In this document: in pieces, positions 1 to 64,000 of the stretch | How the letters are laid out: every line of letters begins with the position of its first letter | How positions within the stretch are numbered: the first letter of the stretch is position 1 | Origin: a virus | Length of the DNA: 64,000 bases | Strand: one strand, 5' to 3' | IMG/VR virus record: IMGVR_UViG_3300030685_000003 | Coordinates: 1-64,000 of that record | Program-made: the position numbers and the translations under genes | Notes under the pieces: model-generated | Databases searched by the model: none | Told to the model about the DNA's origin: nothing | The model's input: only the letters and a program-made list of their open reading frames with translations

Positions 1-305
1 TCATCTAGTCAGTTTCATAATTCTACATCGTATTGAGTTTCAATCCATCGACATACTCTTCCATAGAGTAAATCGTGTCAGGTACTTTTTCATCATATAT
101 TCCAAGGAGTACAGATATATATTTTATCCATAGACGATTCTATCACTGAATATTCATATCATCAATCTACATCATCGTTTTTATGTTTATTGGTTATAAT
201 TCATTTCAGATTATCCCATTGGTCCCTAAATTCACATCCAAAAGAGAGTTCCATATCAATTACACCTGCATCTCTTAATTTCTGTAGTTTTCCTTCATAG
301 GTCAT
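1..305 (-). CDS. hypothetical protein, C-terminus cut by window edge
   Basis: Open frame of about 101 residues starting MTYEGKLQKLRDAGV and running off the left edge. Several glycines are TGA. It is soluble and acidic/polar, with the segment IYICTPWNIGGKSTGHD near the middle. I recognise no family. It is the last visible gene of a leftward run of small genes, 26 bp downstream of the next gene. Confidence 0.6.
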
Positions 306-331
306 TACTTAGTATCTGTAGGATATAAAAT

Positions 332-547
332 TTAATCTCAGAGTTTTACTTCTCAGAATTTCTTTGTTTTTCATTCTCGTTGTGCATCAGTGAGAAAATA
401 GAATTCTCCTCAACCGTCTACAAGTGTGGTATCTAATTCTCTATGGATTTTATTTCCTCCTGTAGTAGCTATTGTTATAATAACTTCTGCATCTGAGAAA
501 AATTCCATATCATTGTCAATAATTTCTTTTAGTTCAAATAGTTTCAT
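332..547 (-). CDS. hypothetical protein, 71 aa
   Basis: Starts MKLFELKEIIDND and ends GEVKLGD. Four glycines are TGA, including one in a GGG stretch in the middle. Soluble and acidic, with no recognised domain. It sits 10 bp downstream of a small membrane protein gene in the same direction. Confidence 0.6.
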
Positions 548-557
548 AGGTGGTGGT

Positions 558-794
558 TTACTTAGAGGATAAATATTCTGAGCAATTGTTTATTTCTATT
601 CATCATACAATTTTTTCTTCATATCAACAACTTTTACAATCTTTAATAATAGCTTTACAATTATGAACAAAACACGTTTTATAATTTTGTGGATAACAAT
701 CTGTTATAAAATTATTCCAGAATATAATGTAATATACTACTCAACACATAAATATACAAGATGAATAGAATATATATAGTCGATTTATTTTCAT
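558..794 (-). CDS. small membrane protein with Cys-rich tail, 78 aa
   Basis: Read as MKINRLYIFYSSCIF with an N-terminal hydrophobic segment (about residues 6-27), then a polar tail with about five further cysteines, ending CSEYLSSK. The pattern suggests a membrane-anchored or exported protein with disulphides or metal binding. Only TGA-as-Gly keeps it open. No family recognised. The start lies 4 bp after the stop of the neighbouring gene, so it is probably cotranscribed. Confidence 0.55.
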
Positions 795-798
795 AATA

Positions 799-1302
799 TT
801 ATTTATATATTAAATGTTTTTCTAATACATATTTCATTCATTCTTTGAATTTATCTATGTTTGATAGTTCCCAATTATAAAATAAGAATACAAAATCTTC
901 CATCATCAACTCCACAAGATTATCCTCGCTAGGAGATTCCTGTACTTCGTTCTGTTGGGGTTCTACTTCATGTATTTTTATTGGTTCTCTTTTACTCCAT
1001 ACTCAAGGTGTTGGTACTTCTGAATAGATATAGTTTATTTTCTCTCCCAATAATCCTTTCTCGATTGCTTCTTTGTAACTGATTACGGTGTATCCTTGTT
1101 GTATATAAGATGGTATATCATCACAATGTACTACATTTTGTTTAGTTATATCGAATATCATATATGGTTCTTCTCGATTATATTCCTCTCTTATTAGAGA
1201 TTCTGGTCATTCTCGATGTCATCATATAGAATCCCAATATAACATAAGTAATCTCACATCTTCATTATCTTTGCATCTAATGGCATATTTTTGTTGGTGC
1301 AT
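799..1302 (-). CDS. hypothetical protein, 167 aa
   Basis: Starts MHQQKYAIRCKDNEDV. The first half is globular, with YPHRE-type polar segments and a consecutive TGA-TGA glycine pair near residue 26. The second half has a Pro/Glu/Gln-rich linker (about residues 108-125) and an acidic helical C-terminus. No family recognised. The start is preferred because it lies 2 bp after the upstream small membrane protein's stop. Confidence 0.6.
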
Positions 1303-1304
1303 CT

Positions 1305-1510
1305 TTAGTTGTGGATTACACGGATATAAAAGATTCGAGGACAAATATAAATAAGAAATCAGAGAACTATTGTTTGAATCATTACACAAGCTAGTGCCAT
1401 TAAGAATCAAGCAAATCACCCTCATCATCGTCTTGTAATATATCATCGCTTTCAGAAGTCCTGTATAATTAAATCTCCTGTAGCATTTATTTTCTTGCTT
1501 GTTGTTTCCA
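1305..1510 (-). CDS. small membrane protein, 67 aa
   Basis: Starts METTSKKINATGDLI. Residues about 28-58 form one long hydrophobic stretch (GFLMALACVMIQTIVLGF and onward), so a single membrane helix or hairpin is likely. The frame contains several TGA glycines, including a cluster before the helix. No family recognised. Confidence 0.6.
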
Positions 1511-1521
1511 TCTAAAGGTTA

Positions 1522-1620
1522 TTAGAGAATAAATAAATTAAGATATTCATTATATGTTTGTATATATCGTTTGTGCTCTTGTTCTTCTCTGTATAGATAT
1601 TCCTGTTTAGTCGTTTCCAT
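1522..1620 (-). CDS. very small hypothetical protein, 32 aa
   Basis: METTKQEYLYREEQEHKRYI is a highly charged helical peptide. Its first residues resemble the next gene's METTSKK start. It overlaps the end of the upstream frame by 14 bp. Too short to classify; coding status rests on spacing and the ATG only. Confidence 0.4.
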   Translation of the reverse strand: METTKQEYLYREEQEHKRYIQTYNEYLNLFIL

Positions 1621-1866
1621 CTGTGGGGATGTTATCAGATAAACCTTTTTCATAGACATCATAATTTTCTAGGGACTGGATCATCATTTTAAGACCCAGT
1701 CTCCATCCTTGTACGAATGCTCAATGGAGCATAAATAGGGCGTCTTTCTCCTTCTTAAAGAAGGCTAGTTCTTTTTGGTGGGAATGGCTTTCTTTAGATA
1801 TTCTTCGAAAGATTGGTTCATGTCTTCTTCAGTTCATTGCATTACTAGGGTGTCTACTTTTTTCAT
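1607..1866 (-). CDS. small protein, possibly made by -1 frameshifting (33 + 41 or more codons)
   Basis: The ATG at 1864-1866 opens a 33-residue frame (MKKVDTLVMQGTEED...AIPTKKN) that ends at TAG 1765-1767. In the -1 frame the sense continues at once as ELAFFKKEKDALF...NIPTDGND, ending at TAA 1607-1609. The junction reads C AAA AAG AAC TAG, a slippery-type A-run, followed by a hairpin CCTTC-TTTAA-GAAGG. The joined protein reads as one coherent charged helical protein of about 85 residues. Alternatives: the second frame starts at its own ATG (1730-1732), or this is an indel. Confidence 0.4.
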
Positions 1867-2105
1867 AGATTATTGTTAACAACTAAATACTTATCGTGAA
1901 GTTCCTTACAAATACCGTGGAATTCTGCCGATCATTCTCAGCAAGAACTATAATGGATATAGGCCGTTCTAAGACGGCTTGCCTCATTTTCAGTTAGAAG
2001 TGGATATAGCTTTTTGAGATATCCCTCACCACGTTCTGCTGTCTGTCGGGCACAACATTTATTCCTGACTATCTCCAAGAGAATTAGAACTCTATTTTGG
2101 ATCAT
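1854..2105 (-). CDS. hypothetical protein, 83 aa
   Basis: Starts MIQNRVLILLEIVRNKCCA. Mostly helical and basic in the first half, with two TGA glycines near GEGSAEFHG. Overlaps both neighbours by 12-14 bp, typical of a tightly packed phage operon. No family recognised. Confidence 0.55.
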
Positions 2106-2319
2106 TGTCTTTATTATGAATAAAATCTAGTTCTTTTTTTAGAAGTCTATAATACTTACTTTTGGAAATCTTCTTTGCATATCTATTTGTCCAGCATCTA
2201 CAAAAAGAGCATCCACTAGGAGTGAATTTTACATATGATCAATAATTCGATGGACAGCGGAGATGGTCTGTTAGATTACGATTACAGTCAATAACCTCTT
2301 GATAGTACTGTTTTGTCAT
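2092..2319 (-). CDS. small Cys-rich protein, 75 aa, possible zinc binder
   Basis: Starts MTKQYYQEVIDCNRN. Cysteines at C12, C22, C37, C40 and C42 (HLRC ... GCSFCRCW), followed by a lysine-rich helix, suggest a zinc-binding fold such as a small nucleic-acid-binding protein. The ATG overlaps the preceding TAA. No confident family. Confidence 0.55.
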
Positions 2320-2585
2320 TATCGTAAGTCTTCAGAATATAAATCTTGATCTTTCCTATCTCGTTGGGTTTTCGCTAATTGTCAATTAGCCTTGGCTAAT
2401 TCAAATGCTTCTTGTCTGTTGATGTATCTGAATTCGTTTGTCCAAAATCCGCTTGTTATAACTCAATTAGGAACATTTTTTGGCTCTCCATAGATTCATT
2501 TTAGGCTAGCATAACAGTCTCAATGACGTTTTCAAACGATAATCACTCAATGTAGGTTTATGGCTGCTGATATTATTCTTTCCAT
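2319..2585 (-). CDS. conserved phage hypothetical protein, 88 aa
   Basis: Starts MERIISAAINLHGVIIVGKRH and contains GVITSGFWTNEFRYINRQEA, then AFELAKANGQ. This layout (basic strand, 'G.ITS.G.F..R.EA..LA...GQ') recurs in phage-encoded proteins of unknown function, as far as I recall; that is memory, not a search. Six or so glycines are TGA. TAA/ATG overlap with the next gene shows translational coupling. Confidence 0.6.
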
Positions 2586-2593
2586 GTTAGATA

Positions 2594-3313
2594 CTATCAT
2601 GTAAATATTTGACTTCTTATACTATTGACTACATATTTTTCTATATCATTGTATGTAGCACATTTATCTACATTATCCCATAGACCTTCTATTTTCTCTC
2701 ATTTAAATTTATGATATTTTAATAAACTTTCTGTAAAACTTATTTTAGCTTCTTTATCTGGATTATTAAGCTCATGTACTATATCAAATCTTCTCATAAC
2801 CGCAGGATCTAATTTGGTCCCCATATTAGTAGCACCAATAAGTATTACATCACTTGACAAATTATCCAATCATATAATAAACTGATTGGTTACTCTATCA
2901 TTCTCAGTTGTTGCCGATTGATCATTAGATCAATTTCTCTTAAGGCAGAACGTATCGAGCTCATCGAAGAAAATGACGCATCTACCAGAGATTCACTTAA
3001 AGATTGCCTCTATGTTGTTTGAACTTAATCACATCTTTGCTGTAATGATAGATCAAGTACGAACAATATAGGTGGGTATTCATAGTTTAAATCATATGTG
3101 TTTAGCTATTGTAGTCTTCCCATTTCATGGAGCTCATATAAATAGCAGTTTATTGCGTATTCATATATTATGTTTTTTTAACTTAGCTTGGTGTGCAATA
3201 TCTAGATTGAGTTGGTCAATAAGCTCATTAGACTTTTCATCCAAAAATATATGGTTATCTTTTCATGAACTTTCATAAAGTAACTCTTGTAATTGCTGAG
3301 ATAAGAAGAACAT
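2594..3313 (-). CDS. AAA+ ATPase
   Basis: 239 residues. Walker A GAPGNGKTT (about residue 60), Walker B VIFFDELD (about 113-120), sensor-1 GATN, and arginine finger MRRFD follow in the canonical AAA+ order. Two of the three Walker A glycines are written TGA, so the motif exists only under the Gly code. The fold resembles FtsH/spastin-type or small phage AAA proteins. It probably remodels a protein or nucleoprotein partner; the partner is unknown. The DUF2828 and Ter genes lie further upstream in the same leftward block. Confidence 0.85.
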
Positions 3314-3340
3314 AGTGATATATACAATATAAAGAATTTG

Positions 3341-3408
3341 GCAGGTAGACAGGACTTGCACCTATATGGCCTCGCAATGGGCATGTTACTAATTACACCA
3401 CTACCTGC
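3341..3408 (-). tRNA. tRNA-like gene, anticodon tentatively TGC
   Basis: 68 nt. Perfect 8 bp terminal stem (GCAGGTAG/CTACCTGC), a 4 bp D-arm, and a T-arm with 7 nt loop TGCAAGT. The best anticodon arm gives loop ATTGCGA, i.e. anticodon TGC, but with one stem mismatch and almost no variable loop. A better tRNA-Ala(TGC) lies at 6776-6848, so identity here is doubtful. May be decayed or an unusual compact tRNA. Confidence 0.5.
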
Positions 3409-3416
3409 ATATTATA

Positions 3417-3470
3417 ATCCACCAACAGAGGATATACCAATATTGCCATAAAGATAGCTTATTGGTGGAT
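3417..3470 (-). other. hairpin between two tRNA genes
   Basis: A 9 bp inverted repeat ATCCACCAA/TTGGTGGAT flanks about 36 nt between the two tRNA-like genes. It could be a processing stem or a small RNA. No terminator T-run follows. Confidence 0.3.
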
Positions 3471-3474
3471 ATTT

Positions 3475-3599
3475 TGGATAGGGGGAGATTCGAACTCCCG
3501 AGCCACCGCAGGGAAGCGGTCGCATATCTCATATAGTCTTATCTCGAGATTATTATCTATACCCCTTTTACTAGCTCTGCCTCCTGAGCTTTCCTATCC
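3475..3599 (-). tRNA. tRNA-like gene with ~50 nt insertion after the D-arm
   Basis: 125 nt. Perfect 7 bp acceptor (GGATAGG/CCTATCC), D-arm with AGCT/AGCT stem, and a perfect T-arm GGGAG-TTCGAAT-CTCCC. Between D-arm and T-arm are about 50 extra nt containing a palindrome ATCTCGAGAT inside a TATAG/CTATA stem, then a hairpin ACCGC-TTCCCT-GCGGT. That last hairpin is either an anticodon arm (TCC/CCC) with a 6 nt loop or a class II variable arm. Identity unresolved; the discriminator is A. The extra segment looks like an intron or expanded arm. Confidence 0.55.
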
Positions 3600-3636
3600 A
3601 TAATGCCAGATAACACTCTGGCGGGAAATAGTATTA

Positions 3637-3984
3637 TTATAGAACTTTTCACGTTAATAGTGGCTCAGAGATGAAATCATTTTTCTTATCTCGATCTCAC
3701 TTACTATCTTGGCATACATGGTCTCAGATACCTACGAATGTGGTAACAACGAATGTCTTAACTCCTGATGCCATTCTAGCATATCAGAATGTTTTGTCTC
3801 ATTGATATTGTGCTGAGATCGTATTCCCCGTTGTCACTACACCACATTCCTTCATTTCCGGTGCGAATAGATTATTTTTCAAGATGTAACACGCAGCAAA
3901 TAATATTACTATAAGGATTCCTACTCCAATTTTTATAATCTTATTGTCGGATTTCTCCTCTTTCTCTAATTCTGACTTAGTCAT
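3637..3984 (-). CDS. single-pass membrane protein, 115 aa
   Basis: Starts MTKSELEKEEKSDNK, a charged cytoplasmic head, then one hydrophobic helix (about 19-36, IGVGILIVILFAACYIL), then about 80 extracytoplasmic residues with two cysteines. Four TGA glycines fall after the helix. Likely an anchored envelope protein; no family recognised. Confidence 0.6.
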
Positions 3985-4002
3985 GAATATAATGGTAACA
4001 AA

Positions 4003-4878
4003 TTAAAATGTTTTTCATGATTGATTGACGTCAAATACGAACAACCCGTTATCTCTCCACATTTGTACTACTTGCGGGCGATCATCGAAGACAAACACTA
4101 CGTTGTACTTATCTTTGATATGTTTATCGTAGATCTCTTGCTTGACGATGCTATCTTTTCTCGTATCATCAGTCGCTCTCATATAGAGTTGATCGAATAC
4201 TATATCATTATCTTCAAGCCATCTCATTGTTTCTTCTCTACAATAATCCATACGCCCAGTAGTTATGATGATCTCTATCTTACATCCGTTTCTGAACGCA
4301 GCACTATAGAATGCGGCTAGAACTCATGATGTCTCATCTATACAGATATCTACTCAGCATTTAGCGAAATCATAGATGTCTCTATCTCACTTCTCGGATA
4401 ATGTTCAGTCGATATCGCATATAATACAGAGTGGGAGATCTGGACTATGTGGTCTTCTAATAAACGGTTTGTATAGATATTTATTGTACATCTCCATAAT
4501 TACCTTCTTACCTACGGGATTCTCTCTCTTGGAGTCTCTTTCGATACATTCATCTACCGGAGTGTCGAAGAATTTTACTTCGAACTCAGCACTATGAGTC
4601 TTTGCTATATCTCTTAGTACTAATTCATGCTCAGGAGAAAAGTTTGTATCGTCAACTATTGCTGTATATCAATCATAAAGAGTCATATGTACCATATGAT
4701 TTCTAGCCTCTATAACAAATTTCTCATTTGCTTTCGATCGACGTCAAACATCAACCATAGCTCTTAAGTCATCCTTGTTTATACGTTTATACTTACCAGG
4801 ACTTTTCAATACCAATTCCTTGGCATAAGTGCTCTTACCACTCGCTGGCAATCCTTTGAGCATGAGTATTTTCTTCAT
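4003..4878 (-). CDS. pnkP: polynucleotide 5'-kinase / 3'-phosphatase (T4 Pnkp type)
   Basis: 291 residues, close to T4 Pnk (301). The N-terminal kinase domain has P-loop GLPASGKST (residues 9-17), a DD pair and the TNFSPEH region. The C-terminal HAD phosphatase domain has DIDGT (about residue 170), a TTGR motif and FVFDDRP near the end. It phosphorylates 5'-OH ends and removes 3' or 2',3'-cyclic phosphates so cut RNA can be sealed. The RNA ligase gene lies directly upstream with a 1 bp gap, so the two form a healing-and-sealing pair, as T4 Pnk and Rnl1 do for cleaved tRNA. The catalytic DxDGT glycine is TGA. Confidence 0.93.
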
Positions 4879-4879
4879 C

Positions 4880-6130
4880 TTATGATTGGGTTGATTCTAA
4901 ATCCTCAACTCCTAGGTCAAGGTCTGCCGATTCTTTACCTAAAAAGATAGGACTCTTAGCTTTAGTTACAAATGGTTGGATTCAATCTCTACGAACAACA
5001 ACTCATTCATCACATGGTGACTTATCACATAATGGTACAGCGTGTTTGTGTGTAGGAAAATAAGTTATATCAATCCAATCCTCAGCAACAAAGTCTTTAT
5101 GATATCATTCCCACATCAATGGAACAATATTAAATCAATTCATAGTACAGAATGCCTCCATATTATCATATGTAAGATCACAAGAGATCCCATCCTCATT
5201 GACAATAGCTATTCTATACACATACATAGCCATTTGGCCCTGTGGTAAGTTATAGGTATAGTCTTTTTGGATTTGTTTGTCTCCATCCCATCAGATTATT
5301 TCTCCATAGATGATCCAGTTCTTTGGGATTCTATCTTTATATTCAGCTAGTACCTTGTTCCATAGATCAGAGGCATAGTACCCAGAGTGTTCCTTGTCTA
5401 CCTTAGCATCTTTAACTACCCTTCTAGATCCAGCTATGTAGTCATATTCGTATTCATCTATAGCGATCCCGAATTTTTTGAGAATATTCTCTATGAAGTT
5501 TGTAGCTCTTCTAACTTTGATATGCCCAAATCTACCAGATGTCCCATGTAATTTTTGGGTAGCGGTGACCATATCACCATCTTTATAGAAATGTTTATTT
5601 CTCCAGTAGTTCTCAGTGTCGAGATGTTCTGGGAAAGTTTTGGCATCAACTCTAGTGAATACCTTGTTTTTACCACCAACTCTATTCTCTCTAGATCATT
5701 TTACCGCAATTTCATATTTCTTACAGATCTCAACCCCATCAATGGCGTTAAAAGTGTCTCATAATTGCAGTTCTCATTGGACTAGGGATGATAAAGAGCT
5801 CACTGGCATAAGTAATGCTGAGGAAATATGCCCTCTCAATTTTACGGTCTTGATTCTTCTTTTCTCTTCGATATATCCTGGCTTCGCTTCTATGTCAGAA
5901 TTGAGCTCTGGTTTTCTGTAGAGGTTGTTATTCTTACAGTAGTCCTCAGATAGTTGACATTCAGCAGTGAATAGGATATATAGTGCTTGTAGATCTATAT
6001 CTTTAGACACTATAGCTTGGTATCCGAAGAACGGAACGGCTCTAAGATTATCGCATCATACGAGATCAAGTAGTGCTCAGATTTTTACTACGGTTGCACA
6101 GTAATTATTATCGTGGATTTCTAATTTCAT
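4880..6130 (-). CDS. ATP-dependent RNA ligase (DRB0094/Rnl5-like)
   Basis: 416 residues. Nucleotidyltransferase motif I is KLHGT (about residue 206), motif IV is DEGVVVR (about 373) and motif V includes TKAKS. An N-terminal domain of about 180 residues with RGHISSALLMPVS precedes the ligase core, as in the Deinococcus-type RNA ligase with an N-terminal OB fold. It seals 3'-OH/5'-phosphate nicks or breaks in RNA. It is cotranscribed with Pnkp and sits next to the tRNA cluster, so tRNA repair or processing of the unusual tRNA-like RNAs here is a plausible job (inference). Confidence 0.88.
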
Positions 6131-6196
6131 GATTGCTTTCTATAAAAATAAAATTATTCATCATTATGATAAGCTATGTTATAAATTGGGGAGTAC

Positions 6197-6330
6197 AAAT
6201 ATATTATTGTTGCCATGTGCAGTGACTTAGATGGGTATACTTTTACCCGGAATGGATACCGGAACCTATGCCCTGCCCAAATCCATTGAGATAGGTATTC
6301 AGTAATACTCATAGCAACAATAATATATTT
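6197..6330 (-). ncRNA. unassigned structured RNA closed by a 17 bp stem
   Basis: Perfect 17 bp inverted repeat (6197-6213 and 6314-6330) enclosing about 100 nt with further small palindromes (GGTAT/ATACC, CCGG/CCGG, GTGCAGTG region). It lies 6 bp downstream of the tRNA-Ser end on the leftward transcript and 66 bp upstream of the RNA ligase. Could be a stable RNA, leader or attenuator. No family recognised and no ORF explains it. Confidence 0.45.
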
Positions 6331-6336
6331 ACAATC

Positions 6337-6418
6337 GGAAGATCAAGGATTTGAACCTTGGAGACCTTTCAGTCTTACCGATTAGCAATCGGCTGCATTA
6401 CCGCTCTGCCAATCTTCC
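6337..6418 (-). tRNA. tRNA-Ser(GCT)
   Basis: 82 nt with acceptor GGAAGAT/ATCTTCC, anticodon loop TTGCTAA (anticodon GCT) on a CCGA/TCGG-type stem, a long class II variable arm, and T-arm with loop TTCAAAT. All serine hallmarks are visible. Confidence 0.9.
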
Positions 6419-6547
6419 TTATAGGTAATCTTTAGTAAATTTTTTGAGCCATTGTCTGAATGCTTTCTTAAACGAGATGTGCTTGATCTCTTTCTTAGAT
6501 AACCATCAGACTCACATACTTTTGATCTTTCTCGTAATCTTCATCAT
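6419..6547 (-). CDS. small basic protein, 42 aa
   Basis: MMKITRKIKSMGVGWLSKK continues to a Lys/Arg-rich amphipathic C-terminus (FRQWLKKFTKDYL). It stops exactly at the tRNA-Ser 5' end. Two glycines are TGA. Could be a nucleic-acid-binding or membrane-active peptide; coding is supported by composition and fit between two tRNAs. Confidence 0.45.
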
Positions 6548-6610
6548 ACAATGGTTAAGAATAAACATTGAAAACAGTCCCTCTGTGGCAGATGAAACCA
6601 GACAAATGAC

Positions 6611-6691
6611 TGGGTTAGATAGGATTCGAACCTACAAGCCGGTAAAGGACTCCGTCTACAGCGGAGCGGACCACCATTGCCCAACTAACCC
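6611..6691 (-). tRNA. tRNA-Tyr(GTA)
   Basis: 81 nt. Acceptor GGGTTAG/CTAACCC, 5 bp anticodon stem CTCCG/CGGAG with loop CTGTAGA (anticodon GTA), long variable arm as usual in bacterial tRNA-Tyr, T-loop TTCGAAT. Confidence 0.92.
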
Positions 6692-6695
6692 ATGG

Positions 6696-6766
6696 AGCGA
6701 TATATGGGACTTCAACCCATGATGCCTGGTTGGAAGCCAGACGTGTTAGCGCTACACTAATACCGC
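6696..6766 (-). tRNA. tRNA-Gly(TCC)
   Basis: Acceptor GCGGTAT/ATATCGC with one G-U pair, anticodon loop CTTCCAA on a TCTGG/CCAGG stem, T-loop TTGAAGT, discriminator U as in bacterial tRNA-Gly. Serves ordinary GGA/GGG codons. Confidence 0.92.
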
Positions 6767-6775
6767 ATATTATCT

Positions 6776-6848
6776 TGGAGAATGAGGGAATCGAACCCTC
6801 TCCTTCTCGGTGCAAGCGAGATGTGCTAGCCATTGCCACTAACCCCCC
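6776..6848 (-). tRNA. tRNA-Ala(TGC)
   Basis: Anticodon loop CTTGCAC on a TCTCG/CGAGA stem. The acceptor GGGGGGT/ATTCTCC includes a G3-U70 wobble, the alanine identity element. T-arm GAGGG-TTCGATT-CCCTC and D-arm are canonical. Confidence 0.92.
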
Positions 6849-6852
6849 ATAT

Positions 6853-6926
6853 CGCATCCCCTAGGATTCGAACCTAGAACCCACGACTTAACAGGCCGTT
6901 GCTCTAACCATTAAAGCTAGGGATGC
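6853..6926 (-). tRNA. tRNA-Asn(GTT)
   Basis: Acceptor GCATCCC/GGGATGC, anticodon stem ACGGC/GTCGT with loop CTGTTAA, T-arm CTAGG-TTCGAAT-CCTAG, discriminator G. Fully canonical. Confidence 0.93.
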
Positions 6927-6928
6927 AT

Positions 6929-6993
6929 AGTCACAGGCGAGGATCGAACTCGCGTACGCGGATTTGAAGTCCACACCACTGACCAACTGTGAT
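6929..6993 (-). tRNA. UGA-decoding tRNA (anticodon UCA), probably tRNA-Gly
   Basis: Anticodon stem GTGGA/TCCGC (5 bp) with loop CTTCAAA gives anticodon TCA, which reads UGA. T-arm GCGAG-TTCGATC-CTCGC is perfect, and discriminator U fits bacterial glycine tRNA. Between acceptor and anticodon stem only about 12 nt remain, with no evident D-stem, and position 1-72 is an A-C mismatch, leaving 6 acceptor pairs. Given GroEL evidence that UGA is Gly, this most likely inserts glycine. A tRNA-Sec is excluded by the short arms. Confidence 0.8.
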
Positions 6994-7006
6994 ACTGCGA
7001 CATACT

Positions 7007-7077
7007 CATACTATCTAGGAATCGGACCTAGTCCTAGGACTTTGGAGATCCCTGTGCTACCAGTACACCAATAGTAT
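7007..7077 (-). tRNA. tRNA-Trp(CCA)
   Basis: Acceptor ATACTAT/ATAGTAT, anticodon stem GGGAT/GTCCT with loop CTCCAAA (anticodon CCA), T-loop TCCGATT, discriminator G. Its CCA anticodon shows Trp is read only from UGG, which supports UGA being Gly. Confidence 0.92.
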
Positions 7078-7082
7078 ATAAT

Positions 7083-7153
7083 CTCAGAGCCGAAGAATCG
7101 AACTTCTGTCCCCTGCTTCAAAGGCAGGTGTCATGCCACTAGACCATCTCTGA
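7083..7153 (-). tRNA. tRNA-Gln(TTG)
   Basis: Anticodon stem CCTGC/GCAGG with loop CTTTGAA (anticodon TTG), discriminator G, acceptor TCAGAG/CTCTGA plus a mismatch at 7-66, T-loop TTCGATT with an imperfect stem. First tRNA downstream of the DUF2828 gene. Confidence 0.85.
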
Positions 7154-7254
7154 ATATTGAGGTTTCGTGTACCTAACAGAAACCCCTAAAGAATAGCATA
7201 CAGCTTAGCCCACCGTATGAGAGACGTCGATAATCAACTAGACAGGGATAGCAT
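7154..7254 (-). other. intergenic spacer with hairpin
   Basis: Between the DUF2828 stop and tRNA-Gln is a strong hairpin, GGGGTTTC ... GAAACCTC, with a 12 nt loop (about 7158-7187). No T-run follows, so RNA processing or stability rather than simple termination is likely. Confidence 0.35.
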
Positions 7255-8646
7255 CTAATCTATTTGTTCGTATCTTTCAGAGTTGAGCGTCTTCAACATT
7301 ACTCCAATAGGAGTCATATCTTCACCACCCAATAATCCCTTCATGATAGCTGGAGATGCTCCAGAGACTAGTGCAACACCATTTGCATTATATGCTACAG
7401 GTGAGTTACCTTGCCTTCCATTTACATTCCAGTAAACAAGATTCGGCATTTGGTAACCAAATTGTTCGTATTGCAATCTGATAGCCTCATGATTTGTTAG
7501 TCATCCTACATTAGAGTCGTTGAACTCCATGTCAGAGATAACCAATATATTGTCTGGCATATCAGCAGCTGTTAGATTAGAAGCTAGCGCTGTATTCAAT
7601 ACTAATTGAAACGCTGCTTGTAGATTTGTGTCAAATCACACAGGCCCAGCAATCTCTCTAAATCTTTGGCAAGGAGATCCTTGCAAGTATTGCATTCTAG
7701 GTTCTGATGTGAACGTGATGAATGCATCCTTAAATATAGACTTGTTTCTTTCCGCTAGATATACTCACAATGATATGGAAATGTCCATCGGAGTCAAGTT
7801 ATTGTTACCATATGAGCTATTCATTGATCCAGATACATCTACCATAGGTAAGAAGGATTTTCCTTCAGGCACATAGTTAGGTAGGTTAGCCCACTGAGCA
7901 TTGATAATAGTTGGATTTTCTCATTTATTATATGATTGATACAACTGATAAGGAAACAATGTCCCAGCCTTGATTGCTAGCGGATCCTTTTCGATGAATT
8001 GATTGAATCTTTCCTCGTCGTGTCTAACAAATGCTTTCTTATATTTATGGAATGCTTGAGATGGAATCTTTTCGTATTCAATAAACGCCCATTGATTAGC
8101 AGACATTTGTTGCTCAACTACCTTAGTGTTTGCTACTAGGAATTTTCTGAATGCTTTTGGAGATAATTTGAGATGCTTTCTAAAGTACTCAAATATTTCG
8201 CCTTTTCTAGGCATCCATTTACATAACAATCCTATCTTACTTTCTTTTGTATGGTCAGTATCTGGTGAATGCATCCATTCAAGGATATATTCTAATGATG
8301 TATCAAAAAGATCATCCCATCTACCATATTCTGGCACAAATTTGTTGTATTTTTGAAGCTGTGCTTTTGATAAAGAATTCCAGATAGTTCTAAAGAATCT
8401 TCTTTCTCCAGCTCATCATCTGACATCTCTAGCCCAGAATAAACATCTGAACGCTAGCTTCTCATCTTCAACAAGTGCAGAGGTCCACATAGAAAGGATA
8501 TCCTTTTCAGACATATTTCTAGAAGCTCCCGCTATGAAGAAAAGATCTACAACAGAGTGTAGAGAAGTTGAATTTGTTACTGCTCCATTGGCAGTTAATG
8601 AATCATGCTGTCTAGCAGCGTTAACGAATGGTGATTGTGAGATCAT
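7255..8646 (-). CDS. DUF2828 protein: Ro60/TROVE-like region plus vWA domain
   Basis: 463 residues. The N-terminal helical part has VVDLFFIAGASR and RDVRGGAGERRFF, then CKWMPRKG and FVANTKVVEQQM-type motifs typical of DUF2828. The C-terminal vWA domain has a MIDAS-like VDVSGSM (about residue 289) with downstream Thr/Asp (GFDTN, ISDMEFN). DUF2828 is related to Ro60, a ring protein that binds misfolded RNAs and Y RNAs. Start MISQSPFVN is chosen because an upstream ATG lies inside RNA unit Y-a. Directly upstream are five Y-RNA-like units. Family call strong; RNA binding is inferred from homology and context. Confidence 0.85.
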
Positions 8647-8664
8647 GGTGTATATAGTTTTACA

Positions 8665-8737
8665 GAACACAGTTTGCTGGATTTGGACCAGCTCGCTCCG
8701 AGGAGCTTCAACCAGTTTAGTTATGCTGTATGTGTTC
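8665..8737 (-). ncRNA. Y-RNA-like unit a
   Basis: Closing stem GAACACA/TGTGTTC, then the shared motif ACAGCATAACT, a hairpin GCTC-CTCG-GAGC, and a T-arm-like hairpin GCTGG-TCCAAAT-CCAGC. Ends with TGT like the other units. It is the unit nearest the DUF2828 start codon. Confidence 0.65.
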
Positions 8738-8758
8738 TTTAAATAAAGATCAAATAAC

Positions 8759-8878
8759 GGGACGCATTTCTTAAGTGCTCTAACCAGACTGAGCTACCAA
8801 CGCCTTGCGACGCTAGGTTGGATTTGAACCAACGACCACTGCTTTAATAGAGCGTAGAAGTTATGCTGTGAGCGTCCC
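8759..8878 (-). ncRNA. Y-RNA-like unit b with tRNA-like module (permuted)
   Basis: Closing stem GGGACGC/GCGTCCC and motif CACAGCATAACT. Inside, in order: T-arm GTTGG-TTCAAAT-CCAAC, the acceptor 3' strand, a GCAA tetraloop, the acceptor 5' strand (8 bp stem CTAGCGTC/GGCGTTGG), and D-arm GCTC-AGTCTGGTTA-GAGC. tRNA parts are thus circularly permuted and the acceptor is capped, as in tRNA mimics of bacterial Y RNAs. If the closing part were removed, an anticodon stem CTGCT/AGCAG would form. Confidence 0.75.
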
Positions 8879-8893
8879 TTATATTTATTAACA

Positions 8894-9005
8894 GGACAGG
8901 ATTTTAAGGCGTCCTAACCACTAGACTACGTGTGCCTTGCGACACATAACGGGAATCGAACCCATGTCTCCTGCTTGAAGTGCAGAGTTTATGCTGTTAC
9001 TGTCC
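8894..9005 (-). ncRNA. Y-RNA-like unit c with tRNA-like module (permuted)
   Basis: Closing stem AGGACAG/CTGTCCT (outer pair just outside the interval) and motif ACAGCATAAACT. T-arm ATGGG-TTCGATT-CCCGT, GCAA-capped acceptor-like stem (TGTGTC/GGCACA) and Glu-type D-arm GTCTAGTGGTTAGGAC follow in permuted order. Removing the closing part would give stem CCTGC/GCAGG with loop ACTTCAA. Same architecture as unit b with different sequence. Confidence 0.75.
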
Positions 9006-9028
9006 TTTGATTTGTTTTACCCTAAACA

Positions 9029-9130
9029 GGTCACGATAAGATGGCTTGCGCCAAGATTATTGTGTAGCGAATCACCACTACGGGATCCTTGCGGACTGGA
9101 GATTTTTGGGTTGGGTTGCTGTGTGTGACC
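9029..9130 (-). ncRNA. Y-RNA-like unit d
   Basis: Closing stem AGGTCAC/GTGACCT, motif ACACAGCAACCC, two hairpins capped by GCAA tetraloops (GTCC/GGAT and TGGC/GCCA), and a GTAG/CTAC arm with a D-loop-like sequence. No clear T-arm, so it is a diverged or different module in the same frame. Confidence 0.6.
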
Positions 9131-9143
9131 TTTGAGATATACA

Positions 9144-9194
9144 GGAGGCATTGGTTTTAGCGTTACAGAGCTTATAAGTTTGCTGTGAGCCTCC
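9144..9194 (-). ncRNA. Y-RNA-like unit e, minimal form
   Basis: Closing stem AGGAGGC/GCCTCCT and motif TCACAGCAAACTT with only about 25 nt inside, including AGC/GCT pairing. It lacks the tRNA-like module, so it may show the minimal protein-binding part of the family. It is the first unit of the array on the leftward transcript, just after the endolysin stop. Confidence 0.6.
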
Positions 9195-9206
9195 TTTGTT
9201 GATGAT

Positions 9207-10121
9207 CTAATCTAAATAGTAGAATGTATTTACTGCTGGGTACCAAGATTCTTTTACTCATGGGGTACCAGTAACATATTTACCACTGATTTGTTTAGGT
9301 GTCATCATTCACTGACTGAAGTATACACATTTAAATAGATATCATTGTGATTTGAATGCCTCTTCAACAGAACTAAATGCATAGAGATGAGTTCAAGGAT
9401 AATAATTTGCTGGTTCTCTACTACAATCGCTATTTATTTTCCATTTCATTCATCCCCAATTATTGGCGAGATACCCACTAGCAGAAACAAAGTTTGCTCA
9501 TAGATGGCTCTCTTTATATGACGATCATAACTGTAATTTGAATAGATCATATCAAGACCAAGTCTCTTGTGATTGTTTTTTTATCTTAAGAAACAATTGA
9601 TCATTATGACATAGTGGAGATGTTCTTCAATTTATCCAAACTTCACAAACTTTATTCATAAGTCTCAAGTCTAATCAGGTTAATATGGTCGTATAAACTG
9701 GCTTAGCACCTTTGATGTTTTGTAATCTAGACATATCAAAGTTAACTCATGGGCAATTCTTCGGTTGGAAGTCTCAATGCCTCTTAATTTCCATTCAAGG
9801 ATGTTCCTCATTGATTCGAGATATGATTGTTCTAATCATATTATATTGAGCCTCTGTTGGTAATACTCATGGTAGATTGAAATTTCAAACAACCTCAATC
9901 TGTATTGAGTCAAGATTAGCTTGTGCATTTCTAGTTCCTCATACAGCTATGTCCAAATCATTTACTTTCACAAAGTCTCAAGAACATCATACTATAAAGT
10001 GTGCTGGTATGTGCTTCATTTTTCAACTAGCAACCCGAGTTCAACTCATTGACTTCTCCATCTGCTTGGCAGATAAACAGTTTGGGGTACCAGTATTATG
10101 AATAATAATATACTTATATCA
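9207..10121 (-). CDS. N-acetylmuramoyl-L-alanine amidase (endolysin), start uncertain
   Basis: Amidase_2-type core: YIIIHNTGTP at the N-terminus, HIPAHFIV, then AVGGTRNAQANLDSIQIEVVG (split glycines TGA), PTEAQYN and the zinc-type KRHGDFQPKNCPG. The C-terminal 130 residues look like a cell-wall-binding domain rich in Trp/Tyr. Cuts the peptidoglycan stem peptide during lysis. The conserved N-terminal strand lies upstream of the first in-frame ATG (10059-10061), so the true start may be a non-ATG codon near 10121; I could not identify it. Confidence 0.8.
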
Positions 10122-10126
10122 CCTTA

Positions 10127-10420
10127 CTATTGTACTGCTCCTGTTTGTAGGGCTGACAGAGTTCCCTGTTCTAAACCCGTACCTGTCGAAGTACCGTTTA
10201 TAGCATCGAATAATTTACTGTCAATCCTCTGTATGTTTTCATCGTACGCATCAATTTTTGCTTGTGCTGCATCTCTTATAGTAGTCTGTTCTAGTTTTAG
10301 GTTTACATTTTCAGCCTTATCAAGATACAATTGTTCAATAGGAGAGTTATGTCTGAAGAAAGAAACCAGTAACATGACGAATAAGAATCCAGCAATTCAA
10401 TACGGAATATACTTTTTCAT
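10127..10420 (-). CDS. small anchored protein with coiled coil, possible lysis accessory
   Basis: 97 residues. MKKYIPYGIAGFLFVMLL is an N-terminal membrane segment, followed by a heptad-like helix (NLKLEQTTIRDAAQAKIDAYD and onward) and a Gly/Thr-rich tail. Topology and position just upstream of the endolysin recall inner-membrane spanins or other lysis proteins, but there is no family-specific motif. Confidence 0.55.
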
Positions 10421-10456
10421 GAAGTAGAATAAATTCTAAAGCCCATAAATAAGACA

Positions 10457-11368
10457 CTATTTTTTTACCATCGAGTATGCTATACCCCAAGATAAACAAA
10501 AGCCTATAACTATAAGACTCATGTACGTCGGTATATGGAATCCAAAGATTCCTGATATCATTTTTGCTCATATGAAGAACAAAATAATAATAACTGCATG
10601 ACTAAGGTATTTAACTTGGTTACCTACTGCCTCCAATATAAAGTATAGAGATCTTAGACCAAGTATTGCAAATATATTGGAAGAGAATAGGATGAACTTA
10701 TCTGACGTGATTGCTAATACAGCTGGTATAGAATCAAAAGCGAACATAACGTCTGCTATCTCAATAACTACCAAAGTCAAAAACAACGCAGTCATAAATA
10801 GTTTTCAGTTTTCTCTTACAAAGAATTTGTGTCAATCTAATTTTGGGTAAACAGGTAGTATTTTTTTTAGAAATGTAGCTATCTTCCCTTTAGAATAATC
10901 AACTTCGTCTTGTTCTCAACCATCTGACATTAGCTCTTTGAGCATTTTAATAGCAGACCAAATAACAATAAGACCGAAGATAACTAACACAACTGGTCAA
11001 AGTGACATTAGCCACGCCCCAGCAAAGATAAAACACATTCTTAATACGATTGCACCTAGTATTCCTCGGTATAAAATTCTATGTCTATACCTTTGAGGTA
11101 TAACGAATGATGAGAATATTGCCATCATAACGAATAGATTATCAACCGACAGTGATTTCTCTAATAAGTAACCACTAAAGAAATTCATTGAAGCGTCCAG
11201 ACCCATTGAAAAATATATATACACATTGAATCCTACAGCCAAAGCTATCCACATACAGCTTTCTATAGCTGCTTGTTTCAAAGATATTGCTTTATCTTCC
11301 TTATGCCTTAGATGATCAAATGTCAACGACGCTGCAAGAACCACAAACATAACAATGTAATGTCACAT
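10457..11368 (-). CDS. terC: TerC family integral membrane protein
   Basis: 303 residues, 7-9 hydrophobic helices. Family hallmarks: SLSVDNLFVMMAIF with the conserved acidic residue in helix, and VVIEIADVMFAFDSIPAVLA with Asp/Glu in the second half. TerC proteins are linked to metal (Mn, tellurite) homeostasis at the membrane. ATG overlaps the TAA of the upstream gene; a TerD gene follows further upstream, so this is a Ter-type cassette. Uncommon cargo for a phage. Confidence 0.9.
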
Positions 11369-11658
11369 TATCTTTTTGCCGACAATAAAAAGCTAATGTA
11401 AGACACTAAGATAACGGCACATATGATGAATGATAACATCCCGCTAAACATAAAGAATACCAATAATGGAGCCAATACTAAGAATGATCTAATAGCAGTA
11501 TTATTGTTTTGATCCCATCTTACGATAAATCCATTGATTAAGTTAACCAAGAATCTAGTGAAAGGATTTCTCTTTGTGGCACCAAGCCATAGTTGGAATT
11601 TGTTTGCGTAAATTTGTCATAAATGTTTTTCAATAAATTTGAGTATAGTATTAAACAT
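11368..11658 (-). CDS. small two-helix membrane protein, 96 aa
   Basis: MFNTILKFIEKHLGQIYA is an amphipathic start, then two hydrophobic segments (about 57-75 and 77-92: LVLAPLLVFFMFSG, FIICAVILVSYISFLL). Translationally coupled to TerC by TAATG. Probable partner of TerC or a holin-like protein; not assigned. Confidence 0.6.
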
Positions 11659-11678
11659 TCCTAAATAGGGGGTAAGAA

Positions 11679-11708
11679 TAAAAGAAAAGGGTGGTGGTTA
11701 GCCACCCT
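11679..11708 (-). terminator. Rho-independent terminator after terD
   Basis: On the leftward strand GGTGG-CTAA-CCACC is followed by CCCTTTTCTTTTATT. Lies just downstream of the TerD stop. Confidence 0.75.
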
Positions 11709-11714
11709 AACCTA

Positions 11715-12242
11715 CTAAAGACTTTCAGCTACTTGTGAAATGTCTCCGTCAATGTAGTCTCCCATTGCTGTGAAAGCATAGTTGTCACCTGAGTCAACAA
11801 CCTTACCTACTACTACAGCAGTATGAGCACCACCTTGAGCCAATACATAAGTTGCAAGAACTTCGTTTGTTTCTTGATTGTATACAGTTGCCTTAGCATT
11901 TGCAACATCAGAGAACTTAACGTTTCCTGTGTAAATATTTACACAGATGAAGTACTCACCATCACCAGATTTAGTGGCGTCCATTTTAACGAATTCATCG
12001 TCTCCATCTCCTGCACCAGTTCTATTGTCTTCTGACAATTCGACCCCAGTAATAGCAGTTCTAGCATTGTAGTATGCTACTTTCTTTGCTCCATTTGCTT
12101 TTTCAACAATGAACAAATCAAGATCTGCAGTAATTCCTTCTTTAACGTCCCAAGAGAGACCTACTCTAATTTTTGAGATAGATGAACCATCTGCTTTTTT
12201 GAGGTCTAGAGTTTGACCTTTAACCAAGTTGAGTGCTTTCAT
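11715..12242 (-). CDS. terD: TerD domain protein
   Basis: 175 residues covering one full TerD (calcium-binding stress protein) domain: MKALNLVKGQTLDLKK, then VGLSWD, ADLDLFIVE, DNRTGAGDGDDE (acidic Ca-site loop) and GDGEYFICVNIYTG. TerD proteins act in tellurite/stress responses and bind calcium. The gene is TGA-free although the protein has about 19 glycines, unlike neighbours, suggesting high expression or recent acquisition. Own terminator downstream and promoter upstream at 12580-12607. Confidence 0.9.
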   Translation of the reverse strand: MKALNLVKGQTLDLKKADGSSISKIRVGLSWDVKEGITADLDLFIVEKANGAKKVAYYNARTAITGVELSEDNRTGAGDGDDEFVKMDATKSGDGEYFICVNIYTGNVKFSDVANAKATVYNQETNEVLATYVLAQGGAHTAVVVGKVVDSGDNYAFTAMGDYIDGDISQVAESL

Positions 12243-12273
12243 GTGTGTGTAGAAAAATAGGATAAAAAAGATT

Positions 12274-12343
12274 AGGTTGTGTATCGGATTCGAACCGACA
12301 TCTTCCGCTTACTACGCGGATGTTTTTCCATTAAACTAATACA
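12274..12343 (-). tRNA. tRNA-like gene, anticodon loop GTAGTAA
   Basis: T-arm GTCGG-TTCGAAT-CCGAT, D-arm GTTT/AAAC and anticodon stem TCCGC/GCGGA are good. The 7 nt loop GTAGTAA would give anticodon AGT (Thr). The acceptor GATGTAT/ACACAAC has two mismatches. Possibly decaying or unusual; it lies on the terD leader transcript. Confidence 0.55.
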
Positions 12344-12579
12344 TCCATATAGATATACCCCTCACGTGGACTACTCACTAGTTTTCATCCACGCTACTCA
12401 TATATTGTGACTTGATACATAATACCTATCGTCGCCCAAACTCCGCCACTTGTCCGCCTACATTGTTCGTACACTCCATCATATACCTCTACCCCTACCC
12501 TCCGGTGATCAAACCATACTCTCAGTTACCCATATATGACTTGCGGACACCCTGAAACCCGTTCTTTATAACGGGGATA
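12344..12579 (-). ncRNA. structured leader or ncRNA upstream of tRNA/terD
   Basis: No ORF. Contains CCCGTT-ATAAA-GAACGGG, a long-range stem TGTCCGC/GCGGACA enclosing about 95 nt, and CGTGGA/TCCACG. Preceded by a good leftward promoter. May be a stable RNA or a regulatory 5' leader; no known class recognised. Confidence 0.4.
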
Positions 12580-12607
12580 GTTATAACCCATACGTACTTT
12601 TTTGCAA
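12580..12607 (-). promoter_or_regulatory. promoter TTGCAA-16-TATAAC
   Basis: Leftward -35 TTGCAA and -10 TATAAC with 16 bp spacer. The stretch TTGCAAAAAAGTACGTAT is repeated almost exactly at 23003-23020, marking a shared phage promoter type. Confidence 0.65.
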
Positions 12608-12614
12608 CACTTTT

Positions 12615-13409
12615 TTATTTAAAATCCAACTCTGTGAATGGCCGTGGTTTGTTTTTATATTGTCTAACCTCGTTTTTGAGCCATGTACGGTCTCTATCGT
12701 TTTGTAAATATCAAACGTAGATCTCTTTGATTGCCCATAATGTACCTAATTCTAATGACTTATTATAGTACGGATTACAAATAGATTCGTTTTCATCTTG
12801 TTCGCGTTCTATACCTCTACATATCATACTGAAAATCCCGAAGAATCCAACAAGCTCTTGTGGCAGTTTCTTCTCCGTCTGTCATTTGCGATCAGCTTTT
12901 TTGTAAGAGAATCTATACTTCATTCCAGGGATAGCGATGATCTCTTTTAAAATATAAGAGAAATCCTCCCAAGTCATTCTATACAAATTTCATTTAGATT
13001 TAAATGTATTGCTGATAAAGAACCCACTGATCCAAGAATCTAACGGAAATTTAACAAACCATAGATATGGAGCATATATACGAACCTTGTTTATATATAC
13101 GAATTTATTGAATGCTCATCTTAGTAGGACGTTATTGTTATTGTAGGACTTGATAATATCTTTGAGTCAAAGTGTTAACAATAATTCTATAATAGATAGC
13201 CCTTCCTCATTAGTCAATTCTTCTATAAAGATTGGACGTAATGATAATTTCTTCCCCGTCATAGAACAGACAGGGATGTGTGTTTTACAGAAAGAGTTAG
13301 CCTCCATACCGTCCACAGAGTCTTCTTTGTAAAATATCAAAGACCCCTCGGCTACGGCATGGTTTGGATAAACTATTTTTCACTCACTATTTAGGTAGAT
13401 CATTGTCAT
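12615..13409 (-). CDS. hypothetical protein, 264 aa
   Basis: Starts MTMIYLNSEGKIVYPN. Mixed alpha/beta composition, with aromatic-rich middle (YAPYLWFVKFPLDSWISGFF) and a basic C-terminus. Overlaps the end of the replication ATPase gene by 19 bp, so it probably belongs to the replication operon. No family recognised. Confidence 0.65.
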
Positions 13410-16051
13410 GATTTTTTAGATTTAAATTTCATATAGTTGATAGTCTGGTCAATCTCATCAATCAATCAAGATGTTCATGTCATTTTAGTCTCTAGTATTC
13501 TTCTTAAGTTTAGTAGAGATTGACGTGTCCCTTCTTCGCACTCATCAATATCTGATGGGATCCCAGAAGTATTTAAGAATGCCTTGAATATATACCATAG
13601 TTGTGGCTTCTCCTCTATATACTTGAAGTCTACGTAACACGCCTGTCAAGGTCTAGCCTTATCAAAATGTTCGTTGATTGTCTTGAATGTAGATATTATA
13701 TCCATTTTGAAAGCGTCTGAGAACCTAGACATATCAAGATTTATATCGACATAACAACCACCATTACAGAATTCTACCAAGCCCCTATGGACATTGAAGT
13801 GATTGAACAATACGATATATTTATTTGCGATATCGTCTGAATCATCTCTAGATAATTGATCGAACATAGCATCAACAAGATACCCTTCATAATCTCATAA
13901 TCACATTTTTCTAGCTATAGCTATAATGAATCAATAGCATTGTGATGTTCTATAGGTATCTCAATAATCTTTCCCAGAGGAATCAATCTTTATAACTAAT
14001 GCGTCCTGTACAGAAAGCCATTCATCAACTAATCAATTGATCCCTGTCTCGTCCTTAAATATTTCTAGGACATTTCCAAGAATATTCCCCGGTAGTTCCT
14101 TCATGGCTTCTAGTCATCATGCTAACATTTTTCTTTTAGCACAAACGAGACAGATATTTCTTGAGACGGCTGCGGCATCATGGAATTTTGTTTGTCCATC
14201 AAATATAAACTGTCAAGAGATTGGGATACTAACAGTACTTAGTGTCTGCGTTCCCTTCATAATATTCTGTCAGTCGAATGCTGTTCTTACTAGCGATGTT
14301 ACCGCAGCAGAATTTTTCAGGGCATCATTTCTAAATTCTTCTATACTGATAGGAACGCTATGTCTTAATGAGGATTCCAAAACAAATGGAGATGATGCGG
14401 CGGGGACACTGTAATGCATACCGAACATCTTATCTAGCAATAATCTTTTGATAGTTGTTTTACCTGAGGCTTTCATTCCTTCGATAAACATACCTGGGAT
14501 CTGTAGACGTCTGTCTCTAAAGAATTTTGAGTACACCAATCATATTCACATTAAGAATAGGGGATAGATAACCTTAGGCTCATATATTCTAAATAAGATA
14601 TTTACTATCTCATCTCGTGACATATTAGTTTTCCCTGGTTCGTCTATCTGATCTTTGTTGGAATCAACTGTCCCTACATCACAATACAATCCGTCCATTA
14701 TATACTTACCTCATGTCCTTACTAGGAATCTCTTCCCAAATATTTCTTGAAGTCATAGACTTTCAGTATGCTCATACTCAGTACTTGTATTAAGGATATA
14801 TTGTCTCAGCAATTTGATTCACTGAACATTGGTGATACAATCTACTCACTGTTCCATGATCATCTTACTAAATTCTCATGCAGCACTGAACGGCTTAAGT
14901 GTGACAATGTTAATACCTTTGTTACTATCAATCTTTACAATTATTTTGCTACCGTCTGAACCTCAATCCGGACGTTTATTTATCTTAAAGAATCCTATTG
15001 GCTCTACGATTCCTGCTACTAATTTCTCTACATTTTCTCAGTTCTTCCCGTTAGAGATGAGGACCATTTCTTTTCTTACCTTATCTACTCTGATCTGAGT
15101 AGATGCTCAGTATCCTATGATATATGTATCCTTGTCGATAATCTTGATATTGTTTGAGTCTGCATTGATTGTAGCTAGTCTGTCTTGATATTGCTTGATA
15201 GCCTCATCACATTTCAAATCATAGTTAGATTTGAACCAGTGGATCAAATCCGGAAGCGAAGATATATTGAGAGCTTGTTTGGCTATTGTGTAGGCATTAC
15301 CTCTAGGCTTATCCAAGGTAGTATCTGCTGTAAAACAGTTTACCGTGTTTCTAAACTTATGATAAGCATATCCATTTACTTCTCAAGTCTTCGTATGAAT
15401 TGATCAGTCTGGCAGAGTAGTGAACTTCCCTCATGATACTTTCTCTAATACATCACTGGCGTCGATAGACTCGATCTCTTCGAAGATCTGTTTGATGTCT
15501 GGCCATTGAATGTATTTTTCCTTATCTTTACCATACTTCCATAGGATCTCATCGTACCCTATAAACATAGAAGTAAGATCCGTAAGCGAGTATTGAGCAT
15601 CGAAAGTTTTGATAGATATTTCTTGATCTCCTGTATTGTCTGCCCAGTATTGAGTACTTGGCATAGGGAATCCAGTAGGTATGATCGCTCAGATCCTCTT
15701 GGCAATATTTGATGAAATCTTTTTGATCGCATCTTGATTTCCTACCTTGCTGTACTCCTTATCTAATTTAATAAAGATATATTTTCCCTTAGGTGAGGTT
15801 ATTATCATAGATGGAGCAAACAATCCCTCTCGAGTCTTATTGGCCCCGTCGATGAAAAAAGATAGTGTGTAAATACTATCTGAAACTATGCTAAAGAATA
15901 TATCTTTCTTTTTCGCTGGAGAGTTCTGTATTTCTATATCATCTATGAGGCATGGATCTTGCTTTCATTTAGCAACTCAAGCCTGCATAGAATAAATATT
16001 TGATCACGGAAACCCGTCCAAAAAAGATTTGATTTTATCTGCCTCAATCAT
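13391..16051 (-). CDS. replication ATPase (primase/helicase-like, P4/DUF927 type)
   Basis: 886 residues. N-terminal region (about 1-120) has SFFIDGANKTREGLF and might be a primase-polymerase-like domain. The central part has a P-loop GMKASGKTT (about residue 510) followed by VPISIEEFRND (Walker B with Glu), then a C-terminal region of about 300 residues. Layout fits phage/plasmid primase-helicases that unwind at the origin. Neighbours include SF2 helicase, SSB-like protein, RecT and nuclease. Exact family not certain. Many TGA glycines, including in the P-loop neighbourhood. Confidence 0.65.
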
Positions 16052-16077
16052 CTATTTTATTCAGGATATAAATAGGA

Positions 16078-16494
16078 TTAGTCTTCTAGATGATCTGGCT
16101 TGTTATAGTAGCTATATAAAGAGAACATAGATATGATCTGCTCTTTAGTTACTCAATCTGTCCCAGTGAAATCTATAGTAGATAAAGACATTTTTTTACA
16201 TCAGTTTACAAATTTCTTATAATCTTCTGGTCCTATACATTCCTTGAATAAATTTGGCTGTCCCGTCAATCTTATTTGATGACTAGTAGGCGCAATGAAA
16301 GAGACTAACTCTGATATAAGTTGATTAGCGATATACTTATTACTAACTAATTTATTAACAACACTTGCAATGTCCTTTCTAGTTGCCGTGTTAGCCATAA
16401 TAGTTTTCCCTATAAAGTAGGGATCTCAATCTTTTGATATCTTAGCTTTGAAATATATCTTAGAGTCATAGTGCTTTGTATTCTTTTGTTGCAT
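16078..16494 (-). CDS. hypothetical protein, 138 aa
   Basis: Starts MQQKNTKHYDSKIYFKAK; helical, basic N-terminus, acidic C-terminus. An internal ATG (MANTATRK) is an alternative start. Between the replication ATPase and another small gene; no family recognised. Confidence 0.6.
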
Positions 16495-16507
16495 GGGGAG
16501 GGGAAGA

Positions 16508-17035
16508 TTAGATTCTAAAATAATTCAATCCGAGTACATACTCATTTAAAAATTTAATAACTTGGATAGCAGGATATGTTTCATCATACAGGATTATTGT
16601 TTCCTTACCGTGTTTATTGATAACCGCTCTATGGTCTGAATGACTGAACTCAATGAAGTGATCAACGTCTATAGTTCGTCCTACTGTTCTCATACTACCA
16701 TAAGAATGTGATTGCCCAGCACCTTGTGCAGCATAACATACCGTTCTTATAACATCACAGAATTGTTGCCCAGTAAATTCCTTCATAAGTTTAGTTGCTT
16801 CTTGATGAGCTAGAAGTCCAGGATTGACTTTCTTTTCTGGTACCTCTTCTAGGGTTGGTGGTGTTTCCTCTTGTGGAGGTATAACCGCTTGAGCAGATTG
16901 TTTTGCTAGTTCTTCTTCCTGTTCCTTTGTAACTTGTTGGGCTGATTCTTGTGTCGCTAGTCCTGGAGCTAACTGTTCTGCAGCAGCTTTATCTACTCAA
17001 TTGTCAATTGCAATTTCTCGTGGGTTGATTGGCAT
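16508..17035 (-). CDS. hypothetical protein, 175 aa
   Basis: N-terminal 75 residues are low-complexity Gln/Glu/Ala/Pro-rich (AEQLAPGLATQESAQQV type). The C-terminal 95 residues are globular (KEFTGQQFCDVIRTVCYAAQ, DETYPAIQVIKFLNEYV). A flexible linker plus compact domain suggests an adaptor protein in the replication cluster. Function unknown. Confidence 0.6.
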
Positions 17036-17058
17036 GTGTATTAAGTTAATTATAAAAA

Positions 17059-18363
17059 TTATTCGTAATCTTTCATATCAAGATATGTGAAGTTATTTGT
17101 GTATGTTTGATACGCTCTCTTTCTGGCGTACCATTGATTCTCCGTCATTGAAGAATTATCTACTATGTCGTATATATTTATCTCTTGTTTCCCTTCAAAA
17201 GATCTCATTGCTCTTCCCGATGCTTGTATAACATTAGCTGGCTCTCTACCTGAGAAACAGACTATAATTGTATCTACTGCTGGATTATCGAATCCTACTC
17301 AGAGGATTTGTCTTGTTGCTACCAATACTCTTTTTTCTTCAAATTGCAACATAATTTCATTTCTTTTTTTTGTGGTAGTTGTGGCAACTATGAATGGGAT
17401 ATCAAGTTCTTTTCAAAATCTCTCGGAAGTCTCAGCTCTGTCAGTCATGATAAGTATTTTTTTGTTTGCTGATAAAGACTTCTTTACTAGTCTTTTCACC
17501 ACATCTATTTTTTCTGGGTTTGCTTCTAACATTGTCTTAAGATTATTCCAATCAGCATACTCATCGAATAGTGTCTTGAGTTTTATCTTAGTAACCCTTA
17601 TGTCAAATTGAGAGATAAGAAACTCTCTATATTCATAAGCATCTACTATTCTTCCCCAAAATTTTAGGAAGTCACCATACTTAAATCAAGACATATCAGG
17701 AGTTCAAGTCATAGCATACTTATATTGACATTGGGTCTCTATGATCATATTTCTGTATGTGTTTTTGATGAGTAGATGTGCTTCATCGAATATAGTTATA
17801 TCCCATTCCCCATTATATTTTTCTAAGAATTTTTTGTAGGAAGCATAAACAACAACCGTTATGTCATTGAATTGTTTCTTCATTCCATAGTAGATACCTA
17901 CTTGTCATGGGAATTTTTCTTCTAATGATGCTGATAGTTGTTGTGCATTCATAATTGTATTTGTCAATATAACTGTCTTTCATTTAAGCTGCCCTATTAT
18001 CCAAGCAGTTGTCACCGTCTTACCGTATCCAACATCGGCGTATAAAAGACCGTATGGTTTCTGGATAAGTTCTTTCTGTGGTCTATCCTGATATCGTCTA
18101 AGTACTGTAGTATCGTGTATTGTAATAGGCTTATTTATTACTGACTCTACCTTTATTCCGAAGTGTTCACAAGCAGAGATATTACACTTCCCATTCCTAA
18201 CATTCCATAGTGGATAGAAATCTGGTTGCATATATCAGGCCTTCTCATTGATCCTAGTTAGCTTTTCTTTCTTGTAATTTTCTGTACGCAAAAAAGATTT
18301 AGGATTAGCGAAGGTATTTAGTTGTGTTATCTCTGCAAGAGTTATTGATCAGTTATGGAGCAT
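17059..18363 (-). CDS. SF2 DEAH-type helicase
   Basis: 434 residues. Motif I ADVGYGKT (about 113), motif II IFDEAH, motif III MTGTP, motif V-like GVGFDNPAVD and motif VI QASGRAMR. The N-terminal 80 residues include a short Cys-containing part (GKCNISACEHFG). Resembles UvsW/RecG-like phage helicases that remodel replication or recombination intermediates. Context (RecT, SSB, nuclease) supports this. Confidence 0.88.
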
Positions 18364-18448
18364 CGTAGACAACAGGAGGTAAAGGTTGATTAGAATAGAT
18401 AGACGTGTGCTATCTAGCTATTCTAATGAACCCTTACGGGCTCATTGA
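18364..18448 (-). other. intergenic hairpins between ssb-like and helicase genes
   Basis: Two stem-loops: ATTAGAATAG/CTATTCTAAT with inner ATAG/CTAT pairing, and GAGCCC-GTAA-GGGTTC with a GNRA loop. No T-run. May tune expression between SSB-like protein and helicase. Confidence 0.4.
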
Positions 18449-18766
18449 CTAGAACGGTAAATCATCATCATTCTTTGGTGCTGATGTAGTACCTCAAATC
18501 TTTTCTAATTTCCAACAAGTGATAGCATTGAAGTATCTACCTGCTTGAGTTTTAGATTCATTAGCCCTGCTGTTGAGATTAACTAAGATAAGATCTCCTT
18601 CCTTTACTCCTTCGAGCAAACCAATCTTGTCTCTAAAGAAATCTACTGCGAGACTTCCTTTGAATTCTCTATCTGTATTCTCTTCGAGAACAACAGTTTG
18701 TTTTTCTAGATCAGCTCCGATAATTTCTTTCGGGCAAATTGTTTTAACGATTCCTTCGAATTGCAT
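18449..18766 (-). CDS. single-stranded DNA-binding-like protein (DUF3127) with SSB tail
   Basis: 105 residues. Starts MQFEGIVKTICPKEI; OB-fold-like strands (LEKQTVVLEENT, LILVNLNSR, FNAITCWKLEKI) and an acidic tail ending NDDDDLPF-like (DDDLPF), the SSB C-terminal protein-interaction motif. Coats ssDNA and recruits replication partners. The tail is only seen when TGA is read through. Confidence 0.82.
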
Positions 18767-18914
18767 GGTGAAATAAGTGTAAGAATAAAATACTAATTTA
18801 TTGGAGTAGCTCCTACAGGTTACCGACAACAGAGCTAACGTTTCGCGACATTGATACTTGCGGGATCAAGACGGTTTTACGATGGTGCATTACTACATCC
18901 ACCTCCAATGGTGA
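18767..18914 (-). other. structured 5' region upstream of ssb-like gene
   Basis: No ORF. On the leftward strand it holds TTGAT-...GCAA...-ATCAA, GTTG-TCGG-TAAC and a long-range GGAG-rich palindrome (GGAGCTACTCC). Possibly a leader element; no known riboswitch recognised. Confidence 0.35.
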
Positions 18915-19250
18915 TTACTTCTTAGCGATGATGATTGCTTTGTATACATTGTCTCTGTCGCTTTCATCAGAGTATGTGATTATCTCTTCGAATCAGCCCA
19001 TAGTAACTATCTTTAGTACAGGCTTGAATCAGTCTTGTTCTACCTCAGCGGCTATAAGAGAGATGAGAGATGGATTGACCCAGTTATTACTCTGGACATG
19101 GATCCGAGGCACCGCACTCTTTACTAACTTAAATGCATCATCTCTTTCTATTTGGGTATCATATCAGAAGTCTAGCCATTCTCAATTAGAAAGCCTAGCT
19201 GATATAAAATATCTACCATCGTGTCAGGTATATGTTTGTACCCATGACAT
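18915..19250 (-). CDS. hypothetical protein, 111 aa
   Basis: MSWVQTYTGHDGRYFISAR is beta-like, with a C-terminal SDESDRDNVYKAIIIAKK. Five TGA glycines. Small soluble protein in the replication/recombination block; unrecognised. Confidence 0.6.
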
Positions 19251-19307
19251 TAGATTGGGTACAACCCATATCCTTCATTTGAGATTTAATAGCATCGGAT
19301 TAGATAA

Positions 19308-19844
19308 TTATTTAAACAACTTACAATCAGTGTAGGTTAGCTCGACCATAGTTTCGTAATCTATAGCATCGTTCTGAAACAACTCTATCATCTTACAAGA
19401 GATGTCTCTAGTCCAAGATGGCGCTGGCGTATAGCGATCCTTAACATCATCATAAACAATCTTAGCTATGCGGTTTTTCACTTCTCATTGCATTGTATTT
19501 TTTAGATCGTCTATATCTACTAGTTCATACCAATAGACTTTAATATTATAGTAACCACTATCTCCATCTCATCCATGATCCCGATGCTTATTTTGATACA
19601 TCCCAATATCTCATTTATGTAGCTCCATACATTCTTTTATTCCTTTGATTTTACTCTCTAATGTTCCTAAGGAATCTCATAATAAGTCCCACTCTTCTGA
19701 TTTAGCTCTTAATGTTCTATATTCATAACTTCAATATCTAAGTTCTCCTGATTTATAAAGTTTGTTAGCCTCTTTGACGCTATTCTTCCAAGACGATTCA
19801 ACATCTTTGGCGATATCGTCGATCATTCATTTGGTTAGTTGCAT
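19308..19844 (-). CDS. hypothetical protein, 178 aa
   Basis: Starts MQLTKGMIDDIAKDVESSW; mostly helical and charged, with a Gly-rich turn DHGGDGDSGYYNIKVYWY. Lies between the Cas4/RecB-like nuclease and another small gene. No family recognised. Confidence 0.6.
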
Positions 19845-19864
19845 GATAGTTGGTTGAATATAAA

Positions 19865-20596
19865 TTATCTCTTTGCAAATCTTCCCTCGCATCAGATCTT
19901 GAATTGGCACCCTTCACAGAATTTATTGTTATGTCTAGGATATTCTCCCAACATATTACATTCAAGATATTTAGTCATAGTTCTGTCTACATATTCTTGA
20001 CATTCTGATCTACATCTAATAATTGTAGCTTTCTTCATAGAACCTTTAGCTTTATCCCAACAGACAAAAGAGAATTCAATCTTATCTACTTTATAGTAAT
20101 CCATAAGCATCAATGGATATACGAAACTTTGAGCATCATAGTCAAATAAATTCCCATCAATGTAATACGCATGAGTAGAAAATTTAAGATCTTCAACGCT
20201 GATAAAGACGTCTTCTTTTGGATTATTTCTATCAAAGTCACGAGGAATTATTACAAGATCAGTACTACCAACAATCATCTCATCCATCCATTTAAGATAG
20301 TGCTTGGCTTCCTGGTAAACATAGTTGTCTTTCTTGAGATTTTCTACATATTTCCTAGCCTCAGCATGTGCTTTTTTCATCATATGAATTTGTTTGAAAT
20401 CCACAGAGAAGTTAGCCATATACCAAGTGAAATATGCATCAGTAGGTCCATTACTATTCACCGCAATGTTTAGCATATCACCCGGATAAGTCTCAGCGAT
20501 ATCAGGTGAGTATTCATCGTTCTTAAATTTGAACGGACACTGTATGAATGATGTCAGTGATGTTACATGAATTGGGTTCATTGTGATAGGGTGCAA
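19865..20596 (-). CDS. PD-(D/E)XK nuclease, RecB/Cas4-like with Fe-S-type cysteines
   Basis: 243 residues. SLTSFIQCPFKFK at the N-terminus, a GSTDLVII strand, VEDLKFST (D-x-K active site), a QSFVYPLM helix, and C-terminal FCEGCQFKIGC. One early Cys plus three clustered late Cys matches the 4Fe-4S arrangement of Cas4/AddB/RecB-type exonucleases. Near RecT, so it likely resects DNA ends for annealing, like an exonuclease-annealase pair. Start MHPITMNPIH assumed; MNPIH is an alternative. Confidence 0.82.
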
Positions 20597-20833
20597 TTAA
20601 AACGGGAGATCATCTAGATCAGCCGGCTGCGTTATGCTAGGAGGTGAGACAATCTCACCATCCTTAGTGTTACTAAACATATCCTTGCGGAATTGTCAAC
20701 AGTCTATGGTTATCATATCCACAGATTCCTTACCCATTTTGATTGTAAACTCTTCTTTAACTTCGTATAGTTTACCGATCTCTAGTTTCTTGAACTGTGT
20801 TCATTCACTGTCATTTGTATTACACCTTAGCAT
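20597..20833 (-). CDS. small protein with SSB-type tail, 78 aa
   Basis: Starts MLRCNTNDSEGTQFKK; a short beta-rich region (IGKLYEVKEEFTIKM) ending in ADLDDLPF. The acidic hydrophobic tail matches the SSB C-terminal motif. Overlaps the upstream gene by 14 bp. May be a second ssDNA-binding or partner-recruiting protein. Confidence 0.6.
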
Positions 20834-21146
20834 TCTTTTCCTTGGTTACCTTTAAATATGAACTTGGTTGGATATCCAAAAATTCAAACGCTTCAGGAGA
20901 TTCTTTTAAGAAATCCATATTGACTGTTTGTTTCACAACACCACCACCTAATTTCTCTACAAGTTGTGATAGTTCCACCCCCTCTTTTAGGACTGTCTTA
21001 TTGACAGAGATTTTAGAAAGAGTATACCCATTCATAGATATAGGTGCTTCGATATCATCTAAGATAGGTGCAATTATTTTTAGTTCATCTTCCATCTCTT
21101 TGATAGAATTTTTGAGTTCGATATATCTTGCAACTACTGCTGTCAT
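20820..21146 (-). CDS. hypothetical protein, 108 aa
   Basis: MTAVVARYIELKNSIKEME is a coiled-coil-like N-terminus followed by a beta/turn region and KEKNAKV. Resembles small phage siphon-type proteins of unknown function next to recombination genes; overlaps recT by 13 bp. Confidence 0.6.
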   Translation of the reverse strand: MTAVVARYIELKNSIKEMEDELKIIAPILDDIEAPISMNGYTLSKISVNKTVLKEGVELSQLVEKLGGGVVKQTVNMDFLKESPEAFEFLDIQPSSYLKVTKEKNAKV

Positions 21147-22081
21147 ATCTGGCTTTCAACTATTCCCTGAGTTGTTTCAGATGATTGATCCGTTGATGTT
21201 TGATCATTCGATGGTGATTGCGTTCATTCTGGTAGCTGATTAGTTTGTAAAAGATTAAGTGAAGCCAGTGCTTCATTATACATAACCCCCATAGCAACAT
21301 GCTCTGGACTTTTGTCCGCTATTCTGAAACTTTCTTTAAGTTCTTTTAATACTCAAATGAGTTTCATCTTGTCGCCCACAACAGATGCTTTTGTTGCGTC
21401 TAATAAGATTGGATGAACCAACTCATTAAATTTTTCTTTTATTTGTTCAAGAACTGACTCAGAGGATTCTCCTGGAATAATCTCAACTCCTTCTTGTACA
21501 AAGTTACCTTCTCCTTCTTCTGGAATATAAGGCATTCAACCCAATTCACTTGGGAATGCAGCACGGAATCCTTGTCCGATAGCAACCTTTTTAATCATGA
21601 ACTCTGGCATGGTTGCCCAAGTCCCTTGATATGATCAGTCTGATTTCTTCTTAGCAAATTCTGTCATAGATACATCCCATTCAAAAGGGAGTTTCCAATC
21701 CTTTCTATGAATAGTTACTCTAGCTCACAGCAATTTGTTATCTTTGTCTATGATTGTATTTACAGTCCAACCATCTAGTTGCCCGCTTCTCATAGCTCTT
21801 TCGATATACGTTTGATATCCGGTAACTATTGTAAGTTCTGGCACCTTCTCCCGCTTACCATTAACATTGACACTCTTTTCATATGGGATAGCATAGATCT
21901 CCCTCTTGAATGGATTTAGATTGAATCCCTTGGCTATGTTTAAAAACATGATAAGTTGGTTGTCTGAGAGTTTTGTATTACTACCCAACAAGAAGTCTTT
22001 AATCATTTTGTCTGTTACTTGACCTACAACCAATTCTGATTGTGTGGTCTCTGCTAGAACTTCACTTGGCTTAGGCGTCAT
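21134..22081 (-). CDS. recT: RecT-family ssDNA annealing protein
   Basis: 315 residues. Hallmarks: MFLNIAKGFNLNPFKREIYAIPY (Bet/RecT signature), GYQTYIERAMRSG, FEWDVSMTEFAKKK, TWATMPEFMIKKVAIGQGFR. C-terminal 80 residues are Ser/Thr/Gln-rich. Anneals complementary ssDNA during recombination, with the RecB/Cas4-like nuclease as likely partner. Confidence 0.9.
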
Positions 22082-22490
22082 CTGTTTCGGGGTTAATATT
22101 AAATTTGCTTAGTAAGAATAATATTTGTTGCATTTCTTGATCTTGTGCTGAGTCTAATTTGATTTGTAAAGATCTAACAATAAGGTCTTCTTCTTCTTGA
22201 GTGAAACAAGGATTGAATATATCTTTGTGTCAATCTTCGTTCATAGATAGCTGCCCGTCTTTGCTGATCTCCATCTTAAATCTTGTGATCTCAATTTGAT
22301 TAGGGACCAATTTGTTTGATAAAGAAATGATTGTTGGAGCGTCAGATTCTAGCATTTCCTCGTCTTGTGGTTGAGGTAATGTTCCTAGGATAATAAGTCT
22401 ATCGAACATAGATACCCAAAAATTCTCATCTCTCATTTTTTCTTTTTGAACCTTTACTAACTTTACTTTAATTTCATCATTCTTTTCCAT
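22071..22490 (-). CDS. hypothetical protein, 139 aa
   Basis: MEKNDEIKVKLVKVQKEKM; acidic helical protein, one TGA glycine, C-terminus NINPETDDA. Overlaps recT start by 11 bp, so probably a recombination accessory protein. Unrecognised. Confidence 0.6.
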
Positions 22491-22498
22491 AACTAGAT

Positions 22499-22732
22499 CT
22501 ATTTATAAAAGTAAAGCATTGCGTATAATCCTGCGACTGCGATGAAAACAAGAGCCAATCAAATGACTACTGGCTTGGTGTTAAGGCTGAAAGAAAATTC
22601 TGCCTCTATTGATTCTTCAACCCTATGGGGTGCGGCAACTTTGGATGATTTCTTTGTGTTTGTCTCTACCGGAGTAGGTTCCTTTGTATTAGATCTTGGT
22701 GTTTGGATTCTTCTAGATGGTTTCTTGTCCAT
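22499..22732 (-). CDS. tail-anchored membrane protein, 77 aa
   Basis: Basic, Pro/Thr-rich N-terminal 50 residues (MDKKPSRRIQTPRSN) and a C-terminal hydrophobic helix (VIGLALVFIAVAGLYAMLYF). Topology like tail-anchored proteins; function unknown. Confidence 0.6.
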
Positions 22733-22756
22733 TAGTGCAAAATATAAATTAAAAAT

Positions 22757-22978
22757 TTAACAATCCGGAGTTCGTTCAATAGATCTGTACTGAGATATCC
22801 TATATAATCAATTAGGTATCTTATGAGCACGAGCATAAGCCCTTAGCTCTAACAATTCTTTTTTCTTAGCTACTTCTGACGTCTCATTGCTTCGAGAACA
22901 CAGCATCTCTAGAAAAGTATCCAGTATATACTGACGTTTTTCTCAAGCATCGTCAAAAATTGGTTGGTTTTTATTCAT
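22757..22978 (-). CDS. hypothetical protein, 73 aa
   Basis: MNKNQPIFDDAGEKRQYIL; charged helical protein. First gene after the promoter at 22993-23020. Unrecognised. Confidence 0.6.
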
Positions 22979-22992
22979 CAGATTGTGGGCAT

Positions 22993-23020
22993 AATATAAA
23001 CGATACGTACTTTTTTGCAA
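22993..23020 (-). promoter_or_regulatory. promoter TTGCAA-16-TATATT
   Basis: Leftward -35 TTGCAA, 16 bp spacer, -10 TATATT. Shares TTGCAAAAAAGTACGTAT with the promoter at 12580-12607. Would start the recT/ssb/helicase transcript about 15 bp before the next ATG. Confidence 0.65.
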
Positions 23021-23024
23021 GAGA

Positions 23025-23273
23025 TTATTTGTTTTTTTGTCTTGGCTTCTTAAACTTACCATACTTTATTCTGAATACATATGTAGTTTTCATACTTAGG
23101 TTTGTTGTTTCTTTCCAGAAACAATATCTCATAACGTGATCGTCCATAAGAATATCTTTTTCCACTTTGTTTGCGTCTTTCTCGTCAACCTCGAATGTAC
23201 AATCATTATCGAATTTTCATCCTTCTGATCGCTTCTCATTCTTTTTAATCTTGACTTTTAATAACGTAGCCAT
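23025..23273 (-). CDS. hypothetical basic protein, 82 aa
   Basis: MATLLKVKIKKNEKRSEGG, strongly basic at both ends (KYGKFKKPRQKNK). Likely nucleic-acid binding. Unrecognised. Confidence 0.6.
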
Positions 23274-23300
23274 AATAAGTTTTTTGATAAAGAGATAAAA

Positions 23301-23513
23301 TTAGTTTACTGGTTCAAGGCTTTCTTCTAGAACTCGGAATTTACCGTTACTAGAATCAAGAAGATATTCTACTGTAGTTCATCAAATTCTTATCCCTAAT
23401 ATGGGGCGAACGACTATGTATGTATCGTCAGCTCTTTTACATAGATCTCCTACATTAAATTTAGTGATTACTTTTACTGTCTTTGTTGATGGTACTTTCT
23501 GTTTGAATTCCAT
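23301..23513 (-). CDS. hypothetical protein, 70 aa
   Basis: MEFKQKVPSTKTVKVITKF; beta-rich small protein with a TGA-TGA glycine pair (RIGGTTVEYLL). Followed after the stop by the recurring motif CTTTATCAAA. Unrecognised. Confidence 0.55.
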
Positions 23514-23539
23514 TGGGATAGGGGGTATAAAATAAAGAA

Positions 23540-23779
23540 CTAATAATTTTCTTCGAGCCAGTCGAAATAAGCGTCAGCCATATCTCTTTTAACCTGAGGC
23601 CAGTCTATGCTATCATAGTAACTGTCTAGTTGTCAGCTATTTACTAGGTAAGCCCTAGCTGAGTTATCCTCTACATACTTCTCTAGATACATCGCTTGGT
23701 TCTCGTTCTCGAAATCCTCGGGAGACATATCCGGGCGAAATACAACTTTTTGTTTTCTCTTTGGTAGTGGTTCAGCCAT
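23540..23779 (-). CDS. hypothetical protein, 79 aa
   Basis: MAEPLPKRKQKVVFRPDMS; acidic C-terminal half rich in Tyr/Trp/Asp. ATG overlaps the preceding TAA. Unrecognised. Confidence 0.6.
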
Positions 23780-24600
23780 TAGTTCGGTTGGTTACTTGAA
23801 CTAAAATATGGATTTCTACACAATCATAGGCAATACCCAGCTGAGTATTGTACTCTGTGAGGTATGAATAAGTCAGCCCTATCAGGATTAGCTAGGCATA
23901 CCATATTGCTTACGATATATATTTTCCCTGGCTGTTCCTTAGGTAGTGTCGATGGTACCAATTGATTTTCATAGACAGGGATATCGTTTACATATCCTAT
24001 CAACATCTCATTCTCCGAGATCCTGATACGCCCGTGTGCTGGGATGCTATAACCACTAGCAAAGGAGACTACGTGTCAAGTTAGGTTAAATATCTGAGTT
24101 CACTCGTATGCTGGCACATCTTGGTTGATGTTGAAGAAATCTTCTTGTTGTTGCACTGGTTCGAGCTCTTGAATTGGTTCAGGCTCTGTCATCTTTGCTA
24201 GTGTATTTGTTCTAGATTCTTGCATCTCTAGCTTAGTTCTTCTCTTGCGTTTTGGCTTTACTTCTCAAGATTGTTCTAGCTTAATCTTCTTTGGTCTTCA
24301 TCTACCTCTCTTAATTGGCTGCTCTTCTTCCATATCTAATCAGACAATTACCTCTTTCTTTGGTCTCCCTCTTCATTTCTTGACGATTGGTTCAGTCACT
24401 TGTTCTGCGAACGGTTTACTGATTAGTTTGTTGTATTGAACTGGTACGAATGATGTTTCTCTAACTAGAATTGAGCCACCATTTTGTTCTATAACATAAT
24501 AATCAACTCATTTCATAGTATGAGTATAGGATATTATTTTACTTACTGTCCCGTTATTCATTTGGATGAGTAGCCCTGGGGCAAAATGCTTTTTTGTCAT
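23779..24600 (-). CDS. AT-hook DNA-binding protein
   Basis: 273 residues. Two AT-hook motifs, KGRGRPKK and RGRGRPKK (about 79-108), plus a KPKRKRR stretch; these bind the minor groove of AT-rich DNA. The N-terminal 70 residues are SH3-like beta (LIQMNNGTVSKIISY). The C-terminal 130 residues are globular. The first Gly of each hook is TGA. Possible nucleoid or transcription factor for an AT-rich genome. Confidence 0.75.
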
Positions 24601-24636
24601 TACAAATTATAGTGGATAAAAATGCTGATAAAGAAT

Positions 24637-24855
24637 TTACTTTACTTCTTTTAGAATATCTTGAAATGTTTTATTTGTTTCAAGTAGATATTCCGAAAGC
24701 AAGTGATTCAATCTATTGTGTATCCATACTAATTCCTTGTGATGGAAAGAAGAGTTCCCCCTATTTATATCAATCCATTTGAGTTTGTTTTTCGCCTCTG
24801 CTTTTAGTTTCATAAGTCCGATGACTATCTTGTCTGTTGCTTTCTTATTAGCCAT
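24637..24855 (-). CDS. hypothetical protein, 72 aa
   Basis: MANKKATDKIVIGLMKLKA; basic helical protein. Motif TTTATCAG follows its stop. Unrecognised. Confidence 0.55.
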   Translation of the reverse strand: MANKKATDKIVIGLMKLKAEAKNKLKWIDINRGNSSFHHKELVWIHNRLNHLLSEYLLETNKTFQDILKEVK

Positions 24856-24877
24856 ATGTAATATAATAGAAATAAAA

Positions 24878-25036
24878 TTATCTTTTTTTTATGATACAAA
24901 ATTCTCTATTGATCCCGAGTTCGTCTAGCTTTACCTGGATATAACTCGCGTCATATGTAGTGAATAACAGATCGTCCTGAATCATTACAACCTTAGGACA
25001 ATTCGGTTTGAGGTGTGCCTTATAGACGTATCGCAT
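24878..25036 (-). CDS. hypothetical protein, 52 aa
   Basis: MRYVYKAHLKPNCPKVVMI; small alpha/beta protein. Coupled to the upstream gene by TAATG. Unrecognised. Confidence 0.5.
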   Translation of the reverse strand: MRYVYKAHLKPNCPKVVMIQDDLLFTTYDASYIQVKLDELGINREFCIIKKR

Positions 25037-25251
25037 TATCGGCTACGGTATTGAGATAAAAATTCTAATAATTTCGCTTTCATCCCCTCTTCATTTTTCT
25101 CGCTCTCTATAAAGATATAGTCTTCTTCCATTTCTAGTATAAGAGACTCAACTTCTGCGATATTATTTATTATTGCTCATTCCTTTTCTAATATACTTCT
25201 AACTTTGATATAGAAATCTGCTCTTCCTGGGTAATATACTCTTCCGAACAT
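25036..25251 (-). CDS. hypothetical protein, 71 aa
   Basis: MFGRVYYPGRADFYIKVRS; acidic, coiled-coil-like middle. Unrecognised. Confidence 0.55.
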
Positions 25252-25254
25252 CTA

Positions 25255-25680
25255 TTAGTCTGTTATAGATAAAGACTTCGCCTCTTCTGCTAGTTCTTCT
25301 AATCTTTCAATCATTTCGTCATATCAATTTTCGTAAGTCACAAATTGATCTTCTAGAGTTATTGCATATTTTCTTCACTTCTCTGTGCCATATCTAGGGG
25401 TTCGTCTGTCTGTCCTGATTTCTATATCCGTTCTATCTTCACTACAAGCGACTACTTCTGCGTATATTCATTTACCTTTGTAGAGATTTGTTATTAAAAA
25501 TCCTATCTCTAAATCATTGGCGTTTTCTAGTCGCTCATCTTTTTGTTCGGTTGTGAGCTTTGCAAGTGTCCCGTCTTCGTCTATAGCTTCTTGGCGTCAA
25601 TAACCTTGACAAGAACATTTATATTCATTCTCCTCTAATACTTTTTTACTATCTGTGCTTTCGTGGTAGTATTTTGCCAT
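25255..25680 (-). CDS. hypothetical protein, 141 aa
   Basis: MAKYYHESTDSKKVLEENE, with CSCQGYG near residue 25 and beta-rich NANDLEIGFLITN. Acidic C-terminal helix. Unrecognised. Confidence 0.6.
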
Positions 25681-25681
25681 T

Positions 25682-26041
25682 CTATTCTTGTCAATCAAAT
25701 AAAACATCGTCCGGCGTTCTGTCATCGTCCAGTGTTGCTGGCTTTTGTTCTGATGCATCCATTAGTTCTATGCTTTCTTCTACCACTCGGTATCTATTCT
25801 CTTCGTGATTATCCGGGTCATCCCCCGTATGGAAAGAAGTATTTTCTATATCAAAAATAATCTCTCGAGAATATACAATATCTTTATAATTATGAAAACT
25901 CGCGATAACCCCTGGTATTTTTTCTGGAAGATTATTCCAATATTCTTTTGTTATTACTCGTACTTTTTGTCATTTCTTATATTTTTCCTCCTTCGTTTCC
26001 TGTTCTCTCGCGTCGGCTTCTGTTAGTTCTTGTATAGCCAT
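25682..26041 (-). CDS. hypothetical acidic protein, 119 aa
   Basis: MAIQELTEADAREQETKEE, then GQKVRVITKEYWNNLPE (KOW/SH3-like strand) and an acidic Asp-rich tail. Unrecognised. Confidence 0.55.
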
Positions 26042-26055
26042 CTTGGATTGTAATA

Positions 26056-26080
26056 AGAAAAGTAAAGACCGGCGCACCGG
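26056..26080 (-). terminator. terminator after nuclease gene
   Basis: Leftward CCGG-TGCG-CCGG followed by TCTTTACTTTTCTT. Lies about 14 bp past the nuclease stop. Confidence 0.65.
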
Positions 26081-26093
26081 GTTGATAAAGGAC

Positions 26094-26483
26094 CTACTTG
26101 TACTCTTTTGCGTATCAATCGGCAATCATTGCTTCGTTGACGCTTTCGTTTTCTAATAAGATCTCTCCCAATAGTCTGCCATAGTAGTCCTTATGGTTTT
26201 CAAGTTTTATATTTATCCTACCCGGACGGCTTAGGATTTGTCTTAGGTGGTCCTTTGCTTCTTGTCCACCGCTTTCGGCGTATCAATATCTTAATGTGTT
26301 GCTCTCGGGCGCGTCAATCCCTGTTAGTCTTAGGGATTGCTTTTTTCCTTGGTATTCTACTTTGACTGTGTCCCCGTCGATAACGTACAAGAGTTTGGGG
26401 GCGTCTGTATGTAGAATAACAAAAGACGCTCCCCCAAAAAATAACAAAAGCACAATAACTAATAGACTTTTTTCAGCGTTCAT
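26094..26483 (-). CDS. thermonuclease (SNase fold), membrane-anchored or secreted
   Basis: 129 residues. N-terminal hydrophobic segment (SLLVIVLLLFFGGASFVIL), then the SNase core: YVIDGDTVKVEY, LRLTGIDAPE, EAKDHLRQIL, KDYYGRLLGEILLE. Catalytic Arg/Glu/Arg positions are present (RLTGIDAPE, GRLLGE). Extracytoplasmic nuclease, possibly degrading host or competing nucleic acid. Confidence 0.88.
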
Positions 26484-26490
26484 ACGTCGG

Positions 26491-26832
26491 CTATTTTACA
26501 AAATAAACTGTATAGTTTCCGTTTGTTTCAAAACATTTTACACCGTTTTTGTCTGCCGTTTTGATTTCGTCGTATAGAAATCTTAGCCCATTATCTGTCA
26601 AGAATTGGTTGAAATATATTCTTGTTGTGTTGCTGTAATCCCAGTCCTTGTAAATATAAATGATTTGTTTTACTTGGTCGATGTCGCAAATTTGCGAGCG
26701 GTAAGACTGAAACGTGATGACGTGTTTTTTTAGGTTTCACTTTTTGTCTGTTTCTTTTTGTTCGATTTCAATTTGATTGGCTACTGGCGCACCTGTTCTA
26801 GTGCTTCAAAGGTTTGTTGCTGTTATAGACAT
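26491..26832 (-). CDS. hypothetical protein, 113 aa
   Basis: MSITATNLGSTRTGAPVAN; Lys-rich middle and Tyr-rich C-terminus (NGNYTVYFVK). Unrecognised; same direction as neighbours. Confidence 0.55.
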
Positions 26833-26875
26833 TGTAGGGTTTTGGAAAAGGTTAAAAAGATTTTGATAAAGAAAA

Positions 26876-27199
26876 CTATTTGTACAGAATTCAAATTGCT
26901 GACGCTTCGTCGCGTTGTTCTCGCTTTAGGTCTAGGTTTTCTATAATTGATTTGATATTCTCTGGATATTCACCATAAATATATTGACATCAATTTTTAT
27001 AATCGTCTTTGCCTTGTATTGTAGTAAAGACAAAACGCCCGTTTTTATTTGGGTCTTCAAATTCTCATCGGGCACATCATCTACAGCAAGAGAAGGCTTA
27101 TTTTGCAAAGGTGCGTTGCCTGTTTAGTATCTTGAAAACTCTGTTGATTTTCTTTTTGAAATCGTTTCTTTCTTCTGGTGTTAGTTTATATTTTGTCAT
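26876..27199 (-). pseudogene. small protein gene interrupted by in-frame TAA
   Basis: MTKYKLTPEERNDFKKKIN leads to an in-frame TAA at 27098-27100, after which the same frame continues for 74 codons (AFSCCRCCARGEFEDPNKN...ILYK) with a Cys cluster and no new ATG. Either a truncated gene, a stop-codon readthrough or a sequencing error. The CxxC-type pair after the stop suggests a zinc-binding fold. Confidence 0.5.
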
Positions 27200-27247
27200 C
27201 GTAGATTATAGATAGGGGATAAAAAAATTAGAAATATATTTGATTGA

Positions 27248-27613
27248 TTACTTGAATTTCTGACGGGTGTCAATTAGCATTGCCTTAAATTCTGCTTCTA
27301 TTCTTTTAAATTCCTGGAATTTCTTTACTATATCCTCTGGTGTTGTCTTGTTATTTCTCATAACCTGATAGAATGCGACTAATTTTACTTTCTTGTGTCC
27401 TGCTGCACTAGATAAAAAACTCGAGATCATACTATCAAACAGCCTTTTTATTCTATCATCTATAGAATAGAGCACTTTTAAATCCTTGTCCGCCTGTTCT
27501 TCTGTTATCTTTGCATATTTGCTTAGCAAATCATTATCGACTAGGCAGTAGAATTCTACACTTCGTGTCCCATAGTGGGCTAGGTCGCTCAAGTTAATTA
27601 TTTTGATTTTCAT
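27248..27613 (-). CDS. hypothetical protein, 121 aa
   Basis: MKIKIINLSDLAHYGTRSV; helical, basic C-terminus. Open under any code (no TGA). Unrecognised. Confidence 0.6.
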   Translation of the reverse strand: MKIKIINLSDLAHYGTRSVEFYCLVDNDLLSKYAKITEEQADKDLKVLYSIDDRIKRLFDSMISSFLSSAAGHKKVKLVAFYQVMRNNKTTPEDIVKKFQEFKRIEAEFKAMLIDTRQKFK

Positions 27614-27899
27614 CGGATTGGCGAAAAGAAATAAAGCTTTCTATCAATATCGGATAAGTAGAAAAGGTGTTGATTGGTCCAAAGTTTGACTGTCATTTGT
27701 TGGCGTCTGTGTTCTCCTTTGGGTAGAAAAAATCCATACAATACATATTTTTTATTACGTCAATAGTATCTTTGCAAGGTTCTCAATTATATCCGCAGAC
27801 AATCTCTATTTTTGTAGTGGGTTTTAGTCCGTGTTTGTCTAGAGTTTTGCTGTCGTGAAATAATGAAAAATTCTGTGCTTGGATTTTTCCTATAATCAT
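27594..27899 (-). CDS. hypothetical protein, 101 aa
   Basis: MIIGKIQAQNFSLFHDSKT with cysteines VCGYNGEPC; overlaps the downstream gene by 20 bp. Unrecognised. Confidence 0.55.
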
Positions 27900-27925
27900 T
27901 GGGAATTGGTAGTTGATAAATGTTT

Positions 27926-28102
27926 TTATTCTGTTGTCCCTGTGTTTGTATTCTCTTCTTGGATTTCCTCCAATATATTTTCTAGTTCTCTATTAGTTTT
28001 TTGGTAAAGTTCCGCCTTTAATACGTCAATATCGTATTGCGTCAAGGTGATTTGTTTTTGTGTTTCTCTGATTATTTCTTGGATGATGTAGATTTTAGGC
28101 AT
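27926..28102 (-). CDS. hypothetical protein, 58 aa
   Basis: MPKIYIIQEIIRETQKQIT; a long amphipathic helix likely to form a coiled coil, Glu/Thr-rich end. Unrecognised. Confidence 0.55.
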   Translation of the reverse strand: MPKIYIIQEIIRETQKQITLTQYDIDVLKAELYQKTNRELENILEEIQEENTNTGTTE

Positions 28103-28119
28103 TGGTTCGGGTTGCTAGA

Positions 28120-28146
28120 TAGTAAAAACGCCCGGAGTTCGGGCGT
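28120..28146 (-). terminator. Rho-independent terminator
   Basis: Leftward ACGCCCG-AACTC-CGGGCGT followed by TTTT. Ends the transcript of the small gene at 28171-28284. Confidence 0.75.
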
Positions 28147-28170
28147 GTTGGTTTGATAAAGAACTTCTTT

Positions 28171-28284
28171 TTAGATTGCGTTGAATTGTGCAAGCGTCCC
28201 AATAATTAGCACGGCAACCACTAGCGCCCGCAGTCGGGTATGTTTTATTGTGTCTGTGATTTCTTTTTTAGTTTCTTTTGTCAT
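28171..28284 (-). CDS. small membrane protein, 37 aa
   Basis: MTKETKKEITDTIKHTRLR then a hydrophobic helix (ALVVAVLIIGTLAQF). Single-pass peptide; function unknown. Confidence 0.45.
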   Translation of the reverse strand: MTKETKKEITDTIKHTRLRALVVAVLIIGTLAQFNAI

Positions 28285-28288
28285 CCGT

Positions 28289-28762
28289 CTAGTAGTTCTC
28301 GAATAAAACGTTGATCGCTTCAAGTTCGGCGTGTGTGTATACTCTGCGCAATTTCTCGGCGTTGATTTTTAATTGGTTAAAAATATTCTGGCTTTCTCTC
28401 GCGTTTTCATATCAAAACTCCTCGATAAAATCGAAATAGTCGCCAGTATCTTGCGCCGTTCTGTAGTCCATAACTAAACAAGCGAGCGCGGCAGATTTTA
28501 CCTTGTCGACTCTCTGTTCTGCTGTTTGGTTGCGTCGTTCTCTCAATTCTTTTTGACTGAGCTTTGTTTGTCTGTTTCTATCAAATATGAATGTCCTTGC
28601 TCCCTGTTCTACTTCGTAGTCGTGTTGACTTCCGAAAAAATCAAAAGTTTCTTTTCAAATCTTAATTTGATATTGGAAACGCTTTGCGCCTCGCTTCTCT
28701 GTTTCGTGCTTGGCTGTGATTTCAATTTTGTCTGTGTGGCTTTTTACGGTGTCGTTTTGCAT
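28289..28762 (-). CDS. hypothetical protein, 157 aa
   Basis: MQNDTVKSHTDKIEITAKH; charged, helical C-terminal half (ESQNIFNQLKINAEKLRRV). Two TGA glycines. Unrecognised. Confidence 0.6.
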
Positions 28763-28781
28763 CGTGATTTTGGCTATAAAG

Positions 28782-28896
28782 TAAAAATAAAAAGCGTCAG
28801 CCTCTCCCCGTTTTTGATAAAGAAAAACAAGCTAGCCCGCTTCACTGGGATTTGTTTAACCTCATCAAAAAAACAAGCTGACGCTTTTTATTTTTA
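28782..28896. repeat. 20 bp perfect inverted repeat, palindromic 115 bp element
   Basis: 28782-28801 and 28877-28896 are perfect reverse complements (TAAAAATAAAAAGCGTCAGC and its partner), and the inner 75 bp is also imperfectly palindromic. T-runs on both outer sides make it a possible bidirectional terminator; a miniature mobile element is an alternative. Confidence 0.6.
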
Positions 28897-29184
28897 CTGT
28901 ATATGTGATGATATTATTGTAGATATTATTATATAGAATATAATAAATCTCGGACATCGTAGGGGCTGGCGCTTGACTTTAGGGTCTACCGTCGAGGCGG
29001 GGGCGTCTATCTTTTCTCTTGCTCTGTCCTGTGTGTAAAAGAACGCTTGACGGGTTCGGGTTGCCCGTGCTTTGTTTGTTGTTGCTTTGCTTGGTTGTGT
29101 AGTGATTGTTTCTGGTGTTGGGTTTTCTTATGCGGTTTATACTCCGCAAACTAAATCATTGTTTAGTCCCAATCTGTTGAAACA
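28897..29184. other. non-coding or unassigned region
   Basis: Several short frames exist leftward (for example MSEIYYILYNNIYNN, and basic frames without ATG) but none has a convincing start and composition. A hydrophobic rightward frame at 29072-29272 is probably the shadow of A-rich leftward sequence. Confidence 0.4.
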
Positions 29185-29212
29185 ATTATATATAGAATGT
29201 GTTTTTTTGCAA
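29185..29212 (-). promoter_or_regulatory. promoter TTGCAA-16-TATAAT
   Basis: Leftward -35 TTGCAA, 16 bp spacer, consensus -10 TATAAT, inside the 3' end of the HNH gene. Probably drives the small genes below 28.8 kb. Confidence 0.65.
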
Positions 29213-29746
29213 GTCTTTGCGTGTATTTTGTGCAATACTTTGGTTATCAATGGGACTTGTACCTCTTTCTAGATTATGCTTTATTTTGTGGATAGCTGTA
29301 GAACTGACGCCGTAGGCTTTCCCTATCTCTCTTATAGTCATTCATATTGATAGGTCTTCTCTTATTTTTTCTAGTGTTTGGCTGTCAATCTTTTTTGCTT
29401 TCCTGTTTTTATTCGTTGCGTCTGTTTGGTTGTCTTGTGGTGTTCCTATAAATAGATTATCTTTGTTGTTGTTGTTTGGGTTGTCGTCTTTGTGGCAGAT
29501 GATAAAGAGTTTATTTTTAATATCATATCCAAGAAACGCTTGAGCCACTAACCTATGGGCTAGATATTTTCTTTCCCTGCTGTCATCCTTGAGAGAATAA
29601 ACAATATAATGTTTCCCGTCTTTGTTGGTCTTGCCTTTCCCTCCCTTAAGATTTTTATATTGTCAATTCTTAAATAATCTTTTACAGTTTCCCAAGTTGC
29701 TGATTTGATATAGTGGGTATGCTTCAATTGTTTTTCGTTCTTCCAT
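29186..29746 (-). CDS. HNH homing-type endonuclease with C-terminal HTH
   Basis: 186 residues. NUMOD4-like start (IEAYPLYQISNLGNCKRLF), HNH core LAHRLVAQAFLG and ICHKDDNPNNNNKDNLF, then a C-terminal helix-turn-helix (MTIREIGKAYGVSSTAIHKI). A free-standing homing endonuclease next to the switch region. First leftward gene. Confidence 0.85.
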
Positions 29747-29819
29747 AGTGTGGATATTTCAAATATAAATAGATGTTTAGTGTTTTATTGATTGCCTTGT
29801 TGTTTACTTGTATATTTAA

Positions 29820-29847
29820 AGTATAATCAATTTTTATTAAAAAGCAA
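29820..29847 (-). promoter_or_regulatory. promoter TTGCTT-16-TATACT
   Basis: Leftward -35 TTGCTT, 16 bp spacer, -10 TATACT, about 75 bp upstream of the HNH ATG. Likely the first leftward promoter. Confidence 0.55.
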
Positions 29848-29962
29848 ATCTTTTTTCGCGAAATTAAGACTATTATCATATAGCAAGTAAGCAGGTAAGA
29901 AGCGGGCTTGCTCTTGATATATTAAAGACAGCTTGACATTGTGCGTTTTGATAAAGAAACCG

Positions 29963-30110
29963 TACTACATAGTAGTATAGTATATGAATTATATATAGTA
30001 TATATTTTATTTTTTATTTTATTATATACGATGTATATTTTGTGATGTAAATAAATATAGATCAAATATATATACTATATGTATCTCATATACTATACTA
30101 CTATGTAGTA
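29963..30110. repeat. 25 bp perfect inverted repeat around AT-rich core (origin-like)
   Basis: 29963-29987 and 30086-30110 are exact reverse complements (TACTACATAGTAGTATAGTA plus TATGA). The 98 bp between is almost pure A/T with further inverted similarity. Position between divergent gene blocks fits a replication origin or strong cruciform. Confidence 0.7.
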
Positions 30111-30134
30111 TACTTTGTTTATAATACGCAGTAA

Positions 30135-30203
30135 ATGTCAAGTGTTGTGTGTAGTGTGGTGATGATGTCAAGTGTTGTGTGTAGTATAGTATAGATGTCA
30201 AGG
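30135..30203. repeat. direct repeats with 30 bp period
   Basis: ATGTCAAGTGTTGTGTGTAG occurs at 30135 and 30165, and a third partial copy ATGTCAAGG at 30195. On the leftward strand each contains TTGACAT, a -35-like box. Iteron-like spacing. Confidence 0.65.
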
Positions 30204-30659
30204 ATACACTGGCTGTATATTCTCTCAGATCGTAGAGACTACCTGCTTTCTAAGGCAACCCTCCTGCCTGCCTGCTCTCTCTTCTCTACGTACACTATCC
30301 TCTGATACGCCAGATCCGACCTAAGCAAATGGGAGGGGGTAAGCCCCCAGAGGGCAGGGATATATATACTATCTCCTCCCGAACATTTTTCCAAAAAAAA
30401 GAGATTTTAGGTATACAAAAAATGTATATAGTATACAAAAAATGTATATAAATCTCTTGCAAAAAGATATGAACTGTATACACTGGTTGTATACAAGAGG
30501 TCCAAGCCCCCCCCTAACTCCAGGCACTAACTACAATTCCAAAGACATATACACTGAGTGTATACATCAACTCCATAAGTATACAAAAAATGTATACATA
30601 TACACTGGTTGTATATCCACTCATCAATAAACATCTTTTTATATACAAAAAATGTATAC
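30204..30659. promoter_or_regulatory. operator array: eight GTATAC-N7-GTATAC-type dyads
   Basis: Dyads at 30204-30218, 30411-30429, 30431-30449, 30476-30494, 30547-30565, 30579-30597, 30599-30615 and 30641-30659. Half-site is GTATAC or near it; spacers are of two kinds, AAAAAAT and ACTGGTT/ACTGAGT. One overlaps the -10 of the rightward promoter at 30457-30484 and another abuts the first rightward ATG. Also in this span: GC-richer 30240-30360 with hairpin GGGGG-TAAG-CCCCC. Confidence 0.75.
30457..30484 (+). promoter_or_regulatory. rightward promoter TTGCAA-16-TACACT
   Basis: -35 TTGCAA at 30457-30462, 16 bp spacer, weak -10 TACACT at 30479-30484. The -10 lies inside a GTATAC dyad, so a dimeric regulator could block it. 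Confidence 0.5.
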
Positions 30660-30660
30660 C

Positions 30661-31020
30661 ATGCCAAACAATAAAGATCTTAGAAATATTCTTATAGACG
30701 AAGCTGTGCCTGTGTGATCTAAGATTATGTTTAAGTGAGAGAAGAGATACTATACAGTTATGGCGAGTAACGCGTTTGTCTCTGTATGTACTAAACCATA
30801 TCCACAGAATGATACTGTTCGATATACGATTATAGACTGGACTGCTAAAATAAGAGGTCCTGAAGATCTTATATTTGGACTTGGTGCAGAAAATAGAGTG
30901 GAATGTGAAGATATGTTGCAAAGAGTTACTAGTGGTGAGTCTTATATATCTGAGAGACATTGTGTTCCATTAGATATAGAGAAATCTAAATTAGTGCGAA
31001 AACTTAAAAATTTTTTATAA
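30661..31020 (+). CDS. hypothetical protein, 119 aa, first rightward gene
   Basis: MPNNKDLRNILIDEAVPVG; mixed alpha/beta, basic C-terminus (KSKLVRKLKNFL). Starts 1 bp after the last GTATAC dyad, so it is directly controlled by the array and might encode its regulator, though no HTH is evident. Confidence 0.65.
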
Positions 31021-31035
31021 ATAATTGTGTACATT

Positions 31036-31515
31036 ATGAACGCGAAGGAATTTAGAGACAAGTTGGAAGCGGATGGATTTATGAATTTCCAGGAATATGC
31101 GCCGCAACCGAAAGTGAATATAAGAAGTTTGCCTCAGAATATTTATAAGATCGTGAAGAAGCTGGAGTCTACAGGGCTGTATGAATTTGATGGCTACTTT
31201 TTTATAAAAAAGTGAACAGATAACCACCTGAAACAAACAGAGACGAAAACAATAATAATTCCCAGCCAGGACCATGATGATTGTCATCAACAACCAAATA
31301 GTGTATTACAAGAAAACAATAGGATCCTGATGCAAATAAATGGCGAATTAGAATTGGACATAGCAGCTCTCAAAAAATATAAAGAGGATACAAAAAACAT
31401 TAAGTCCGAGTTAGATGACGCATTGTTTTGGAAGGCGGATACGGAGAAGAAGTATCAAGCTTCCTTAAACATAATCCAGATCCAGGAGGAACGCATCAAG
31501 GAACTGGAATGATAG
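31036..31515 (+). CDS. hypothetical protein, 159 aa
   Basis: MNAKEFRDKLEADGFMNFQ; globular first 55 residues, then a Gln/Thr linker and a long coiled coil (LELDIAALKKYKEDTKN to the end). Unrecognised. Confidence 0.6.
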
Positions 31516-31554
31516 ATCCCCTAAACAATTTTTACTTTATACCCCCATATACCC

Positions 31555-31662
31555 ATGCCTAAAAGTTGAAGAAAATTAAGAGGTCAAAGAATCAGATGAA
31601 AAATTATTAAAGAATGAGGCACAAAGAAACTCATGGAGTATCTTAAAGCAAATAATAAATAA
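31555..31662 (+). CDS. small basic protein, 35 aa
   Basis: MPKSGRKLRGQRIRGKIIK; very basic with four TGA glycines. Preceded by the C-rich leader TACCCCCATATACCC. DNA/RNA-binding peptide likely. Confidence 0.5.
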
Positions 31663-31683
31663 TTTTACCTATAACCCCTACCC

Positions 31684-32091
31684 ATGGCCGAAAAAGATAC
31701 CAAGCCACAAATTCTTAGCCAGGAAGCGATAAACACACTTATTGCTACCGATGCTTTCAAAGAAAAAGCTATACAAAGTATTATCTTAACTAATAGCCTG
31801 TATGATAATATTCTCCAACTTGATGCCAAGTGATTGGTGTTCAAATATAATGCGCACTCTATGGACTATAATTTTTATATAGCCTTCAAACTTAATGGGA
31901 ATCTAATGGAATCCAATGGTAAAATTGACGTAGCTTTCATAAATTGAATGAGGGATAAATATAATATTTGATCTGCACTAAAAGATATCATGTGTGATTC
32001 AATTGCCCTGGCAATATCTAACGAGCTATTCAAAACGAATAATGATTCCATAAACATATTTGCTAAACAGGCGATGAAAAATATTTTTTAA
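31684..32091 (+). CDS. hypothetical protein, 135 aa
   Basis: MAEKDTKPQILSQEAINTL; alpha-helical, C-rich leader before ATG. Unrecognised. Confidence 0.6.
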
Positions 32092-32109
32092 TTTATACTC
32101 CATGTATCC

Positions 32110-32307
32110 ATGAACTTCACTCATAAAAGATTGACTGATGCCCCAGAAGAACAACAAGTAATACCACAAACAATCCCCGATATGATCGCTTACCGAGAAG
32201 AAGCACTAACTCATTATGATAAATCATCTACCACAGCATTTCGTATCAAGGAGAGGATAGTACAATTAAAACATCTACAAGATAGTGTCCAGAAATTCAA
32301 CAGCTAA
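32110..32307 (+). CDS. hypothetical protein, 65 aa
   Basis: MNFTHKRLTDAPEEQQVIP; Pro/Gln-rich first third, then a helix. Open under any code. Unrecognised. Confidence 0.55.
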   Translation: MNFTHKRLTDAPEEQQVIPQTIPDMIAYREEALTHYDKSSTTAFRIKERIVQLKHLQDSVQKFNS

Positions 32308-32381
32308 ATCATAATCCCCTTGTATTTATAATCAAAAAAGATACAATACTGTCGTCTTTTAGATTATAAAAACACTTACAG

Positions 32382-32723
32382 ATGGTAAAAACTACAGCAA
32401 AAAAGTTCAAACCAACACACAAACCAAGAGTGCCAACTAATAAATATTTGGAAGAAGGGTGGAGAAAATTAGATCTCGATCTTAAAGATTCCACAGAAAA
32501 TATCTTCAAAGTTCCAGCTAAGCAGTGGAAGAAACGATGAGTGCTTGGTAGAAAAATGTTCAATGATATGTTCCAAATAGTGGAGAAGAATGCCAGTCTA
32601 TTCCAGCATCCAGATTTCCCAGAAAAACTGGTGTCTAAAAAAATATGGAACACCACAGCATTTAATGTAGCCTGGATGTCAGCAGATATTGTTGAATCAA
32701 ATATCAAAGAGCTTATATGATAA
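32382..32723 (+). CDS. hypothetical protein, 113 aa
   Basis: MVKTTAKKFKPTHKPRVPT; basic N-terminus then aromatic helical body. Unrecognised. Confidence 0.6.
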
Positions 32724-32738
32724 TCCGGAATAATTCTC

Positions 32739-32766
32739 TTGCAAATAAATACATATTGATTACAAT
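32739..32766 (+). promoter_or_regulatory. promoter TTGCAA-16-TACAAT
   Basis: -35 TTGCAA and -10 TACAAT with 16 bp spacer, about 40 bp before the next ATG. Confidence 0.6.
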
Positions 32767-32806
32767 ACCAAAATTAAGTATATATATTTATATTATAGAG
32801 TGTTTC

Positions 32807-33028
32807 ATGAAAGCAAAAGAACTTAGATGATTACTTGAATATATATCAGATAATGTTGAAATATTGGTAGCTTGAGAGGATGGAATGAATAAAATATATT
32901 TTTCAAACGCGTTTCATAATCCTAGAAAAGATTGATCAGAAGGTAGAATGGTAAGTATCATGTTATATACTGTTCCAGAATCTAGAGCTGATGAGCTCTT
33001 CGCTATACCGGACAATCTAGAGTGTTAG
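32807..33028 (+). CDS. hypothetical protein, 73 aa
   Basis: MKAKELRGLLEYISDNVEI; small alpha/beta protein, three TGA glycines. Unrecognised. Confidence 0.55.
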
Positions 33029-33055
33029 TTTTTTTTATCTATACCCCACATACCC

Positions 33056-33322
33056 ATGGCACAATTATCACAAGAGGCAGAAGATCGTCTTATCCAGATT
33101 GATCAAAGAATTCAATACCTTTTCGATTTATCAATTAGACACGGTAGTTCTGATGAGATTACGCAGGAAAGAGAGGATCTTATTTTGGAAAAATCATCTA
33201 TACTATTAGGTAGTGAAATATCTACAGTTAAGGCAAAGAAACTTACTGGTGCGAAATCTGTTATCAATAAAAAAACTAAGGTTAAGATAGTTAAAAAAGT
33301 TTCAGTCCCTAAAAAGAAATAG
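33056..33322 (+). CDS. small coiled-coil protein with Lys-rich tail, 88 aa
   Basis: MAQLSQEAEDRLIQIDQRI, helical, then KKTKVKIVKKVSVPKKK. Histone-tail-like basic end suggests DNA contact. Unrecognised. Confidence 0.6.
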   Translation: MAQLSQEAEDRLIQIDQRIQYLFDLSIRHGSSDEITQEREDLILEKSSILLGSEISTVKAKKLTGAKSVINKKTKVKIVKKVSVPKKK

Positions 33323-33325
33323 CCT

Positions 33326-33691
33326 ATGTCATTCAGCACTCCCGAGACAACACGTTCCTCTAGTCCGATAAATATGCCTGTAGATATCCTTAGGATTAAC
33401 CCGAGGCTATATTCTGGTTTTAGAGGAACGGATGTCGACGGGAATGTTATTATATATCCTACTTACCAAGCAGCTGTTCAGGCTTGAGCAGCTCAGGTGT
33501 CGCCTAATTATAAACAATGAATAGAGAGTCCAAATATAAATCAGGATGGTACATGAGTATCACAACCTAAACAGCCAACCCAGCCATCGGAGGTGGATAA
33601 ATATATCCAGGGGCAGATAGATCAGTCTAGAACAGCATTGAATCCACAACAGCCAACTCCTATAAAAACTTTACCTGCAACCACTAACTAA
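33326..33691 (+). CDS. hypothetical Pro/Gln-rich protein, 121 aa
   Basis: MSFSTPETTRSSSPINMPV; short folded part (LYSGFRGTDVDGNVIIYPTY) followed by Gln/Pro/Ser-rich segment. Likely virion-associated flexible protein. Unrecognised. Confidence 0.55.
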
Positions 33692-33693
33692 CT

Positions 33694-33951
33694 ATGCCGT
33701 CAAATTCTAAGGCTTATCAGAAAGCAAATTATAAAAAATACCGAGGTACTAAGGCGGAACTTAAGTACCGTTCCTGACTCGTAAAGGTGAATAGAGACGC
33801 CGGAACTTATGGTAATCATGATGGTAAAGATTGGGATCATAAGAATGCTAAACCTACCGATTTCCGTAAAAGTAATCTACGCTCTATAAGCGCTTCAACA
33901 AATCGTAGACTATGAGCACAGAAAGCCAATAGAAGACGCTACGGTAAATAG
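33694..33951 (+). CDS. small basic HNH-like protein, 85 aa
   Basis: MPSNSKAYQKANYKKYRGT, then YGNHDGKDWDHKNAKPTDF, RKSNLRSISASTNRR. The GxDxxHxN...D..NLR...S..N arrangement recalls small phage HNH nucleases, but is incomplete. Confidence 0.5.
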
Positions 33952-33971
33952 TTTATCTATAATATTATACC

Positions 33972-34163
33972 ATGGTAAATTTGTTAAATCGTTTAGAATG
34001 AAAACTTATGAAGAAGGGGTTCTCTAGATCTAGAGCTATAGGTACAGCAACCAATGTGCTTACTAGAGCAGGAGATCTTAATGGTAAATGAAAACCAACT
34101 CCTAAGTGAATAAAGAGAGGAAAGATGACTCCTACTCAAAGGGCTTCTACAAGAAAGAGATAG
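33972..34163 (+). CDS. small basic protein, 63 aa
   Basis: MVNLLNRLEGKLMKKGFSR; Arg/Lys-rich, ends TPTQRASTRKR. Possible DNA-binding virion or packaging protein. Confidence 0.5.
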
Positions 34164-34198
34164 TTCTATAGATCTTTTATATTCAATATAACCACATT

Positions 34199-34393
34199 AT
34201 GCCAAAAGAAGAATTGGATAAATTTCTCCGTATATTCTATAAAGATGTTATAGTGAGAGAATTGCAAGCTGCTAATGTACCACAAGAAGTTATTGATGCA
34301 TACGAACTTCATTTAACAGATGAAGATTATAAAAAACTCCAACAAAGTATGGAGAATTTTTTGATGAATTGGTGAACTAGATTGCTTAATTAG
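34199..34393 (+). CDS. hypothetical protein, 64 aa
   Basis: MPKEELDKFLRIFYKDVIV; all-helical, acidic. Unrecognised. Confidence 0.55.
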
Positions 34394-34419
34394 TTTTTTA
34401 TATTATACCCCCTATACTA

Positions 34420-34692
34420 ATGCCAGACGAAATGAAATGTAATTCTAGTGATGTAAAAAAAGTTACTTACACTCAGAGATTAGAAAAGATTGTAGAAGAA
34501 CAAACTATCACCCTAAAAAATCTAGACTCTATTCTCAGTAAATTATGACTATGGTTAACAGATCCAGAAGTAGATAATGTTGCGTGTGACTCATGTGGTA
34601 ATTCCTCAAGTATAGAAACACTTATTTCAAGAATAAGTAGAAATAATTATGATATCGTTAGAGCAACAGAACTTATTGAAAGAGCTATTTAG
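34420..34692 (+). CDS. hypothetical protein, 90 aa
   Basis: MPDEMKCNSSDVKKVTYTQ with a coiled-coil first half and CDSCGNSS. Unrecognised. Confidence 0.55.
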
Positions 34693-34709
34693 CCTAAATA
34701 TCTACCCCT

Positions 34710-35507
34710 ATGCCAATAAAAATTTTGATCGGGATGCCCATCTTCGAGGGACTCCCAGTAGAACAAGTTCAGTCTATACTTATGATTCAACGCCGAGCAT
34801 TGGAATCAACGCCTGTAGTACAGGTGGACTTTTGTATGCCCACTAGAACTACTTTGGTCCAGGCTAGAAACGAAATTATCAGAGAAGCTGTCGATGGTGA
34901 ATATACTCACCTCTGCTGGCTTGATGATGATAATCCAGTTCAGGACCCGTATGAAGCGATAGCAAGTATGCTAGAATTTATGGAATCCAAAAAAGATTGT
35001 CATGTGGTTTCTGGGTTGATTAAATCTAGAGATGATTCACATTTCACTATCTATTCAAGTGTTGGAGAAATAGGTCAGTCTACTCCACAATATGAACCAT
35101 TTGTTCCAGCTCTAACGGAAAACCCATGAGTTGACCAAAATACTTATGAACCGTTCCAGGCCGATGCTATTGGGTTTGGATTTGTACTTATGGATAGAGA
35201 ATCATTCACAGCAGTATACAAAAAATATCATGGATACCCAGTATCTCAGTGACTTACTGCGTATACTTGAATAGTGGTCGATCAGGATAAGGACTGAGAA
35301 CAATTGTGTATAGTAGAACTCGCTGATGCCTTCTTGTATTATCAAGGGAAGCCCATGGATGGGAACCTCAGATTTGCTAATCTATCAGAGAACTTTTTGT
35401 TCCGACATCGTCTCACGATGATCGACGATAAATACAGACCGTGGATACTTCCAAATATCCAGTGTTTTCATATCGCTAAAAAATATGTATCATGTGACTT
35501 AAAATAG
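34710..35507 (+). CDS. glycosyltransferase-like protein (GT-A fold)
   Basis: 265 residues. ILIGMPIFEGLPVE start, RNEIIREA, then CWLDDDNPVQDPYE (DxD-type metal site), and AIGFGFVLM, WILPNIQCFH later. Transfers sugars, probably to phage DNA, virion or host surface. First gene of a five-gene sugar/methyl cassette. Confidence 0.7.
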
Positions 35508-35728
35508 ATAGGGCATATGTTATAGAGCAAGGATATCTTAGACCGTTTACATTCCCAGGCGAGTCTATAAACAATGTACCTCTTGTCCGTTATGCTGTAA
35601 CGGATAAATGGGAATCGGCCAAAAACGAGATACAAAAACTAAAACGTATACTTTTTGTTGATCGTACACAAGAACAAAACGATAGGATAGATTATCTCCA
35701 TAAATGTTTATTTGATTTCGATGACTAA
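35492..35728 (+). CDS. hypothetical protein, 78 aa
   Basis: MGLKIDRAYVIEQGYLRPF; starts inside the end of the glycosyltransferase gene (16 bp overlap). Unrecognised. Confidence 0.5.
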
Positions 35729-35730
35729 TC

Positions 35731-36474
35731 ATGTGATCTAAAGTAAAACCATCATTTGTATATGTGCTATCTATAGTATGCCCCGTGTATAATAACCATA
35801 AATTCACTAGGCATATTTTCAAACAGATCGAAGCCTTGAACCCCGAACTTCATAATTATGAGGTGATTTTTTACGATGACGGATCTACCGACGGAACACA
35901 AGATATGAGACCGAATTTTAAACATACTTGGATCCAATGAGAAAAAAACATGTGAGTCACTCATGCATGGAATAAACTTATTGATTCAGCAAAAGGTAGA
36001 TTTGTGCTTGTAATTAACAATGATATTGTTATCAATCCAGAAGTAATAGAAGAAATGATGGATATCATGAAGAACGATAAGGACTGTATGGTTACAAATG
36101 CAAAGCAGATAATGCCTGGTAATATAATCATCAACGGTAAGATTACTGATACTGATAATATATCCGGACCAGCATGGATGATCAGGAAGAAAGACCGAAA
36201 TTTTATAGGTCCAATCCCATCACAACTTATTATGTTCGGTAACGATGATTATGTTTATTTGAAAGTAACTCAATGACTCAAGAAAAAAAGTATCTGGACT
36301 GAATATCCTATCTTTCATTTTACTAGTCAGACCGTGAAAGATTACTCAAAACTATCAGAGGTAACTATAAATGATATTAGAGAACTTCTTAAGATAGTAG
36401 AATCAAATAAACGAAATCATCTAAAATTATATGATATGATCAAAGCACAAGAAGATTTTATTTCTAAAAATTAA
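35731..36474 (+). CDS. GT2 family glycosyltransferase
   Basis: 247 residues with CPVYNNHKFT, the FYDDGSTDGT nucleotide-sugar loop and INNDIVIN (DxD equivalent), all classic GT2. The GSTDGT glycine pattern is intact with GGN codons while other glycines are TGA. Confidence 0.88.
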
Positions 36475-36479
36475 GTGAT

Positions 36480-37181
36480 ATGATAGAATCAACACAAGAG
36501 GCGTTTATCAGAAACAAGAGAGACCCATCTGATATTAACGAACACATGGAAACTTTACTTTACTACTCTAGAAAATGTAATGTTGTTGCAGAATTCTGAG
36601 TAAGAACTGGAGTATCTACATCAGCCTTCCTATATGGATTGCAGCCAGGTCGTACATTTCTTGGATATGATATCCAACATTATCCTGAGGCTCAGCAACT
36701 ATTTGATGTAGCTAAACAGGAAGGTAAGAGTTGTGAGTATATTATCCAAGATGTTCTAGATCCTAATTTCGAACTCCCATATGTAGACTTCTTGTTTATA
36801 GATACATGGCATACATATACACAACTTAGAAAAGAGTTGGAGAAACACGCAGATAAGGTTGGGAAATATTTGGTCTTCCACGATACAGTAAGTTTTGGTG
36901 ATCATGATGAGGAACTTCCTGGTTATGTAGCCCATGAAGATTATAAATGATTACTCCCTGCATTAGATCAATTCCTTCTTATTTATCCACAATGGAAACT
37001 ATTGGAGAAACACGAGAATAATAATGGTCTGGTTATTTTAGAAAACACAGAAGCTCCATCTGAAACTAGTACATATGTTCCTAAAGATATATCAAACATT
37101 GAAAATCCAACTGAAACGGACGCCCTTAACTCAAAAATATACTCTGAAACTTTAGATGATGCTTTTTGAGACGATGCCTAA
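36480..37181 (+). CDS. class I SAM-dependent methyltransferase
   Basis: 233 residues. Motif I VVAEFGVRTGVSTS (Gly by TGA), motif II FLGYDI, motif post-II QDVLDPNF and FLFIDTWHTY resemble methyltransferase family 24 or cephalosporin-hydroxylase-like proteins. C-terminal 40 residues are acidic. Likely decorates a sugar or nucleotide with neighbours. Confidence 0.75.
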
Positions 37182-37890
37182 AAATACAATACAACTTATC
37201 ACATCTATATACTGAAATTACGATGTGTTGAAAAATCAGCCAGAGCAAACAATCTCTGTGAATTTCACTTGCTTCACAGAAAGTGATGAGTTGCTTGTAG
37301 AAGATGGAAATACATGGACTGTATATTCTGTCCAGGATGACGAACTTAATACACTACATCCTCGTTTGTGAGCAAAATACTATAGAACCCACCCATTTCA
37401 ATCATTGAAAGATTTAGATATTCCACTTAATTATGGTGATATAGTTATTCGAATGGATTGATCTGCTAGATTGCTGAGAGAAGACTCTATCGAAAGACTT
37501 ATAGAACAATGTCCAGAAGCCTTCGATATTGTATGTTTCGAGCATCCTGAAAGATCTGATATTTATGAAGAAGCAGAATACTGTATAGAGAATAATATTC
37601 CAAAATATAAGGGACTACCCCTTAGAGAACAAGTTAATTGTTATAAGCATCAGTGACATCCAGAGTGATTCGGATTGTCTGCAACTGGGCTACTCATAAT
37701 GAAATATTCTAAAGAGGTCGAGTCAATGTTAGAGCAACGATGGGATGAATGTATCAACTGGAGCCGACAAGATCAGCTATCTTTCGATTACTTAGTTTGG
37801 TTATTAGATATTGAACGTGAATGGTTGGATGACAATCTTCGACATAATGAATACATAAATTTTTTAAATCCACATAAAAACGACTCATAA
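37174..37890 (+). CDS. DUF616-like glycosyltransferase domain protein
   Basis: 238 residues. LITSIYGNYDVL start, FTCFTESD, KYYRTHPFQSL and IVIRMDGSARL (WiDg-like metal site), RDEHPE-like FEHPERSD, matching the DUF616/TOD1 glycosyltransferase layout. Overlaps neighbours by 8 bp and 1 bp, so coupled translation. Confidence 0.7.
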
Positions 37891-38393
37891 TGCCCTTCTC
37901 GTTACAACAATTTGACGATTTACTAGTAACAGATTTCCTTAGCCTCTCTCAACACGATACAGTGTTTGATGTTGGCTGTGGCGCATGAAAGATATGGAAC
38001 CTACTACATTCCTATGTCAAGAAAATTGATGGTATAGAAATACATAGAATCTATATACCTCAGTTCGACTTAGATAGAAAATACGATAATCTATACATAT
38101 GAGATATTCTACAACATGAGTTCTTACAAAACTACGATGTAATTGTACTTGGAGATGTTCTAGAGCATATTGATAGACAGTCTGCAAAAAAATTACTTGA
38201 AAATTTGAAGAGAAGATGTAATACTATCTATGTACAAATCCCATATATGCATACACAAGGTGTGGAATTTGATAATATATACGAAACGCATTTACAATCA
38301 GATCTTACTCCGGAACTGTTTTTGAAAGAATATCCTGGATTTGAGCTCTTGTGAGCAGATTCTTTAATTTGATTATACAAACGATCATGCTAA
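37890..38393 (+). CDS. class I SAM-dependent methyltransferase, 167 aa
   Basis: Motif I FDVGCGAGKIWN (third Gly TGA), DGIEI, and motif post-I VIVLGDVLEHI are clear SAM-binding features. Target unknown, probably product of the preceding glycosyltransferases. Confidence 0.82.
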
Positions 38394-38632
38394 AACCAAC
38401 AGGTACTAAATTATTCGTTAGAAAAGTCAACGAAACCAAGGAAGAGGGGGTCTTTGTCCCTACTCCTAGTGAAACGTCTTACATTAGATGTGAGATTGTA
38501 GAAGACAGTCCAGATAAGCCATTGTCTTGCCAATATATATTGGTACAAAAGAGGTTTCTAGATGTTGAAATATCTCCAGATATCTTCATTATTGAATCAT
38601 TCTGCGTGGATGCAAAGGAAGTTGAAGCCTAA
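38387..38632 (+). CDS. groS: GroES-like co-chaperonin
   Basis: 81 residues. MLKPTGTKLFVRKVNETKE and EEGVFVPTP match the Cpn10 N-terminal strands and the region before the mobile loop; the typical roof loop is shortened. It lies 22 bp before groEL, as in cellular groESL operons. Caps the GroEL ring. Confidence 0.8.
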   Translation: MLKPTGTKLFVRKVNETKEEGVFVPTPSETSYIRCEIVEDSPDKPLSCQYILVQKRFLDVEISPDIFIIESFCVDAKEVEA

Positions 38633-38654
38633 TTTTAGATTATAAGCTATATTT

Positions 38655-40292
38655 ATGGGTAAAGAAATCACGTTTTGAGAAAATTGAAGGAAAAAAATCC
38701 TTAATGGAATAAAAAAAGTATATGATGTGGTAAGAATTACTATGTGACCTAAGGGGAAAAACGTATTATTGCAGAGAAATAACGTACCATTGATCACAAA
38801 TGATGGTATAAGTGTGGCAAAACTTATAGAATTGAATGATAATGCTGAGAAAATGGGTCTAAGATTCATCCAAGAAGCCGCTTGAAAGACCAATTTAGAT
38901 GCCTGAGATGGTACTACATTGACTACTGTACTGTCTTATGCCATGGCAAATGAAGGTATGAAGTATGTAAATAACGGAATCAATCCATTTACGCTATCGG
39001 AGCAGCTTTTAAACACCCAAAAATTTGTATTAGAGGGACTAAAATGAATGACTTTGCCAGTTACTTCGAAGAAGTTGATCCAAGAAGTTGCTACAATCTC
39101 TGCTCAGAGCGAGGAAATCGGTAAAGTTATCGCCGATACTATAGATAAAGTAGGTGAAAACGGGGTTATTACCGTAGAAGAAGGTAAAAATCTGGGTATA
39201 ACTACTGAAATTACTATAGGATATAAGTTCAATCAGGGGTATACATCACCATATTTCGTTACAGATCCTAATAAAATGGAGTGTATTATAGAGAATGCAT
39301 ACATCTTAATTACCGATAAGACCATATCTAACCCGAAAGATATAGAAAAAGCACTCAATGATATTACCATGACAGGTTCTAAAGATATAGTCATTATTGC
39401 TGAGGATGTTATAGGTGATGCATTGACTATGATTGTAAGGGCAAAGAACCATAGAGGCACACCAATAAATATCGTAGTTGTTAAGGCTCCAAGTTACGGA
39501 GACGTTAAGAAAGAAATGCTATGTGACATTGCTGCCATCACTGGTGGTAAAGTCTTCTCAGATGATTTTTGAATAAGTTTCGACCAATCATCTTTGGACT
39601 ATATGTGACGTTGTGATAAATTTATTTGTACCAAACAATCAAGTATCATAGTTTGAGGTAAATGATCAAAAAAAGATATAGATTCTAGAATAGCTTCTGT
39701 AAAAGCGTTGCTCAAAAACAAGGATGATGATTTTGATAGATTCGATCTTGATAGAAGAGTTGCTGCTCTTGCCGGATGAGTTGCTGTTATCAGAGTTGGA
39801 GCTGGTACTGAAATGGAAATGCAGAATAAAAGACTTAAGGTCGAGGATGCGTTGAATGCCACTAAGGCAGCTATCCAAGAAGGTATTGTTGCATGAGGAT
39901 GAACGACTCTTGTAAATCTAAGCGAGTATATACTTAGTCAGTGATTCACATACGTTTCTGAAGAAGAAAAAATTGCCGACAAAATTATCGCAGATGCATT
40001 ACTCTATCCGATCAAACAAATCTGTTTGAATGCTGGATATAGTGGTGATGTGGCAGTAGATAAAATAATAAAGCATAAATCCAATAGCTATGGATTCAAC
40101 GCAAAGACTGGTGAGTACTGAGATATGCTTAGGATGTGAATCATAGACCCGGCTAAAGTTTTGAGATGTGCTATCGAAAATGCTGTGTCTGCCGCTATGA
40201 TGCTCCTTACACTTGATGCTATCGTTGTTGATGAAAAAATTAAGGACCAATACTCAGTCCAAACAGGATTTGATTTATCTGACGCTATGTAA
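38655..40292 (+). CDS. groL: GroEL chaperonin
   Basis: 545 residues, full length. MGKEITFGENW start, [26 protein letters not shown] (ATP binding; several glycines TGA), [11 protein letters not shown] apical domain, [40 protein letters not shown] and C-terminal DAIVVDE. About 16 glycines are TGA, at positions that are glycine in all GroELs: the best proof of the code. Probably folds the capsid; phage GroEL genes are uncommon. Confidence 0.96.
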
Positions 40293-42421
40293 TGGAATTA
40301 AAACAATATACCCTCTCCTCTCCATTGATGATTTACGATGGCACTAAAAAGATAGCCACAATTTATGACGCTATTAGTGCTATCGTCTTCTCCAAATATT
40401 TCACTTCATGGAAGCTCACAGTAAAATACTGATCTAAAAAACTTGATAACTATAATCAGTTAAAGTTGATCTATGGTGATATCCACTCTCTTGTAGATAT
40501 TGCTAGATGATTTGCAGATACTGATTTTTTTATAAAATCCAAATGAGACAAGAATTTCGTCGCTATACCAGATGAATCTTATCTTGAGAGCTTCTGAGAA
40601 ATTATGAGAAACATTGCGGATTTTACTTGAGAGCTTCTTGCTAAGTATGTCGGATCTCAGGACCAACTTAACCAAGAACTTGAGGATATTCTTCAATACG
40701 GATTGTTTGATGATGAGTGATTTAGTAGGCTTGCAAACTACTATAGTGGAATGATTTTTAATGAAACTATAGATGAGGGCCAGAAAGCCTCAGTACAATA
40801 TGGGGATTATCTACTGCAAACATCTCTGGATGAGGCGGCGGATATTCCAGATCATCTTATCAATTATGTTGAAAGAGAGGTCTTGTGATTTGAGATTGAT
40901 ACCGCAAATTTGCGTAAGCTGATATGATTTGAGCCTCAGTGATGGCAAAGATATTTTTTGATAAATCAAAAGAGGTTTTCAACTATTGTATGATCTAGAA
41001 AGCTAGGTAAGTCCTATCTTATGGCGTACTTATTGATCAGACAAATATTTAAGAAGAATCAAGATATCGTATATGTGGTTCCTAACTTTGATATGGCCGA
41101 TCAGGTGTGGAGTTATATAGAGAGATTTATCCGTGATATTAACGATCCTGGATTGAGATTTGATAAGGCAAGAAGAACGTTCTCATATACTACAAATAGA
41201 AGTATCTGTACGTTCGTATCTGCCGATTCTAAGTCAATGGGAAGATCGAAGAAAGCTGATCTTGTTCTTTACGATGAATGAAGTTTCGTATCTGATTTGG
41301 CAAGAAAAACGCTTATCCCGCTAGTTGCAAATACTATGGGATATGAGGTTTATGTGTCTACCGTATCTATAGAGACTCCAATCAACTGGTTCTACAAAAA
41401 CTTTAAGAAATGAGAATTGGGATTAGATGCTGCATATTTCTCAGTAAGAGTTGATATCTATCATAACCCATTCATCGCAGATGATGAAAAGAAGAGACTT
41501 ATCCAAGAATATAAGGACGATCCTATGATGTCTGCTACTGAGCTTTTCGCTATGTTTCCATCAGTAGGTTGAGGATTCAATCTCTGAGAATTCTTTTTGC
41601 ATCACACAAATACTACAGATATTATAGTGAATGGAGTAAAGATAGTCCTTAAGACAGAAATTGACGATCTTAAAAAAGAATATTATAGATTCGCTCTATG
41701 ATATGATCCAGCGTTGATGCGTGATAAGTGATGACTTGTGATAATTTGAGTTAAGAGAATTATAGATATTATAGATGGTATCCCTATTGATAAGAACAAA
41801 TTTGAGATCATATGAGGCGCATATATCAATGTTACCGATTATACCCAGCAAATAAATATTATGTTGGAACTCCAAGAATTACTCAAGCAAGTGAATGCTG
41901 CAGGTCAGATTATACCTTGTTTTGTGGCAATGGATGCAACTGGTTCTGGTATGTGAGTATACGAGCTTATGAGAGGAATGGGTGTTCAAGAAATTCACAG
42001 AATATTTTGGGGAGGTAGTAATTTTATAGAGCCTACCTATGATAATGGTATATGGAAGGCAAACAAAAAAGATTTGGAATCACTTTTCCGTGCATGAGCT
42101 GGTAGAGATTTGTTTGCATACAACTATAATACCGAACTAAGATCTGAGATAGAAGAGTACGGAGTCTCTACAAGATCCGCCGGTGATGGTCACTTTGACC
42201 AGTTGTCTGCTTGATTTTGTGTATACTTCATTTGTAAGAGATATATTGGTGATTGGGTAGGTGATGCTAGAAATTTACCATGAAATCCAGAAGACATGTT
42301 CCAGCATATAGAAGACCTTGCTGGTAAAAAAATGCATATTCCAGGTTCTGTCTCTATAGAGGAATGACAGATAACTAGAACAAAAACACAGAATCAGAGA
42401 TATAGAAGGTTTACCTATTAG
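40292..42421 (+). CDS. terL: terminase large subunit
   Basis: 709 residues. ATPase: PQGWQRYFLINQKRF, Walker A GSRKLGKSY (Gly by TGA), Walker B DLVLYDEGSF, coupling motif VSTVS. RNase H-like nuclease: ALGYDPALMRDKGGLVI, VAMDATGSG, DHF-like GDGHFDQLSAGF. An N-terminal extension of about 200 residues precedes the ATPase. Packages DNA into the head. Coupled to GroEL by TAATG. Confidence 0.92.
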
Positions 42422-42492
42422 TAAATGGATTGCATTTGTAGAGAAAATATCTATACTTCTTCTGATAATTATTTACTCCTATTCATTTCACT

Positions 42493-44334
42493 ATGGTAAA
42501 TCAAGAACAAGTTCACGCTCCAGCTCCAGTTGGTAAAGAAACATTTGAAGTACCAGAGTCGGATGATACTATGAAACTTAATGATGTAAGAATAATCTGG
42601 AATAACTATAAGAGTATCTATCTTAGTTACTATATTTCTATTTGGAAAAATTATTGTATGTATGGTGGCGATAGGTTACAATTTATCAGTGACTGGCAGA
42701 CTAATATAAAGTCTGGTATGACTCTCTATTATACAGAAAGTACGTATGGTACTATTTCCGATGCTGAACAGGCATACAGAATTACTGGTAGAAATTTACA
42801 AGATCAAGATACGGCTGACGCCATTCTTGACTGGACAGAATGGTTACATACTAGAGTTGACTCTGATACTGCCTTCCAAGATGCCATTAAAGAAACAATT
42901 CTTTTCTGAACAGGATTTTTTAGGGTGGGGTATAGATATTTCGAGAACAAATTCAATATCTTACAAAAAGATGGTAAATCTAAACCAGGTATAGAGGTCA
43001 TAGATAATGCTACTCTCGAATTTATTTCGGCTATGGAAATGTGTGTAGATAATTCTGCTCGTTCTGAGGAGGAATGTAGATATAAAATTAGGAGAAGGGT
43101 TATGTCTACTAAAGATATTGAGAGCACTTATTCATTCTACGGATTGAAACTAAGCAAGGAAGATATAGATACTCCATACTATGTTGATCAAATAGATTAC
43201 GAAAGATTCAAGAAAGATATTATAATGATGTCTGCGATTGCAGAGCTTAAGCCAATCAGAGATGAGGTATTTTACTTTGTCCCTGAAAAAAACTCAGAAG
43301 TTTTCGAAGTCTACGAAAGAGGACAAGTATCAATATTTGTAAATGGTAAGAAATATGGACCATTCGCTCAAATTGGTCCTTGGAAAAAAGATCCAGTTAA
43401 GGCTATGCAGTTTATTAGAATCCCTAATTCTTTATATGGTTTGGGTATAGGTACTATTGTTAAACCGGTTCAAGAAGTATCTGATGCGATTTTGAACTCT
43501 AGAATGGATAATGTTAAGTTGGTCAACAATAAAGTGTTTATCCATGTTACTAGTAAAGATCCATTGCTTCAAGCACAAGATTTCTTAGAATTGGAACCAG
43601 GATTGATTATTCATACTGCAAATTCTGACGCTTTGACTGAGATGAAAATTGATGATATTAAGCAAGGACCTATTGTAGAATACCAAAATCTATCAGATAT
43701 TACAGACAAGACTGTAGGTACTAACTGATATAATATGGGTACTCAAAATAAAGTTGAAAGAGTAAGTGGTGCAATTGATGCATTACAAAGATCTGCTCTA
43801 GGTAGAATTAGAGGATGTATAACATCTATAGGTAGAGCAATGTGATTTTCTGCAAAATACATGTTCATCTTATCTATGTACTATACAGATCAAAAAATAT
43901 TTGAAAGAGTTCTTGGCCCAGAAGGATATTGAAAGATTAAGGACCTAGATATAGAAGAAATTATAAATGACATGGATTTCGAGTTCAACATGGATGCAGA
44001 TAAGATCAAGTCTGTTTCTCAAAAAATGAATGGAGCTCTGCAGCTGTTACAATATTTACCTAATCTTAAAGACGCTGCTGGTAATCCAATCGTTGATCCA
44101 GTTCCAGTTGTTGATATGATTCTTGAATGACTTGGTATGTCTGGTTCTGTTAAATTTACTGTAGAAGATGCCCAAGCATCAGCTCAACTTGCCGGTGAAA
44201 TAAAAAAAGCATTTGATGCAGTTGTTCCGCAACAACCAGCTCCCCAACCATGATCTTGAGCTACACCATCCCAGCCAGCTGCAGATCCTGTTGCTTGAGT
44301 TAATCCTATTCAATCCCAATTGCAAGTAGGATAA
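42493..44334 (+). CDS. portal protein
   Basis: 613 residues following terL. ETILFGTGFFRVGYRYF, WKKDPVKAMQFIRIPNSLYG, GLGIGTIVKPVQEVSDAILN and DNVKLVNNKVFI match the wing and stem of podovirus-type portals. C-terminal Pro/Gln/Ala-rich tail. Ring at the head vertex through which DNA passes. Confidence 0.88.
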
Positions 44335-44354
44335 TTTATTTATAAACAACAACT

Positions 44355-44714
44355 ATGTGAAACCAACTTAAAAATTTTTTTACTAGATTTTTGATAAAGA
44401 GCCCTACTCCATCCCCTAAGTTGGAAATATCTTTTGTAATATATAACATAGATGCCGCTGCTATCCCTAGAGAGTATAGAGATGTATTTATAAAAATACT
44501 TCATAATACATATCTTACTAGGTTGGAATCGGTGGTTGCAATAACTGACGAAAAGGAGAAACTTAGAATGGCTTATTATGCAGAGGAGGATCTATTCTTA
44601 TACAATGCATTTAAGACTCTAAATATAACTCAAGACCAAAAAGCCAAGATTGAACAAACAAAAGAGCATATTAAAGAAGAAAAAAATAAGAGCTTCTTAT
44701 TTGGTACTGACTAG
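44355..44714 (+). CDS. hypothetical protein between portal and scaffold, 119 aa
   Basis: MGNQLKNFFTRFLIKSPTP; helical charged C-terminus. In T7-like order a small assembly protein often sits here. Unrecognised. Confidence 0.6.
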
Positions 44715-44728
44715 TATATCTCAAGAAT

Positions 44729-44757
44729 ATCCCGTTGGAATGCGGGATGTTTTTAAA
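44729..44757 (+). terminator. Rho-independent terminator
   Basis: ATCCCG-TTGGAATG-CGGGAT followed by GTTTTT. Separates the packaging genes from the capsid operon. Confidence 0.8.
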
Positions 44758-44772
44758 ATATATAAAAATCTA

Positions 44773-44800
44773 TTGATTTCTCCTCGTATATCATTAAAAT
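44773..44800 (+). promoter_or_regulatory. promoter TTGATT-16-TAAAAT
   Basis: -35 TTGATT and -10 TAAAAT with 16 bp spacer, directly after the terminator and 50 bp before the scaffold ATG. Confidence 0.6.
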
Positions 44801-44853
44801 ATCCATGTAGATAAAACACACTACTAACCAAATTTATTTTCTCAACCTACTCT

Positions 44854-45738
44854 ATGGCAAAAACAAAGTTTGCAAATCAAGATGCATTGGATGAAGCATT
44901 TGGTACCCAAGATGACACAGAGACTAACGATGTGCAAACTGGAACATGAACCCCTTCTGAGGTGAGTGCAGATGACTTTCTATCATGAGATGACCAATCA
45001 TCAGAACCCGACACAACAGATACAACAGACACAACTACTCCGGACGCTATCCCGGCAGATGGTACAGACACTACATCAGTTTCGGATGAAACAGCAGCAT
45101 CAGGGGATGCGGCTACTACTGAAGATACTCCATGAGAGGAAGTAGGTGAAACTCCGGCTGAAGCAAGTGAAGAAGCAGAAGACCCAGAAAAGATTCTTCA
45201 AGATCTACTTAGTGAGGTTGAAAATAAAGATACGGCCATACTAGAAAAAGATAAGGAGATCCAAGCTACGGTTGAGGGCTCATCTATGCCAGATGCAGAA
45301 AAGCAAGATCTATTGACTAAACTTCAAGAAAAGGATCAAATTGTTGCAGAAAAAGATGATATAATTTCTGAGCTTCAAACTAGGAATAAAGTACTAGAAG
45401 ACAAGCACTCTTGAGCAATCACAGAAAACGAGAATTATAGAATTGAAAGTCTTGCTAATAAGAAAGTCCTTGACAAGATACAGTCAGATCCCGAAATACA
45501 ACAATTCGTTTCACTTAAGATTAGAGCAGATAATTGAGATACTGCTGCTTGAGATCAGCTTGATTGATTGCTATCAGACATAATGAAATCTAGATGAATA
45601 GATGTAAGTGCTCTAGTAGATAGTCAAAAGAAAGCTGAGAAAACAGCACTATCACAACAATCTGTACCTTCGTACTCTCAATGAGATATCCAATTTGATC
45701 CCTCAGTAGAATGAGATGCTCTAGATAACCTTGGGTAG
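44854..45738 (+). CDS. capsid scaffolding protein
   Basis: 294 residues: an acidic Ser/Thr/Asp-rich N-terminal 110 residues, a long coiled coil (about 110-190, EKDKEIQATVEGSS... LQEKDQIVAEKDDI) and a globular end. Position between portal and MCP and composition fit a scaffold that shapes the procapsid. Confidence 0.82.
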
Positions 45739-45765
45739 AAAATTTATTTTTAACAACCCTCCCAC

Positions 45766-47136
45766 ATGGCAAATTTAAATCTTAGATCGGCCGCTACCGA
45801 GCTTAATAACAAAACTATCAATATCTTCAAATATGGATGGGGATATGCTGGTAAAACAATGGCAATGTTTATGTACAATCTTATTGACCTAAACGCTGAA
45901 ACCATTGATTGGAAAAACATTAAACCAAAGCCATTCAAAGTAGAAATGAAAGAAAATCTTTTAACAGATCAAAATCTTGGAAACAAGGCAACTTGGCAAG
46001 AAATCAATGTTAAAGATCAAGTATTGGTAATTAACTCAGTATGTACTACAGCTAAAACAATCGTTGTTGCTGCAACTGGTCCAGTTAACTACAAAAGAGG
46101 TCAATGGTTCTTCAATCCACAAAAACAAGAATCATACCAAATCAATACAGATGTTTCTGATACAACAATTGGAGCAACTACAGTTACTCTTACTTGTGTA
46201 GATATCGGATCAGCTGCTGCAAACGCTAACCTTAGAATTGCTGGTTACTCTAAACCTTACAAAAACAATGAGGGTAATGCATTCGTTGCAGATCAAGTAC
46301 AAGAAATGTACAACATCTTCACTGGATTCAATATGGCGATCAATCTTGATCAAAATGAAATGAATCAAAACTCAATCTTCAAAGAAGATACTAAGGCATA
46401 TATTTCACAAAAGACTGCTGAAGCATCAAGAACAATGCTTATCAACTCTTGGAGACAATACTATACTGGTGAAAGAGGTGCTAACTCTATAGGAGGTACA
46501 ACTACTCCAACTCTTGGAGGTTTGAACTACTTCTTGAAGAATGTATCAAACATTGCTGCTATAAATGTTGGAACTGGAGCAAGTGGTGCAGTAGGTGGTG
46601 AAATCGTAGTAAATGGTTCAACTTATGATGAAAAGAGACAATCTTTCCTTTCTGCTTTGAACTCTATCTTGATCTCTCCATTGCCAAATATCAAAGGAGC
46701 TAACAAACTTATCTTCCTTTGTACAACTTCTTTCATGAGAGAAATTGAAGAAATGTTCTTCCCTAAATTAACTAACTTCGACAAGATCAGAGTTATGGAT
46801 TTGGAAGTAGAAACTATCAAATTTGCTAATGCAACTGTTTCATTCATCGTTGATGAAAGTCTTGATGATTTGAACTTCACTAAGACATCTGCTGGAGTAT
46901 ACGGAATGCAAAAGATTGGTTACATAATCCCTATTGATTACTGTAAAACAGTCATGAAAGCAAACGATGTTTATACTAAGGATGGACAATCAGTTCAAGC
47001 TCTTGGTATGGGTAAATTCTTCATCTTGCCACAAACAGCTGAAGAAAGTCTTGACTTTAGATTGTACTCAAACGCATCTGCGATGTGGGGAGCAATCAGT
47101 TCAGGGGCATACAGAAAGATTACATTCGGATGGTAA
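45766..47136 (+). CDS. major capsid protein
   Basis: 456 residues with HK97-like features: long N-terminal arm, beta-rich E-loop-like region (KRGQWFFNPQKQESYQ), spine helix MFMREIEEMFFPKL-type and C-terminal SSGAYRKITFGW. Placed after scaffold. Remarkably TGA-free: all 33 glycines counted use GGN codons, unlike every neighbour. Has own promoter upstream of scaffold and a perfect terminator downstream, consistent with very high expression. Confidence 0.9.
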   Translation: MANLNLRSAATELNNKTINIFKYGWGYAGKTMAMFMYNLIDLNAETIDWKNIKPKPFKVEMKENLLTDQNLGNKATWQEINVKDQVLVINSVCTTAKTIVVAATGPVNYKRGQWFFNPQKQESYQINTDVSDTTIGATTVTLTCVDIGSAAANANLRIAGYSKPYKNNEGNAFVADQVQEMYNIFTGFNMAINLDQNEMNQNSIFKEDTKAYISQKTAEASRTMLINSWRQYYTGERGANSIGGTTTPTLGGLNYFLKNVSNIAAINVGTGASGAVGGEIVVNGSTYDEKRQSFLSALNSILISPLPNIKGANKLIFLCTTSFMREIEEMFFPKLTNFDKIRVMDLEVETIKFANATVSFIVDESLDDLNFTKTSAGVYGMQKIGYIIPIDYCKTVMKANDVYTKDGQSVQALGMGKFFILPQTAEESLDFRLYSNASAMWGAISSGAYRKITFGW

Positions 47137-47156
47137 TCATCTCCCAAATACAGATC

Positions 47157-47184
47157 AATACCTCTTCGGAGGTATTTTTCTTTT
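47157..47184 (+). terminator. strong terminator with TTCG tetraloop
   Basis: ATACCTC-TTCG-GAGGTAT followed by TTTTCTTTT, just after the capsid gene. Confidence 0.9.
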
Positions 47185-47196
47185 ACAAAAAATTTC

Positions 47197-47224
47197 TTGT
47201 ATATCTTTGACAAATCATTATAAT
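47197..47224 (+). promoter_or_regulatory. promoter TTGTAT-16-TATAAT
   Basis: -35 TTGTAT, 16 bp spacer, consensus -10 TATAAT; starts the connector/tail transcript. Confidence 0.6.
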
Positions 47225-47262
47225 CCCTAGTATGAAATACTTTTAATGCTAATTTTCCAAAT

Positions 47263-47967
47263 ATGTATGTCAAATCCTTGGTTGATTCTATACAATTTAA
47301 GCTAGGTCAATATGTGTTTACGGAAATGTTTACTCTAGATAATATTGTCGAAGAGGTTAATGATTGTATTACAGATCTTTCTCTTTATGATGCTGTTTGG
47401 GATTGGGCATTCTCTAAGTTTGACAATAAAAATGGTACTATATTTATACCAGGAATAGTTTCTAAGGCAGTGTCTTATGGTCTCCCTCGTCAGATTTGGA
47501 GCCATATTGCCTGCTATGCTATAAAAAATAATGAAAAGATTCCCATGAAGTATGTACAATACTGAGAATTTTCTAATTGGGCTACTGGTACAGAAGTACT
47601 AGAATTTTACTATTCTGGTTCCACATTATATCTTTCTGAGGCACAAGATGTCGTTTTTGAGTTCACTGGATCTCCAATACAATATACAAGTTCAGACTAT
47701 GTCAGTAATACTAAGATGACAATTCCTGACGATTTTAAAGGGTATCTAAAGGATAGGGCATTAGCAAATCTTATGCCTATCTATCTATCGGATTGACAAG
47801 TCTTGGCTGACAAATATTACGAAAAATCAGAGAACAGGGCGGTTAGATTGGCTGCTAAATATGGTAAAAAATATGGTAATACTAATGTTACTTCCTCTAT
47901 GCCATGAAAAACAGGACAGAAACAAGGTCTAAGGAGATCTATCTTTACTGAAGAACAGGGTTTCTAG
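47263..47967 (+). CDS. head-tail connector / tail tubular A-like protein
   Basis: 234 residues. Helical N-terminus (VDSIQFKLGQYVFTEMFTL) and IPGIVSKAVSYGLPRQIW, with size and position after MCP like T7 gp11. Function by synteny. Confidence 0.65.
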
Positions 47968-47994
47968 ATATTTATCAATAACTACGGTTAATAT

Positions 47995-50067
47995 ATGACA
48001 ATGTTAGAGACGAAAGTCGCATCATATGCAGTTATACAAGACGGTTGAGTGAATGATATTTTCTCAGAAATATTAAATTGTGAATTTAGACAGCCCCCAT
48101 ATGATGTATGATTCACAAATAAGTGGCAATTTGTAGGAAAGAGACAATGATGGGCCAATCTTTTTTCTATGCCATCAGATATTTTGGATTATTATAAATA
48201 CAATGATGTGTTCTATGTCCTAACTAAGATAGATTCTACCAGTTGTAAACTATGGAAAGTATCAAAAGACTCGGTATGAGTTTATTCCGTAAAGATAGAT
48301 CTTACTCCATGAGCATGAATAAAATATACAACACAATACAATAAATGAGTTGCTCTTATTTCTTTTCCGGATCCATCGTCTATAAAAATAACTAATGGAA
48401 CTCCAACTAATGATACAACAACCTCAAATGCTAATGGTGATTATTCTGATATTTTAAAAGACAACACAAGAACATTTGACTCTAGTTACATAGGTACTTT
48501 TTGAGTTATAACATCACATACTGAAAAAAATGTTAAAGATACAATTATAGCAACACCTCCTGCTTCTCCTACTGTATGAGATAGGTATATTGTTGCTACG
48601 GCTGCGACAGGTGCTTGGTCTGGTAAAGTATGACAAATCACAGAATGGAATTGAACAGCTTGGATATTTACTGTACCTGCTACAGGGTATTTTGTATGGT
48701 CTATAACCCAGGCAAAATATTATAGATGTGCAGCAACTGCATGACCTACCTATACATGGACAAATGTTACTGTGAGTAATTGATATAAAGAAGGGATAAG
48801 ATTCGACGTAATAGATCTACAAGATGGTATTACGCTAAGAATAAATTCTTCTGTAACTATCAACAATTACGATTCATATTCTATATATACCACACTTGGT
48901 AATTATATAACTTTCAAATATTCAGGTACAGCTAGCGATGCTAAGATAGGAATAAATCCATTAAATGATACAACAAATTATTTTGCGTCATTGAAGAATG
49001 TTAGAGATATGGTGTACTTTGATGGTTATCTTTTCGGTTGTACAAATAATAGGGTTTTTAAGAAAGGTATAGGGCAGGAAACATCATCAGCATCTATAAA
49101 TTTTTGGTTCAATGACGACGAAGTCTATAGTATAGATTCTACAGGTGATTTCTTATTAGTTGGCGCAAAGAATAAGACGTACGCTTTGCTTAGAACTGTT
49201 CAATCCACATCTGGAGACTTCACCTATGCTAAGAGAGAATTGACTCAAACTTGATTCTTTTCAAAAAAATCATCATTGACTTATGGTTGAAGTGTCTATG
49301 TATGCCTTGCTGATGGTAGATGGTATGGACTTACTGTTACATTTACCGCACAATCCGCACAAGCTCAGCTAAAAGATGTATGAGTAAAGGTACAATGATA
49401 CCTTAATAATATAAATGATTGAGACGAAATACAATGATTCTGGTACAATTCAAATTTTTGATTTGTTGCCACTGGTTCGTTTAACTGACTTATTAGATAC
49501 AACGAACCTCGAAGTTGTTTTTTGGTTGATAACTATTGATATGCTTTCTCGAATCTACAATTAGATTGAGATATCGTAAATAGTATGTACTGACCAAATG
49601 TATATCAAAGGGGTGGTGAGTTCGATGATGATCTTCCTATAGCTACAAAGATAGTGATAGTTTGACCTGAATGAGTTATCGGTCTTCCGCACAGAGAATT
49701 GCTTTGAAGACTTGTATTTTGATACGATAACGATATAATTAGATGTAATATTCAGGTAGAGATGGATGGTGGTTTATACTCAAATAAAGTTATATTTGAT
49801 CCTGAAAGAGCTAAAATTATCCAAGGACTTAACTCCTTTGGTGATGGTACACTTGGTACTAGGCTATTAGGTACTGGTATATTGTGAGTAGGATGAAGTC
49901 CAGATGCAGTAAAGATATGAATCGTTTGATTGAGACTAGGTAAAACTTGTCATATGGCGAAATGGACCATAACAAACGTAGATAACGCAAACTTTTTGTT
50001 TGGTAGATTAGATGTCTTACATCAAGACGCAAACCCAATGCTTATACCTATATGAAACGTTATTTAA
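47995..50067 (+). CDS. tail tubular B-like / stabilisation protein
   Basis: 690 residues, mostly beta strands with repeated WTY-type blade motifs (VYFDGYLFGCTNNRVF, DFLLVGAKNKTYALLR, CFLVDNYGYAFSNL). About 40 TGA glycines. Position and size match T7 gp12-type nozzle proteins that extend the short tail. Assigned by synteny and fold pattern, not a clear motif. Confidence 0.65.
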
Positions 50068-50085
50068 TTTATAAAACATATTACT

Positions 50086-51630
50086 ATGGCATGAAAATCA
50101 GCAACAGCAACAGCAGCTGCAGCAAGAGCTAATTGAACGGCTGTCTATAATTCAGGTACTGGTCATGTTGATACCGTATGATCAGGGTCTTCATGAGGTA
50201 CATGATCTAGCTCTCCTGCTGTATCAGCACCAACATATATCATAACTAATAAAAATACTGGTAAGACTAGTTCTTTGACAGCTGACCAGCTGAAGTCCAT
50301 GCAATGATCTCAATGACTTGCTGATTTCGCTAATTGAATAAAAAATGGTACTATAACTGTGAGTAGCTGAGGTAAACAACTAAATCCCTTCTCTTGAAGC
50401 ACAGTAGATACTAAGGGGACTTCTTCTAAGAATTGATCTCTATGATTAGATAATAGTGCTTCACCATGAGTTGTCTCCCCTAAACCACAATTATGAGCAA
50501 AGTATGATGCAGCAAGTCCAGCCAATAACACAGTAGCAGACGCTGCTGCTAAGATGGACGCTATGCAAAAGGCAGCTCCTGTTTCTCATGTGTCACCAAA
50601 TGGTAACGCCTATTCCATACAAAATACTCCAGATGGTAAGGTATCTTTCGTCTCGAAAGTAACTGGTAAGCCAGTAGTTATGAACAGCCTAGCTGAGGCT
50701 CAAGCATATATAGATAAAAACAATCCTAGTACAACAGACCAAACCGGTCTTGCTAACCAAATGAACCAAGCATCAGAGAATGCCGCAAACATAAACCAAG
50801 ATTTCACTAATAATCAAGAGGCATCTCAAGCTGAACAAGAAGGGAATATACAAAATTTCCAAGATACAGCAACCCAAGACCAAGCAACATTAGCTGCCTT
50901 GGCTGTACAGAGAAAAGATAATATCGACCAAGCGCAAGCAACAATGGCAGATAATAATAGGAAGGCTCTTGAAAGCAACGAAAGACTTATAAGACTTCAA
51001 TCTAATGAACATTTAGATACAATTATGCAACAGTATAGAACGAAAGGGATGACAGAAGAAGAAGCAAGGGCACAAGCTCAGAGTGATATCGAATCTCAAT
51101 TACAAAAAGAAAGAGAAACTGTTTTGACTGCCGAAAAAGATAATGCGACACTACAAAATCAAGTAGCTCAATGGAGTGCTGGTGCTCAGGATGTTATAAG
51201 TCAAGCACAAGAAGCTAATACAAAACTTAATACAACCAATGCTCAAACTGTAATGAACGCACAAAATTCAGCAGAACAAGCGGCACAATCAGCAGAGAAC
51301 CAATCATATGCCAACACAATCCAAAGTGTCAACTTAAATAACTATAATAATCTAACTGATATTGAAAAGCAAAAGGTTTTGAATACATTAGGTATCAATC
51401 AGGCTTCTGGTAACTCTCAGTATGCCGCACAACAGTTTATAAGCACTATGTGATCATTCGCTGCTAAAAAGTGAACTAGATTTGCTCAGATGTTAAGAGA
51501 TATTTTGAGCGGGAAGAAAACTCTCGAGGAGGCTCAAGCTGGTCTATTCGGAACCGAAACAACAACAGCAGCAAAGAAACCAGCAGCAACCAAAGCATTC
51601 AGTACAGCTACTGCTAACTTTAATTTCTAA
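50086..51630 (+). CDS. internal virion protein, Gln/Ala-rich coiled coil
   Basis: 514 residues. N-terminal low-complexity Gly/Ser/Ala region, then long coiled coil (about 225-420, SEQAEQEGNIQ... type repeats of Ala/Gln/Asn), C-terminal FAQMLRDILSGKKTLEEA. Position like T7 gp14/gp15 ejection proteins. Confidence 0.65.
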
Positions 51631-51633
51631 TTT

Positions 51634-52263
51634 ATGATTATGGCAAACATTGATTGGACAAGTGATGTTACTAAAAAGTCTCTAGAGGCTTTTATCAAAA
51701 AGAATCCACAAACTGGTATTGATCTTGAATGATATAAGAAAGTGTTTACTGAGGGAGCGGATCTTGGTAAAATACCTAAAGACAAATATGCTGAGTTAAC
51801 AACTGGTTCTGTTGCTCCACAACCATGAGCTGCACCAATAGTAACAGATCCAGCCGCTAAACCAGTTCCAGTTGATGTATCCGCAGATCAGATAGAAGAC
51901 GCGCCTAATGCTCTTACTATGGATAAGGTCGCAGAATGAGTACATTTTGCAATAGACCCATTAAGACACGCTAAGGATGCGGTAATCAATGGTATTGCCT
52001 GAGCATGATATGATTTGGTAAATTGAGCAAAGGAATGAATAACTAATATTGTCAATCATGGGACAACTAGTCCGTCCGCTGAAGATCGTGCTTTCGATAA
52101 TAGAAAACAAGTCGCTAGATTATATGTACAAAATAAACAAGAAAAAGATCCTTCATATAATATGACAACTTTCGCAAAACAATTCCAAATATGACCGGAT
52201 GGACATTGGAAAAAAAGAGTAGATGCCTCTGCTGGGAAATCCAATAATCAGGACTCTCCCTAG
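51634..52263 (+). CDS. virion-associated hypothetical protein, 209 aa
   Basis: MIMANIDWTSDVTKKSLEA; helical start, Pro/Ala linker, then a Gly/Ala hydrophobic helix (AVINGIAGAGYDLVNGAK) that could interact with membrane. In the internal-protein cluster. Confidence 0.55.
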
Positions 52264-52537
52264 CTCACGAGAGCAGATAGCAACAACAGACCCGTCTATA
52301 CAAAAATGGTATAAACAACTACAAGCGGTGGATAAAGATGCGACTTCTATGAATATAGTAGACTTCATGAACAAACAGAAGTGACAATGAATTTATGACT
52401 ACAGTAGTGCTATCTCTGCTTGAAATAGGCCTATTCAGGTTAAATATGATAACATAATGCATTGGTCAGATACATCTAAACTTCCGAATAATCCAAATTT
52501 GCATAATCAACTTGATTCAATCACAGCTAAGCAATAA
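52223..52537 (+). CDS. hypothetical protein, 104 aa
   Basis: MPLLGNPIIRTLPSSREQI then GQGIYDYSSAISAGNRP and a Asn-rich end. Overlaps the previous gene by 41 bp in the +1 frame. Fold unrecognised. Confidence 0.5.
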
Positions 52538-52562
52538 TTTTATACTATAATTTCTACTATAT

Positions 52563-55500
52563 ATGGGATTCTTCGATGTTATTAAAGGTGTTTGAAAATT
52601 TGTTTGAACTGCTTGAGGTATCCTATGAGGGGCAACTATTGCAAATGATCTAACTTCTGGTGAATTGTTCTCAGATAACTATGATAAACAATTGGCTGAC
52701 TATGAAGCACAACAAAAGAAAAATGATATGAAAGGTACAGACGATTTTCTTGCTTCTGTTTGAAAGCCTAAAGATCAGCTTAGCACAGATGAATTTTTGG
52801 CGCAATATGATACACCAAAATCTCTCATTGATAACTCTGGTCCTAACGCAAACCAACCAGCAGAGAACGATATAGGAAAACAACTTACTGACAAAGCTAA
52901 CTCTACTATATGAAAGATAGACTTTTTTTCTCAAAAAGCTAAAGATACTATGGATCCTATTGCACAGGCTTCTATGGATGCCGAAACAGCAAGATCAAAA
53001 TCTTTATATAACCAGATAACAGACAAAGCATATAATCTGAACGTCGATCCAACACTTAGAAATCAGTATGCAGCTTTGGCTAGATTCGCAGAAGAGCGTC
53101 TTCTAGATAGAGATGGTGGGCTTTATACGGCACAGACAACAAAATCACCAGAACAGCTCAAATACCAAAATGATATCCTAGAGAAATCTCTTAATGCATA
53201 TAATACAAATTTATCACAACTTACTCCTGAACAATTAAAAGATAGAACACAATTAAATGATGCCTTAGATAAAACTGATTCTCAAATTTGAGTTGATACG
53301 GTAGACTATTCTTGAGATTTGGGAAAGCAAAATGAAGCAGATATAGCAGAAGCAAAGGCTAACAATCAAACAAATCCATTCCTCAGGGCATATTATCATA
53401 TAACTTCTGGTTACGAAAATACAGTGAATGAAATAGAACAAAATGATCTTGATTCAGAATATGGAGCTAATCCTGCTACAATGATTTGAGATGTATTATG
53501 AGGGGCTTGAAAATCAGTATATAAAACAGCTACTGGATGAGATAATCTTGTTGATACGGCAGCTTCTTTTGTAGGTAATCTAACCGGAATCCTTGGTGGT
53601 ACGATGTGATACGTAGTTTGAGAAGGAAAGAATCTTCTCGCTAAGTCTGGTGTGGGTTCAGTAAGCGACGTAGTATCTCAGATAAGAAACAAGAGAGATG
53701 AGGTAGATACCTCTATGAATGGTGGTAGTACAGTAGGTCTTATTGCTAGAAAACTTGGTAGAACTATTCTATCTCATCCTGACGATATCGCTGAATTTGC
53801 AGGAGATCTGTTATTATGATGAGCTACCTGAGATGCCTTTGGTGCACTAACAAAAGTGCCAGTATTATCTGATGCACTTGCATCGTCCGGTAGAATTTGA
53901 GATGTTGCTATGAAATGATTGTCTGAACTAGCAAATGGTATGGTAATAAATTCATACTTCAATACTATGGCGGGTCAGGAATTTGGTGGTAAATGGGCAT
54001 TGATGGACACGGCTCCTGATGTATTGATGGGTGGTTTACAGGGGCTAAAATGAGAGGCTGCGAACATAAAATCTATTAAAAATTCTATTGGGTCATTTAA
54101 GGATCAATATACTGAAGCCGTTAAATCTAATAATGGTGACGCTCTTAAGGCACTCAAAGATCTCGAACCAGTATATAAAAATTCTTTTGGTTTCAATGCT
54201 GATAACTTTGATAAAATTGTATCTAATGCTGAGGCTTCAGACGCGAAATTGCCAGATATGAATTCTCTTTATGAATCGACATCTAATAGATTTATAAAGG
54301 ATAAGGCATCAAACATAAGTGTTGAGGAGCAAAAGACTCAAGCATGGAAGGCAGCACAGGCAGATACTTTAAGAAAAATGCCAATTGAAGATGCTAAGAA
54401 AGCTATGCAAGAGATATATGGGATAAATATTGATTTTGCAGATAAAGCAGCCAAGGCCGAAGCTGCTGAAAATATTGTAAAAGGCACATCAAATACCGCT
54501 CTTCAGGATAGGTATGTTTCTCTCGTTCAATGACAACCTGATGTAATATCAAAAATACAGTCCGCATCTCATCCAGATGAGCTATCTCAAATAATTTGGG
54601 ACAATATGGGTGGTAAGTCAGTTGCTGAATTCTATGGAGCTAAGGCTAAAATAAATGTCATTCAGGACTCGTTTAATACGTTGTATAAAGACATAATAAG
54701 TTGAGATTCTGTTGCTTCTAACAAAGCTACATCGGCTTTGCAAAAAGATTTTGCACAACATGGATTGATTGACACAACAAAAGCAACATTGACTGATAGG
54801 GGATGAATATGAGCTGACATCGTGAAGCTAAATTTTTATAAACAAGCGAAAGATTTTGTACTTTCTAATCTACAATCTAATAAATTGGATGGTGTCTCCT
54901 CTGAAAATATAGGTAAGGTTAAAACAATGCTAGATGATGGTATCTCAAAATTACAAAAAACCATAGATGATTCTTGAAAACAATCTAAAGCTGAGTCAAT
55001 TATAGAAAAGCAGACTCCAAATAAAAAGCCTAGATCATTTGAAGAGGATATTCTTCCTAACGATTCTATAGAATTACCTTCTCTGGAGCTCTCTAATGTG
55101 GATGACAGTCTGTCTAATAAATTTGCCACTACTCAATGAGTGGATTGGTATCCTGAAGCACAGAAAGCTATAGTAAATAACGATACCGCTACCCTTAGAT
55201 CTCTTATCGAATCTAATATTATTGTATGAGATCCTTCAAAAATAGCAACTATGATTATAAATAACGACAATGTAGGTGTCCAAAATCATATTTCCGAGAA
55301 GATTTTTGAGGATACAGAGTTAGCTGCAGCGTTCCTTGGTAAGGTTGATTCCAGTGGACCAGAAGTTGCAGAAAAATTATCAAATTTAACAGATAGTATA
55401 AAGAGTATAAGTGATATATTGTCCATGAGAGAAAGTAATTTCTATGAATCTACCGATGCACTTAAGTCTATATCTAAACAAAAGGCCCAAAACATTATAA

Positions 55501-58500
55501 ACAATGTCTCATTACTTGATATGGGAATGCATCCACAAGATATGATGAACAATGATGAACTCTCCTCACTTATTGTAAAATATGGTAAACTTACTGATGA
55601 TATGGTAACAGATATGTCCGCTGTTTCTACAAAAACTAACATATATTTACAATGATGGTTTGGAATTTGAGGTAAGGTAAATCCTGTAATTAAGCCGCTT
55701 AGCGAAGTAGTGGGAGGATACAAGACATTCTTTTCTGAACTATCAAAGGTAAATATGTATCAGGGGAAAAGAGAGGTTATTGATCTTTCGGAAAAACTAA
55801 AGATTCTTACTGAGTCATCTTTTTCTGAAAAAAATATAGTAGATAGATGATATTCTATTGGTAAATCCCAAGGATTGAGTAATATAAACTCAACTTTCGT
55901 GAACATAATTACAAATTACGATGGTAATCAAAAGAATTTTCTAAAAGAGTTTGTCTCTATCTATGGAGATAAGGCATTTACTCCAGCAGAGCTTAACTCA
56001 TTCAAGGGTATGCTAAACATAACAGACTGATACAGAAGCCAATACAATCAACACCTTATTGACACTATTTTCAAGGATGGTGGTATTGATGTGGATAAAT
56101 TAGAAGCATTTGTTAAATTAGGTGGTTGGATGGGAAGTACAGACAACAAACTTTGAGTTGTGTTTGGGGGATTCTCTCTATCTAAGAGATATCTCTATGA
56201 ATGAAACAAAGAAGCATACTGGAATTCCTTCGAACAATCTCTAAAAGATTTTGAAAAATCTGGTGATTCTTCTCTCCAAAAGTTAGCTAAAGATTTCTAT
56301 TCTCAATATAAAGGTACTGGGGATTTTTTCTCAGATATGGCCGGAATGTATGATGAAATTAACGATGGGATAGAAGAAACATACTTCAAATCTTATAGGG
56401 ATTCTCTAAATGATATGGATATACAACACCTTTCTGCGGAAATAAATACAAATTTCCCTGGGTACAAGGAAGAATTGGCTGATTTGGTTGGTAAGGGAGA
56501 CGCACAAGGGGTTATCTCTGCATTGAATTGAATTATTGATGATACTAAGGAAAATATATCTAGTAGATTCCTATTAAACCCATACGAATATATGATAAGT
56601 TCTTGAAATAAAGAGAATGTTCTAGCAAATATTATGAATTCATTCTTTACTACTGATGAAAAATTCGGTAAATTTCAAGATACTTTGTGAGTAGAAAGAG
56701 GCCAAAAATCTATGAATGTATTTGGAGATATGTCCTGGAGATCTAAGATTTTGGCTGATGAATATGTTAATAAAAAGTTATTTGATACTTTTAAGAGACA
56801 ATCTGTTGATCTCTGAGGGGATTGAGTTATATTAGTGTCTAATATTGATGAATTGAAAGATAGATTAAAGGATATGTTTACTTATGGGACATCTAATGAA
56901 TCTAAAATGGAGAGAAATTCCATATGAGGTGTTTCTAATACCACAGATATGTCAGCTGGTAAGCTAACAGATGACTATACTCAGAAGCTATTTGATGAAC
57001 ATTCGCAAGTTCTATGAGATGTCGGGGATTCTATACTTCATGATGATCAGAGTGATGTAGATGTATTAAGGACCGTTACAAATAACATAGTAGCCAATAC
57101 TCTTTCTAGAGAAGGTAACGATATTATAGATAAAATGTTCAAAGAAACGTTGTCTAACCTGCCTGATGATGAATATAAGGCATCTAGAAAACTTATCGCA
57201 GATAGTTATGGTCAAATGGTACAAACGTTTGATGACAATTTGTCATTATATGCTCGTGATAGTAAGATGGGTAAGATAGAAAAACAATCTCTATCTGATT
57301 ATCTAATAGGCACTGACGGTAAATGAGGTATTTTCTGAGGAGCTGTTGATAAATTGAAAGATAAGCAATATCAATCCCAATTTTATGGTCAGCTTATAGA
57401 AACATATGATAAAAACACAGAGCAATTCTCTATTGTTATGGGTGAATGAGGTAAATTTGATAGCGCTTTGGTAAAATGGTTCTATCCTATTTATAGAGCA
57501 CTCCAAAATACAGAAGATGGGCAAGAATTATTCAGAAAAATCAACAATCTAAATACTAGGGCTATGGGTACAGATATGTACCTAGATATGAATAAGATAA
57601 GAGCATTCCAAGCACTAGGTGTTTGATCCGTAGAATGAAATATGTTTACAATTGGTAAAAATACCTTCGAAATTGGTTCAAATATCAAGGCAAGTGCTAT
57701 GAATAGTTTATATTCAGAAGTATTAGATAGATTGAACAATGGCGAGGTTATCGGTCAGTTTTCTCTTCTGAAAAAAAACTTCAGTGCCTCAGAAATGCAT
57801 ACTATAAATACCATGGTAAAGTCTATGTATGATAAATACGCTTGAGACGCAGCTATGTTTGTACCAGTATTTAATAAAGAAAACAAATTAGAGTTCGCAT
57901 CTGAGTTTATATACTCATTTTGGAAAGATTTTTATGATGGATTAAAGAAGAACAATGCCTATAGATCAGAAATAGGATACAATAAACTAACTGCAGATTA
58001 TCCTAAGTATATAAAGGAAAATGTAGAACAACAATTCTTCAACTCCCTATCTTCTGAGGGGAAAACAAATATGACAAGATACGGTTTGAATGTGAAAGGA
58101 CCAACAACTCCTATGTGAATGGAGACTCAAATGAATGACATCTTAAATAGAGTAGGATTTGGTACTGAATCCTCTAGAGCTGTAGAAGGTTTCCTATATA
58201 AGGGATATAAAAACTATGGAGGTATGATGAAAACACTTCAATGATTGAGAGCTGGTATGTATACTATGCTGTTCAATGCAATGCAAGTTCCAAAATTAGC
58301 TCAACAAGCGGTAACTCAGGAACTTAAGTTTGGTGGACTTAAGACCGTTGTATGAGGTCTTAAGGATTTCGATAGATGATATCTAAACTACATAACTAAG
58401 AGTATTGATTACGAAACGTCTTTCTTCGACAAAATCTCCGATAGTGTAGACAGTGCTATAGACGCATTTGAAACTACCCCTGTAACAGATCTTATGAAGA

Positions 58501-61181
58501 AGGGGCTTAAATACTCCTTGAATGCTATGGAATTGTCTGATAAGTTGACTCTAAATAGAGTCAAACAGGCTGCTATTATAGGCTCTGCTCAAAATCTTGG
58601 ACTATCTCCAGAGGTATTCAAGGAATATGGTGTAACTAGAAATGTTCTTGCTGGGCTTCTTGATGGGTTATCTAAGAATACTGATGAAAATTTCAGATCT
58701 GTATTGGATCCTATTATAGAAAAAGCAAATAATTGATGGAGAATAAATGACAAGGATATCAGATCTCTTAATGAATTCATAGAAATCAATTCATCATCTC
58801 TTCATCCAGATGATTTGAATGGATTATTGCAAACAAAAGGGATCTTAGAATCAGACTATAACAATATTATTGATTTCCAAAATAACGTCAAATTCCTTGC
58901 TGACTGATATATGTCTTCTTTCTACCATGCTGGTAATAGGGACATGACTATAAATGCAGCTGGTATGCATATGTGGTCTGAGTTTGCACTCCCGTTATTT
59001 AACTGGGCAACTAAAGAATTATCGACCAATCTCGGTGATTTTGCTATGGAATTCTCAAATCTTACTGCAAAATACGGTACTACATCGGAAATGCTTAAAT
59101 CAAAAGACTTCTATTCTGAATTGATGTCTATGCCTGCATTCCTAAATTTGGCTGCACAAATAGCTCAATTTGGGATATATTACAGAAATGTTAATAAGTT
59201 AGTGTATGCTAACTCTGAGAATGATGAGATTAACTTTGGTGCGGCAATGGCTGGGTTTGTTGGTCCATTCGCGGCAGCATCTCAAATATTATCTCCAGTA
59301 TCTAAAGCAGAAAAAACATATGAGATTCAGAAAGACTTATGAGTATCTACATACGATGCTATTATAAGTTCTGCACAACAAATGGGTAAAGATTTCGGAA
59401 ACTTATTCTTGAAGGATGCTGGTATGATATATGACATGGCTTGAGAAATATGAGTTACCGCATCCGATCTTAGCTCAAAATGATTTGACGGTCAATATAG
59501 TATGCTTTCTGACGTTCTATTGCCTATAATATTAAACAAGGCTAAATGATCAATCGTTAAAGGTACTATGAATGTTTACAGAGGGTATGAAACCGATACA
59601 AAGTGATATGATATTGGTCAAGCATTAAATCTTGCTCTCTATGGTAACTTCACTCAGAATTGATTGGAGAACCAAAAGTCTATAGATCAGTTATTTGTGC
59701 TTAAGCAATTAGACAAAACTGCTTCAGCTGGTATATTCGAGACATCTTCTTCTGCTTCATTTATGCCTAATCTAGGTATTGAGAATAAAGTGTTTCAAAA
59801 GACTATGTGAGATACGGGAATTGATGACTTGTTGACAGCTACTGGTGACTATGGTAAAATACTTGATGGCGTTACTGGTGGTGAAGGGGTTGATAAAGAT
59901 GGTAATCCTAATTATAAAGCTGGTACTCTCTTCAAAAATATGGTTGACACATTGAAATGAGAGTGAGTAAAGGGTAATGCCGGTTTGAAACAAATGTCTG
60001 ATGAGGAAATAAAATCACAAGAAACAGACGTTTTGAATAAAATCACTGATGGTGGTAAACTTGATCTGTTATCTAATGCAGATGACATCAAGAGTAGAGT
60101 ACTTACTTACAGAGGTAGATTCTCAGCATCATTTGCTTATGGAGTATTGTTGGATGCCACAGCTAAAAAATATGCAAAAGATCTAACAGCTGGAGATAAA
60201 AAGTCGGCTACTGCAACGCTTAAAGGTATGTTTGGGAAAAGCGTCTATTCTAAATCGTTAGAGAAGAAAGATATAGATACTCAAATGGCAGCTATAACTG
60301 ATGAATTTGCTAAAAAATATTACTGAAGTGCCGTTGCTTATAATAAGCAAGTAGGTATAAATGCAACTATGCTAGCTGCAAAAGTCAACTGATACGATGT
60401 GGCTAGTCAATGAGGATTGAATGCCGTGGTTTCTACAGAACTATTTAGTAGAGCTATGAAGCAAAACGGTAATAATTATGTAGATGGTATGAATAAGGTT
60501 GGTAATTACTTCTGAGTACTTATGAAAACCTATTCTAAAGAAATTGATTCTATGGTAAAAAAAGATCCTACAAAATTTGTATCTTGGATGAATACAACTA
60601 CTAAGATGATAGATCTATCTAGCAAGAGTGATATGGAGAAAACCTATATCAAGTGAGGTATGTTGAATGCTATATGAGATAATGTGGCTAAAGTTATGGA
60701 GTCTTCTCCAGATCTTGCTGCAAAATATAAGGATGTGTGAGCATTGGTTGCTTGGAATATGCTAGATAACTCAAACAGACTTACAAAAGATGCTGCAATA
60801 AAAGCTACGTATGATGACTTCTGATTGACAGTAAAAGCTGGTAAATGAGCATCACCTAAAGTAAAGTGAGTATCTGCACAATCATTACGTGATACAGCTC
60901 TTAAAATATTAAACATAACCAATACACCTTACAAATTTATATCTTCACAAATATCTAATGGTTGATCAGTCAGTAAAATCCAGTGAGTTGCCTTTGGTAC
61001 AACCTGAAATTATAACATTAAATGACCTTCCTTGAAATGATTGACAACACAGGGATTGACAACAAAATGATTATCCTCAGATAATATCAAATTGAAATCA
61101 GGAAGAGTCACATCCACTAAAATCGTATGAGTGACAAAACCCAAAGCAACTAAGTCGTACAAGAAAACTCTTAGAGGATAA
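52563..61181 (+). CDS. giant internal virion / ejection protein, 2,872 aa
   Basis: One uninterrupted frame across 8.6 kb when TGA is Gly; all partial standard-code fragments lie in the same frame. Starts MGFFDVIKGVGKFVGTAGG (glycine-zipper-like helix). Another membrane-prone stretch follows near residues 345-365 (FVGNLTGILGGTMGYVVG), then a very long helical body, and a Lys/Gly/Thr-rich tail. Size and position after capsid/tail genes recall giant ejection proteins (T7 gp16 is 1,318). I saw no lysozyme motif. Confidence 0.8.
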
Positions 61182-61410
61182 GGGTTTTGACGATGACAGG
61201 TTGGTAGAAATAATTATAGATATAGTAGAACATGCTGAGAAAGAGACAAAGATGGGTGAAATGGTTCCTGACTATAAAACCCGTCTCTCTGCTTGGGATA
61301 GGATGGCTGAGATGAGAGGTCTTGTTTCTAAAAGAACAGATCCCTTAGCGGCTGGACAATGAGGTGTCAATCTTGCTTTTTTACTTCAATCTCCTAAACA
61401 ATGATCTTAG
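60958..61410 (+). CDS. hypothetical protein overlapping the giant gene, 150 aa
   Basis: MVDQSVKSSELPLVQPEII; the first 74 codons overlap the giant gene's end in the +1 frame, the rest is free-standing and helical (LVEIIIDIVEHAEKETKMG, RLSAWDRMAEMRGLV). The C-terminal half resembles a small DNA-packaging-type helical domain, but that is a guess. Alternative later start at MGEMVPDYK. Confidence 0.55.
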
Positions 61411-61775
61411 ACTTTGACTTATGAGGAAAACATTTCAAGAATGAGGCTGAATTTACATCCCGATTCTGAAAACAAATAAAAGATGCTGGTGGGTTTTGGT
61501 ATAAAATACCAGATGATAGTATGGGATCTAAACCATATGATGCGATCGCCTGTTTGAATTGAGTGTCATATCATATAGAATTGAAGGCTGGTCATGAGAA
61601 AGGTAAAACTGATGTATTTACAAAACTCCGTCCAGTCCAAAAATATTCTCTACGTAGAGTTGCTGAGAACTGAGGTACGGCTATAGTAGTATTCTATAGT
61701 ATAGAAAACAATTCCTACTTTGCTGTCCCTTTCTTGGCTGATACACAAAAAATAGAAATATCATTGAAAAACTAG
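61401..61775 (+). CDS. PDDEXK nuclease, Holliday-junction-resolvase-like
   Basis: 124 residues: FKNEAEFTSRFGKQI with catalytic Glu, then KPYDAIACLNGVSYHIELKAG (D...ExK), matching small archaeal-type resolvase or RecU-like nucleases. Could resolve branched DNA before packaging. Confidence 0.75.
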
Positions 61776-61791
61776 TGACAAACATTATAAT
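61764..61791 (+). promoter_or_regulatory. promoter TTGAAA-16-TATAAT
   Basis: -35 TTGAAA, 16 bp spacer, consensus -10 TATAAT just before the Dps-like gene. Confidence 0.6.
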
Positions 61792-61826
61792 ACCACTATG
61801 AATTTTACATAATAAGTACTTCTCCC

Positions 61827-62270
61827 ATGGTTGAATATCTTAACAAACTTCTTGCTAACTTCGTAGTTATGCAATATAAAGTGCATTCTATCCATACAGA
61901 TATAGTAGGAACTCTATTTTGGGATGTTCATCTTTTGCTAAATGAGGTATATAAATTTTTTGGGGATGATAATATTGATGTAATTAAAGAGAGAGTTAGA
62001 GTTCTTAAAAATTTCACAACCTCTAATCTATGCGATTTGATAGATCTATCTGAGATAGAAGAAATATCAAAAGTACCTAGTATGGTGAGATCTCTAGAGG
62101 TTGTATTCGCTGATCTGGAAACTATTGAGAAATGTCTTAATGAAGGTAAAGATCTATGTACAGAGAATAAAGATTTGGATACACAACAAATCCTAATTGA
62201 TTTTAGTCTTGCTGTGGGTACTTTAAGACGAAAGGTAGAATCTATTCTTGCAAAATCGACATTAGTTTAG
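61827..62270 (+). CDS. dps: Dps/ferritin-like protein
   Basis: 147 residues. MQYKVHSIHTDIVGTLFWD and DVHLLLNEVYKFFGDDNIDVI resemble the Dps four-helix bundle with ferroxidase His/His/Asp/Glu (H..H, H34, D, E). Dps binds DNA and stores iron or blocks oxidative damage. Own promoter. Unusual in phages. Confidence 0.65.
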   Translation: MVEYLNKLLANFVVMQYKVHSIHTDIVGTLFWDVHLLLNEVYKFFGDDNIDVIKERVRVLKNFTTSNLCDLIDLSEIEEISKVPSMVRSLEVVFADLETIEKCLNEGKDLCTENKDLDTQQILIDFSLAVGTLRRKVESILAKSTLV

Positions 62271-62292
62271 TTTATCCCTGTAATTTTCATCT

Positions 62293-62952
62293 ATGAAACA
62301 AAGATATACACAAGCTAACTTCTATTCTACTACTATGCAAAGTGGAATAACACTCACTCCGGCTACTAGTGGAAGAACTCAAGTGCCCCTTACGTCATTG
62401 CCTGCAATCCCAGATAATAAATATTATCATGTCATATATAATCCTTCTGATACCTCAGCAAGATTTGTTATGAGAGTATACAACGAGTCGTGACTTTGTT
62501 ATGTTGATAATGTGGATATATGAGTTACAAGAACTCTTGTTATAAAGAAGGAGGTTGCTATTTTTGATGTGGCTGAAATGTTTAATGAGTTATGGAGAAA
62601 CACTGATGATTTCTGAGTAGTTGATATGATATTGGGTAATAGCGCTAAAATAAGATGAGGATATTGTAATTTTTCTGGAACGCCAGTCGTTATAAATGAC
62701 TCTTCTGTTACGTCTCTTGCTAATGGGACTCGATATGCAGTACTAAACTTCTTATCAAGCACGCTTACTTTTTCTACAACTATAGATTATACTTCTCAGT
62801 ATCTTCTAGGTACTATTGTAGTTACTTCTTGAGTATGAGTTTACACCGATAATAGGTCTTTGGACCTATACAAGAATAGATCTACTCTAGATAAGTTTTC
62901 TGAGGTATGATGAGTACTATATTGGAATTGAAGAGTTGTAAATCTAACATAA
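62293..62952 (+). CDS. tail fibre-related protein A, 219 aa
   Basis: MKQRYTQANFYSTTMQSGI; beta-rich, with FDVAEMFNELWRNTDDFG. Its first 120 residues align by eye with the next gene (NFYST/NFFST, VDNVDI/CNNYDI, FDVAEMFNELWRNTDDFG/FDLAELFNELYRNTNDFG), so the two are tandem paralogues. Confidence 0.65.
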
Positions 62953-62975
62953 CTTTTATTATAAACATTGTAGGA

Positions 62976-64000
62976 ATGTACAATCGCTATCAAGTATCTA
63001 ACTTCTTCTCTACGTCACTGAGTAATCAATTGGTTCTTACTCAGTCTCTGTCTGGAACAACGACTATACCACTAAATACAGTACCGTCTATAGAAGATGG
63101 TAAAACTTTTCATATTATAATTGCGCCTACTGATAGTATACATCGTATGATACTCAAATGTTTTATGAATTCTGGTAGTGTTGTATGTAATAATTACGAT
63201 ATCCCTACAAATCAGACATACTCTGATCAGGTACAGGTAGCAATATTCGACCTTGCAGAATTATTCAATGAGCTCTATAGAAATACTAATGATTTCGGTA
63301 TGGTGGAAACTCTGCCAATAGGTTGATTGAATCTTAAGATAAGATGAGGAAGAGCGTCTAATCCAGTAGCTGCTGATGATAATATCCCAGATTCTATAAT
63401 TTCTCTTACAGCTGGTACATACTATATATATTATGATTATCTTACAAAAACCTTTTGAACTTCTGCTTCTGAGATTATTGATAAATATATTTGTGCAAAG
63501 GTTATTGTAGACATCTCTTCTATATCTTCAATAGAAGACTATAGACCACTTAATCTGAATCCTGGTGTGGTTCCGCCACAACTTACTCAAACACAGATAA
63601 ATGCTCTTACTTGAATTGTAAATGGGACTATAGTATTTAATACCACAACGCTATTTGCTCAACAATATCTTAATTGAACTTGGTACAATATTCCATTATC
63701 TTCAACTGGTGGTGGTGATGTTTTTTGACCAGCTAGTTCTTCAGATTGAGAAATTATGTTATTTAACGGTGTTAGTGGGAAACAAGCAAAAAACAGCGGA
63801 AAAAAAATAGCATCAACATTCTCTAGTAATAGCGCAGAGATTCCTACAAGTGAGATGGTATATAATGCAATAATATCTCCTCTAAATAACCACTTTTCAG
63901 ATCAAACATATATGCTATGAGAGGCTGTTAGTACATCAGATGTATCATCTTGATATTTATCTTTATTCCCTGAGATATCCCCTACTTTTGCCGCAGCAAA
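62976..64000 (+). CDS. tail fibre / receptor-binding protein B, C-terminus cut by window
   Basis: 341 residues visible. MYNRYQVSNFFSTSLSNQL and the FNELYRNTNDFG box shared with the previous gene, then a Ser/Gly/Thr-rich shaft (STGGGDVFGPASSSDGE) typical of fibre-tip carriers. Probably mediates host attachment. Confidence 0.7.

What the first reader, a model, noticed from the sequence alone, without database searches (positions are those of the whole stretch)
4003..9200. Possible phage RNA-maintenance island: Pnkp, RNA ligase, tRNAs, Ro60-like protein and Y RNAs
Within 5 kb on one strand lie an RNA end-healing enzyme, an RNA ligase, eight to ten tRNAs, and the DUF2828/Y-RNA-like array. Known bacterial operons couple a Ro60 homologue and Y RNAs with RNA repair enzymes (Rtc), and T4 couples Pnkp and ligase to repair tRNAs cut by host anticodon nucleases. 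Here a different repair pair is combined with a Ro60-like system. A natural reading is defence against host tRNA-cleaving immunity plus quality control of phage RNAs.
Basis: inference. Interest (0 to 1): 0.82.

Follow-up and report, generated by a model that had tools for sequence, protein, structure and literature searches.

The report
Phage Ro60-like protein with tRNA-mimicking RNAs
This phage carries a cousin of the human Ro60 autoantigen next to five small RNAs that share one docking element and partly imitate tRNAs, and the same pairing turns up in many other phages and in bacterial chromosomes, with RNAs that look strikingly like the unexplained 'Class I' RNAs of social amoebas.

Summary
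In detail: within 5.2 kb, all on the minus strand of a TGA=Gly phage, lie a Pnkp kinase-phosphatase, an RNA ligase, eight tRNAs, a DUF2828/DUF7788 protein and an RNA array. The protein has a predicted Ro60 fold (Z 22.9 over 401 residues). The array is five RNAs, each with a 6-8-bp terminal stem, an adjacent ACAGCA motif and usually a 3' CUGU. A covariance model built from phage units alone finds the same RNAs beside DUF2828 genes in phages, metagenomic viruses and bacterial chromosomes, virtually always on the DUF2828 strand, and only weakly in five phages without DUF2828. Variable parts carry tRNA pieces: complete circularly permuted tRNA mimics (window unit U2), T-arms, and, in bacteria, anticodon-arm look-alikes. 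The docking element matches Dictyostelium Class I RNAs (consensus CUUACAGCAA, 6-bp stem, AAG...CUGU ends), reported as unique to social amoebas. The tight 'island' with Pnkp, ligase and tRNAs is not conserved; only protein plus RNAs is. Best reading: a distinct branch of the Ro60-Y RNA system with its own docking code and tRNA-mimic modules. Protein-RNA binding is inferred from synteny, not shown. A Y RNA role near a phage DUF2828 gene was already proposed for one Listeria phage.

The parts
9140..9197 (-). U5: short Class-I-type unit (58 nt); stem GGAGGC/GCCTCC, CTCACAGCAA, ends CTGTA
   Evidence: scanner score 22; model R1 E 6.7e-7, but it was one of R1's training sequences; Rfam Dicty_Class_I_RNA 23.3 bits, not significant alone
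9025..9133 (-). U4: unit with stem GGTCAC/GTGACC, ACACAGCAA and three inner hairpins (two with GCAA loops), ends CTGTT
   Evidence: scanner 21; fold z -3.4
8890..9008 (-). U3: unit with permuted tRNA-like module (hairpin, T-arm ATGGG-TTCGATT-CCCGT, capped acceptor, D-like arm), stem GGACAG/CTGTCC
   Evidence: scanner 21; T-arm test; fold (z only -1.1)
8756..8880 (-). U2: unit with a complete circularly permuted tRNA mimic: DUF2828 stem 8872-8878/8759-8765, anticodon-like hairpin 8836-8857 (loop CUAUUAA), T-arm 8817-8833, acceptor capped by GCAA 8797-8816, D-arm 8777-8794
   Evidence: scanner 20; Rfam YrlA 30.9 bits over model positions 23-87 of 114, E 2.7e-6 on the record; fold z -3.1
8661..8740 (-). 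U1: unit with T-arm-like hairpin GCTGG-TCCAAAT-CCAGC and a second hairpin; stem GAACACA/TGTGTTC, ends CTGT; ends about 15 nt before the DUF2828 start codon
   Evidence: scanner 20; R1 E 0.0011; fold z -3.2
7255..8646 (-). DUF2828/DUF7788 protein, Ro60 fold (463 aa), with vWA DxSxS..T..D (D270, S272, S274, T340, D372)
   Evidence: PF25043 E 2.3e-40, PF11443 E 2e-22, phrog_850, AlphaFold2 pLDDT 90, Foldseek/VIA to Ro60, invariant columns
6336..7154 (-). tRNA cluster: Ser(GCT) 6336-6418, Tyr 6610-6692, Gly(TCC) 6693-6766, Ala 6775-6849, Asn 6852-6927, UCA (TGA-reading) 6929-7001, Trp 7006-7078, Gln 7082-7154
   Evidence: co-located here, not a conserved part of the system
4880..6130 (-). RNA ligase (phrog_968, PF09414)
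   Evidence: co-located here, not a conserved neighbour
4003..4878 (-). Pnkp-type polynucleotide kinase (5') and HAD phosphatase (3')
   Evidence: co-located here, not a conserved neighbour

Best explanation
The core is a phage Ro60-type RNP. The DUF2828/DUF7788 protein is a distant Ro60 (helical ring plus vWA). Its partners are the five RNAs encoded just upstream on the same strand. Each has two parts: (1) a constant docking element, a 6-8-bp terminal helix followed by (U)(U)ACAGCA(A) and usually ending CUGU, which the protein most likely binds; and (2) a variable effector module. The modules mimic parts of tRNA: U2 a whole tRNA circularly permuted between D and anticodon arms, with the acceptor stem capped by GCAA; U3 probably the same; U1 a T-arm. 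In bacterial relatives many short units carry anticodon-arm look-alikes. Most likely the RNP uses these modules, as YrlA is thought to do for bacterial Ro60, to recruit or occupy tRNA-handling enzymes (modification enzymes, nucleases, possibly host anticodon nucleases) and to gate a Ro60-like ring that handles damaged structured RNA. Pnkp, ligase and spare tRNAs encoded nearby would serve the same need, keeping tRNAs usable during infection. Shown here: fold, synteny, docking element, tRNA mimicry. Inferred: RNA binding by the protein, decoy/tether function, cooperation with repair enzymes.
For: Fold: pLDDT 90, pTM 0.89; all top PDB hits are Ro60/TROVE; Z 22.9 to Xenopus Ro60 over 401 residues, next non-Ro fold 11.6; profile hits Thermus phage Ro60 E 2e-4. 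RNA family: motif-anchored test, TACAGCAA near DUF2828 85 sense vs 6 antisense, 61 of 85 with an exact 6-bp complement downstream vs 17.5% for random anchors. Covariation 95.8% pairs, score 1.06 vs 0.27 shuffled (partly by selection). R1 on bacterial loci not used in training: 81 of 82 hits on the DUF2828 strand; of 58 with E<=0.1, 52 lie within 1.5 kb upstream, in 40 of 80 loci. IMG/VR 91 of 91 sense. 8 of 11 non-training phage records E<1e-3 vs best 0.025 in five phages with no DUF2828 match. tRNA modules: T-arm in 31 of 99 long units, antisense 0, shuffles mean 0.2; CTNNNAA hairpin loops in 13 of 44 non-redundant bacterial short units, antisense 0, shuffles mean 0.65, max 4. Expression context: Listeria phage CKA15 has three very strongly transcribed non-coding regions within 2 kb upstream of its DUF2828 gene (PMC12282133); R1 finds three units directly upstream of that gene.
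Against: No binding or expression data for this phage. Two of 22 phage records (EniLVp02, PG-2021_15) had no R1 match at E<=0.05, and half of the bacterial loci have none within 1.5 kb. In GAP32 and pEa_SNUABM_19 the RNAs are about 200 kb from DUF2828. Anticodon-like loops are much rarer in phage units (6 of 60 and 1 of 18). U3 and U5 do not fold better than shuffles. R1 was trained on units picked for having a stem. The most transcribed Listeria region (26236-26727) holds no unit.
Confidence: 0.72

Rival explanations
1. The units are ordinary YrlA Y RNAs of a canonical bacterial Ro60, nothing more than a known family in a phage.
For: YrlA model matches tRNA-like units here and in other DUF2828 phages, best 47.8 bits, E 7.6e-11; phages with Ro60-related protein and YrlA have been mentioned (PMC7765460, citing Sim and Wolin 2018).
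Against: No match reaches the YrlA gathering score of 69 bits; in U2 only positions 23-87 of 114 match, leaving out both ends. Most units are short and lack the tRNA module. The conserved element is stem+ACAGCAA, on the Dictyostelium Class I plan. The protein is DUF2828/DUF7788 in Pfam and no TROVE family was reported for it.
Confidence: 0.15
2. T4-like tRNA-repair island: Pnkp and ligase reseal tRNAs cut by host anticodon nucleases; DUF2828 and its RNAs work in the same operon as quality control.
For: All genes contiguous on one strand; ligase directly next to DUF2828 also in GAP32 and pEa_SNUABM_19; Ro-like protein, RNA ligase and PNK occur together in mycobacteriophage LeBron and each is toxic when overexpressed (PMC13148394); jumbo phages with RNA repair sometimes carry ROT/TROVE proteins (PMC7824862).
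Against: Adjacency is rare in the survey; tRNAs are not enriched around DUF2828.
Confidence: 0.35
3. The permuted tRNA-like units are real tRNA genes in permuted order, matured by circularisation with the phage RNA ligase.
For: U2 holds all tRNA arms in permuted order with a 7-nt anticodon-like loop, and a ligase is encoded nearby.
Against: Acceptor stem is closed by a GCAA tetraloop without CCA or processing space; the docking stem and motif are shared with units that have no tRNA module; bacterial relatives have the non-permuted form with the docking stem closed into a hairpin.
Confidence: 0.04
4. The stems are transcription terminators or mRNA leader structures of DUF2828.
For: Most bacterial units lie upstream of DUF2828 on the same strand.
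Against: Units also lie downstream of the gene (Felix O1, EC6, Mycobacterium) or far away; no T-run follows the stem; the conserved motif and tRNA modules are not terminator features.
Confidence: 0.05

Closest known systems
Ro60 (TROVE) with Y RNAs, animals and bacteria
   Same: Ro60 fold over almost the whole protein (Z 22.9); small RNAs encoded next to the gene whose two ends pair into a stem
   Different: protein belongs to Pfam DUF2828/DUF7788 with 11-19% identity to solved Ro60s; RNA docking element is stem + ACAGCAA + CUGU; arrays of up to five RNAs
YrlA (RF02553) bacterial tRNA-mimic Y RNAs
   Same: T-arm, capped acceptor and D-arm in the same permuted order
   Different: all matches below gathering score; match in U2 stops before both ends; additional anticodon-like hairpin in U2; most sister units are short and carry no such module
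Dictyostelium Class I RNAs (RF01414)
   Same: AAG start, 6-bp covarying terminal stem, CUUACAGCAA next to the 5' strand, variable middle, CUGU end (PMC7919456); RF01414 gives 37.1, 33.0 and 27.4 bits at phage loci that model R1 also finds
   Different: reported only in dictyostelids, partner described there is the RRM protein Rnp1A; no phage hit reaches the gathering score of 41.5; a DUF2828 partner in Dictyostelium is untested
Listeria phage CKA15 highly transcribed non-coding regions (PMC12282133)
   Same: Rsr-like (DUF2828) gene with non-coding RNA regions upstream on the same strand; authors suggest Y RNAs
   Different: no RNA family, docking motif or tRNA-mimic anatomy was defined there
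T4 Pnkp / RNA ligase tRNA repair
   Same: same two enzyme activities encoded together
   Different: adjacency with the Ro60-like system is not conserved

Membership tests
Ro60/TROVE protein family | Ro60 fold: ring of helical repeats plus vWA domain | tested here: met
   VIA-align Z 22.9, 401 residues, rmsd 3.9; Foldseek top hits all Ro60/TROVE
Ro60/TROVE protein family | match to the TROVE sequence family itself | tested here: inconclusive
   Pfam reports only DUF7788 and DUF2828 up to E 0.1; profile of relatives hits TROVE chains 9l5y and 9kop at E 2.3e-4 over a short stretch
Ro60-Y RNA RNP | RNA genes adjacent to the Ro60 gene | tested here: met
Ro60-Y RNA RNP | protein binds the RNA through its terminal stem | not testable with these tools
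   needs a binding assay
YrlA RF02553 | score over the gathering cut-off (69 bits) | tested here: not met
   best 47.8 bits in 22 records, 30.9 in the window
YrlA RF02553 | permuted T-acceptor-D tRNA-like module | tested here: met
   U2 alignment and fold; T-arm statistics
Dictyostelium Class I RNA RF01414 | short terminal stem with compensatory changes | tested here: met
Dictyostelium Class I RNA RF01414 | conserved motif CCUUACAGCAA next to the 5' strand | tested here: met
   R1 consensus CUUACAGCAA; U5 itself has CUCACAGCAA
Dictyostelium Class I RNA RF01414 | AAG 5' end and CUGU 3' end | tested here: met
   sequences; Felix O1-type phages end CUGG
Dictyostelium Class I RNA RF01414 | score over gathering cut-off (41.5 bits) | tested here: not met
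   best 37.1 bits; control phage T4 gives 24.3
Dictyostelium Class I RNA RF01414 | DUSE promoter about 60 nt upstream | not tested
   a dictyostelid promoter element, not expected in phages
T4-type Pnkp/ligase repair pair | kinase + HAD phosphatase + RNA ligase | tested here: met
T4-type Pnkp/ligase repair pair | repairs cleaved tRNA | not testable with these tools
   needs an assay

The most novel reading that the evidence does not exclude
DUF2828 proteins and stem-ACAGCAA RNAs form an old second branch of the Ro60-Y RNA system shared by phages, bacteria and eukaryotes; Dictyostelium Class I RNAs are its members rather than a dictyostelid invention; and the RNAs display tRNA pieces (anticodon arms, T-arms, whole permuted tRNAs) as baits for tRNA-cutting or tRNA-modifying enzymes.
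Probability: 0.45. Interest if true: 0.95.

Novelty: new variant of a known kind. Interest (0 to 1): 0.85.

Why it matters
DUF2828 proteins occur in at least 665 of 50,697 phage records, including Felix O1, KVP40, P100/A511 and Mycobacterium phages, and in many bacterial chromosomes, and a full-text search found only four papers naming the domain, all on plants. Giving them a Ro60 identity and a specific, searchable RNA partner makes their function directly testable. The RNAs bridge three things thought separate: bacterial tRNA-mimic Y RNAs, phage non-coding RNAs and the Class I RNAs of social amoebas, which were reported as unique to dictyostelids. The bacterial forms with anticodon-arm look-alikes, and with the docking stem inserted between D and anticodon arms of an otherwise tRNA-shaped RNA, suggest a modular way to mimic tRNAs that could matter for tRNA-targeting defence and counter-defence.

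Tried and rejected
The first DUF2828 alignment was too diverse for a genome-contig scan; repeated with fewer sequences. The single-protein scan of IMG/VR for close relatives gave one distant locus, so CPR-phage co-occurrence is untested. Alignment A3 split two stems and was dropped for A2. The RF01414 match at 17424-17482 and the R1 match there (E 0.14) lie inside a helicase-like gene and are taken as chance. RF01414 hits near 24 bits were dropped as evidence on their own after T4, which has no DUF2828 match, gave 24.3 bits. The expectation that tRNAs cluster around DUF2828 was tested and not supported. In phage short units anticodon-like loops are few, so that claim is limited to bacterial units and a few phage examples. 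Terminator, permuted-tRNA-gene and plain-YrlA readings were considered and set aside (see rivals). Primary Y RNA papers (Chen 2014, Sim and Wolin 2018 and 2020) and Avesson 2011 are not in the held library. The DUF2828 control search in five phages carries the tool's note that nothing rang in its control genomes; the same family query does ring in the window's record.
Full report
OBSERVATION. The window is bases 1-64000 of a 70,155-b IMG/VR virus record. Its genes are interrupted by TGA under table 11 and open under table 25. In the DUF2828 gene five of six in-frame TGA codons fall where relatives have glycine. On the minus strand from 9200 down to 4003 lie: an RNA array, a DUF2828/DUF7788 gene, eight tRNAs, an RNA ligase and a Pnkp kinase-phosphatase.

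THE PROTEIN. An AlphaFold2 model built from the window protein and 57 IMG/VR relatives has pLDDT 90 and pTM 0.89. Foldseek's thirteen best PDB matches are all Ro60 or TROVE proteins. VIA-align gives Z 22.9, 401 residues, 3.9 A to Xenopus Ro60; the first unrelated fold (a vWA-type domain) has Z 11.6. A sequence profile of the relatives reaches the Thermus phage phiLo Ro60 at E 2e-4. Residues D270, S272, S274, T340 and D372 of a vWA metal site are invariant. This is a distant Ro60. 'Ro-like' is already the annotators' name for it in Mycobacterium phages.

THE RNAs. Five units fill 8661-9197 (U1-U5). Each begins AAG or AAAG, has a 6-8-bp stem joining its ends, ACAGCA one to three bases after the 5' strand, a variable middle, and usually ends CUGU. 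The same scanner finds units beside DUF2828 in phages of Mycobacterium, Listeria, Enterococcus, Campylobacter, Salmonella/Escherichia, Staphylococcus, Bacillus, Sinorhizobium, Fusobacterium and Klebsiella: 39 hits, 37 sense, shuffles 0-4. In 81 IMG/VR loci all 45 hits near DUF2828 are sense. A test that anchors on the motif only, and so does not choose for stems, finds TACAGCAA 85 times sense and 6 times antisense near DUF2828; 72% of the sense sites have an exact 6-bp complement downstream, against 17.5% at random anchors.

COVARIANCE MODEL. Model R1 was built from 32 short phage units. All six pairs covary (95.8% paired; score 1.06 versus 0.27 in shuffles), though units had been chosen for a stem. 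On bacterial chromosomal DUF2828 loci (mostly Clostridia, some Chloroflexi), none used in training, 81 of 82 hits are sense; of 58 with E<=0.1, 52 lie within 1.5 kb upstream of the gene, in 40 of 80 loci. On IMG/VR loci 91 of 91 are sense (some are training loci). On 22 whole phage records 20 have E<=0.05; of the 11 records that gave no training unit, 8 have E<1e-3. Five phages without a DUF2828 match give at best E 0.025. Genome-wide in 16 bacterial genomes many best hits fall directly upstream of DUF2828, but others lie elsewhere. One locus, L105, shows three units directly upstream in the genome search and by eye yet was missed by the default-filter locus search, so locus counts are lower bounds.

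tRNA MIMICRY. U2 folds into the docking stem plus an anticodon-like hairpin (loop CUAUUAA), a T-arm, an acceptor stem capped by GCAA, and a D-arm: a tRNA circularly permuted between D and anticodon arms. Rfam YrlA matches its T-acceptor-D part (30.9 bits) and units in other DUF2828 phages (up to 47.8 bits), all below the gathering score. Of 99 non-redundant long units 31 carry a T-arm, antisense 0, shuffles mean 0.2. In the bacterial locus L115 the other gene order occurs: tRNA-shaped RNAs with an open acceptor (one ends in CCA) and the docking stem, closed into a hairpin, inserted after the D-arm; Rfam's tRNA model scores three of them 48-56 bits. In 44 non-redundant bacterial short units 13 have a hairpin with the canonical anticodon loop CUNNNAA (anticodons GUU, GUC, GUA, GCU, CAU, UUC, UGA and others), antisense 0, shuffles mean 0.65 and at most 4. 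Phage short units show this rarely, with examples in GAP32 and the 735-kb phage.

LINK TO DICTYOSTELIUM. Class I RNAs have an AAG start, a 6-bp stem with compensatory changes, an 11-nt motif next to the 5' strand, a variable middle and a CUGU end, and were reported as unique to dictyostelids (PMC7919456). The R1 consensus and the RF01414 consensus share CUUACAGCAA next to the 5' strand of the stem (offset by one base in their spacing from it). RF01414, built from amoeba RNAs, gives 37.1 and 33.0 bits in the 735-kb phage and 27.4 in KVP40; of its 24 hits with E<=0.1 in 22 records, 19 coincide with R1 hits. No hit passes its gathering score and T4 gives 24.3 bits by chance, so the claim rests on shared anatomy and coincidence of the two models, not on single scores. 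Whether dictyostelids have a DUF2828 protein could not be tested; plant genomes have the domain (PMC12344491, PMC6937682).

THE WIDER ISLAND. Ligase and Pnkp matches are frequent in DUF2828 phages but rarely adjacent, and tRNAs are not enriched around DUF2828. The conserved unit is protein plus RNAs. In mycobacteriophage LeBron the Ro-like protein, RNA ligase and PNK are all present and toxic on overexpression (PMC13148394).

PRIOR WORK. Ro60-related proteins and YrlA in phages have been mentioned (PMC7765460), ROT/TROVE proteins were listed with RNA repair in jumbo phages (PMC7824862), and for Listeria phage CKA15 very abundant non-coding transcripts upstream of the DUF2828 gene were suggested to be Y RNAs (PMC12282133). 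R1 finds three units at record positions 25287-25551 directly upstream of that gene, behind a TTGACA...TATCAT sequence; the coordinates of the second and third most transcribed regions are not in the held text, so the match is likely but not proven. No held paper that I found describes the docking motif, the family across phages and bacteria, the anticodon-arm modules or the Dictyostelium likeness; the held library lacks most subscription papers.

MECHANISM. Shown by sequence: Ro60 fold, conserved synteny, docking element, tRNA-like modules. Inferred: the protein binds the element; modules recruit or occupy tRNA enzymes and gate the ring; the neighbouring repair enzymes serve the same end.

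Noticed in passing
L115:4260-5862 (Oscillospiraceae contig CAJTFN010000005.1): tRNA-shaped RNAs with the DUF2828 docking stem inserted after the D-arm in non-permuted order, one ending in CCA; the counterpart of the permuted U2.
   Followed up: partly
window:3474-3601 (-): Cloverleaf-like RNA with 8-bp acceptor, D-arm and T-arm but about 45 extra nt with a hairpin between D and anticodon arms (loop UUCCCU); not called by ARAGORN; fold z -2.8. No ACAGCA motif.
   Followed up: partly
window:6185-6327 (-): Strongly structured non-coding stretch between ligase and tRNA-Ser with an 18-bp terminal stem (z -4.0); no Rfam match.
   Followed up: partly
window:3340-3413 (-): Sequence resembling a degenerate tRNA (acceptor GCAGGTA/TACCTGC); fold not better than shuffles.
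   Followed up: partly
window:10457-12242 (-): TerC and TerD homologues (tellurite-resistance-type genes) next to the endolysin.
   Followed up: no
OR088597 (Listeria phage cka15) 26236-26727: The most transcribed region of the phage (PMC12282133) is about 500 nt, non-coding and contains no stem-ACAGCA unit; an unrelated abundant RNA.
   Followed up: partly
L004:4914-5156; L009:8952-9068: RNAs of 113-121 nt annotated as tRNA-Ser, tRNA-OTHER and spliced tRNA-Leu in DUF2828 phages S13 and PX29; probably tRNA-mimic Y RNAs or tRNA halves of neighbouring units.
   Followed up: no
G012:C5 53-54 kb and G005:C366 92-93 kb: Second clusters of R1 hits about 40-45 kb from the DUF2828 locus in two Clostridia genomes; a second DUF2828 gene or a moved array was not checked.
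   Followed up: no
L189 (GAP32 305000-312100) and L190 (pEa_SNUABM_19): About ten stem-ACAGCA sites (L189) and four (L190) clustered 200 kb from the DUF2828 gene, some with T-arms.
   Followed up: partly

Follow-up and report, generated by a model that had tools for sequence, protein, structure and literature searches.

Evidence that a phage reads UGA as glycine and carries a structurally ordinary tRNA with a UCA anticodon

Can a phage tRNA that reads UGA do without a D-arm, and which amino acid would such a tRNA bring to the codon? The question was raised by a gene in virus record IMGVR_UViG_3300030685_000003, which has 70,155 bases and includes genes for a terminase, portal, GroEL, RecT, helicase and tail-type proteins; positions 1 to 64,000 of the record are what we call the window. 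A first-pass annotation had placed the tRNA at 6929–6993 and described it as D-armless, with about 12 nt between the acceptor and anticodon stems and an A1-C72 mismatch. We find a complete tRNA (Table 1) in a genome where UGA stands at glycine positions.

The full gene, GTCGCAGTATCACAGTTGGTCAGTGGTGTGGACTTCAAATCCGCGTACGCGAGTTCGATCCTCGCCTGTGACT, folds as a cloverleaf and has its D-arm. It matches Rfam model RF00005 over positions 1–71 of 71 with 53.4 bits, where the cut-off is 29 bits, and with E = 1.1e-8 in the window this is not a chance match. The minimum free energy (MFE) and centroid folds from RNAfold are both the cloverleaf, at -23.4 kcal/mol, with a 7-bp acceptor stem that includes G1-C72, a 4-bp D-stem, and anticodon and T stems of 5 bp each. 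The acceptor strands GUCGCAG and CUGUGAC form seven pairs, one of them G-U. ARAGORN, Rfam and RNAfold all find the 4-bp D-stem with its 9-nt loop. Positions U8, A14, G18, G19, U33, U54, U55, C56 and A58 are retained, and the variable loop has 4 nt. With four arms and a covariance score above the cut-off, this is a canonical tRNA of the bacterial kind, and structurally it is an ordinary phage tRNA.

Table 1. Positions of the UCA tRNA, its parts, and other features of the phage
Feature	Position	Strand	Description	Evidence
UCA tRNA	6929..7001	minus	73 nt, complete, no encoded CCA	ARAGORN; Rfam RF00005; RNAfold MFE cloverleaf
Acceptor stem 5' strand	6995..7001	minus	GUCGCAG, 7 pairs with 6930-6936; absent from the first-pass span	Pair probabilities 0.96-0.99
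D-arm	6976..6992	minus	Stem UCAC/GUGG, 9-nt loop AGUUGGUCA with GG	D-stem pair probabilities 0.76-0.87
Anticodon	6965..6967	minus	UCA	ARAGORN; sequence read
Discriminator base	6929	minus	U73	Sequence
tRNA array	6336..7154	minus	Eight genes: Ser, Tyr, Gly, Ala, Asn, UCA, Trp, Gln	ARAGORN
tRNA-Trp(CCA)	7006..7078	minus	G73, A1-U72; four bases from the UCA gene	ARAGORN
tRNA-Gly(UCC)	6693..6766	minus	G1:C72, C2:G71, G3:C70, U73, CCA encoded; same array	ARAGORN
RNA ligase	4880..6130	minus	Downstream of the array	Pfam PF09414; tblastn
Polynucleotide kinase-phosphatase (Pnkp)	4003..4878	minus		Pfam PF25109/PF13671; tblastn
GroEL	38655..40292	plus	Full-length, phage-encoded, 16 in-frame UGA, most at conserved Gly positions	Homologue alignment

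The D-armless reading was a boundary error, because the first eight bases of the gene (6994–7001), which hold the acceptor 5' strand and U8, had been dropped; the true gene reaches 7001, 8 bases past 6993. ARAGORN recognised no tRNA in the 65-nt span 6929–6993 alone. The first sixteen bases of the tRNA consist of two near-identical 8-mers, GTCGCAGT (6994–7001) and ATCACAGT (6986–6993), and the second contains A9 and the D-stem strand. Set against the acceptor 3' strand, AUCACAG can form six of seven pairs and leaves A opposite C at the end, which is where the reported A1-C72 mismatch arises. The error probably stems from this near-duplicate. The same six pairs are what could be said for a tRNA that is truly D-armless or reduced. 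However, on the full-length gene the D-armless fold has -17.0 kcal/mol, a penalty of 6.4 kcal/mol against the cloverleaf, the ensemble probability of its pairing is about 0.0003, and all 71 covariance model positions are matched, so we regard that structure as extremely improbable. We give just as little credence to a selenocysteine tRNA, the label that ARAGORN assigns by default to the anticodon UCA. At 73 nt, with a 4-nt variable loop, a 7-bp acceptor stem and a 4-bp D-stem, the molecule lacks the long variable arm and the extended acceptor and D stems of tRNA-Sec, and the UGA codons of the phage fall at glycine positions.

With UGA as a stop, long open frames have a coverage of 0.15; when it is not a stop, the coverage is 0.77. 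We aligned five conserved proteins (GroEL, RNA ligase, Pnkp, TerC and a Ro60-like protein), with UGA written as X, to homologues from phages and plasmids that use the standard code, and took the mean BLOSUM62 score per column. Over the 43 UGA columns Gly scored +2.92, far above every other residue; Ser came to +0.17, Trp to -2.34 and Cys to -2.58, and on the last two scores we rejected Trp and Cys as readings of UGA. In the same test GGA, GGT and GGG scored +3.4 to +4.3 for Gly and TGG scored +5.3 for Trp, as expected, therefore the test works. UGA is the commonest glycine codon (435/1209, 36%). When it is read as glycine, the open reading frames stop at TAA in 35 cases and at TAG in 22, and we detected no gene for a release factor in the virus record. 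The alignments strongly support glycine as the reading of UGA in the phage proteins, and a UCA anticodon in such a genome is what a code-25 tRNA-Gly(UCA) has. Of the first-pass description, then, the UCA anticodon and U73 are confirmed, and the proposal of a UGA-reading tRNA for glycine keeps its codon and anticodon and loses its structural part.

Which amino acid the tRNA carries is less direct. U73, G1:C72 and C35 fit glycine identity, for which U73 and G1:C72 are listed (PMC8629427). In Absconditabacteria and Gracilibacteria the published rule for host tRNA-Gly(UCA) also has C2:G71 and G3:C70 (PMC8629427); by this rule the phage tRNA agrees at G1:C72 and U73 and differs at the next two pairs, which are U2:A71 and C3:G70. 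We also scored the tRNA body with an isotype profile, which was trained on a small set, mostly from viral contigs, and has a leave-one-out accuracy of 71%. Within the array it called Ser, Tyr, Gly, Ala and Trp correctly, placed Lys first and Asn second for tRNA-Asn, and did not parse Gln. We consider glycine charging likely; it has to be inferred because the tRNA body is without C2:G71 and G3:C70 and is more Cys-like than Gly-like.

That likeness could mean that the tRNA derives from tRNA-Cys by a single change, G34 to U (GCA to UCA), accepts cysteine and inserts some of it at UGA codons. U73, C3:G70, C35-A36 and the 4-nt variable loop all fit tRNA-Cys, although such a loop is common in tRNA-Gly too. 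The profile gives the body +11.2 for Cys and -1.9 for Gly; the difference of 13.1 is greater than in any of the 35 Gly tRNAs (maximum 7.5) and within the Cys range, with the lean distributed over several weak positions. On the other side, the profile detects Cys tRNAs with a sensitivity of only 63%, the UGA columns score against cysteine, and cysteine at a third of all glycine codons should harm the phage. We therefore think a cysteine-charged tRNA unlikely. Slightly less doubtful, though still not a reading that we favor, is the broader one that the phage has adopted a tRNA descended from tRNA-Cys, which reads UGA as glycine (or inserts Cys) and whose identity rests mainly on U73, unlike that of the host tRNA-Gly(UCA).

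Some CGA codons suggest what kind of host this is. All homologues have Trp where the phage has CGA in TerC (10457–11368) and, at two places, in a MUCI70-like glycosyltransferase (37156–37890). One CGA in Pnkp aligns with Trp, Tyr, Gly and Phe, and one further well-aligned CGA column has no Trp. These few columns suggest that CGA is Trp in the phage. Since CGA and CGG are Trp in Absconditabacteria (PMC8629427), the host is likely of Absconditabacteria type, as far as so few columns can tell. We found no report of a phage that shares its host's sense-codon change (CGA = Trp) in the literature searched; our columns suggest that phages may share such a change besides the stop-codon change.

Our preferred reading, of which we are fairly confident, is that the tRNA decodes UGA as an amino acid and is carried to sustain the supply of UGA-reading glycyl-tRNA. 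UGA is a glycine codon for the phage and for its presumed host of Absconditabacteria type, and the tRNA, which lies in the array beside tRNA-Gly(UCC) and tRNA-Trp(CCA), would most likely keep up the supply while UGA-rich messages are translated. Host enzymes would add the CCA and a host synthetase would charge it with glycine; expression, this charging and the supply role are all inferred. The earlier suggestion that the tRNA boosts glycine insertion at UGA during late gene expression finds no support in codon usage: UGA accounts for 37% of glycine codons among the minus-strand genes and for 35% within the structural block (Fisher P = 0.34), and nothing here points to a late-gene switch. UGA occurs at none of the 33 glycine codons of the putative major capsid gene (45766–47136), a gene named by position only (P = 4e-7, Bonferroni 2e-5), and at none of the 18 of the TerD gene (11715–12242; Bonferroni 0.02). 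Structure prediction from the single sequence of the putative capsid protein was uninformative (mean pLDDT 30.6). Possibly the strongly expressed genes avoid UGA, and in that case a supply of UGA-reading tRNA would be useful. The neighboring tRNA-Trp(CCA) and the UCA tRNA could together limit misreading, since U34 might read UGG too.

The gene might also be decaying or unexpressed, with no role at all, because the host should already own a UGA-reading tRNA-Gly. Its 2:71 and 3:70 pairs are non-consensus, and host supply can suffice, given that code-25 prophages with no tRNA genes have been reported (PMC13059738). But every stem is intact, the conserved positions listed above are kept, and the gene sits inside a compact array with spacers of 1–4 nt on either side. 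We find decay improbable, a little more so than charging with cysteine, and keep to the supply of glycyl-tRNA as the better explanation.

Code-25 phages have been described (PMC10746230), and RSA-ATP1, a 39-kb phage of Absconditicoccaceae, carries a tRNA-Gly(TCA), of which its authors know no earlier case in a patescibacterial phage (PMC13059738). Compared by description, the two phages are alike in UGA as glycine, in having their own UCA tRNA (tRNA-Gly^sup(TCA) in RSA-ATP1), and in a small tRNA set; ours is larger, at 70 kb with nine predicted tRNAs. The host tRNA-Gly(UCA) of PMC8629427 shares UCA, G1:C72 and U73 with the phage tRNA. The opal suppressor tRNAs of code-4 phages, where UGA is Trp, share the UCA anticodon. 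The UCA tRNAs that we retrieved from viral contigs mostly have G73 or A73 and many are Trp-like, whereas the present tRNA has U73 and its codon is Gly. Few phages are known from bacteria that read UGA as glycine; with one published precedent, this is a second case in which such a phage has a UGA-reading tRNA of its own. Its importance lies there and not in a structural oddity; the false structural claim is removed and its origin explained. A 142-kb viral contig (L171, 1990–2065) also has a UCA tRNA with U73 and a G1C2G3 acceptor, unlike the usual Trp-type opal tRNAs.

The lineage has no close relatives in the collections that we searched: none in IMG/VR by portal, capsid or terminase, and none in a phage collection by terminase or capsid. 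The tRNA's own pattern had no match in IMG/VR, and a pattern of the anticodon arm had one match only, an unrelated tRNA in a phage of 59% GC. For the host, a tRNA-Gly(UCA) pattern gave 12 matches in genome contigs, none resembling a code-25 genome. Over 379 Patescibacteria genomes no UGA-recoded genome was found by the tRNA pattern or, among the matches listed, by read-through in RpoB and EF-Tu. We thus had no host genome for comparison from either the genome contigs or the Patescibacteria genomes searched.

Several other features of the phage deserve mention. By tblastn the RNA ligase aligns over 99% of its length with the RNA ligase of a mycobacteriophage, at 43% identity. The array and the RNA repair genes adjoin a gene for a DUF2828/DUF7788 (Ro60-like) protein (7255–8670, minus), which has about 42% identity with proteins from many large phages. 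A predicted tRNA-Thr(AGU) at 12274–12346 (minus), away from the array, has two acceptor mismatches and may be a degraded gene. The phage has TerC and TerD genes at 10457–12242 (minus). The stretch 6190–6335 (minus), which separates the RNA ligase gene from tRNA-Ser, has no Rfam match and folds with a closing helix of more than 20 pairs; its stability has z = -4.15, with 0 of 200 shuffles as stable. Lying near the Ro60-like gene, it is possibly a Y-RNA-like RNA.

What the first reader, a model, noticed from the sequence alone, without database searches (positions are those of the whole stretch)
8661..9200. Five tandem Y-RNA-like units upstream of a Ro60-like (DUF2828) gene
Five consecutive leftward units share a 7 bp closing stem whose sequence differs in each unit but keeps pairing (GAACACA/TGTGTTC, GGGACGC/GCGTCCC, AGGACAG/CTGTCCT, AGGTCAC/GTGACCT, AGGAGGC/GCCTCCT), an ACAGCA(T)AAC motif just inside the 5' strand, and mostly TGT after the stem. 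The paired changes are covariation evidence for real RNAs. Units b and c contain T-arm and D-arm modules with a GCAA-capped acceptor, as described for tRNA mimicry in bacterial Y RNAs; unit e lacks the module. The gene directly downstream is DUF2828, a Ro60 relative. I know of no described array of this kind with a DUF2828 protein.
Basis: partly seen in the sequence, partly recalled or inferred. Interest (0 to 1): 0.93.

Follow-up and report, generated by a model that had tools for sequence, protein, structure and literature searches.

The report
Ro60-like gene with Y-RNA-like array
A virus that reads the stop codon TGA as glycine carries five small structured RNA genes next to a gene for a Ro60-like RNA-binding protein, and the same RNA signature turns up beside this protein's relatives in phages of many hosts and in gut bacteria, and even resembles the abundant 'Class I' RNAs of social amoebae, which were thought to have no relatives.

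Summary
Five minus-strand units (8665-9195), each closed by a different perfect 7-bp stem with ACAGCA just inside, lie upstream of a DUF2828/DUF7788 gene (7255-8646, TGA=Gly). Shuffled sequence gives 0.006 units on average. The predicted protein has the full Ro60 fold (Z 22, 401 residues). The signature is general: near DUF2828 genes ACAGCA is the top hexamer for being stem-flanked, in viral loci (79/297 against 2.3% background) and, independently, in bacterial loci (210/459 against 2.1%). Units run on the gene's strand and are nearly always followed by G. A model trained on short units hits 7/7 random-drawn DUF2828 viruses against 1/39 without the gene; canonical TROVE loci lack it (1/11). 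Short units are bare scaffolds; longer ones carry tRNA-like inserts, permuted as in YrlA (b, c) or in normal order (bacteria). No Rfam family other than tRNA reaches threshold. The Rfam model of Dictyostelium Class I RNA, reported as unique to social amoebae, picks out the same units in whole phage genomes (best 37.1 bits, E 6e-6). I read this as a Ro60-Y RNA system with its own RNA recognition signature. Binding, expression and function are untested; the amoeba link is unproven as homology.

The parts
9143..9195 (-). unit e, 53 nt: closing stem AGGAGGC/GCCTCCT, then TC + ACAGCAAAC; bare scaffold without module; AAG...CUGU ends as in Dictyostelium Class I RNA
   Evidence: RF01414 23.3 bits over the full model; R1 32.9 bits, but this unit is in R1's training set
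9028..9131 (-). unit d, 104 nt: closing stem AGGTCAC/GTGACCT, AC + ACAGCAACC; three inner hairpins, two with GCAA loops; no clear T-arm
   Evidence: fold z -3.6
8893..9006 (-). unit c, 114 nt: closing stem AGGACAG/CTGTCCT, TA + ACAGCATAAAC; permuted tRNA-like module (anticodon-arm-like hairpin, T-arm, GCAA-capped acceptor, D-arm)
   Evidence: (YrlA 13.8 bits)
8759..8878 (-). unit b, 120 nt: closing stem GGGACGC/GCGTCCC, TC + ACAGCATAAC; permuted tRNA-like module as in c
   Evidence: YrlA 30.9 bits, E 1e-4; fold z -2.8
8665..8737 (-). unit a, 73 nt: closing stem GAACACA/TGTGTTC, T + ACAGCATAAC; one T-arm-like hairpin (GCTGG-TCCAAAT-CCAGC); ends 18 nt before the start codon of the gene
   Evidence: fold z -3.1
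7255..8646 (-). Ro60-like protein (DUF2828 + DUF7788, phrog_850), six in-frame TGA read as Gly; vWA MIDAS residues kept
6336..7154 (-). array of eight tRNA genes directly downstream of the gene (context)
4880..6130 (-). RNA ligase (PF09414), same strand (context, possible functional partner)
4003..4878 (-). polynucleotide kinase-phosphatase (AAA_33 + HAD_PNKP), same strand (context, possible functional partner)

Best explanation
The five units are small trans-acting RNAs, the Y RNAs of the Ro60-like protein encoded just downstream. Each RNA is closed by a short stem of free sequence; the stem plus the unpaired WCAGCAA strand beside it (and the 3' G-U) is the mark by which the DUF2828-type Ro60 ring recognises its own RNAs. 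Behind that mark sits an interchangeable module: nothing (unit e), a T-arm-like hairpin (a), other hairpins (d), or a permuted tRNA mimic (b, c). As in known Ro60-Y RNA particles, the RNA would occupy the outer surface of the ring, gating access of damaged RNA to the hole and tethering partner enzymes that recognise tRNA-like shapes. In this virus the likely task is tRNA/RNA quality control or repair during infection, with the RNA ligase and polynucleotide kinase-phosphatase encoded nearby (this last step about 40% likely). Shown by computation: units, stems, covariation between units, motif, linkage to DUF2828, Ro60 fold. Inferred: transcription as separate RNAs, binding, gating, role in repair.
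For: Window anatomy and chance test. Predicted fold Ro60 over both domains: VIA Z 22.0, 401 residues, Foldseek top ranks all Ro60/TROVE. Blind hexamer screens put ACAGCA first: viral loci 79/297 sense, p 6e-59, 5/146 antisense; independent bacterial/archaeal loci 210/459 sense, 4/173 antisense, 201 of 210 followed by G. 110 distinct viral units with 68 stem sequences and all four Watson-Crick pairs at positions 4-7. Model R1: 7/7 DUF2828+ viruses drawn for a tRNA motif against 1/39 without, Fisher 1.5e-7; 90 hits in bacterial loci, all on the gene's strand. Pfam-found DUF2828 loci 14/15, canonical TROVE loci 1/11. Arrays may lie downstream of the gene or far from it, which argues for trans-acting RNAs. 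tRNA-like modules: T-arm in 14/25 viral units of 95-145 nt, 0/63 under 75 nt; tRNAs nested in bacterial units.
Against: No expression or binding data. No clear promoter or terminator at the array. The hugely transcribed ncRNAs of Listeria phage CKA15 (CKA15_059-061) are not the units, which lie between CKA15_055 and _056. The ligase/kinase link is weak as a general rule: tblastn found a kinase relative near only one of 98 DUF2828 loci and no ligase, though Cronobacter phage GAP32 has an annotated RNA ligase beside the gene. About half of the sampled viral loci show no perfect-stem ACAGCA unit within 3 kb.
Confidence: 0.82

Rival explanations
1. The units are cis-acting elements: an operator-like leader in the DUF2828 mRNA through which the protein controls its own synthesis.
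For: In the window and in most bacterial loci the array lies directly upstream on the same strand; unit a ends 18 nt before the start codon.
Against: In FelixO1, Mycobacterium, Staphylococcus and Klebsiella phages the array lies downstream of the gene; in KVP40 units are several kb away and in GAP32 about 200 kb away. Tandem arrays of up to about ten units with tRNA mimics are odd for a leader.
Confidence: 0.08
2. Units b and c are permuted, split or decayed tRNA genes, and the array is a tRNA cluster relic.
For: Eight real tRNAs lie next door; b and c hold T- and D-arms; phage records carry odd 113-121 nt tRNA annotations near DUF2828 genes.
Against: The closing stem and ACAGCA are shared with unit e and with dozens of short units that hold no tRNA part. 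The stem varies with pairing kept. The order T-arm, capped acceptor, D-arm is that of YrlA.
Confidence: 0.05
3. The RNAs are real partners of the protein but act as decoys: tRNA-like baits that absorb host anticodon nucleases or tRNA-binding defence proteins, the Ro60-like protein merely stabilising them.
For: tRNA-like bodies in permuted and in normal order; RNA ligase and polynucleotide kinase-phosphatase nearby.
Against: Most units carry no tRNA part, and the same arrays occur in bacterial genomes.
Confidence: 0.2

Closest known systems
YrlA / bacterial Y RNAs (Rfam RF02553) with Rsr (TROVE, PF05731)
   Same: RNA closed by a Ro-side stem, tRNA-like module with T-arm, capped acceptor and D-arm; gene next to a Ro60 homologue.
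   Different: Best relative scores 44.7 bits and the window 30.9, gathering 69. The YrlA consensus Ro-side end (acggCgaAUGCuugg) has no ACAGCAA. Partner protein is DUF2828, not matched by the TROVE profile; canonical TROVE loci lack the array. Most units have no tRNA module; arrays of 2 to about 10.
Dictyostelium Class I RNA (Rfam RF01414; PMC7919456)
   Same: Short stem joining the ends, stem sequence free but pairing kept, conserved 11-nt CCUUACAGCAA motif next to the 5' strand, variable middle, AAG start and CUGU end, 42-65 nt, many gene copies.
   Different: Social amoebae; own promoter element (DUSE); known binder Rnp1A is an RRM protein; no DUF2828/Ro60 partner is known to me. Phage units stay under the 41.5-bit gathering score (best 37.1).
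Ro60 / TROVE proteins (1yvp, 2nvo; Thermus phage phiLo Ro60, 9l5y)
   Same: HEAT-ring plus vWA fold over 401 residues, Z 22; vWA MIDAS residues invariant.
   Different: 11-18% identity; Pfam assigns DUF2828/DUF7788, not TROVE; no sequence hit to any solved Ro60.
Putative Y RNAs of Listeria phage CKA15 (PMC12282133)
   Same: Same protein family (CKA15_055); the authors proposed Y RNAs nearby.
   Different: They proposed the abundant transcripts CKA15_059-061; the units found here are three others, 25290-25552, directly upstream of CKA15_055.
Human/vertebrate Y RNAs
   Same: Stem joining 5' and 3' ends, bound on the outside of the Ro60 ring (established knowledge).
   Different: Different conserved sequence in the stem (from my own knowledge); no tRNA-like module of this kind.

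Membership tests
Ro60 / TROVE superfamily (protein) | HEAT-repeat ring plus vWA domain | tested here: met
   1yvp_A Z 22.0, rmsd 3.8, 401 aligned residues; AF2 pLDDT 86
Ro60 / TROVE superfamily (protein) | MIDAS motif of the vWA domain (DxSxS...T...D) | tested here: met
   D278, S280, S282, T348, D380 invariant
Ro60 / TROVE superfamily (protein) | match to the TROVE profile PF05731 | tested here: not met
   only DUF7788 and DUF2828 at E <= 0.001
Ro60 / TROVE superfamily (protein) | binding of Y RNA and misfolded RNA | not testable with these tools
   needs biochemistry
YrlA (RF02553) | score at or above gathering (69 bits) | tested here: not met
   30.9 bits unit b, 13.8 unit c
YrlA (RF02553) | permuted tRNA-like module (T-arm, capped acceptor, D-arm) | tested here: met
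   units b and c only
YrlA (RF02553) | YrlA-type Ro-side stem sequence | tested here: not met
   consensus shown lacks ACAGCAA and differs at the 5' end
Y RNA in the functional sense | gene linked to a Ro60-type protein | tested here: met
Y RNA in the functional sense | RNA bound by the protein through the closing stem | not testable with these tools
   needs CLIP or gel shift
Dictyostelium Class I RNA (RF01414) | closing stem, ACAGCAA motif, AAG start, CUGU end, 42-65 nt | tested here: met
   unit e and relatives; features from PMC7919456
Dictyostelium Class I RNA (RF01414) | score at or above gathering (41.5 bits) | tested here: not met
   unit e 23.3; best relative 37.1
Dictyostelium Class I RNA (RF01414) | same protein partner | not testable with these tools
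   no eukaryotic genomes or proteomes at hand

The most novel reading that the evidence does not exclude
The viral and bacterial arrays and the Class I RNAs of social amoebae are one RNA family: Y RNAs read by the DUF2828-type branch of Ro60 through a closing stem plus ACAGCAA. Class I RNAs, thought to be unique to Dictyostelia, would then be Y RNAs with prokaryotic or viral relatives.
Probability: 0.5. Interest if true: 0.95.

Novelty: new variant of a known kind. Interest (0 to 1): 0.88.

Why it matters
A Ro60 branch found in hundreds of phage records and in gut bacteria appears to have its own RNA partners and its own recognition mark, so 'hypothetical protein' DUF2828 genes in well-studied phages become a testable particle. 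The modular inserts (none, permuted tRNA, normal-order tRNA, a pseudoknot-like module) suggest a scaffold on which RNA mimics are swapped. The match to Class I RNA offers a concrete protein-partner hypothesis for an abundant developmental RNA of social amoebae whose mode of action is unknown.

Tried and rejected
Chance: rejected by shuffles, hexamer screens, strand asymmetry and gene linkage. Permuted or decayed tRNAs and cis leader: see rivals. CKA15_059-061 as the units: no ACAGCA there. A second RF01414 hit in the virus (17424-17482, E 0.002) lies inside the helicase ORF with no proper unit: taken as chance. One weak RF01414 hit (G021, E 0.007) has no motif. MAFFT of full units does not align the 3' ends, so the model was built on trimmed units; its 100% pairing is by selection and is not used as evidence. 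Sequence search of solved structures found no Ro60. PADLOC has no match for the protein. The RF01414 control bacteria also ring at E <= 0.1, so only E <= 1e-3 was counted. The paper search is limited to open-licence PMC; three key papers and reviews on bacterial Y RNAs were not held, so novelty is judged on Rfam 15 and what could be read.

Full report
What is there. The window is part of a 70,155-base virus record that reads TGA as glycine (table 25). On the minus strand lie five units, e to a (9195 down to 8665), then a 463-residue protein starting at 8646 (the 471-residue reading P0001 begins at an upstream GTG), then eight tRNAs, an RNA ligase and a polynucleotide kinase-phosphatase. Each unit is closed by a perfect 7-bp stem; no two stems are alike; ACAGCA follows the 5' strand after 1-2 nt; GT follows the 3' strand. 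Shuffles that keep dinucleotides give 0.006 units per shuffle, never more than one.

The protein. Pfam gives DUF7788 (2e-40) and DUF2828 (2e-22), PHROGs gives phrog_850 'RNA-binding protein' (6e-130). An AlphaFold2 model from 47 sequences of the window and IMG/VR loci (pLDDT 86) has Ro60 as its top matches: 1yvp_A Z 22.0 over 401 residues, with the 2025 Thermus phage phiLo Ro60 and Deinococcus Rsr also listed. 665 of 50,697 phage records encode a relative.

The signature in relatives, without assuming it. For 99 loci around DUF2828 genes I asked, for every hexamer, how often the 7-mer two bases before it has a perfect partner within the next 200 bases. ACAGCA is first by count and by rate: 79 of 297 against 2.3% overall (p 6e-59), 5 of 146 on the other strand, 74 of the 79 followed by G; TCAGCA is second by rate. 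Gap 2 is the preferred spacing. In 110 distinct units there are 68 stem sequences; positions 4-7 use all four Watson-Crick pairs; the consensus is A-[AGRNNNN]-NT-ACAGCAA ... [NNNNYCT]-GT. In 80 bacterial and archaeal loci fetched later and not used for any model, ACAGCA is again first: 210 of 459 against 2.1%, 4 of 173 antisense, 67 of 80 loci with at least one ACAGCA or TCAGCA unit followed by G. Most of these loci are gut Firmicutes (Ruminococcus, Oscillospiraceae, Erysipelotrichaceae), some in long contigs or a complete genome, mostly with two to six units just upstream of the gene. Twelve of those genomes have no canonical TROVE gene; DUF2828 is present in 16 of 295 genomes of one order. 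Whether these bacterial copies are prophage-borne was not examined.

Linkage tests. A covariance model (R1) from 40 short units was run on whole viral records drawn only for carrying a tRNA motif, plus T4, SPO1 and phiKZ. It hits 7 of 7 with DUF2828 and 1 of 39 without at E <= 0.01 (Fisher 1.5e-7). One of the seven contributed a training unit, and in one the DUF2828 match itself was below Pfam's cut-off. R1 hits in bacterial loci: 90, all sense. Loci found by Pfam alone: DUF2828 14 of 15 with units (46 units), canonical TROVE 1 of 11.

Modules. Viral units under 75 nt have no T-arm (0 of 63); of those with 95-145 nt 14 of 25 do. In units b and c, and in relatives such as GAP32 (44.7 bits to YrlA), the order is T-arm, capped acceptor, D-arm, as in YrlA, and b and c have a further anticodon-arm-like hairpin. 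In bacteria some units hold a tRNA body in normal order: ARAGORN calls tRNAs in 5 of 201 units, for example in L301 2514-2606. A third, non-tRNA module recurs in five viral loci. So the scaffold is constant and the insert is exchanged. The YrlA consensus lacks ACAGCAA, and no Rfam family other than tRNA reaches threshold over the loci scanned.

The amoeba RNA. On the window, Rfam reports a full-length match of unit e to Dicty_Class_I_RNA, E 0.07 among 4227 families. Run alone over 18 whole phage or virus records (75-735 kb), that model's hits at E <= 1 include all four FelixO1 units, two in Listeria, two in Staphylococcus, three in Klebsiella, one in Fusobacterium and unit e in the window; best 37.1 bits, E 6e-6, in a 735-kb phage. 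Over 40 IMG/VR contigs with DUF2828, 14 have a hit at E <= 1e-3; of 36 tRNA-bearing contigs without DUF2828, none (pooled Fisher 3e-5). The strong hits, read one by one, are perfect 7-bp units ending in CUG. The amoeba paper describes Class I RNAs by the same features, a short stem with compensatory changes, an 11-nt motif beside its 5' strand, AAG start and CUGU end, and says they are unique to Dictyostelia (PMC7919456). That paper searched eukaryotes and Myxococcus, not phages. Shared ancestry and convergence on one protein surface are both open; whether dictyostelids have a DUF2828-type protein could not be tested here.

Mechanism. Established for Ro60: Y RNA binds the outer ring surface and controls access of misfolded RNA; in bacteria Y RNA tethers Rsr to a nuclease. 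By analogy the closing stem with ACAGCAA would be the docking part and the insert the tether or bait. Arrays downstream of the gene or far from it speak against a mere leader. A repair role fits the ligase and kinase in this virus, the RNA ligase beside the gene in GAP32 and the view that phage TROVE proteins serve RNA repair (PMC7824862), but neighbours of other DUF2828 genes do not show this generally.

Limits. No expression or binding data exist for these units. Selection on perfect stems hides imperfect units, so counts are lower bounds, and the pair counts are not evidence. The literature that could be read is incomplete.

Noticed in passing
L046 149-280, L056 ~1483, L063 2258-2352, L082 ~2737, L099 1601-1703: A conserved non-tRNA module CTTTCTGGAGGGGAAAGYAAAAACTCGCC near the 3' end of units, looking like an H-type pseudoknot; no Rfam match.
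   Followed up: partly
L301 2406-2606, L282 1086-1191 and 1410-1501, L328 138-243: Bacterial units with tRNA bodies in normal order (Met-cat, Ser, Arg) nested inside the closing stem and ACAGCAA motif.
   Followed up: partly
window 6929-7001: tRNA called SeC with anticodon TCA is probably the tRNA-Gly that reads TGA in this recoded virus.
   Followed up: no
OR088597.1 (CKA15) 26388-26698: The most abundant transcripts of Listeria phage CKA15 (CKA15_059-061) carry no ACAGCA unit and remain an unexplained ncRNA.
   Followed up: partly
window 38655-40292: Phage-encoded GroEL (phrog_5725, 4e-140).
   Followed up: no
window 2594-3361: AAA ATPase resembling IetA of the IetAS defence system (3e-45 in PADLOC) downstream on the same strand; no IetS partner was looked for.
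   Followed up: no
window 10457-12242: TerC- and TerD-like genes upstream of the array on the same strand.
   Followed up: no
L005 6994-7107, L016 6044-6156, L020 6000-6113: Odd 113-114 nt 'tRNA-OTHER', pseudo-tRNA or long tRNA annotations close to DUF2828 genes; some may be Y-like RNAs or intron-bearing tRNAs.
   Followed up: no

What the first reader, a model, noticed from the sequence alone, without database searches (positions are those of the whole stretch)
8759..9005. Units b and c can also be read as circularly permuted tRNA genes
In both, the 3' half (T-arm, acceptor 3' strand) precedes the 5' half (acceptor 5' strand, D-arm), joined by GCAA. If the outer part (closing stem plus ACAGCA motif) were excised and the ends joined, canonical anticodon stems would appear: CTGCT/AGCAG with loop CTATTAA in b, and CCTGC/GCAGG with loop ACTTCAA in c. 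Two independent units giving a perfect 5 bp stem at the same position is hard to explain by chance. It may mark ancestry from tRNA or actual processing, and a Pnkp plus RNA ligase pair is encoded nearby.
Basis: partly seen in the sequence, partly recalled or inferred. Interest (0 to 1): 0.78.

Follow-up and report, generated by a model that had tools for sequence, protein, structure and literature searches.

The report
Phage tRNA-mimic RNAs beside Ro-like gene
Two of five small RNA genes next to a phage gene for a Ro60-like RNA-binding protein carry a tRNA look-alike in rearranged order; the same RNA family accompanies this protein in very different phages, bacteria and archaea, and its constant end closely matches a puzzling RNA class known only from social amoebae.

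Summary
Units b (8878-8759) and c (9006-8893), minus strand, contain T-arm, acceptor stem closed by GCAA, then D-arm, and the flanks can complete a 5-bp anticodon stem. For b and c alone this is weak: 3 of the 5 pairs are local, and 47% of mismatched half-pairings also reach 5 bp. Across 12-18 tRNA-type units from unrelated phages and prokaryote contigs the long-range pairing is conserved (permutation p 0.0003-0.005). It forms in the intact RNA, so no excision is needed.

The units are five tandem members of an RNA family on the same strand as a DUF2828/DUF7788 (Ro60-like vWA) gene. In 80 fresh viral contigs I found 61 units on that strand and 0 opposite; in 38 GTDB contigs, 43 and 1. The cargo of b and c resembles the tRNA mimic of YrlA Y RNAs, but YrlA's Ro-binding stem and TROVE partner are absent. 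The constant part matches dictyostelid Class I RNAs (RF01414). Best reading: cargo RNAs of a Ro-like RNP, probably tRNA or anticodon-nuclease decoys or tethers. Permuted-tRNA processing is unlikely.

The parts
8664..8738 (-). unit a, 75 nt: AAAG - 8 bp stem - ACAGCAU - ... T-arm-like hairpin GCUGG UCCAAAU CCAGC - stem - CUGU; possibly a normal-order tRNA mimic (inference)
   Evidence: geometry scan; CM R1 trained without the window, E 3.9e-4
8759..8878 (-). unit b, 120 nt: closing stem GGGACGC/GCGUCCC, ACAGCAU, permuted tRNA-like module
   Evidence: YrlA-like 30.9 bits, E 4.9e-4
8817..8833 (-). unit b T-arm GUUGG-UUCAAAU-CCAAC
   Evidence: sequence, module scan
8797..8816 (-). unit b acceptor-like stem CUAGCGUC/GGCGUUGG closed by GCAA (8805-8808)
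   Evidence: sequence, folds in the intact RNA
8777..8794 (-). unit b D-arm GCUC-AGUCUGGUUA-GAGC
   Evidence: sequence
8839..8853 (-). unit b local part of the anticodon arm GCU-CUAUUAA-AGCAG; long-range partner CU at 8774-8775
8893..9006 (-). unit c, 114 nt: closing stem AGGACAG/CUGUCCU, ACAGCAU, permuted tRNA-like module with Glu-type D-arm and UUC in the anticodon loop
8949..8965 (-). unit c T-arm AUGGG-UUCGAUU-CCCGU
8929..8948 (-). unit c acceptor-like stem UAUGUGUC/GGCACACG closed by GCAA (8937-8940)
8911..8926 (-). unit c D-arm GUC-UAGUGGUUAG-GAC
8970..8984 (-). unit c local part of the anticodon arm UGC-ACUUCAA-GCAGG; long-range partner CC at 8908-8909
9028..9131 (-). unit d, 104 nt: closing stem AGGUCAC/GUGACCU, ACAGCAA, three inner hairpins, no tRNA module recognised
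9143..9195 (-). unit e, 53 nt: AAAG - 7 bp stem - UCACAGCAA ... CUGU
   Evidence: CM R1 E 2.6e-5, top hit of the window; Rfam RF01414 Dictyostelium Class I RNA 23.3 bits, below gathering 41.5
7255..8646 (-). DUF2828/DUF7788 Ro60-like vWA protein, translation table 4 (TGA=W); the open frame starts at 8670, but the first ATG with the conserved N-terminus is at 8646 (inference)
   Evidence: Pfam DUF7788 4.7e-41, DUF2828 2.1e-19; PHROG 850 'RNA-binding protein' 8.7e-124
4003..4878 (-). polynucleotide kinase-phosphatase (Pnkp-type), table 4
   Evidence: Pfam HAD_PNKP 8e-36, AAA_33 1.2e-18; PHROG 505
4880..6130 (-). RNA ligase, table 4
   Evidence: Pfam RNA_ligase 1.9e-8; PHROG 968 1.8e-79

Best explanation
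Units a-e are separate small structured RNAs that partner the DUF2828/DUF7788 Ro60-like protein encoded directly downstream. The constant domain (stem joining both RNA ends, ACAGCAA on its 5' side, CUGU-type 3' end) is the protein-binding handle; the part between is exchangeable cargo. In b and c the cargo is a circularly permuted but complete tRNA fold: T-arm, acceptor stem capped by GCAA, D-arm, and an anticodon arm whose stem is completed by the two flanks, with the handle leaving from the anticodon arm. It folds in the intact RNA, without excision or ligation. The RNP presents tRNA-like surfaces, most likely as decoys for host anticodon nucleases or as a tether bringing tRNA-acting enzymes (such as the neighbouring Pnkp and RNA ligase) to tRNA-like substrates. 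Shown here: the RNA family, its strand-specific linkage to DUF2828, the tRNA modules and the conserved anticodon-stem pairing. Inferred: transcription as separate RNAs, binding by the DUF2828 protein, and the decoy or tether role (decoy or tether about 0.4 on its own; the stated confidence is for the RNA-family and intact tRNA-mimic part).
For: Linkage: 61 units on the DUF2828 strand, 0 opposite and 0.5 expected in shuffles, in 80 fresh viral contigs (43 of 80 loci). In 38 GTDB contigs 43 against 1, including contigs filed as Lokiarchaeota and Methanobrevibacter and the Breznakiella chromosome. The ACAGCAA heptamer has a closing stem 129 of 310 times on that strand and 0 of 86 times on the other. 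A covariance model trained without the window ranks units e and a first and second in it; on the 80 viral contigs it gives 14 hits, all on the DUF2828 strand, and nothing at E<0.1 in T4, phiKZ, SPO1 and K. tRNA cargo: RF02553 hits on the inner parts of b and other long units; 7/7 acceptor pairing with short apical loops in many phages; anticodon-stem permutation tests; ARAGORN on un-permuted halves. Protein: best PDB profile hits are TROVE and Ro60 chains, though weak (E 0.03-0.17); PHROG 'RNA-binding protein'. Short units: 12 of 106 have an anticodon-type hairpin (5 bp, YUNNNA[AC]) against 1.1 in shuffles; 7-nt loops 28 against 12, other loop sizes near expectation.
Against: No expression or binding data for any of these units. 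The ncRNA regions reported as highly transcribed in Listeria phage CKA15 (26388-26698) are not the units, which lie at 25290-25552. About half of the viral loci show no unit at the threshold used. Units b, c and d are found by the geometry scan, not by CM R1. The units were partly picked by stem pairing, so the covariation count is not independent. The decoy role rests on resemblance only.
Confidence: 0.8

Rival explanations
1. b and c are genuine permuted tRNA genes: the closing stem and ACAGCA part is excised, the halves are joined into a circle through the anticodon arm, and RNase P/tRNase Z remove GCAA to give a working tRNA.
For: Half order as in permuted tRNA genes; complementary anticodon-stem halves; Pnkp and RNA ligase nearby; several homologues keep canonical anticodon loops such as CUGUUAA and UUCAUAA; un-permuted halves are called tRNAs by ARAGORN.
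Against: The part to be excised is the most conserved part and is shared by units without tRNA cargo. Permuted tRNA genes of algae and archaea use a BHB motif and tRNA-splicing endonuclease (PMC3978253), and no Rfam intron family matched here. c has C33 and b has A34 in the loop. The junction position varies among units with no common splice signal.
Confidence: 0.04
2. b and c are simply phage YrlA-type bacterial Y RNAs bound by a Ro60 protein, i.e. a known class with nothing new.
For: Same T-arm - acceptor - loop - D-arm cargo and enclosing helix as YrlA. Y RNAs next to Ro60 have been reported in bacteria and mycobacteriophages (Chen 2014, as cited in PMC12282133).
Against: Score 30.9 against a gathering score of 69. 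Genuine YrlA has GGCGAAUGC...CUUGUCGCC as constant stem, absent here. The partner has no TROVE domain, and 15 DUF2828 genomes lack TROVE. Most units carry no tRNA module.
Confidence: 0.13
3. The units are cis-acting elements of one long transcript (processing signals or leader of the DUF2828 mRNA), not separate RNAs.
For: They lie mostly within a few hundred bases of the DUF2828 gene on the same strand.
Against: They occur both upstream and downstream of the gene, and some are many kilobases away among tRNA genes. Stems join both ends with fixed AAG/CUGU-type ends, as in the expressed dictyostelid Class I RNAs (PMC7919456).
Confidence: 0.08
4. The anticodon-stem complementarity of b and c is chance and only T-arm, acceptor and D-arm mimicry is real.
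For: Only 2 long-range pairs each; 47% of mismatched pairings reach 5 bp with the same freedom.
Against: The family-wide permutation tests give p 0.0003-0.005, also without b and c; several homologues pair 5-6 bp purely long-range.
Confidence: 0.12

Closest known systems
YrlA / bacterial Y RNA (Rfam RF02553) with Rsr/Ro60 (TROVE)
   Same: Permuted tRNA mimic cargo in the same order, enclosed by a helix at the anticodon-stem position; RNA gene beside a gene for a vWA-containing Ro-type protein; tRNA mimicry role discussed for YrlA (PMC7790460).
   Different: Different constant stem and motif (AAG-stem-ACAGCAA...CUGU instead of GGCGAAUGC...CUUGUCGCC); partner is DUF2828/DUF7788, not TROVE; several units per locus with varied, often non-tRNA cargo; below the gathering score.
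Dictyostelid Class I RNAs (Rfam RF01414)
   Same: AAG start, short stem joining the ends with conserved pairing but free sequence, conserved 11-nt motif (CCUUACAGCAA in the Rfam consensus) on the 5' side of the stem, CUGU end, variable interior, about 50-65 nt for the short units, many copies (PMC7919456).
   Different: Eukaryotic, reported only from dictyostelids and with an RRM protein (Rnp1A) as binder; phage hits reach 37.1 bits, below gathering 41.5; no tRNA cargo reported there; the stem-to-motif distance differs by about one base.
Circularly permuted tRNA genes (red/green algae, Thermofilum)
   Same: 3' half before 5' half, short linker between the acceptor strands.
   Different: No BHB motif search was run and no splicing endonuclease is known to act here; a conserved RNP-type stem flanks the halves; putative anticodon loops of b and c look non-functional.
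Phage tRNA repair (Pnkp plus RNA ligase against anticodon nucleases)
   Same: Pnkp and RNA ligase genes lie within about 3.3 kb of the DUF2828 gene.
   Different: The classical system has no RNA component; here tRNA-like RNAs and a Ro-like protein are added.

Membership tests
YrlA Y RNA (RF02553) | Score at or above the Rfam gathering score (69 bits) | tested here: not met
   b 30.9 bits; best other phage unit 47.8 bits
YrlA Y RNA (RF02553) | tRNA-like module in the order T-arm, acceptor, loop, D-arm inside a short helix | tested here: met
YrlA Y RNA (RF02553) | Ro60-binding constant stem GGCGAAUGC...CUUGUCGCC | tested here: not met
   present in genuine YrlA, absent in b and c
YrlA Y RNA (RF02553) | Encoded beside a TROVE/vWA_Ro60 protein | tested here: not met
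   no TROVE in the record; the neighbour is DUF2828/DUF7788
YrlA Y RNA (RF02553) | Bound by the Ro-type protein in cells | not testable with these tools
   needs co-purification
Dictyostelid Class I RNA (RF01414) | AAG start, end-joining stem, ACAGCAA motif on its 5' side, CUGU end | tested here: met
   four of five window units end CUGU, b ends CCGU; motif is ACAGCAA in d and e, ACAGCAU in a, b and c
Dictyostelid Class I RNA (RF01414) | Score at or above the gathering score (41.5 bits) | tested here: not met
   unit e 23.3 bits; best phage unit 37.1 bits
Dictyostelid Class I RNA (RF01414) | Shared partner protein (DUF2828 in dictyostelids) | not testable with these tools
   no dictyostelid genome or proteome was on hand
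Circularly permuted tRNA gene | 3' half precedes 5' half, halves complete a cloverleaf | tested here: met
Circularly permuted tRNA gene | BHB or other splice motif at the outer junction | tested here: inconclusive
   no Rfam intron family matched and junction positions vary; no dedicated BHB search was run
Circularly permuted tRNA gene | Circular intermediate and mature CCA-ended tRNA | not testable with these tools
   needs RNA sequencing
Ro60/TROVE protein family | TROVE domain (PF05731) over cut-off | tested here: not met
Ro60/TROVE protein family | vWA domain with MIDAS motif, similar overall architecture | tested here: inconclusive

The most novel reading that the evidence does not exclude
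DUF2828/DUF7788 proteins and ACAGCAA-stem RNAs form one widespread RNP system, parallel to Ro60-Y RNA, found in phages, bacteria and archaea, to which the dictyostelid Class I RNAs also belong. Its cargo is tRNA and anticodon-stem-loop mimics, used by phages as decoys or sensors against anticodon nucleases, with adjacent tRNA repair enzymes.
Probability: 0.4. Interest if true: 0.93.

Novelty: new variant of a known kind. Interest (0 to 1): 0.85.

Why it matters
It explains a puzzling tRNA-like arrangement without inventing splicing, and reveals a compact candidate RNP system (Ro-like protein plus several handle-and-cargo RNAs) in many phages that is mostly unannotated. It gives a concrete, testable binding motif for DUF2828, a domain of unknown function. 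It offers a candidate partner and relatives for the dictyostelid Class I RNAs, whose role is unknown and which were reported from no other organism (PMC7919456). Anticodon-stem-loop cargo beside tRNA repair genes suggests a counter-defence use that can be tested directly.

Tried and rejected
1. Rfam at gathering threshold: only the nine ordinary tRNAs in the window, nothing on the units.

2. A tRNA-with-intron reading (RF00005, 24.5 bits, 8809-8935) joins the D-half of unit c to the T-half of unit b; rejected as a by-product of two neighbouring permuted units.

3. Expression evidence from Listeria phage CKA15: rejected, because the highly transcribed CKA15_059-061 are a different region from the units.

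4. T4 rnaC/rnaD as members: no ACAGCAA stem unit and no R1 hit.

5. RF01414 hits at 17424-17482 (inside a helicase ORF) and in T4 at 132052-132103: read as chance. RF01414 E-values near 0.002 are therefore not enough alone; location carries the argument (16-17 of 22 hits at E<=0.01 lie within 5 kb of DUF2828 by my own count, against about 6% of the sequence).

6. The match at 2894-3052 (score 30) lies inside the AAA ATPase frame, has no AAG start, and is taken as chance.

7. L025_3553, a permuted module without the closing unit among tandem tRNAs, was dropped from the repeat test.

8. CM R1 with filters off or default does not recover b, c and d, probably because long inserts are penalised.

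Full report
What is there. The window is part of a 70,155-base virus record. Its long frames are open with TGA as tryptophan and it carries nine tRNAs including one with anticodon TCA. On the minus strand, between a gene ending at 9207 and one starting at about 8646, lie five tandem units: e (9195-9143), d (9131-9028), c (9006-8893), b (8878-8759) and a (8738-8664). Each starts AAAG, AAGG or similar, has a 7-8 bp stem joining its ends, has ACAGCA exactly nine bases after the first stem base, and ends CUGU (CCGU in b). Shuffling 8600-9250 three thousand times gave one such unit four times and never two.

Units b and c. Both contain, in this order, an anticodon-like hairpin, variable loop, T-arm, acceptor 3' strand, GCAA, acceptor 5' strand and D-arm. 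The finding describes them correctly. In b the anticodon stem is CU|GCU with AGCAG, in c CC|UGC with GCAGG; the bar marks where the closing stem intervenes. Only the outer two pairs link the halves, the inner three are local. With the register freedom used, 47% of mismatched half-pairings reach 5 bp, so the claim that two units make chance unlikely is overstated.

Homologues settle it. Sequence search with the neighbouring protein found 666 phage records with a relative. Its flanks in Felix O1-like, Rhizobium, Sinorhizobium, Listeria, Staphylococcus, Enterococcus, Mycobacterium, Campylobacter, Aeromonas and Pseudoalteromonas phages carry the same kind of unit. Many have several short units (about 50-70 nt) and one or two long ones with the permuted tRNA module. 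In 15 curated type-I modules the segment after the D-arm pairs with the segment before the T-arm more than in mismatched combinations (3.27 against 2.16 pairs, p = 0.00035). The result survives dropping a doubtful case (p = 0.0013), dropping b and c as well (p = 0.005) and adding four GTDB units (p = 0.001). Several homologues form the whole stem, 5-6 pairs, from the two flanks alone. The anticodon stem is therefore a real part of the fold and can form in the intact RNA.

The constant part. A scan with the fixed geometry on 80 fresh IMG/VR contigs with the protein gave 61 units on its strand, 0 on the other and 0.5 expected in shuffles; 43 of 80 loci have one. On 38 GTDB contigs it gave 43 against 1. 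The heptamer ACAGCAA has a closing stem in 129 of 310 cases on the gene's strand and 0 of 86 on the other. A covariance model built without the window ranks units e and a first and second in the window, gives 14 hits all on the gene strand in the 80 contigs, and nothing at E<0.1 in T4, phiKZ, SPO1 and K. The covariation count on the training set is strong but partly circular, because units were picked by pairing. The outer part that the finding proposed to excise is thus the family's defining core, shared by units with no tRNA part.

The protein. The gene at 7255-8646 belongs to Pfam DUF2828 plus DUF7788 and PHROG 850, 'RNA-binding protein'. Relatives are annotated 'Ro-like RNA binding protein' in mycobacteriophages. 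It has no TROVE domain; a profile of 19 relatives finds TROVE and Ro60 chains as the best PDB hits, weakly. Fifteen prokaryote genomes with it lack TROVE. Pnkp and RNA ligase genes lie downstream; RNA ligases, RtcB or CCA-adding enzymes lie near it in Listeria A511, Aeromonas LAh_9, Pectobacterium CBB and Citrobacter Ci1.

Comparison with known RNAs. [quoted passage not shown]). Genuine YrlA genes read here carry GGCGAAUGC...CUUGUCGCC as constant stem, and one set lies beside a protein with a Ro60 vWA domain; b and c do not have that stem. From memory, and as cited in PMC12282133, Y RNAs have been reported near Ro60 in bacteria and mycobacteriophages, with tRNA-like domains, so the tRNA mimicry itself is a known kind. 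The constant part instead matches dictyostelid Class I RNAs: AAG start, short stem, 11-nt motif beside it, CUGU end, variable interior (PMC7919456). The Rfam model of that family, blind to phages, places most of its good hits in these phage genomes on the units, up to 37.1 bits, though none passes the cut-off and chance hits of similar E-value to the weaker ones occur. That paper found the class in no other organism. Whether this is homology or convergence cannot be told here.

Cargo of the short units. Of 106 short units, 12 contain a hairpin of at least 5 bp with a loop of anticodon type (YUNNNA[AC]) against 1.1 in shuffles. Seven-base loops are in excess (28 against 12) and other sizes are near expectation. 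Examples read like Lys UUU, Ser GCU, Asn GUU, Asp GUC and Gly UCC anticodon loops. A few units in bacterial contigs look like tRNA mimics in normal order (inference).

How it probably works. Inferred: each unit is a separate RNA bound by the DUF2828 protein through stem plus ACAGCAA, and the cargo offers a tRNA or anticodon-arm surface. Competitive inhibition of an anticodon nuclease has been suggested for the YrlA tRNA-like domain (PMC7790460). The tRNA repair genes nearby fit this, and a tether for tRNA-acting enzymes fits as well. Actual permuted-tRNA processing is given 4%.

Limits. No RNA or binding data were available for the units; CKA15's highly transcribed regions are not the units. 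Key Y RNA papers were not held. Dictyostelid proteomes could not be searched. About half of the viral loci show no unit at the threshold used.

Noticed in passing
L013 (Aeromonas phage LAh_9), record 25985-30021: At least eight tandem or nearby short units around the DUF2828 gene, with the first motif base varying (ACAGCAA, UCAGCAA, GCAGCAA, CCAGCAA).
   Followed up: partly
L013, L034, L035, L008, L029, L027: Many short units share a hairpin with an AUUGGA/UUUGG-type loop (for example CUUUC AAUUGGU GAAAAAG), not of anticodon type; function unknown.
   Followed up: no
L118 4229-4342, L124 4769-4849, L129 6969-7056, L134 4499-4607: Units whose cargo looks like a tRNA in normal order, with the closing stem in place of the acceptor stem; L118 seems to have a UUCG tetraloop for the anticodon loop.
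   Followed up: partly
L025 about 4390-4450 (LR756501): A permuted tRNA-like module with a 5-bp anticodon stem but no ACAGCAA closing unit, lying between ordinary tRNA genes.
   Followed up: partly
L023 3389-3699 (Listeria phage CKA15 26388-26698): The most transcribed ncRNA regions of this phage lie about 0.8-1.2 kb upstream of its ACAGCAA units and are a different sequence type.
   Followed up: partly
L005 6044-6156, L018 7994-8107, L014 10196-10317: GenBank 'tRNA-OTHER', pseudo-tRNA and a 122-nt tRNA-Val near DUF2828 may be mis-calls caused by permuted modules.
   Followed up: no
window 6929-7001: tRNA with anticodon TCA beside a tRNA-Trp (CCA), fitting a TGA=W code in which the genome's long frames are open.
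   Followed up: partly
L152 909-1172 (phage T4 rnaC, rnaD): T4's stable RNAs of unknown function sit in its tRNA cluster; rnaC has a T-arm-like hairpin, but neither fits the ACAGCAA family.
   Followed up: partly

Follow-up and report, generated by a model that had tools for sequence, protein, structure and literature searches.

Clustered Dyads in Phage Control Regions

Temperate phages with a CI/Cro switch of the lambda type have immunity regions with multiple operators, and in lambdoid repressors the spacer of the operator sets affinity via DNA shape. Clusters of dyads are also the layout of parS sites and centromere arrays. Clustered operator-like dyads in a phage control region are a known general kind of element, found here in a little-known type of phage, as an array of eight dyads in one non-coding gap. 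In sites and layout only, this array resembles the lambda-type switch, as both place a set of like dyads between divergent genes; it differs in that no XRE (HTH_3) repressor, integrase or resolvase was found in the phage. Among phages for which no binder is reported, the Cluster O mycobacteriophages have 17-bp dyads in more than 30 copies, found genome-wide and extending into genes (PMC4351075). The two cases share short dyads with perfect arms in many copies; the more than 30 copies of Cluster O are dispersed, whereas the eight copies here are confined to one gap (PMC4351075).

The Phage and Its Genetic Code

The DNA analyzed, hereafter the window, comprises bases 1-64,000 of the 70,155-bp IMG/VR virus record IMGVR_UViG_3300030685_000003. 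The record has a 124-bp terminal direct repeat, compatible with a complete genome, and encodes the phage hallmarks terminase and portal; it is a tailed phage that reads UGA as glycine. With the standard code, the longest open frame of the window has 460 codons; when UGA instead counts as a sense codon, a frame of 2876 codons appears and 37 frames in the window have at least 200 codons. Glycine is preferred over tryptophan because GroEL scored higher with the former (476.9 versus 451.3 bits). A cluster of eight tRNA genes (6336-7154) includes one with the anticodon UCA (6929-7001), which likely reads UGA. This is genetic code 25, that of Gracilibacteria/Absconditabacteria, and the code suggests that the host belongs to these bacteria. 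Putative phages sharing code 25 have already been described, and the phages of UGA=glycine bacteria are known mainly through metagenomes, according to a paper on their genetic codes (PMC10746230).

Regarding its relatives, none was found by IMG/VR scans with the major capsid protein (MCP), TerL, the portal and a 159-aa protein encoded near the array as queries, nor with 23 bases taken from the inverted repeat described below. TerL had no match in INPHARED. Matches to the portal came from 10 phages, with identities of 20-25%, and those to the helicase from 836 phage records, the latter result being uninformative on the array.

Some features of the window are recorded here as separate observations. 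A Shine-Dalgarno (SD)-like motif precedes 3 of the 73 genes examined; instead, a stretch rich in T, between about -25 and -14, precedes the starts. A leftward protein (23779-24600) has two GRGRPKK motifs that are AT-hook-like by eye, and a 2872-aa protein of the structural block (52563-61181) matches nothing in PHROGs and has no significant counterpart among PDB sequences.

The Dyad Array

The dyads are 19 bp long with the consensus RTATACA-N5-TGTATAY, and eight of them lie within 30202-30659 at no more than two mismatches to GTATACANNNNNTGTATAC; scored against this sequence, two are exact copies, four differ from it at one position and two at two positions. Their arms are conserved over 7 bp (GTATACA/TGTATAC), and their spacers fall into two classes with four members each: AAAAA (class A) and CTGRN (class C, namely CTGGC, CTGGT, CTGAG and CTGGT). 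Dyad 1 (30202-30220, GGATACACTGGCTGTATAT) is of class C with two mismatches and stands apart from the others. Dyads 2 (30411-30429) and 3 (30431-30449) have the same sequence, GTATACAAAAAATGTATAT, of class A with one mismatch, and their centers are 20 bp apart. The class C dyads 4 (30476-30494, GTATACACTGGTTGTATAC, perfect) and 5 (30547-30565, ATATACACTGAGTGTATAC, one mismatch) follow, and the latter has the same core as dyads found at padR genes of Saccharibacteria. Dyad 6 (30579-30597, GTATACAAAAAATGTATAC) is a perfect class A site abutted by dyad 7 (30598-30616, ATATACACTGGTTGTATAT), of class C with two mismatches; finally, dyad 8 (30641-30659, ATATACAAAAAATGTATAC), of class A with one mismatch, ends one base short of the ATG at 30661. 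The distances between centers are 209, 20, 45, 71, 32, 19 and 43 bp, not strictly in helical phase, and the spacers have the same orientation in all eight dyads.

The array is genuine, as confirmed by its statistics. Among 1000 dinucleotide shuffles of 30200-30659, the mean number of sites was 0.004 and the maximum 1, against the eight observed. All seven copies of the strict core TATACA-N5-TGTATA present in the window lie within 30412-30642, and the whole 70,155-bp record has no site with two or fewer mismatches outside the array; at three or fewer mismatches, the record has 17 forward matches versus 7 for a reversed-pattern control.

The preliminary description of this DNA had reported eight dyads between the two gene blocks, and both number and place were right, except that the first starts at 30202 and not 30204. 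It had defined the element as GTATAC-N7-GTATAC; the 19-bp length stands, the conserved arms are corrected to 7 bp, and the looser pattern itself, at three or fewer mismatches, has 55 matches in the window versus 29.7 expected. The two spacer types were borne out, but not their alternation, given that the classes follow one another as C A A C C A C A. That the motif could be equally frequent elsewhere in the genome, a result that would have spoken against the array, is excluded for this record by the confinement of the sites.

The Gap and Its Flanking Genes

The array occupies part of a 0.9-kb non-coding gap (29747-30660) that separates a leftward from a rightward gene block. The predicted gene list used this left/right strand split as a rule, so it is not independent evidence of divergence. 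Of the 12 longest UGA-read-through frames, the four left of the gap are all leftward and the eight right of it are all rightward. The leftward block is devoted to DNA metabolism (helicase, SSB, RecT and an AAA protein), and its first gene, on the minus strand at 29186-29746, encodes a homing-type HNH endonuclease that has NUMOD4 and, at its C-terminus, a weak helix-turn-helix (HTH) match. The rightward block leads on to the structural genes. Its first gene (30661-31020, plus strand) has no family match at E ≤0.01, and an alternative in-frame ATG at 30652 falls within dyad 8. The second rightward gene (31036-31515, plus strand) encodes the 159-aa protein mentioned above.

The dyads are probably the operator array of one dimeric HTH regulator, most likely a winged-helix protein, of the rightward block. 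The confinement of eight sites to the gap, far above the number in shuffles, and the divergence of the flanking genes argue for this assignment. The shared spacer orientation, not needed by a symmetric dimer, argues against it, together with center distances that are not strictly in helical phase and the lack of a promoter excess near the dyads: scanning 29600-30900 gave 4 promoter-like sites versus 7.9 expected, none overlapping a dyad, a result that is weak evidence either way. The -10 box that the preliminary description had placed under one of the dyads is thus not supported. As for the mechanism, each dyad would bind one dimer, with the half-sites about one helical turn apart, and several dimers on the cluster from 30411 to the ATG at 30661 would cover the DNA where the rightward block starts. 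Their occupancy would hold this block down or turn it on, steeply or in a graded manner, with repression appearing more likely than activation; the regulator would control transcription of the rightward block and perhaps of the leftward one as well. Plausibly, the two spacer types correspond to two affinity classes, as previously suggested from the letters of the sequence, and they would tune affinity through DNA shape.

The main rival to the operator array is a replication origin, because a long inverted repeat and a set of 30-bp repeats adjoin the dyads. The inverted repeat (29932-30142) is A+T-rich, with arms alike at 77 of 95 columns; each arm starts with CTTGACAT and both contain TACTACATAGTAGTATAGTATATGA. 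Three copies of CTTGACAT on the minus strand (30135-30202) start at 30-bp intervals, at 30135, 30165 and 30195, and the last one touches dyad 1. In a phage origin located in the gap, the dyads and the 30-bp repeats would act as iterons and the inverted repeat, a possible origin element, would serve for unwinding or as a cruciform. The sign of the AT skew also flips at the gap, but this flip coincides with the switch of the coding strand, and the minimum of the cumulative GC skew is nearer 26 kb; in addition, the dyad spacing is irregular, and no initiator gene was recognized beside the array when 68 of the 102 predicted proteins were scanned with Pfam. On balance, an origin is rather unlikely.

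The shared orientation and the position of the last dyad also bear on a role of the dyads in RNA. A rightward leader would contain seven to eight hairpins with a 7-bp stem and a 5-base loop (AAAAA or CUGGU), recognized by an antiterminator or a translational regulator; alternatively, the hairpins would be promoters for a phage RNA polymerase. This explanation would account for the loop orientation, constant in 8 of 8 dyads, and for a last hairpin that abuts the start codon, in a genome where SD-like motifs are as rare as reported above. It is nevertheless very improbable, considering that two of the eight hairpins would have an A-C mismatch at the terminal pair of the rightward RNA and that the 2872-aa protein matches no phage RNA polymerase in PHROGs or among PDB sequences. 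Pfam RNA_pol had no match in the record, but its control was likewise without any match, which makes this result uninformative. Two related candidates were rejected: that the 2872-aa protein is a giant virion RNA polymerase gained no support from PHROGs, PDB sequences or known motifs, and a structured leader RNA at 30221-30410 had a z of -1.24, not clearly better than shuffles.

Candidate Binding Proteins in the Phage

The preliminary description had proposed a search for an HTH- or ParB-like gene, and this gave little. The PadR family (PF03551) and HTH_3 (XRE) had no match in the record at E 10, the HTH_3 control being positive in 14 of 14 cases. Pfam scans, which covered 68 of the 102 predicted proteins, showed an HTH solely in the HNH endonuclease. 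ParB_N was not found in the record, and neither were a tyrosine integrase or a resolvase; from the latter result, a lysis-lysogeny switch in particular is without support.

These negatives bear on the proposal that a plasmid-like prophage uses the dyads as its partition (centromere) site. The layout of clustered dyads is indeed similar to that of parS and centromeres, but the ParB_N domain was not found in the record, and neither was an integrase or resolvase; this explanation is the least credible of those considered. The earlier suggestion of either a multi-operator switch or a partition/iteron site is thus best retained in its first half, supported by the density, confinement and layout of the dyads and by similar dyads beside winged-helix regulator genes in other genomes. 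Of its second half, partition is not supported, for want of a ParB_N domain, and iterons correspond to the origin discussed above.

For the operator array, the best candidate binder in the phage near the array would be the product of 31036-31515, although the chance that it binds the dyads is rather low. By eye, one stretch of it resembles a recognition helix with its wing and precedes a long helix, so that it may be a winged-helix protein with a long C-terminal helix; its model, built without an alignment, is of low confidence (mean pLDDT 58.6) and places helices at residues 34-44 and 89-158 and strands at 49-51 and 54-56. The libraries searched did not support this assignment, and the protein was absent from the best 12 matches of the PadR profile search.

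Dyad Arrays in Other Phages

A parallel to the array, by analogy, comes from the L037 phage, in which nine dyads with two or fewer mismatches lie within about 360 bp upstream of terS. On the far side of this array from terS is a small coiled-coil/winged-helix-like gene (13812-14219). The two arrays have in common a nearly identical dyad core in multiple copies and a non-coding gap with a regulator-like gene at its side. However, L037 is an unrelated phage that uses the standard code, its spacers occur in both orientations, its array is beside packaging genes, and the profile of its winged-helix protein does not match the 31036-31515 product.

TerL relatives of L037 amount to 10 loci, L037 included, and a family of small winged-helix genes is present in five of the seven loci read: L037, L179 (2416-2712), L181 (450-761), L182 (two copies, 1905-2174 and 3250-3531) and L185 (3241-3528); the short sequences available upstream in L177 and L183 do not contain it. 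These coiled-coil/winged-helix genes are divergent from terS, and dyad arrays adjoin them in some members: in L182, five to six dyads remain in drifted form, and in L185 a different dyad occurs three times. Dyads of the L037 type were found in none of seven further TerL loci, although L177, L178, L183 and L184 have little upstream sequence. The L182 protein was modeled as a helix plus a winged helix (mean pLDDT 88.2), and its best matches among solved folds were mostly winged-helix regulators, none below an E of 0.001.

Other viral matches were less informative. Single dyads, found in at least 119 loci, were set aside as mostly due to chance: two strict-core dyads within 600 bp occurred in 1 of the 118 loci other than L037. 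Separately, the phage contig L125 has six TATACA-N5-TGTATA dyads (1-390) that recur in a 22/43-bp rhythm and are followed by a gene block of early type; L125 and L123 have other TATACA/TGTATA arrays, and no regulator was identified in them.

Similar Dyads in Cellular Genomes

A stricter pattern, two strict TATACA-N5-TGTATA dyads 1-31 bp apart, matched 8 stretches in IMG/VR and 43 in GTDB species genomes; the low number in IMG/VR indicates that it is not a common low-complexity artifact. In 11 of the 43 cellular loci, a PadR-like gene starts at the paired dyads. Two of these 11 are from Saccharibacteria, with TATACACTGAGTGTATA and, at a distance of 43 bp, a near copy of it; in both, PadR was confirmed with Pfam (E 8.6e-14 and 8.9e-13). 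Within these two genomes, the CTG/CCG-type dyad occurs at padR only. No PadR was found in 118 of the viral single-dyad loci, a control that is not strictly comparable with the cellular loci because viruses seldom carry padR.

The array shares its dyad core with the paired dyads at PadR genes of Saccharibacteria, a Chloroflexi MAG and Actinobacteria. At the Saccharibacteria padR genes, the spacer is also the same or nearly the same as in the phage, and the 43-bp spacing of the padR pairs recurs between dyads 7 and 8. Conversely, the phage has eight dyads where PadR genes have two or three, and no padR gene was found in it.

It is possible that the binder is encoded by the host, and one version of this idea has a PadR-type regulator of the host bind the dyads, so that the phage would sense the host state through a borrowed operator. 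The absence of PadR among the phage matches fits such a scheme, as does the CTGAG core, identical to one at a Saccharibacteria padR, while the CTGGG and CCGAG cores there are one or two spacer bases off those of the phage. Still, among 379 genomes of the Saccharibacteria phylum, the CTG-type dyad turned up in 1, the query genome itself; furthermore, a short palindrome may arise independently. A borrowed PadR operator is accordingly judged improbable.

Turning back to the operator array in general, the dyad type does not determine which protein family binds it, since in 32 of the 43 paired-dyad loci no PadR-like gene was found, and three of these (L155, L157 and L170) have an XRE-like ORF, judged by eye, near the dyads. 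The dyad type is thus compatible with HTH regulators without naming one. Its distribution suggests that one dyad type recurs beside PadR and other winged-helix genes, in cellular genomes as well as in a phage family unrelated to this one. A broader proposal is that dense TATACA-N5-TGTATA arrays are the mark of a recurrent control module distinct from CI/Cro, a switch of divergent genes composed of a small winged-helix/coiled-coil regulator and six to nine operators, in unrelated phages such as this one and the L037 family; on the loci compared, it is a tentative idea and rather unlikely to hold.

Significance

A limited literature search found no described switch for Absconditabacteria phages, from which no claim of absence is made. 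If the recurrent module were real, this array would be the first candidate transcription switch in phages of Gracilibacteria/Absconditabacteria. In conclusion, if the dyads are an operator cluster, they would provide a phage that reads UGA as glycine with a defined and testable control site, and they would serve as a bait for its regulator.
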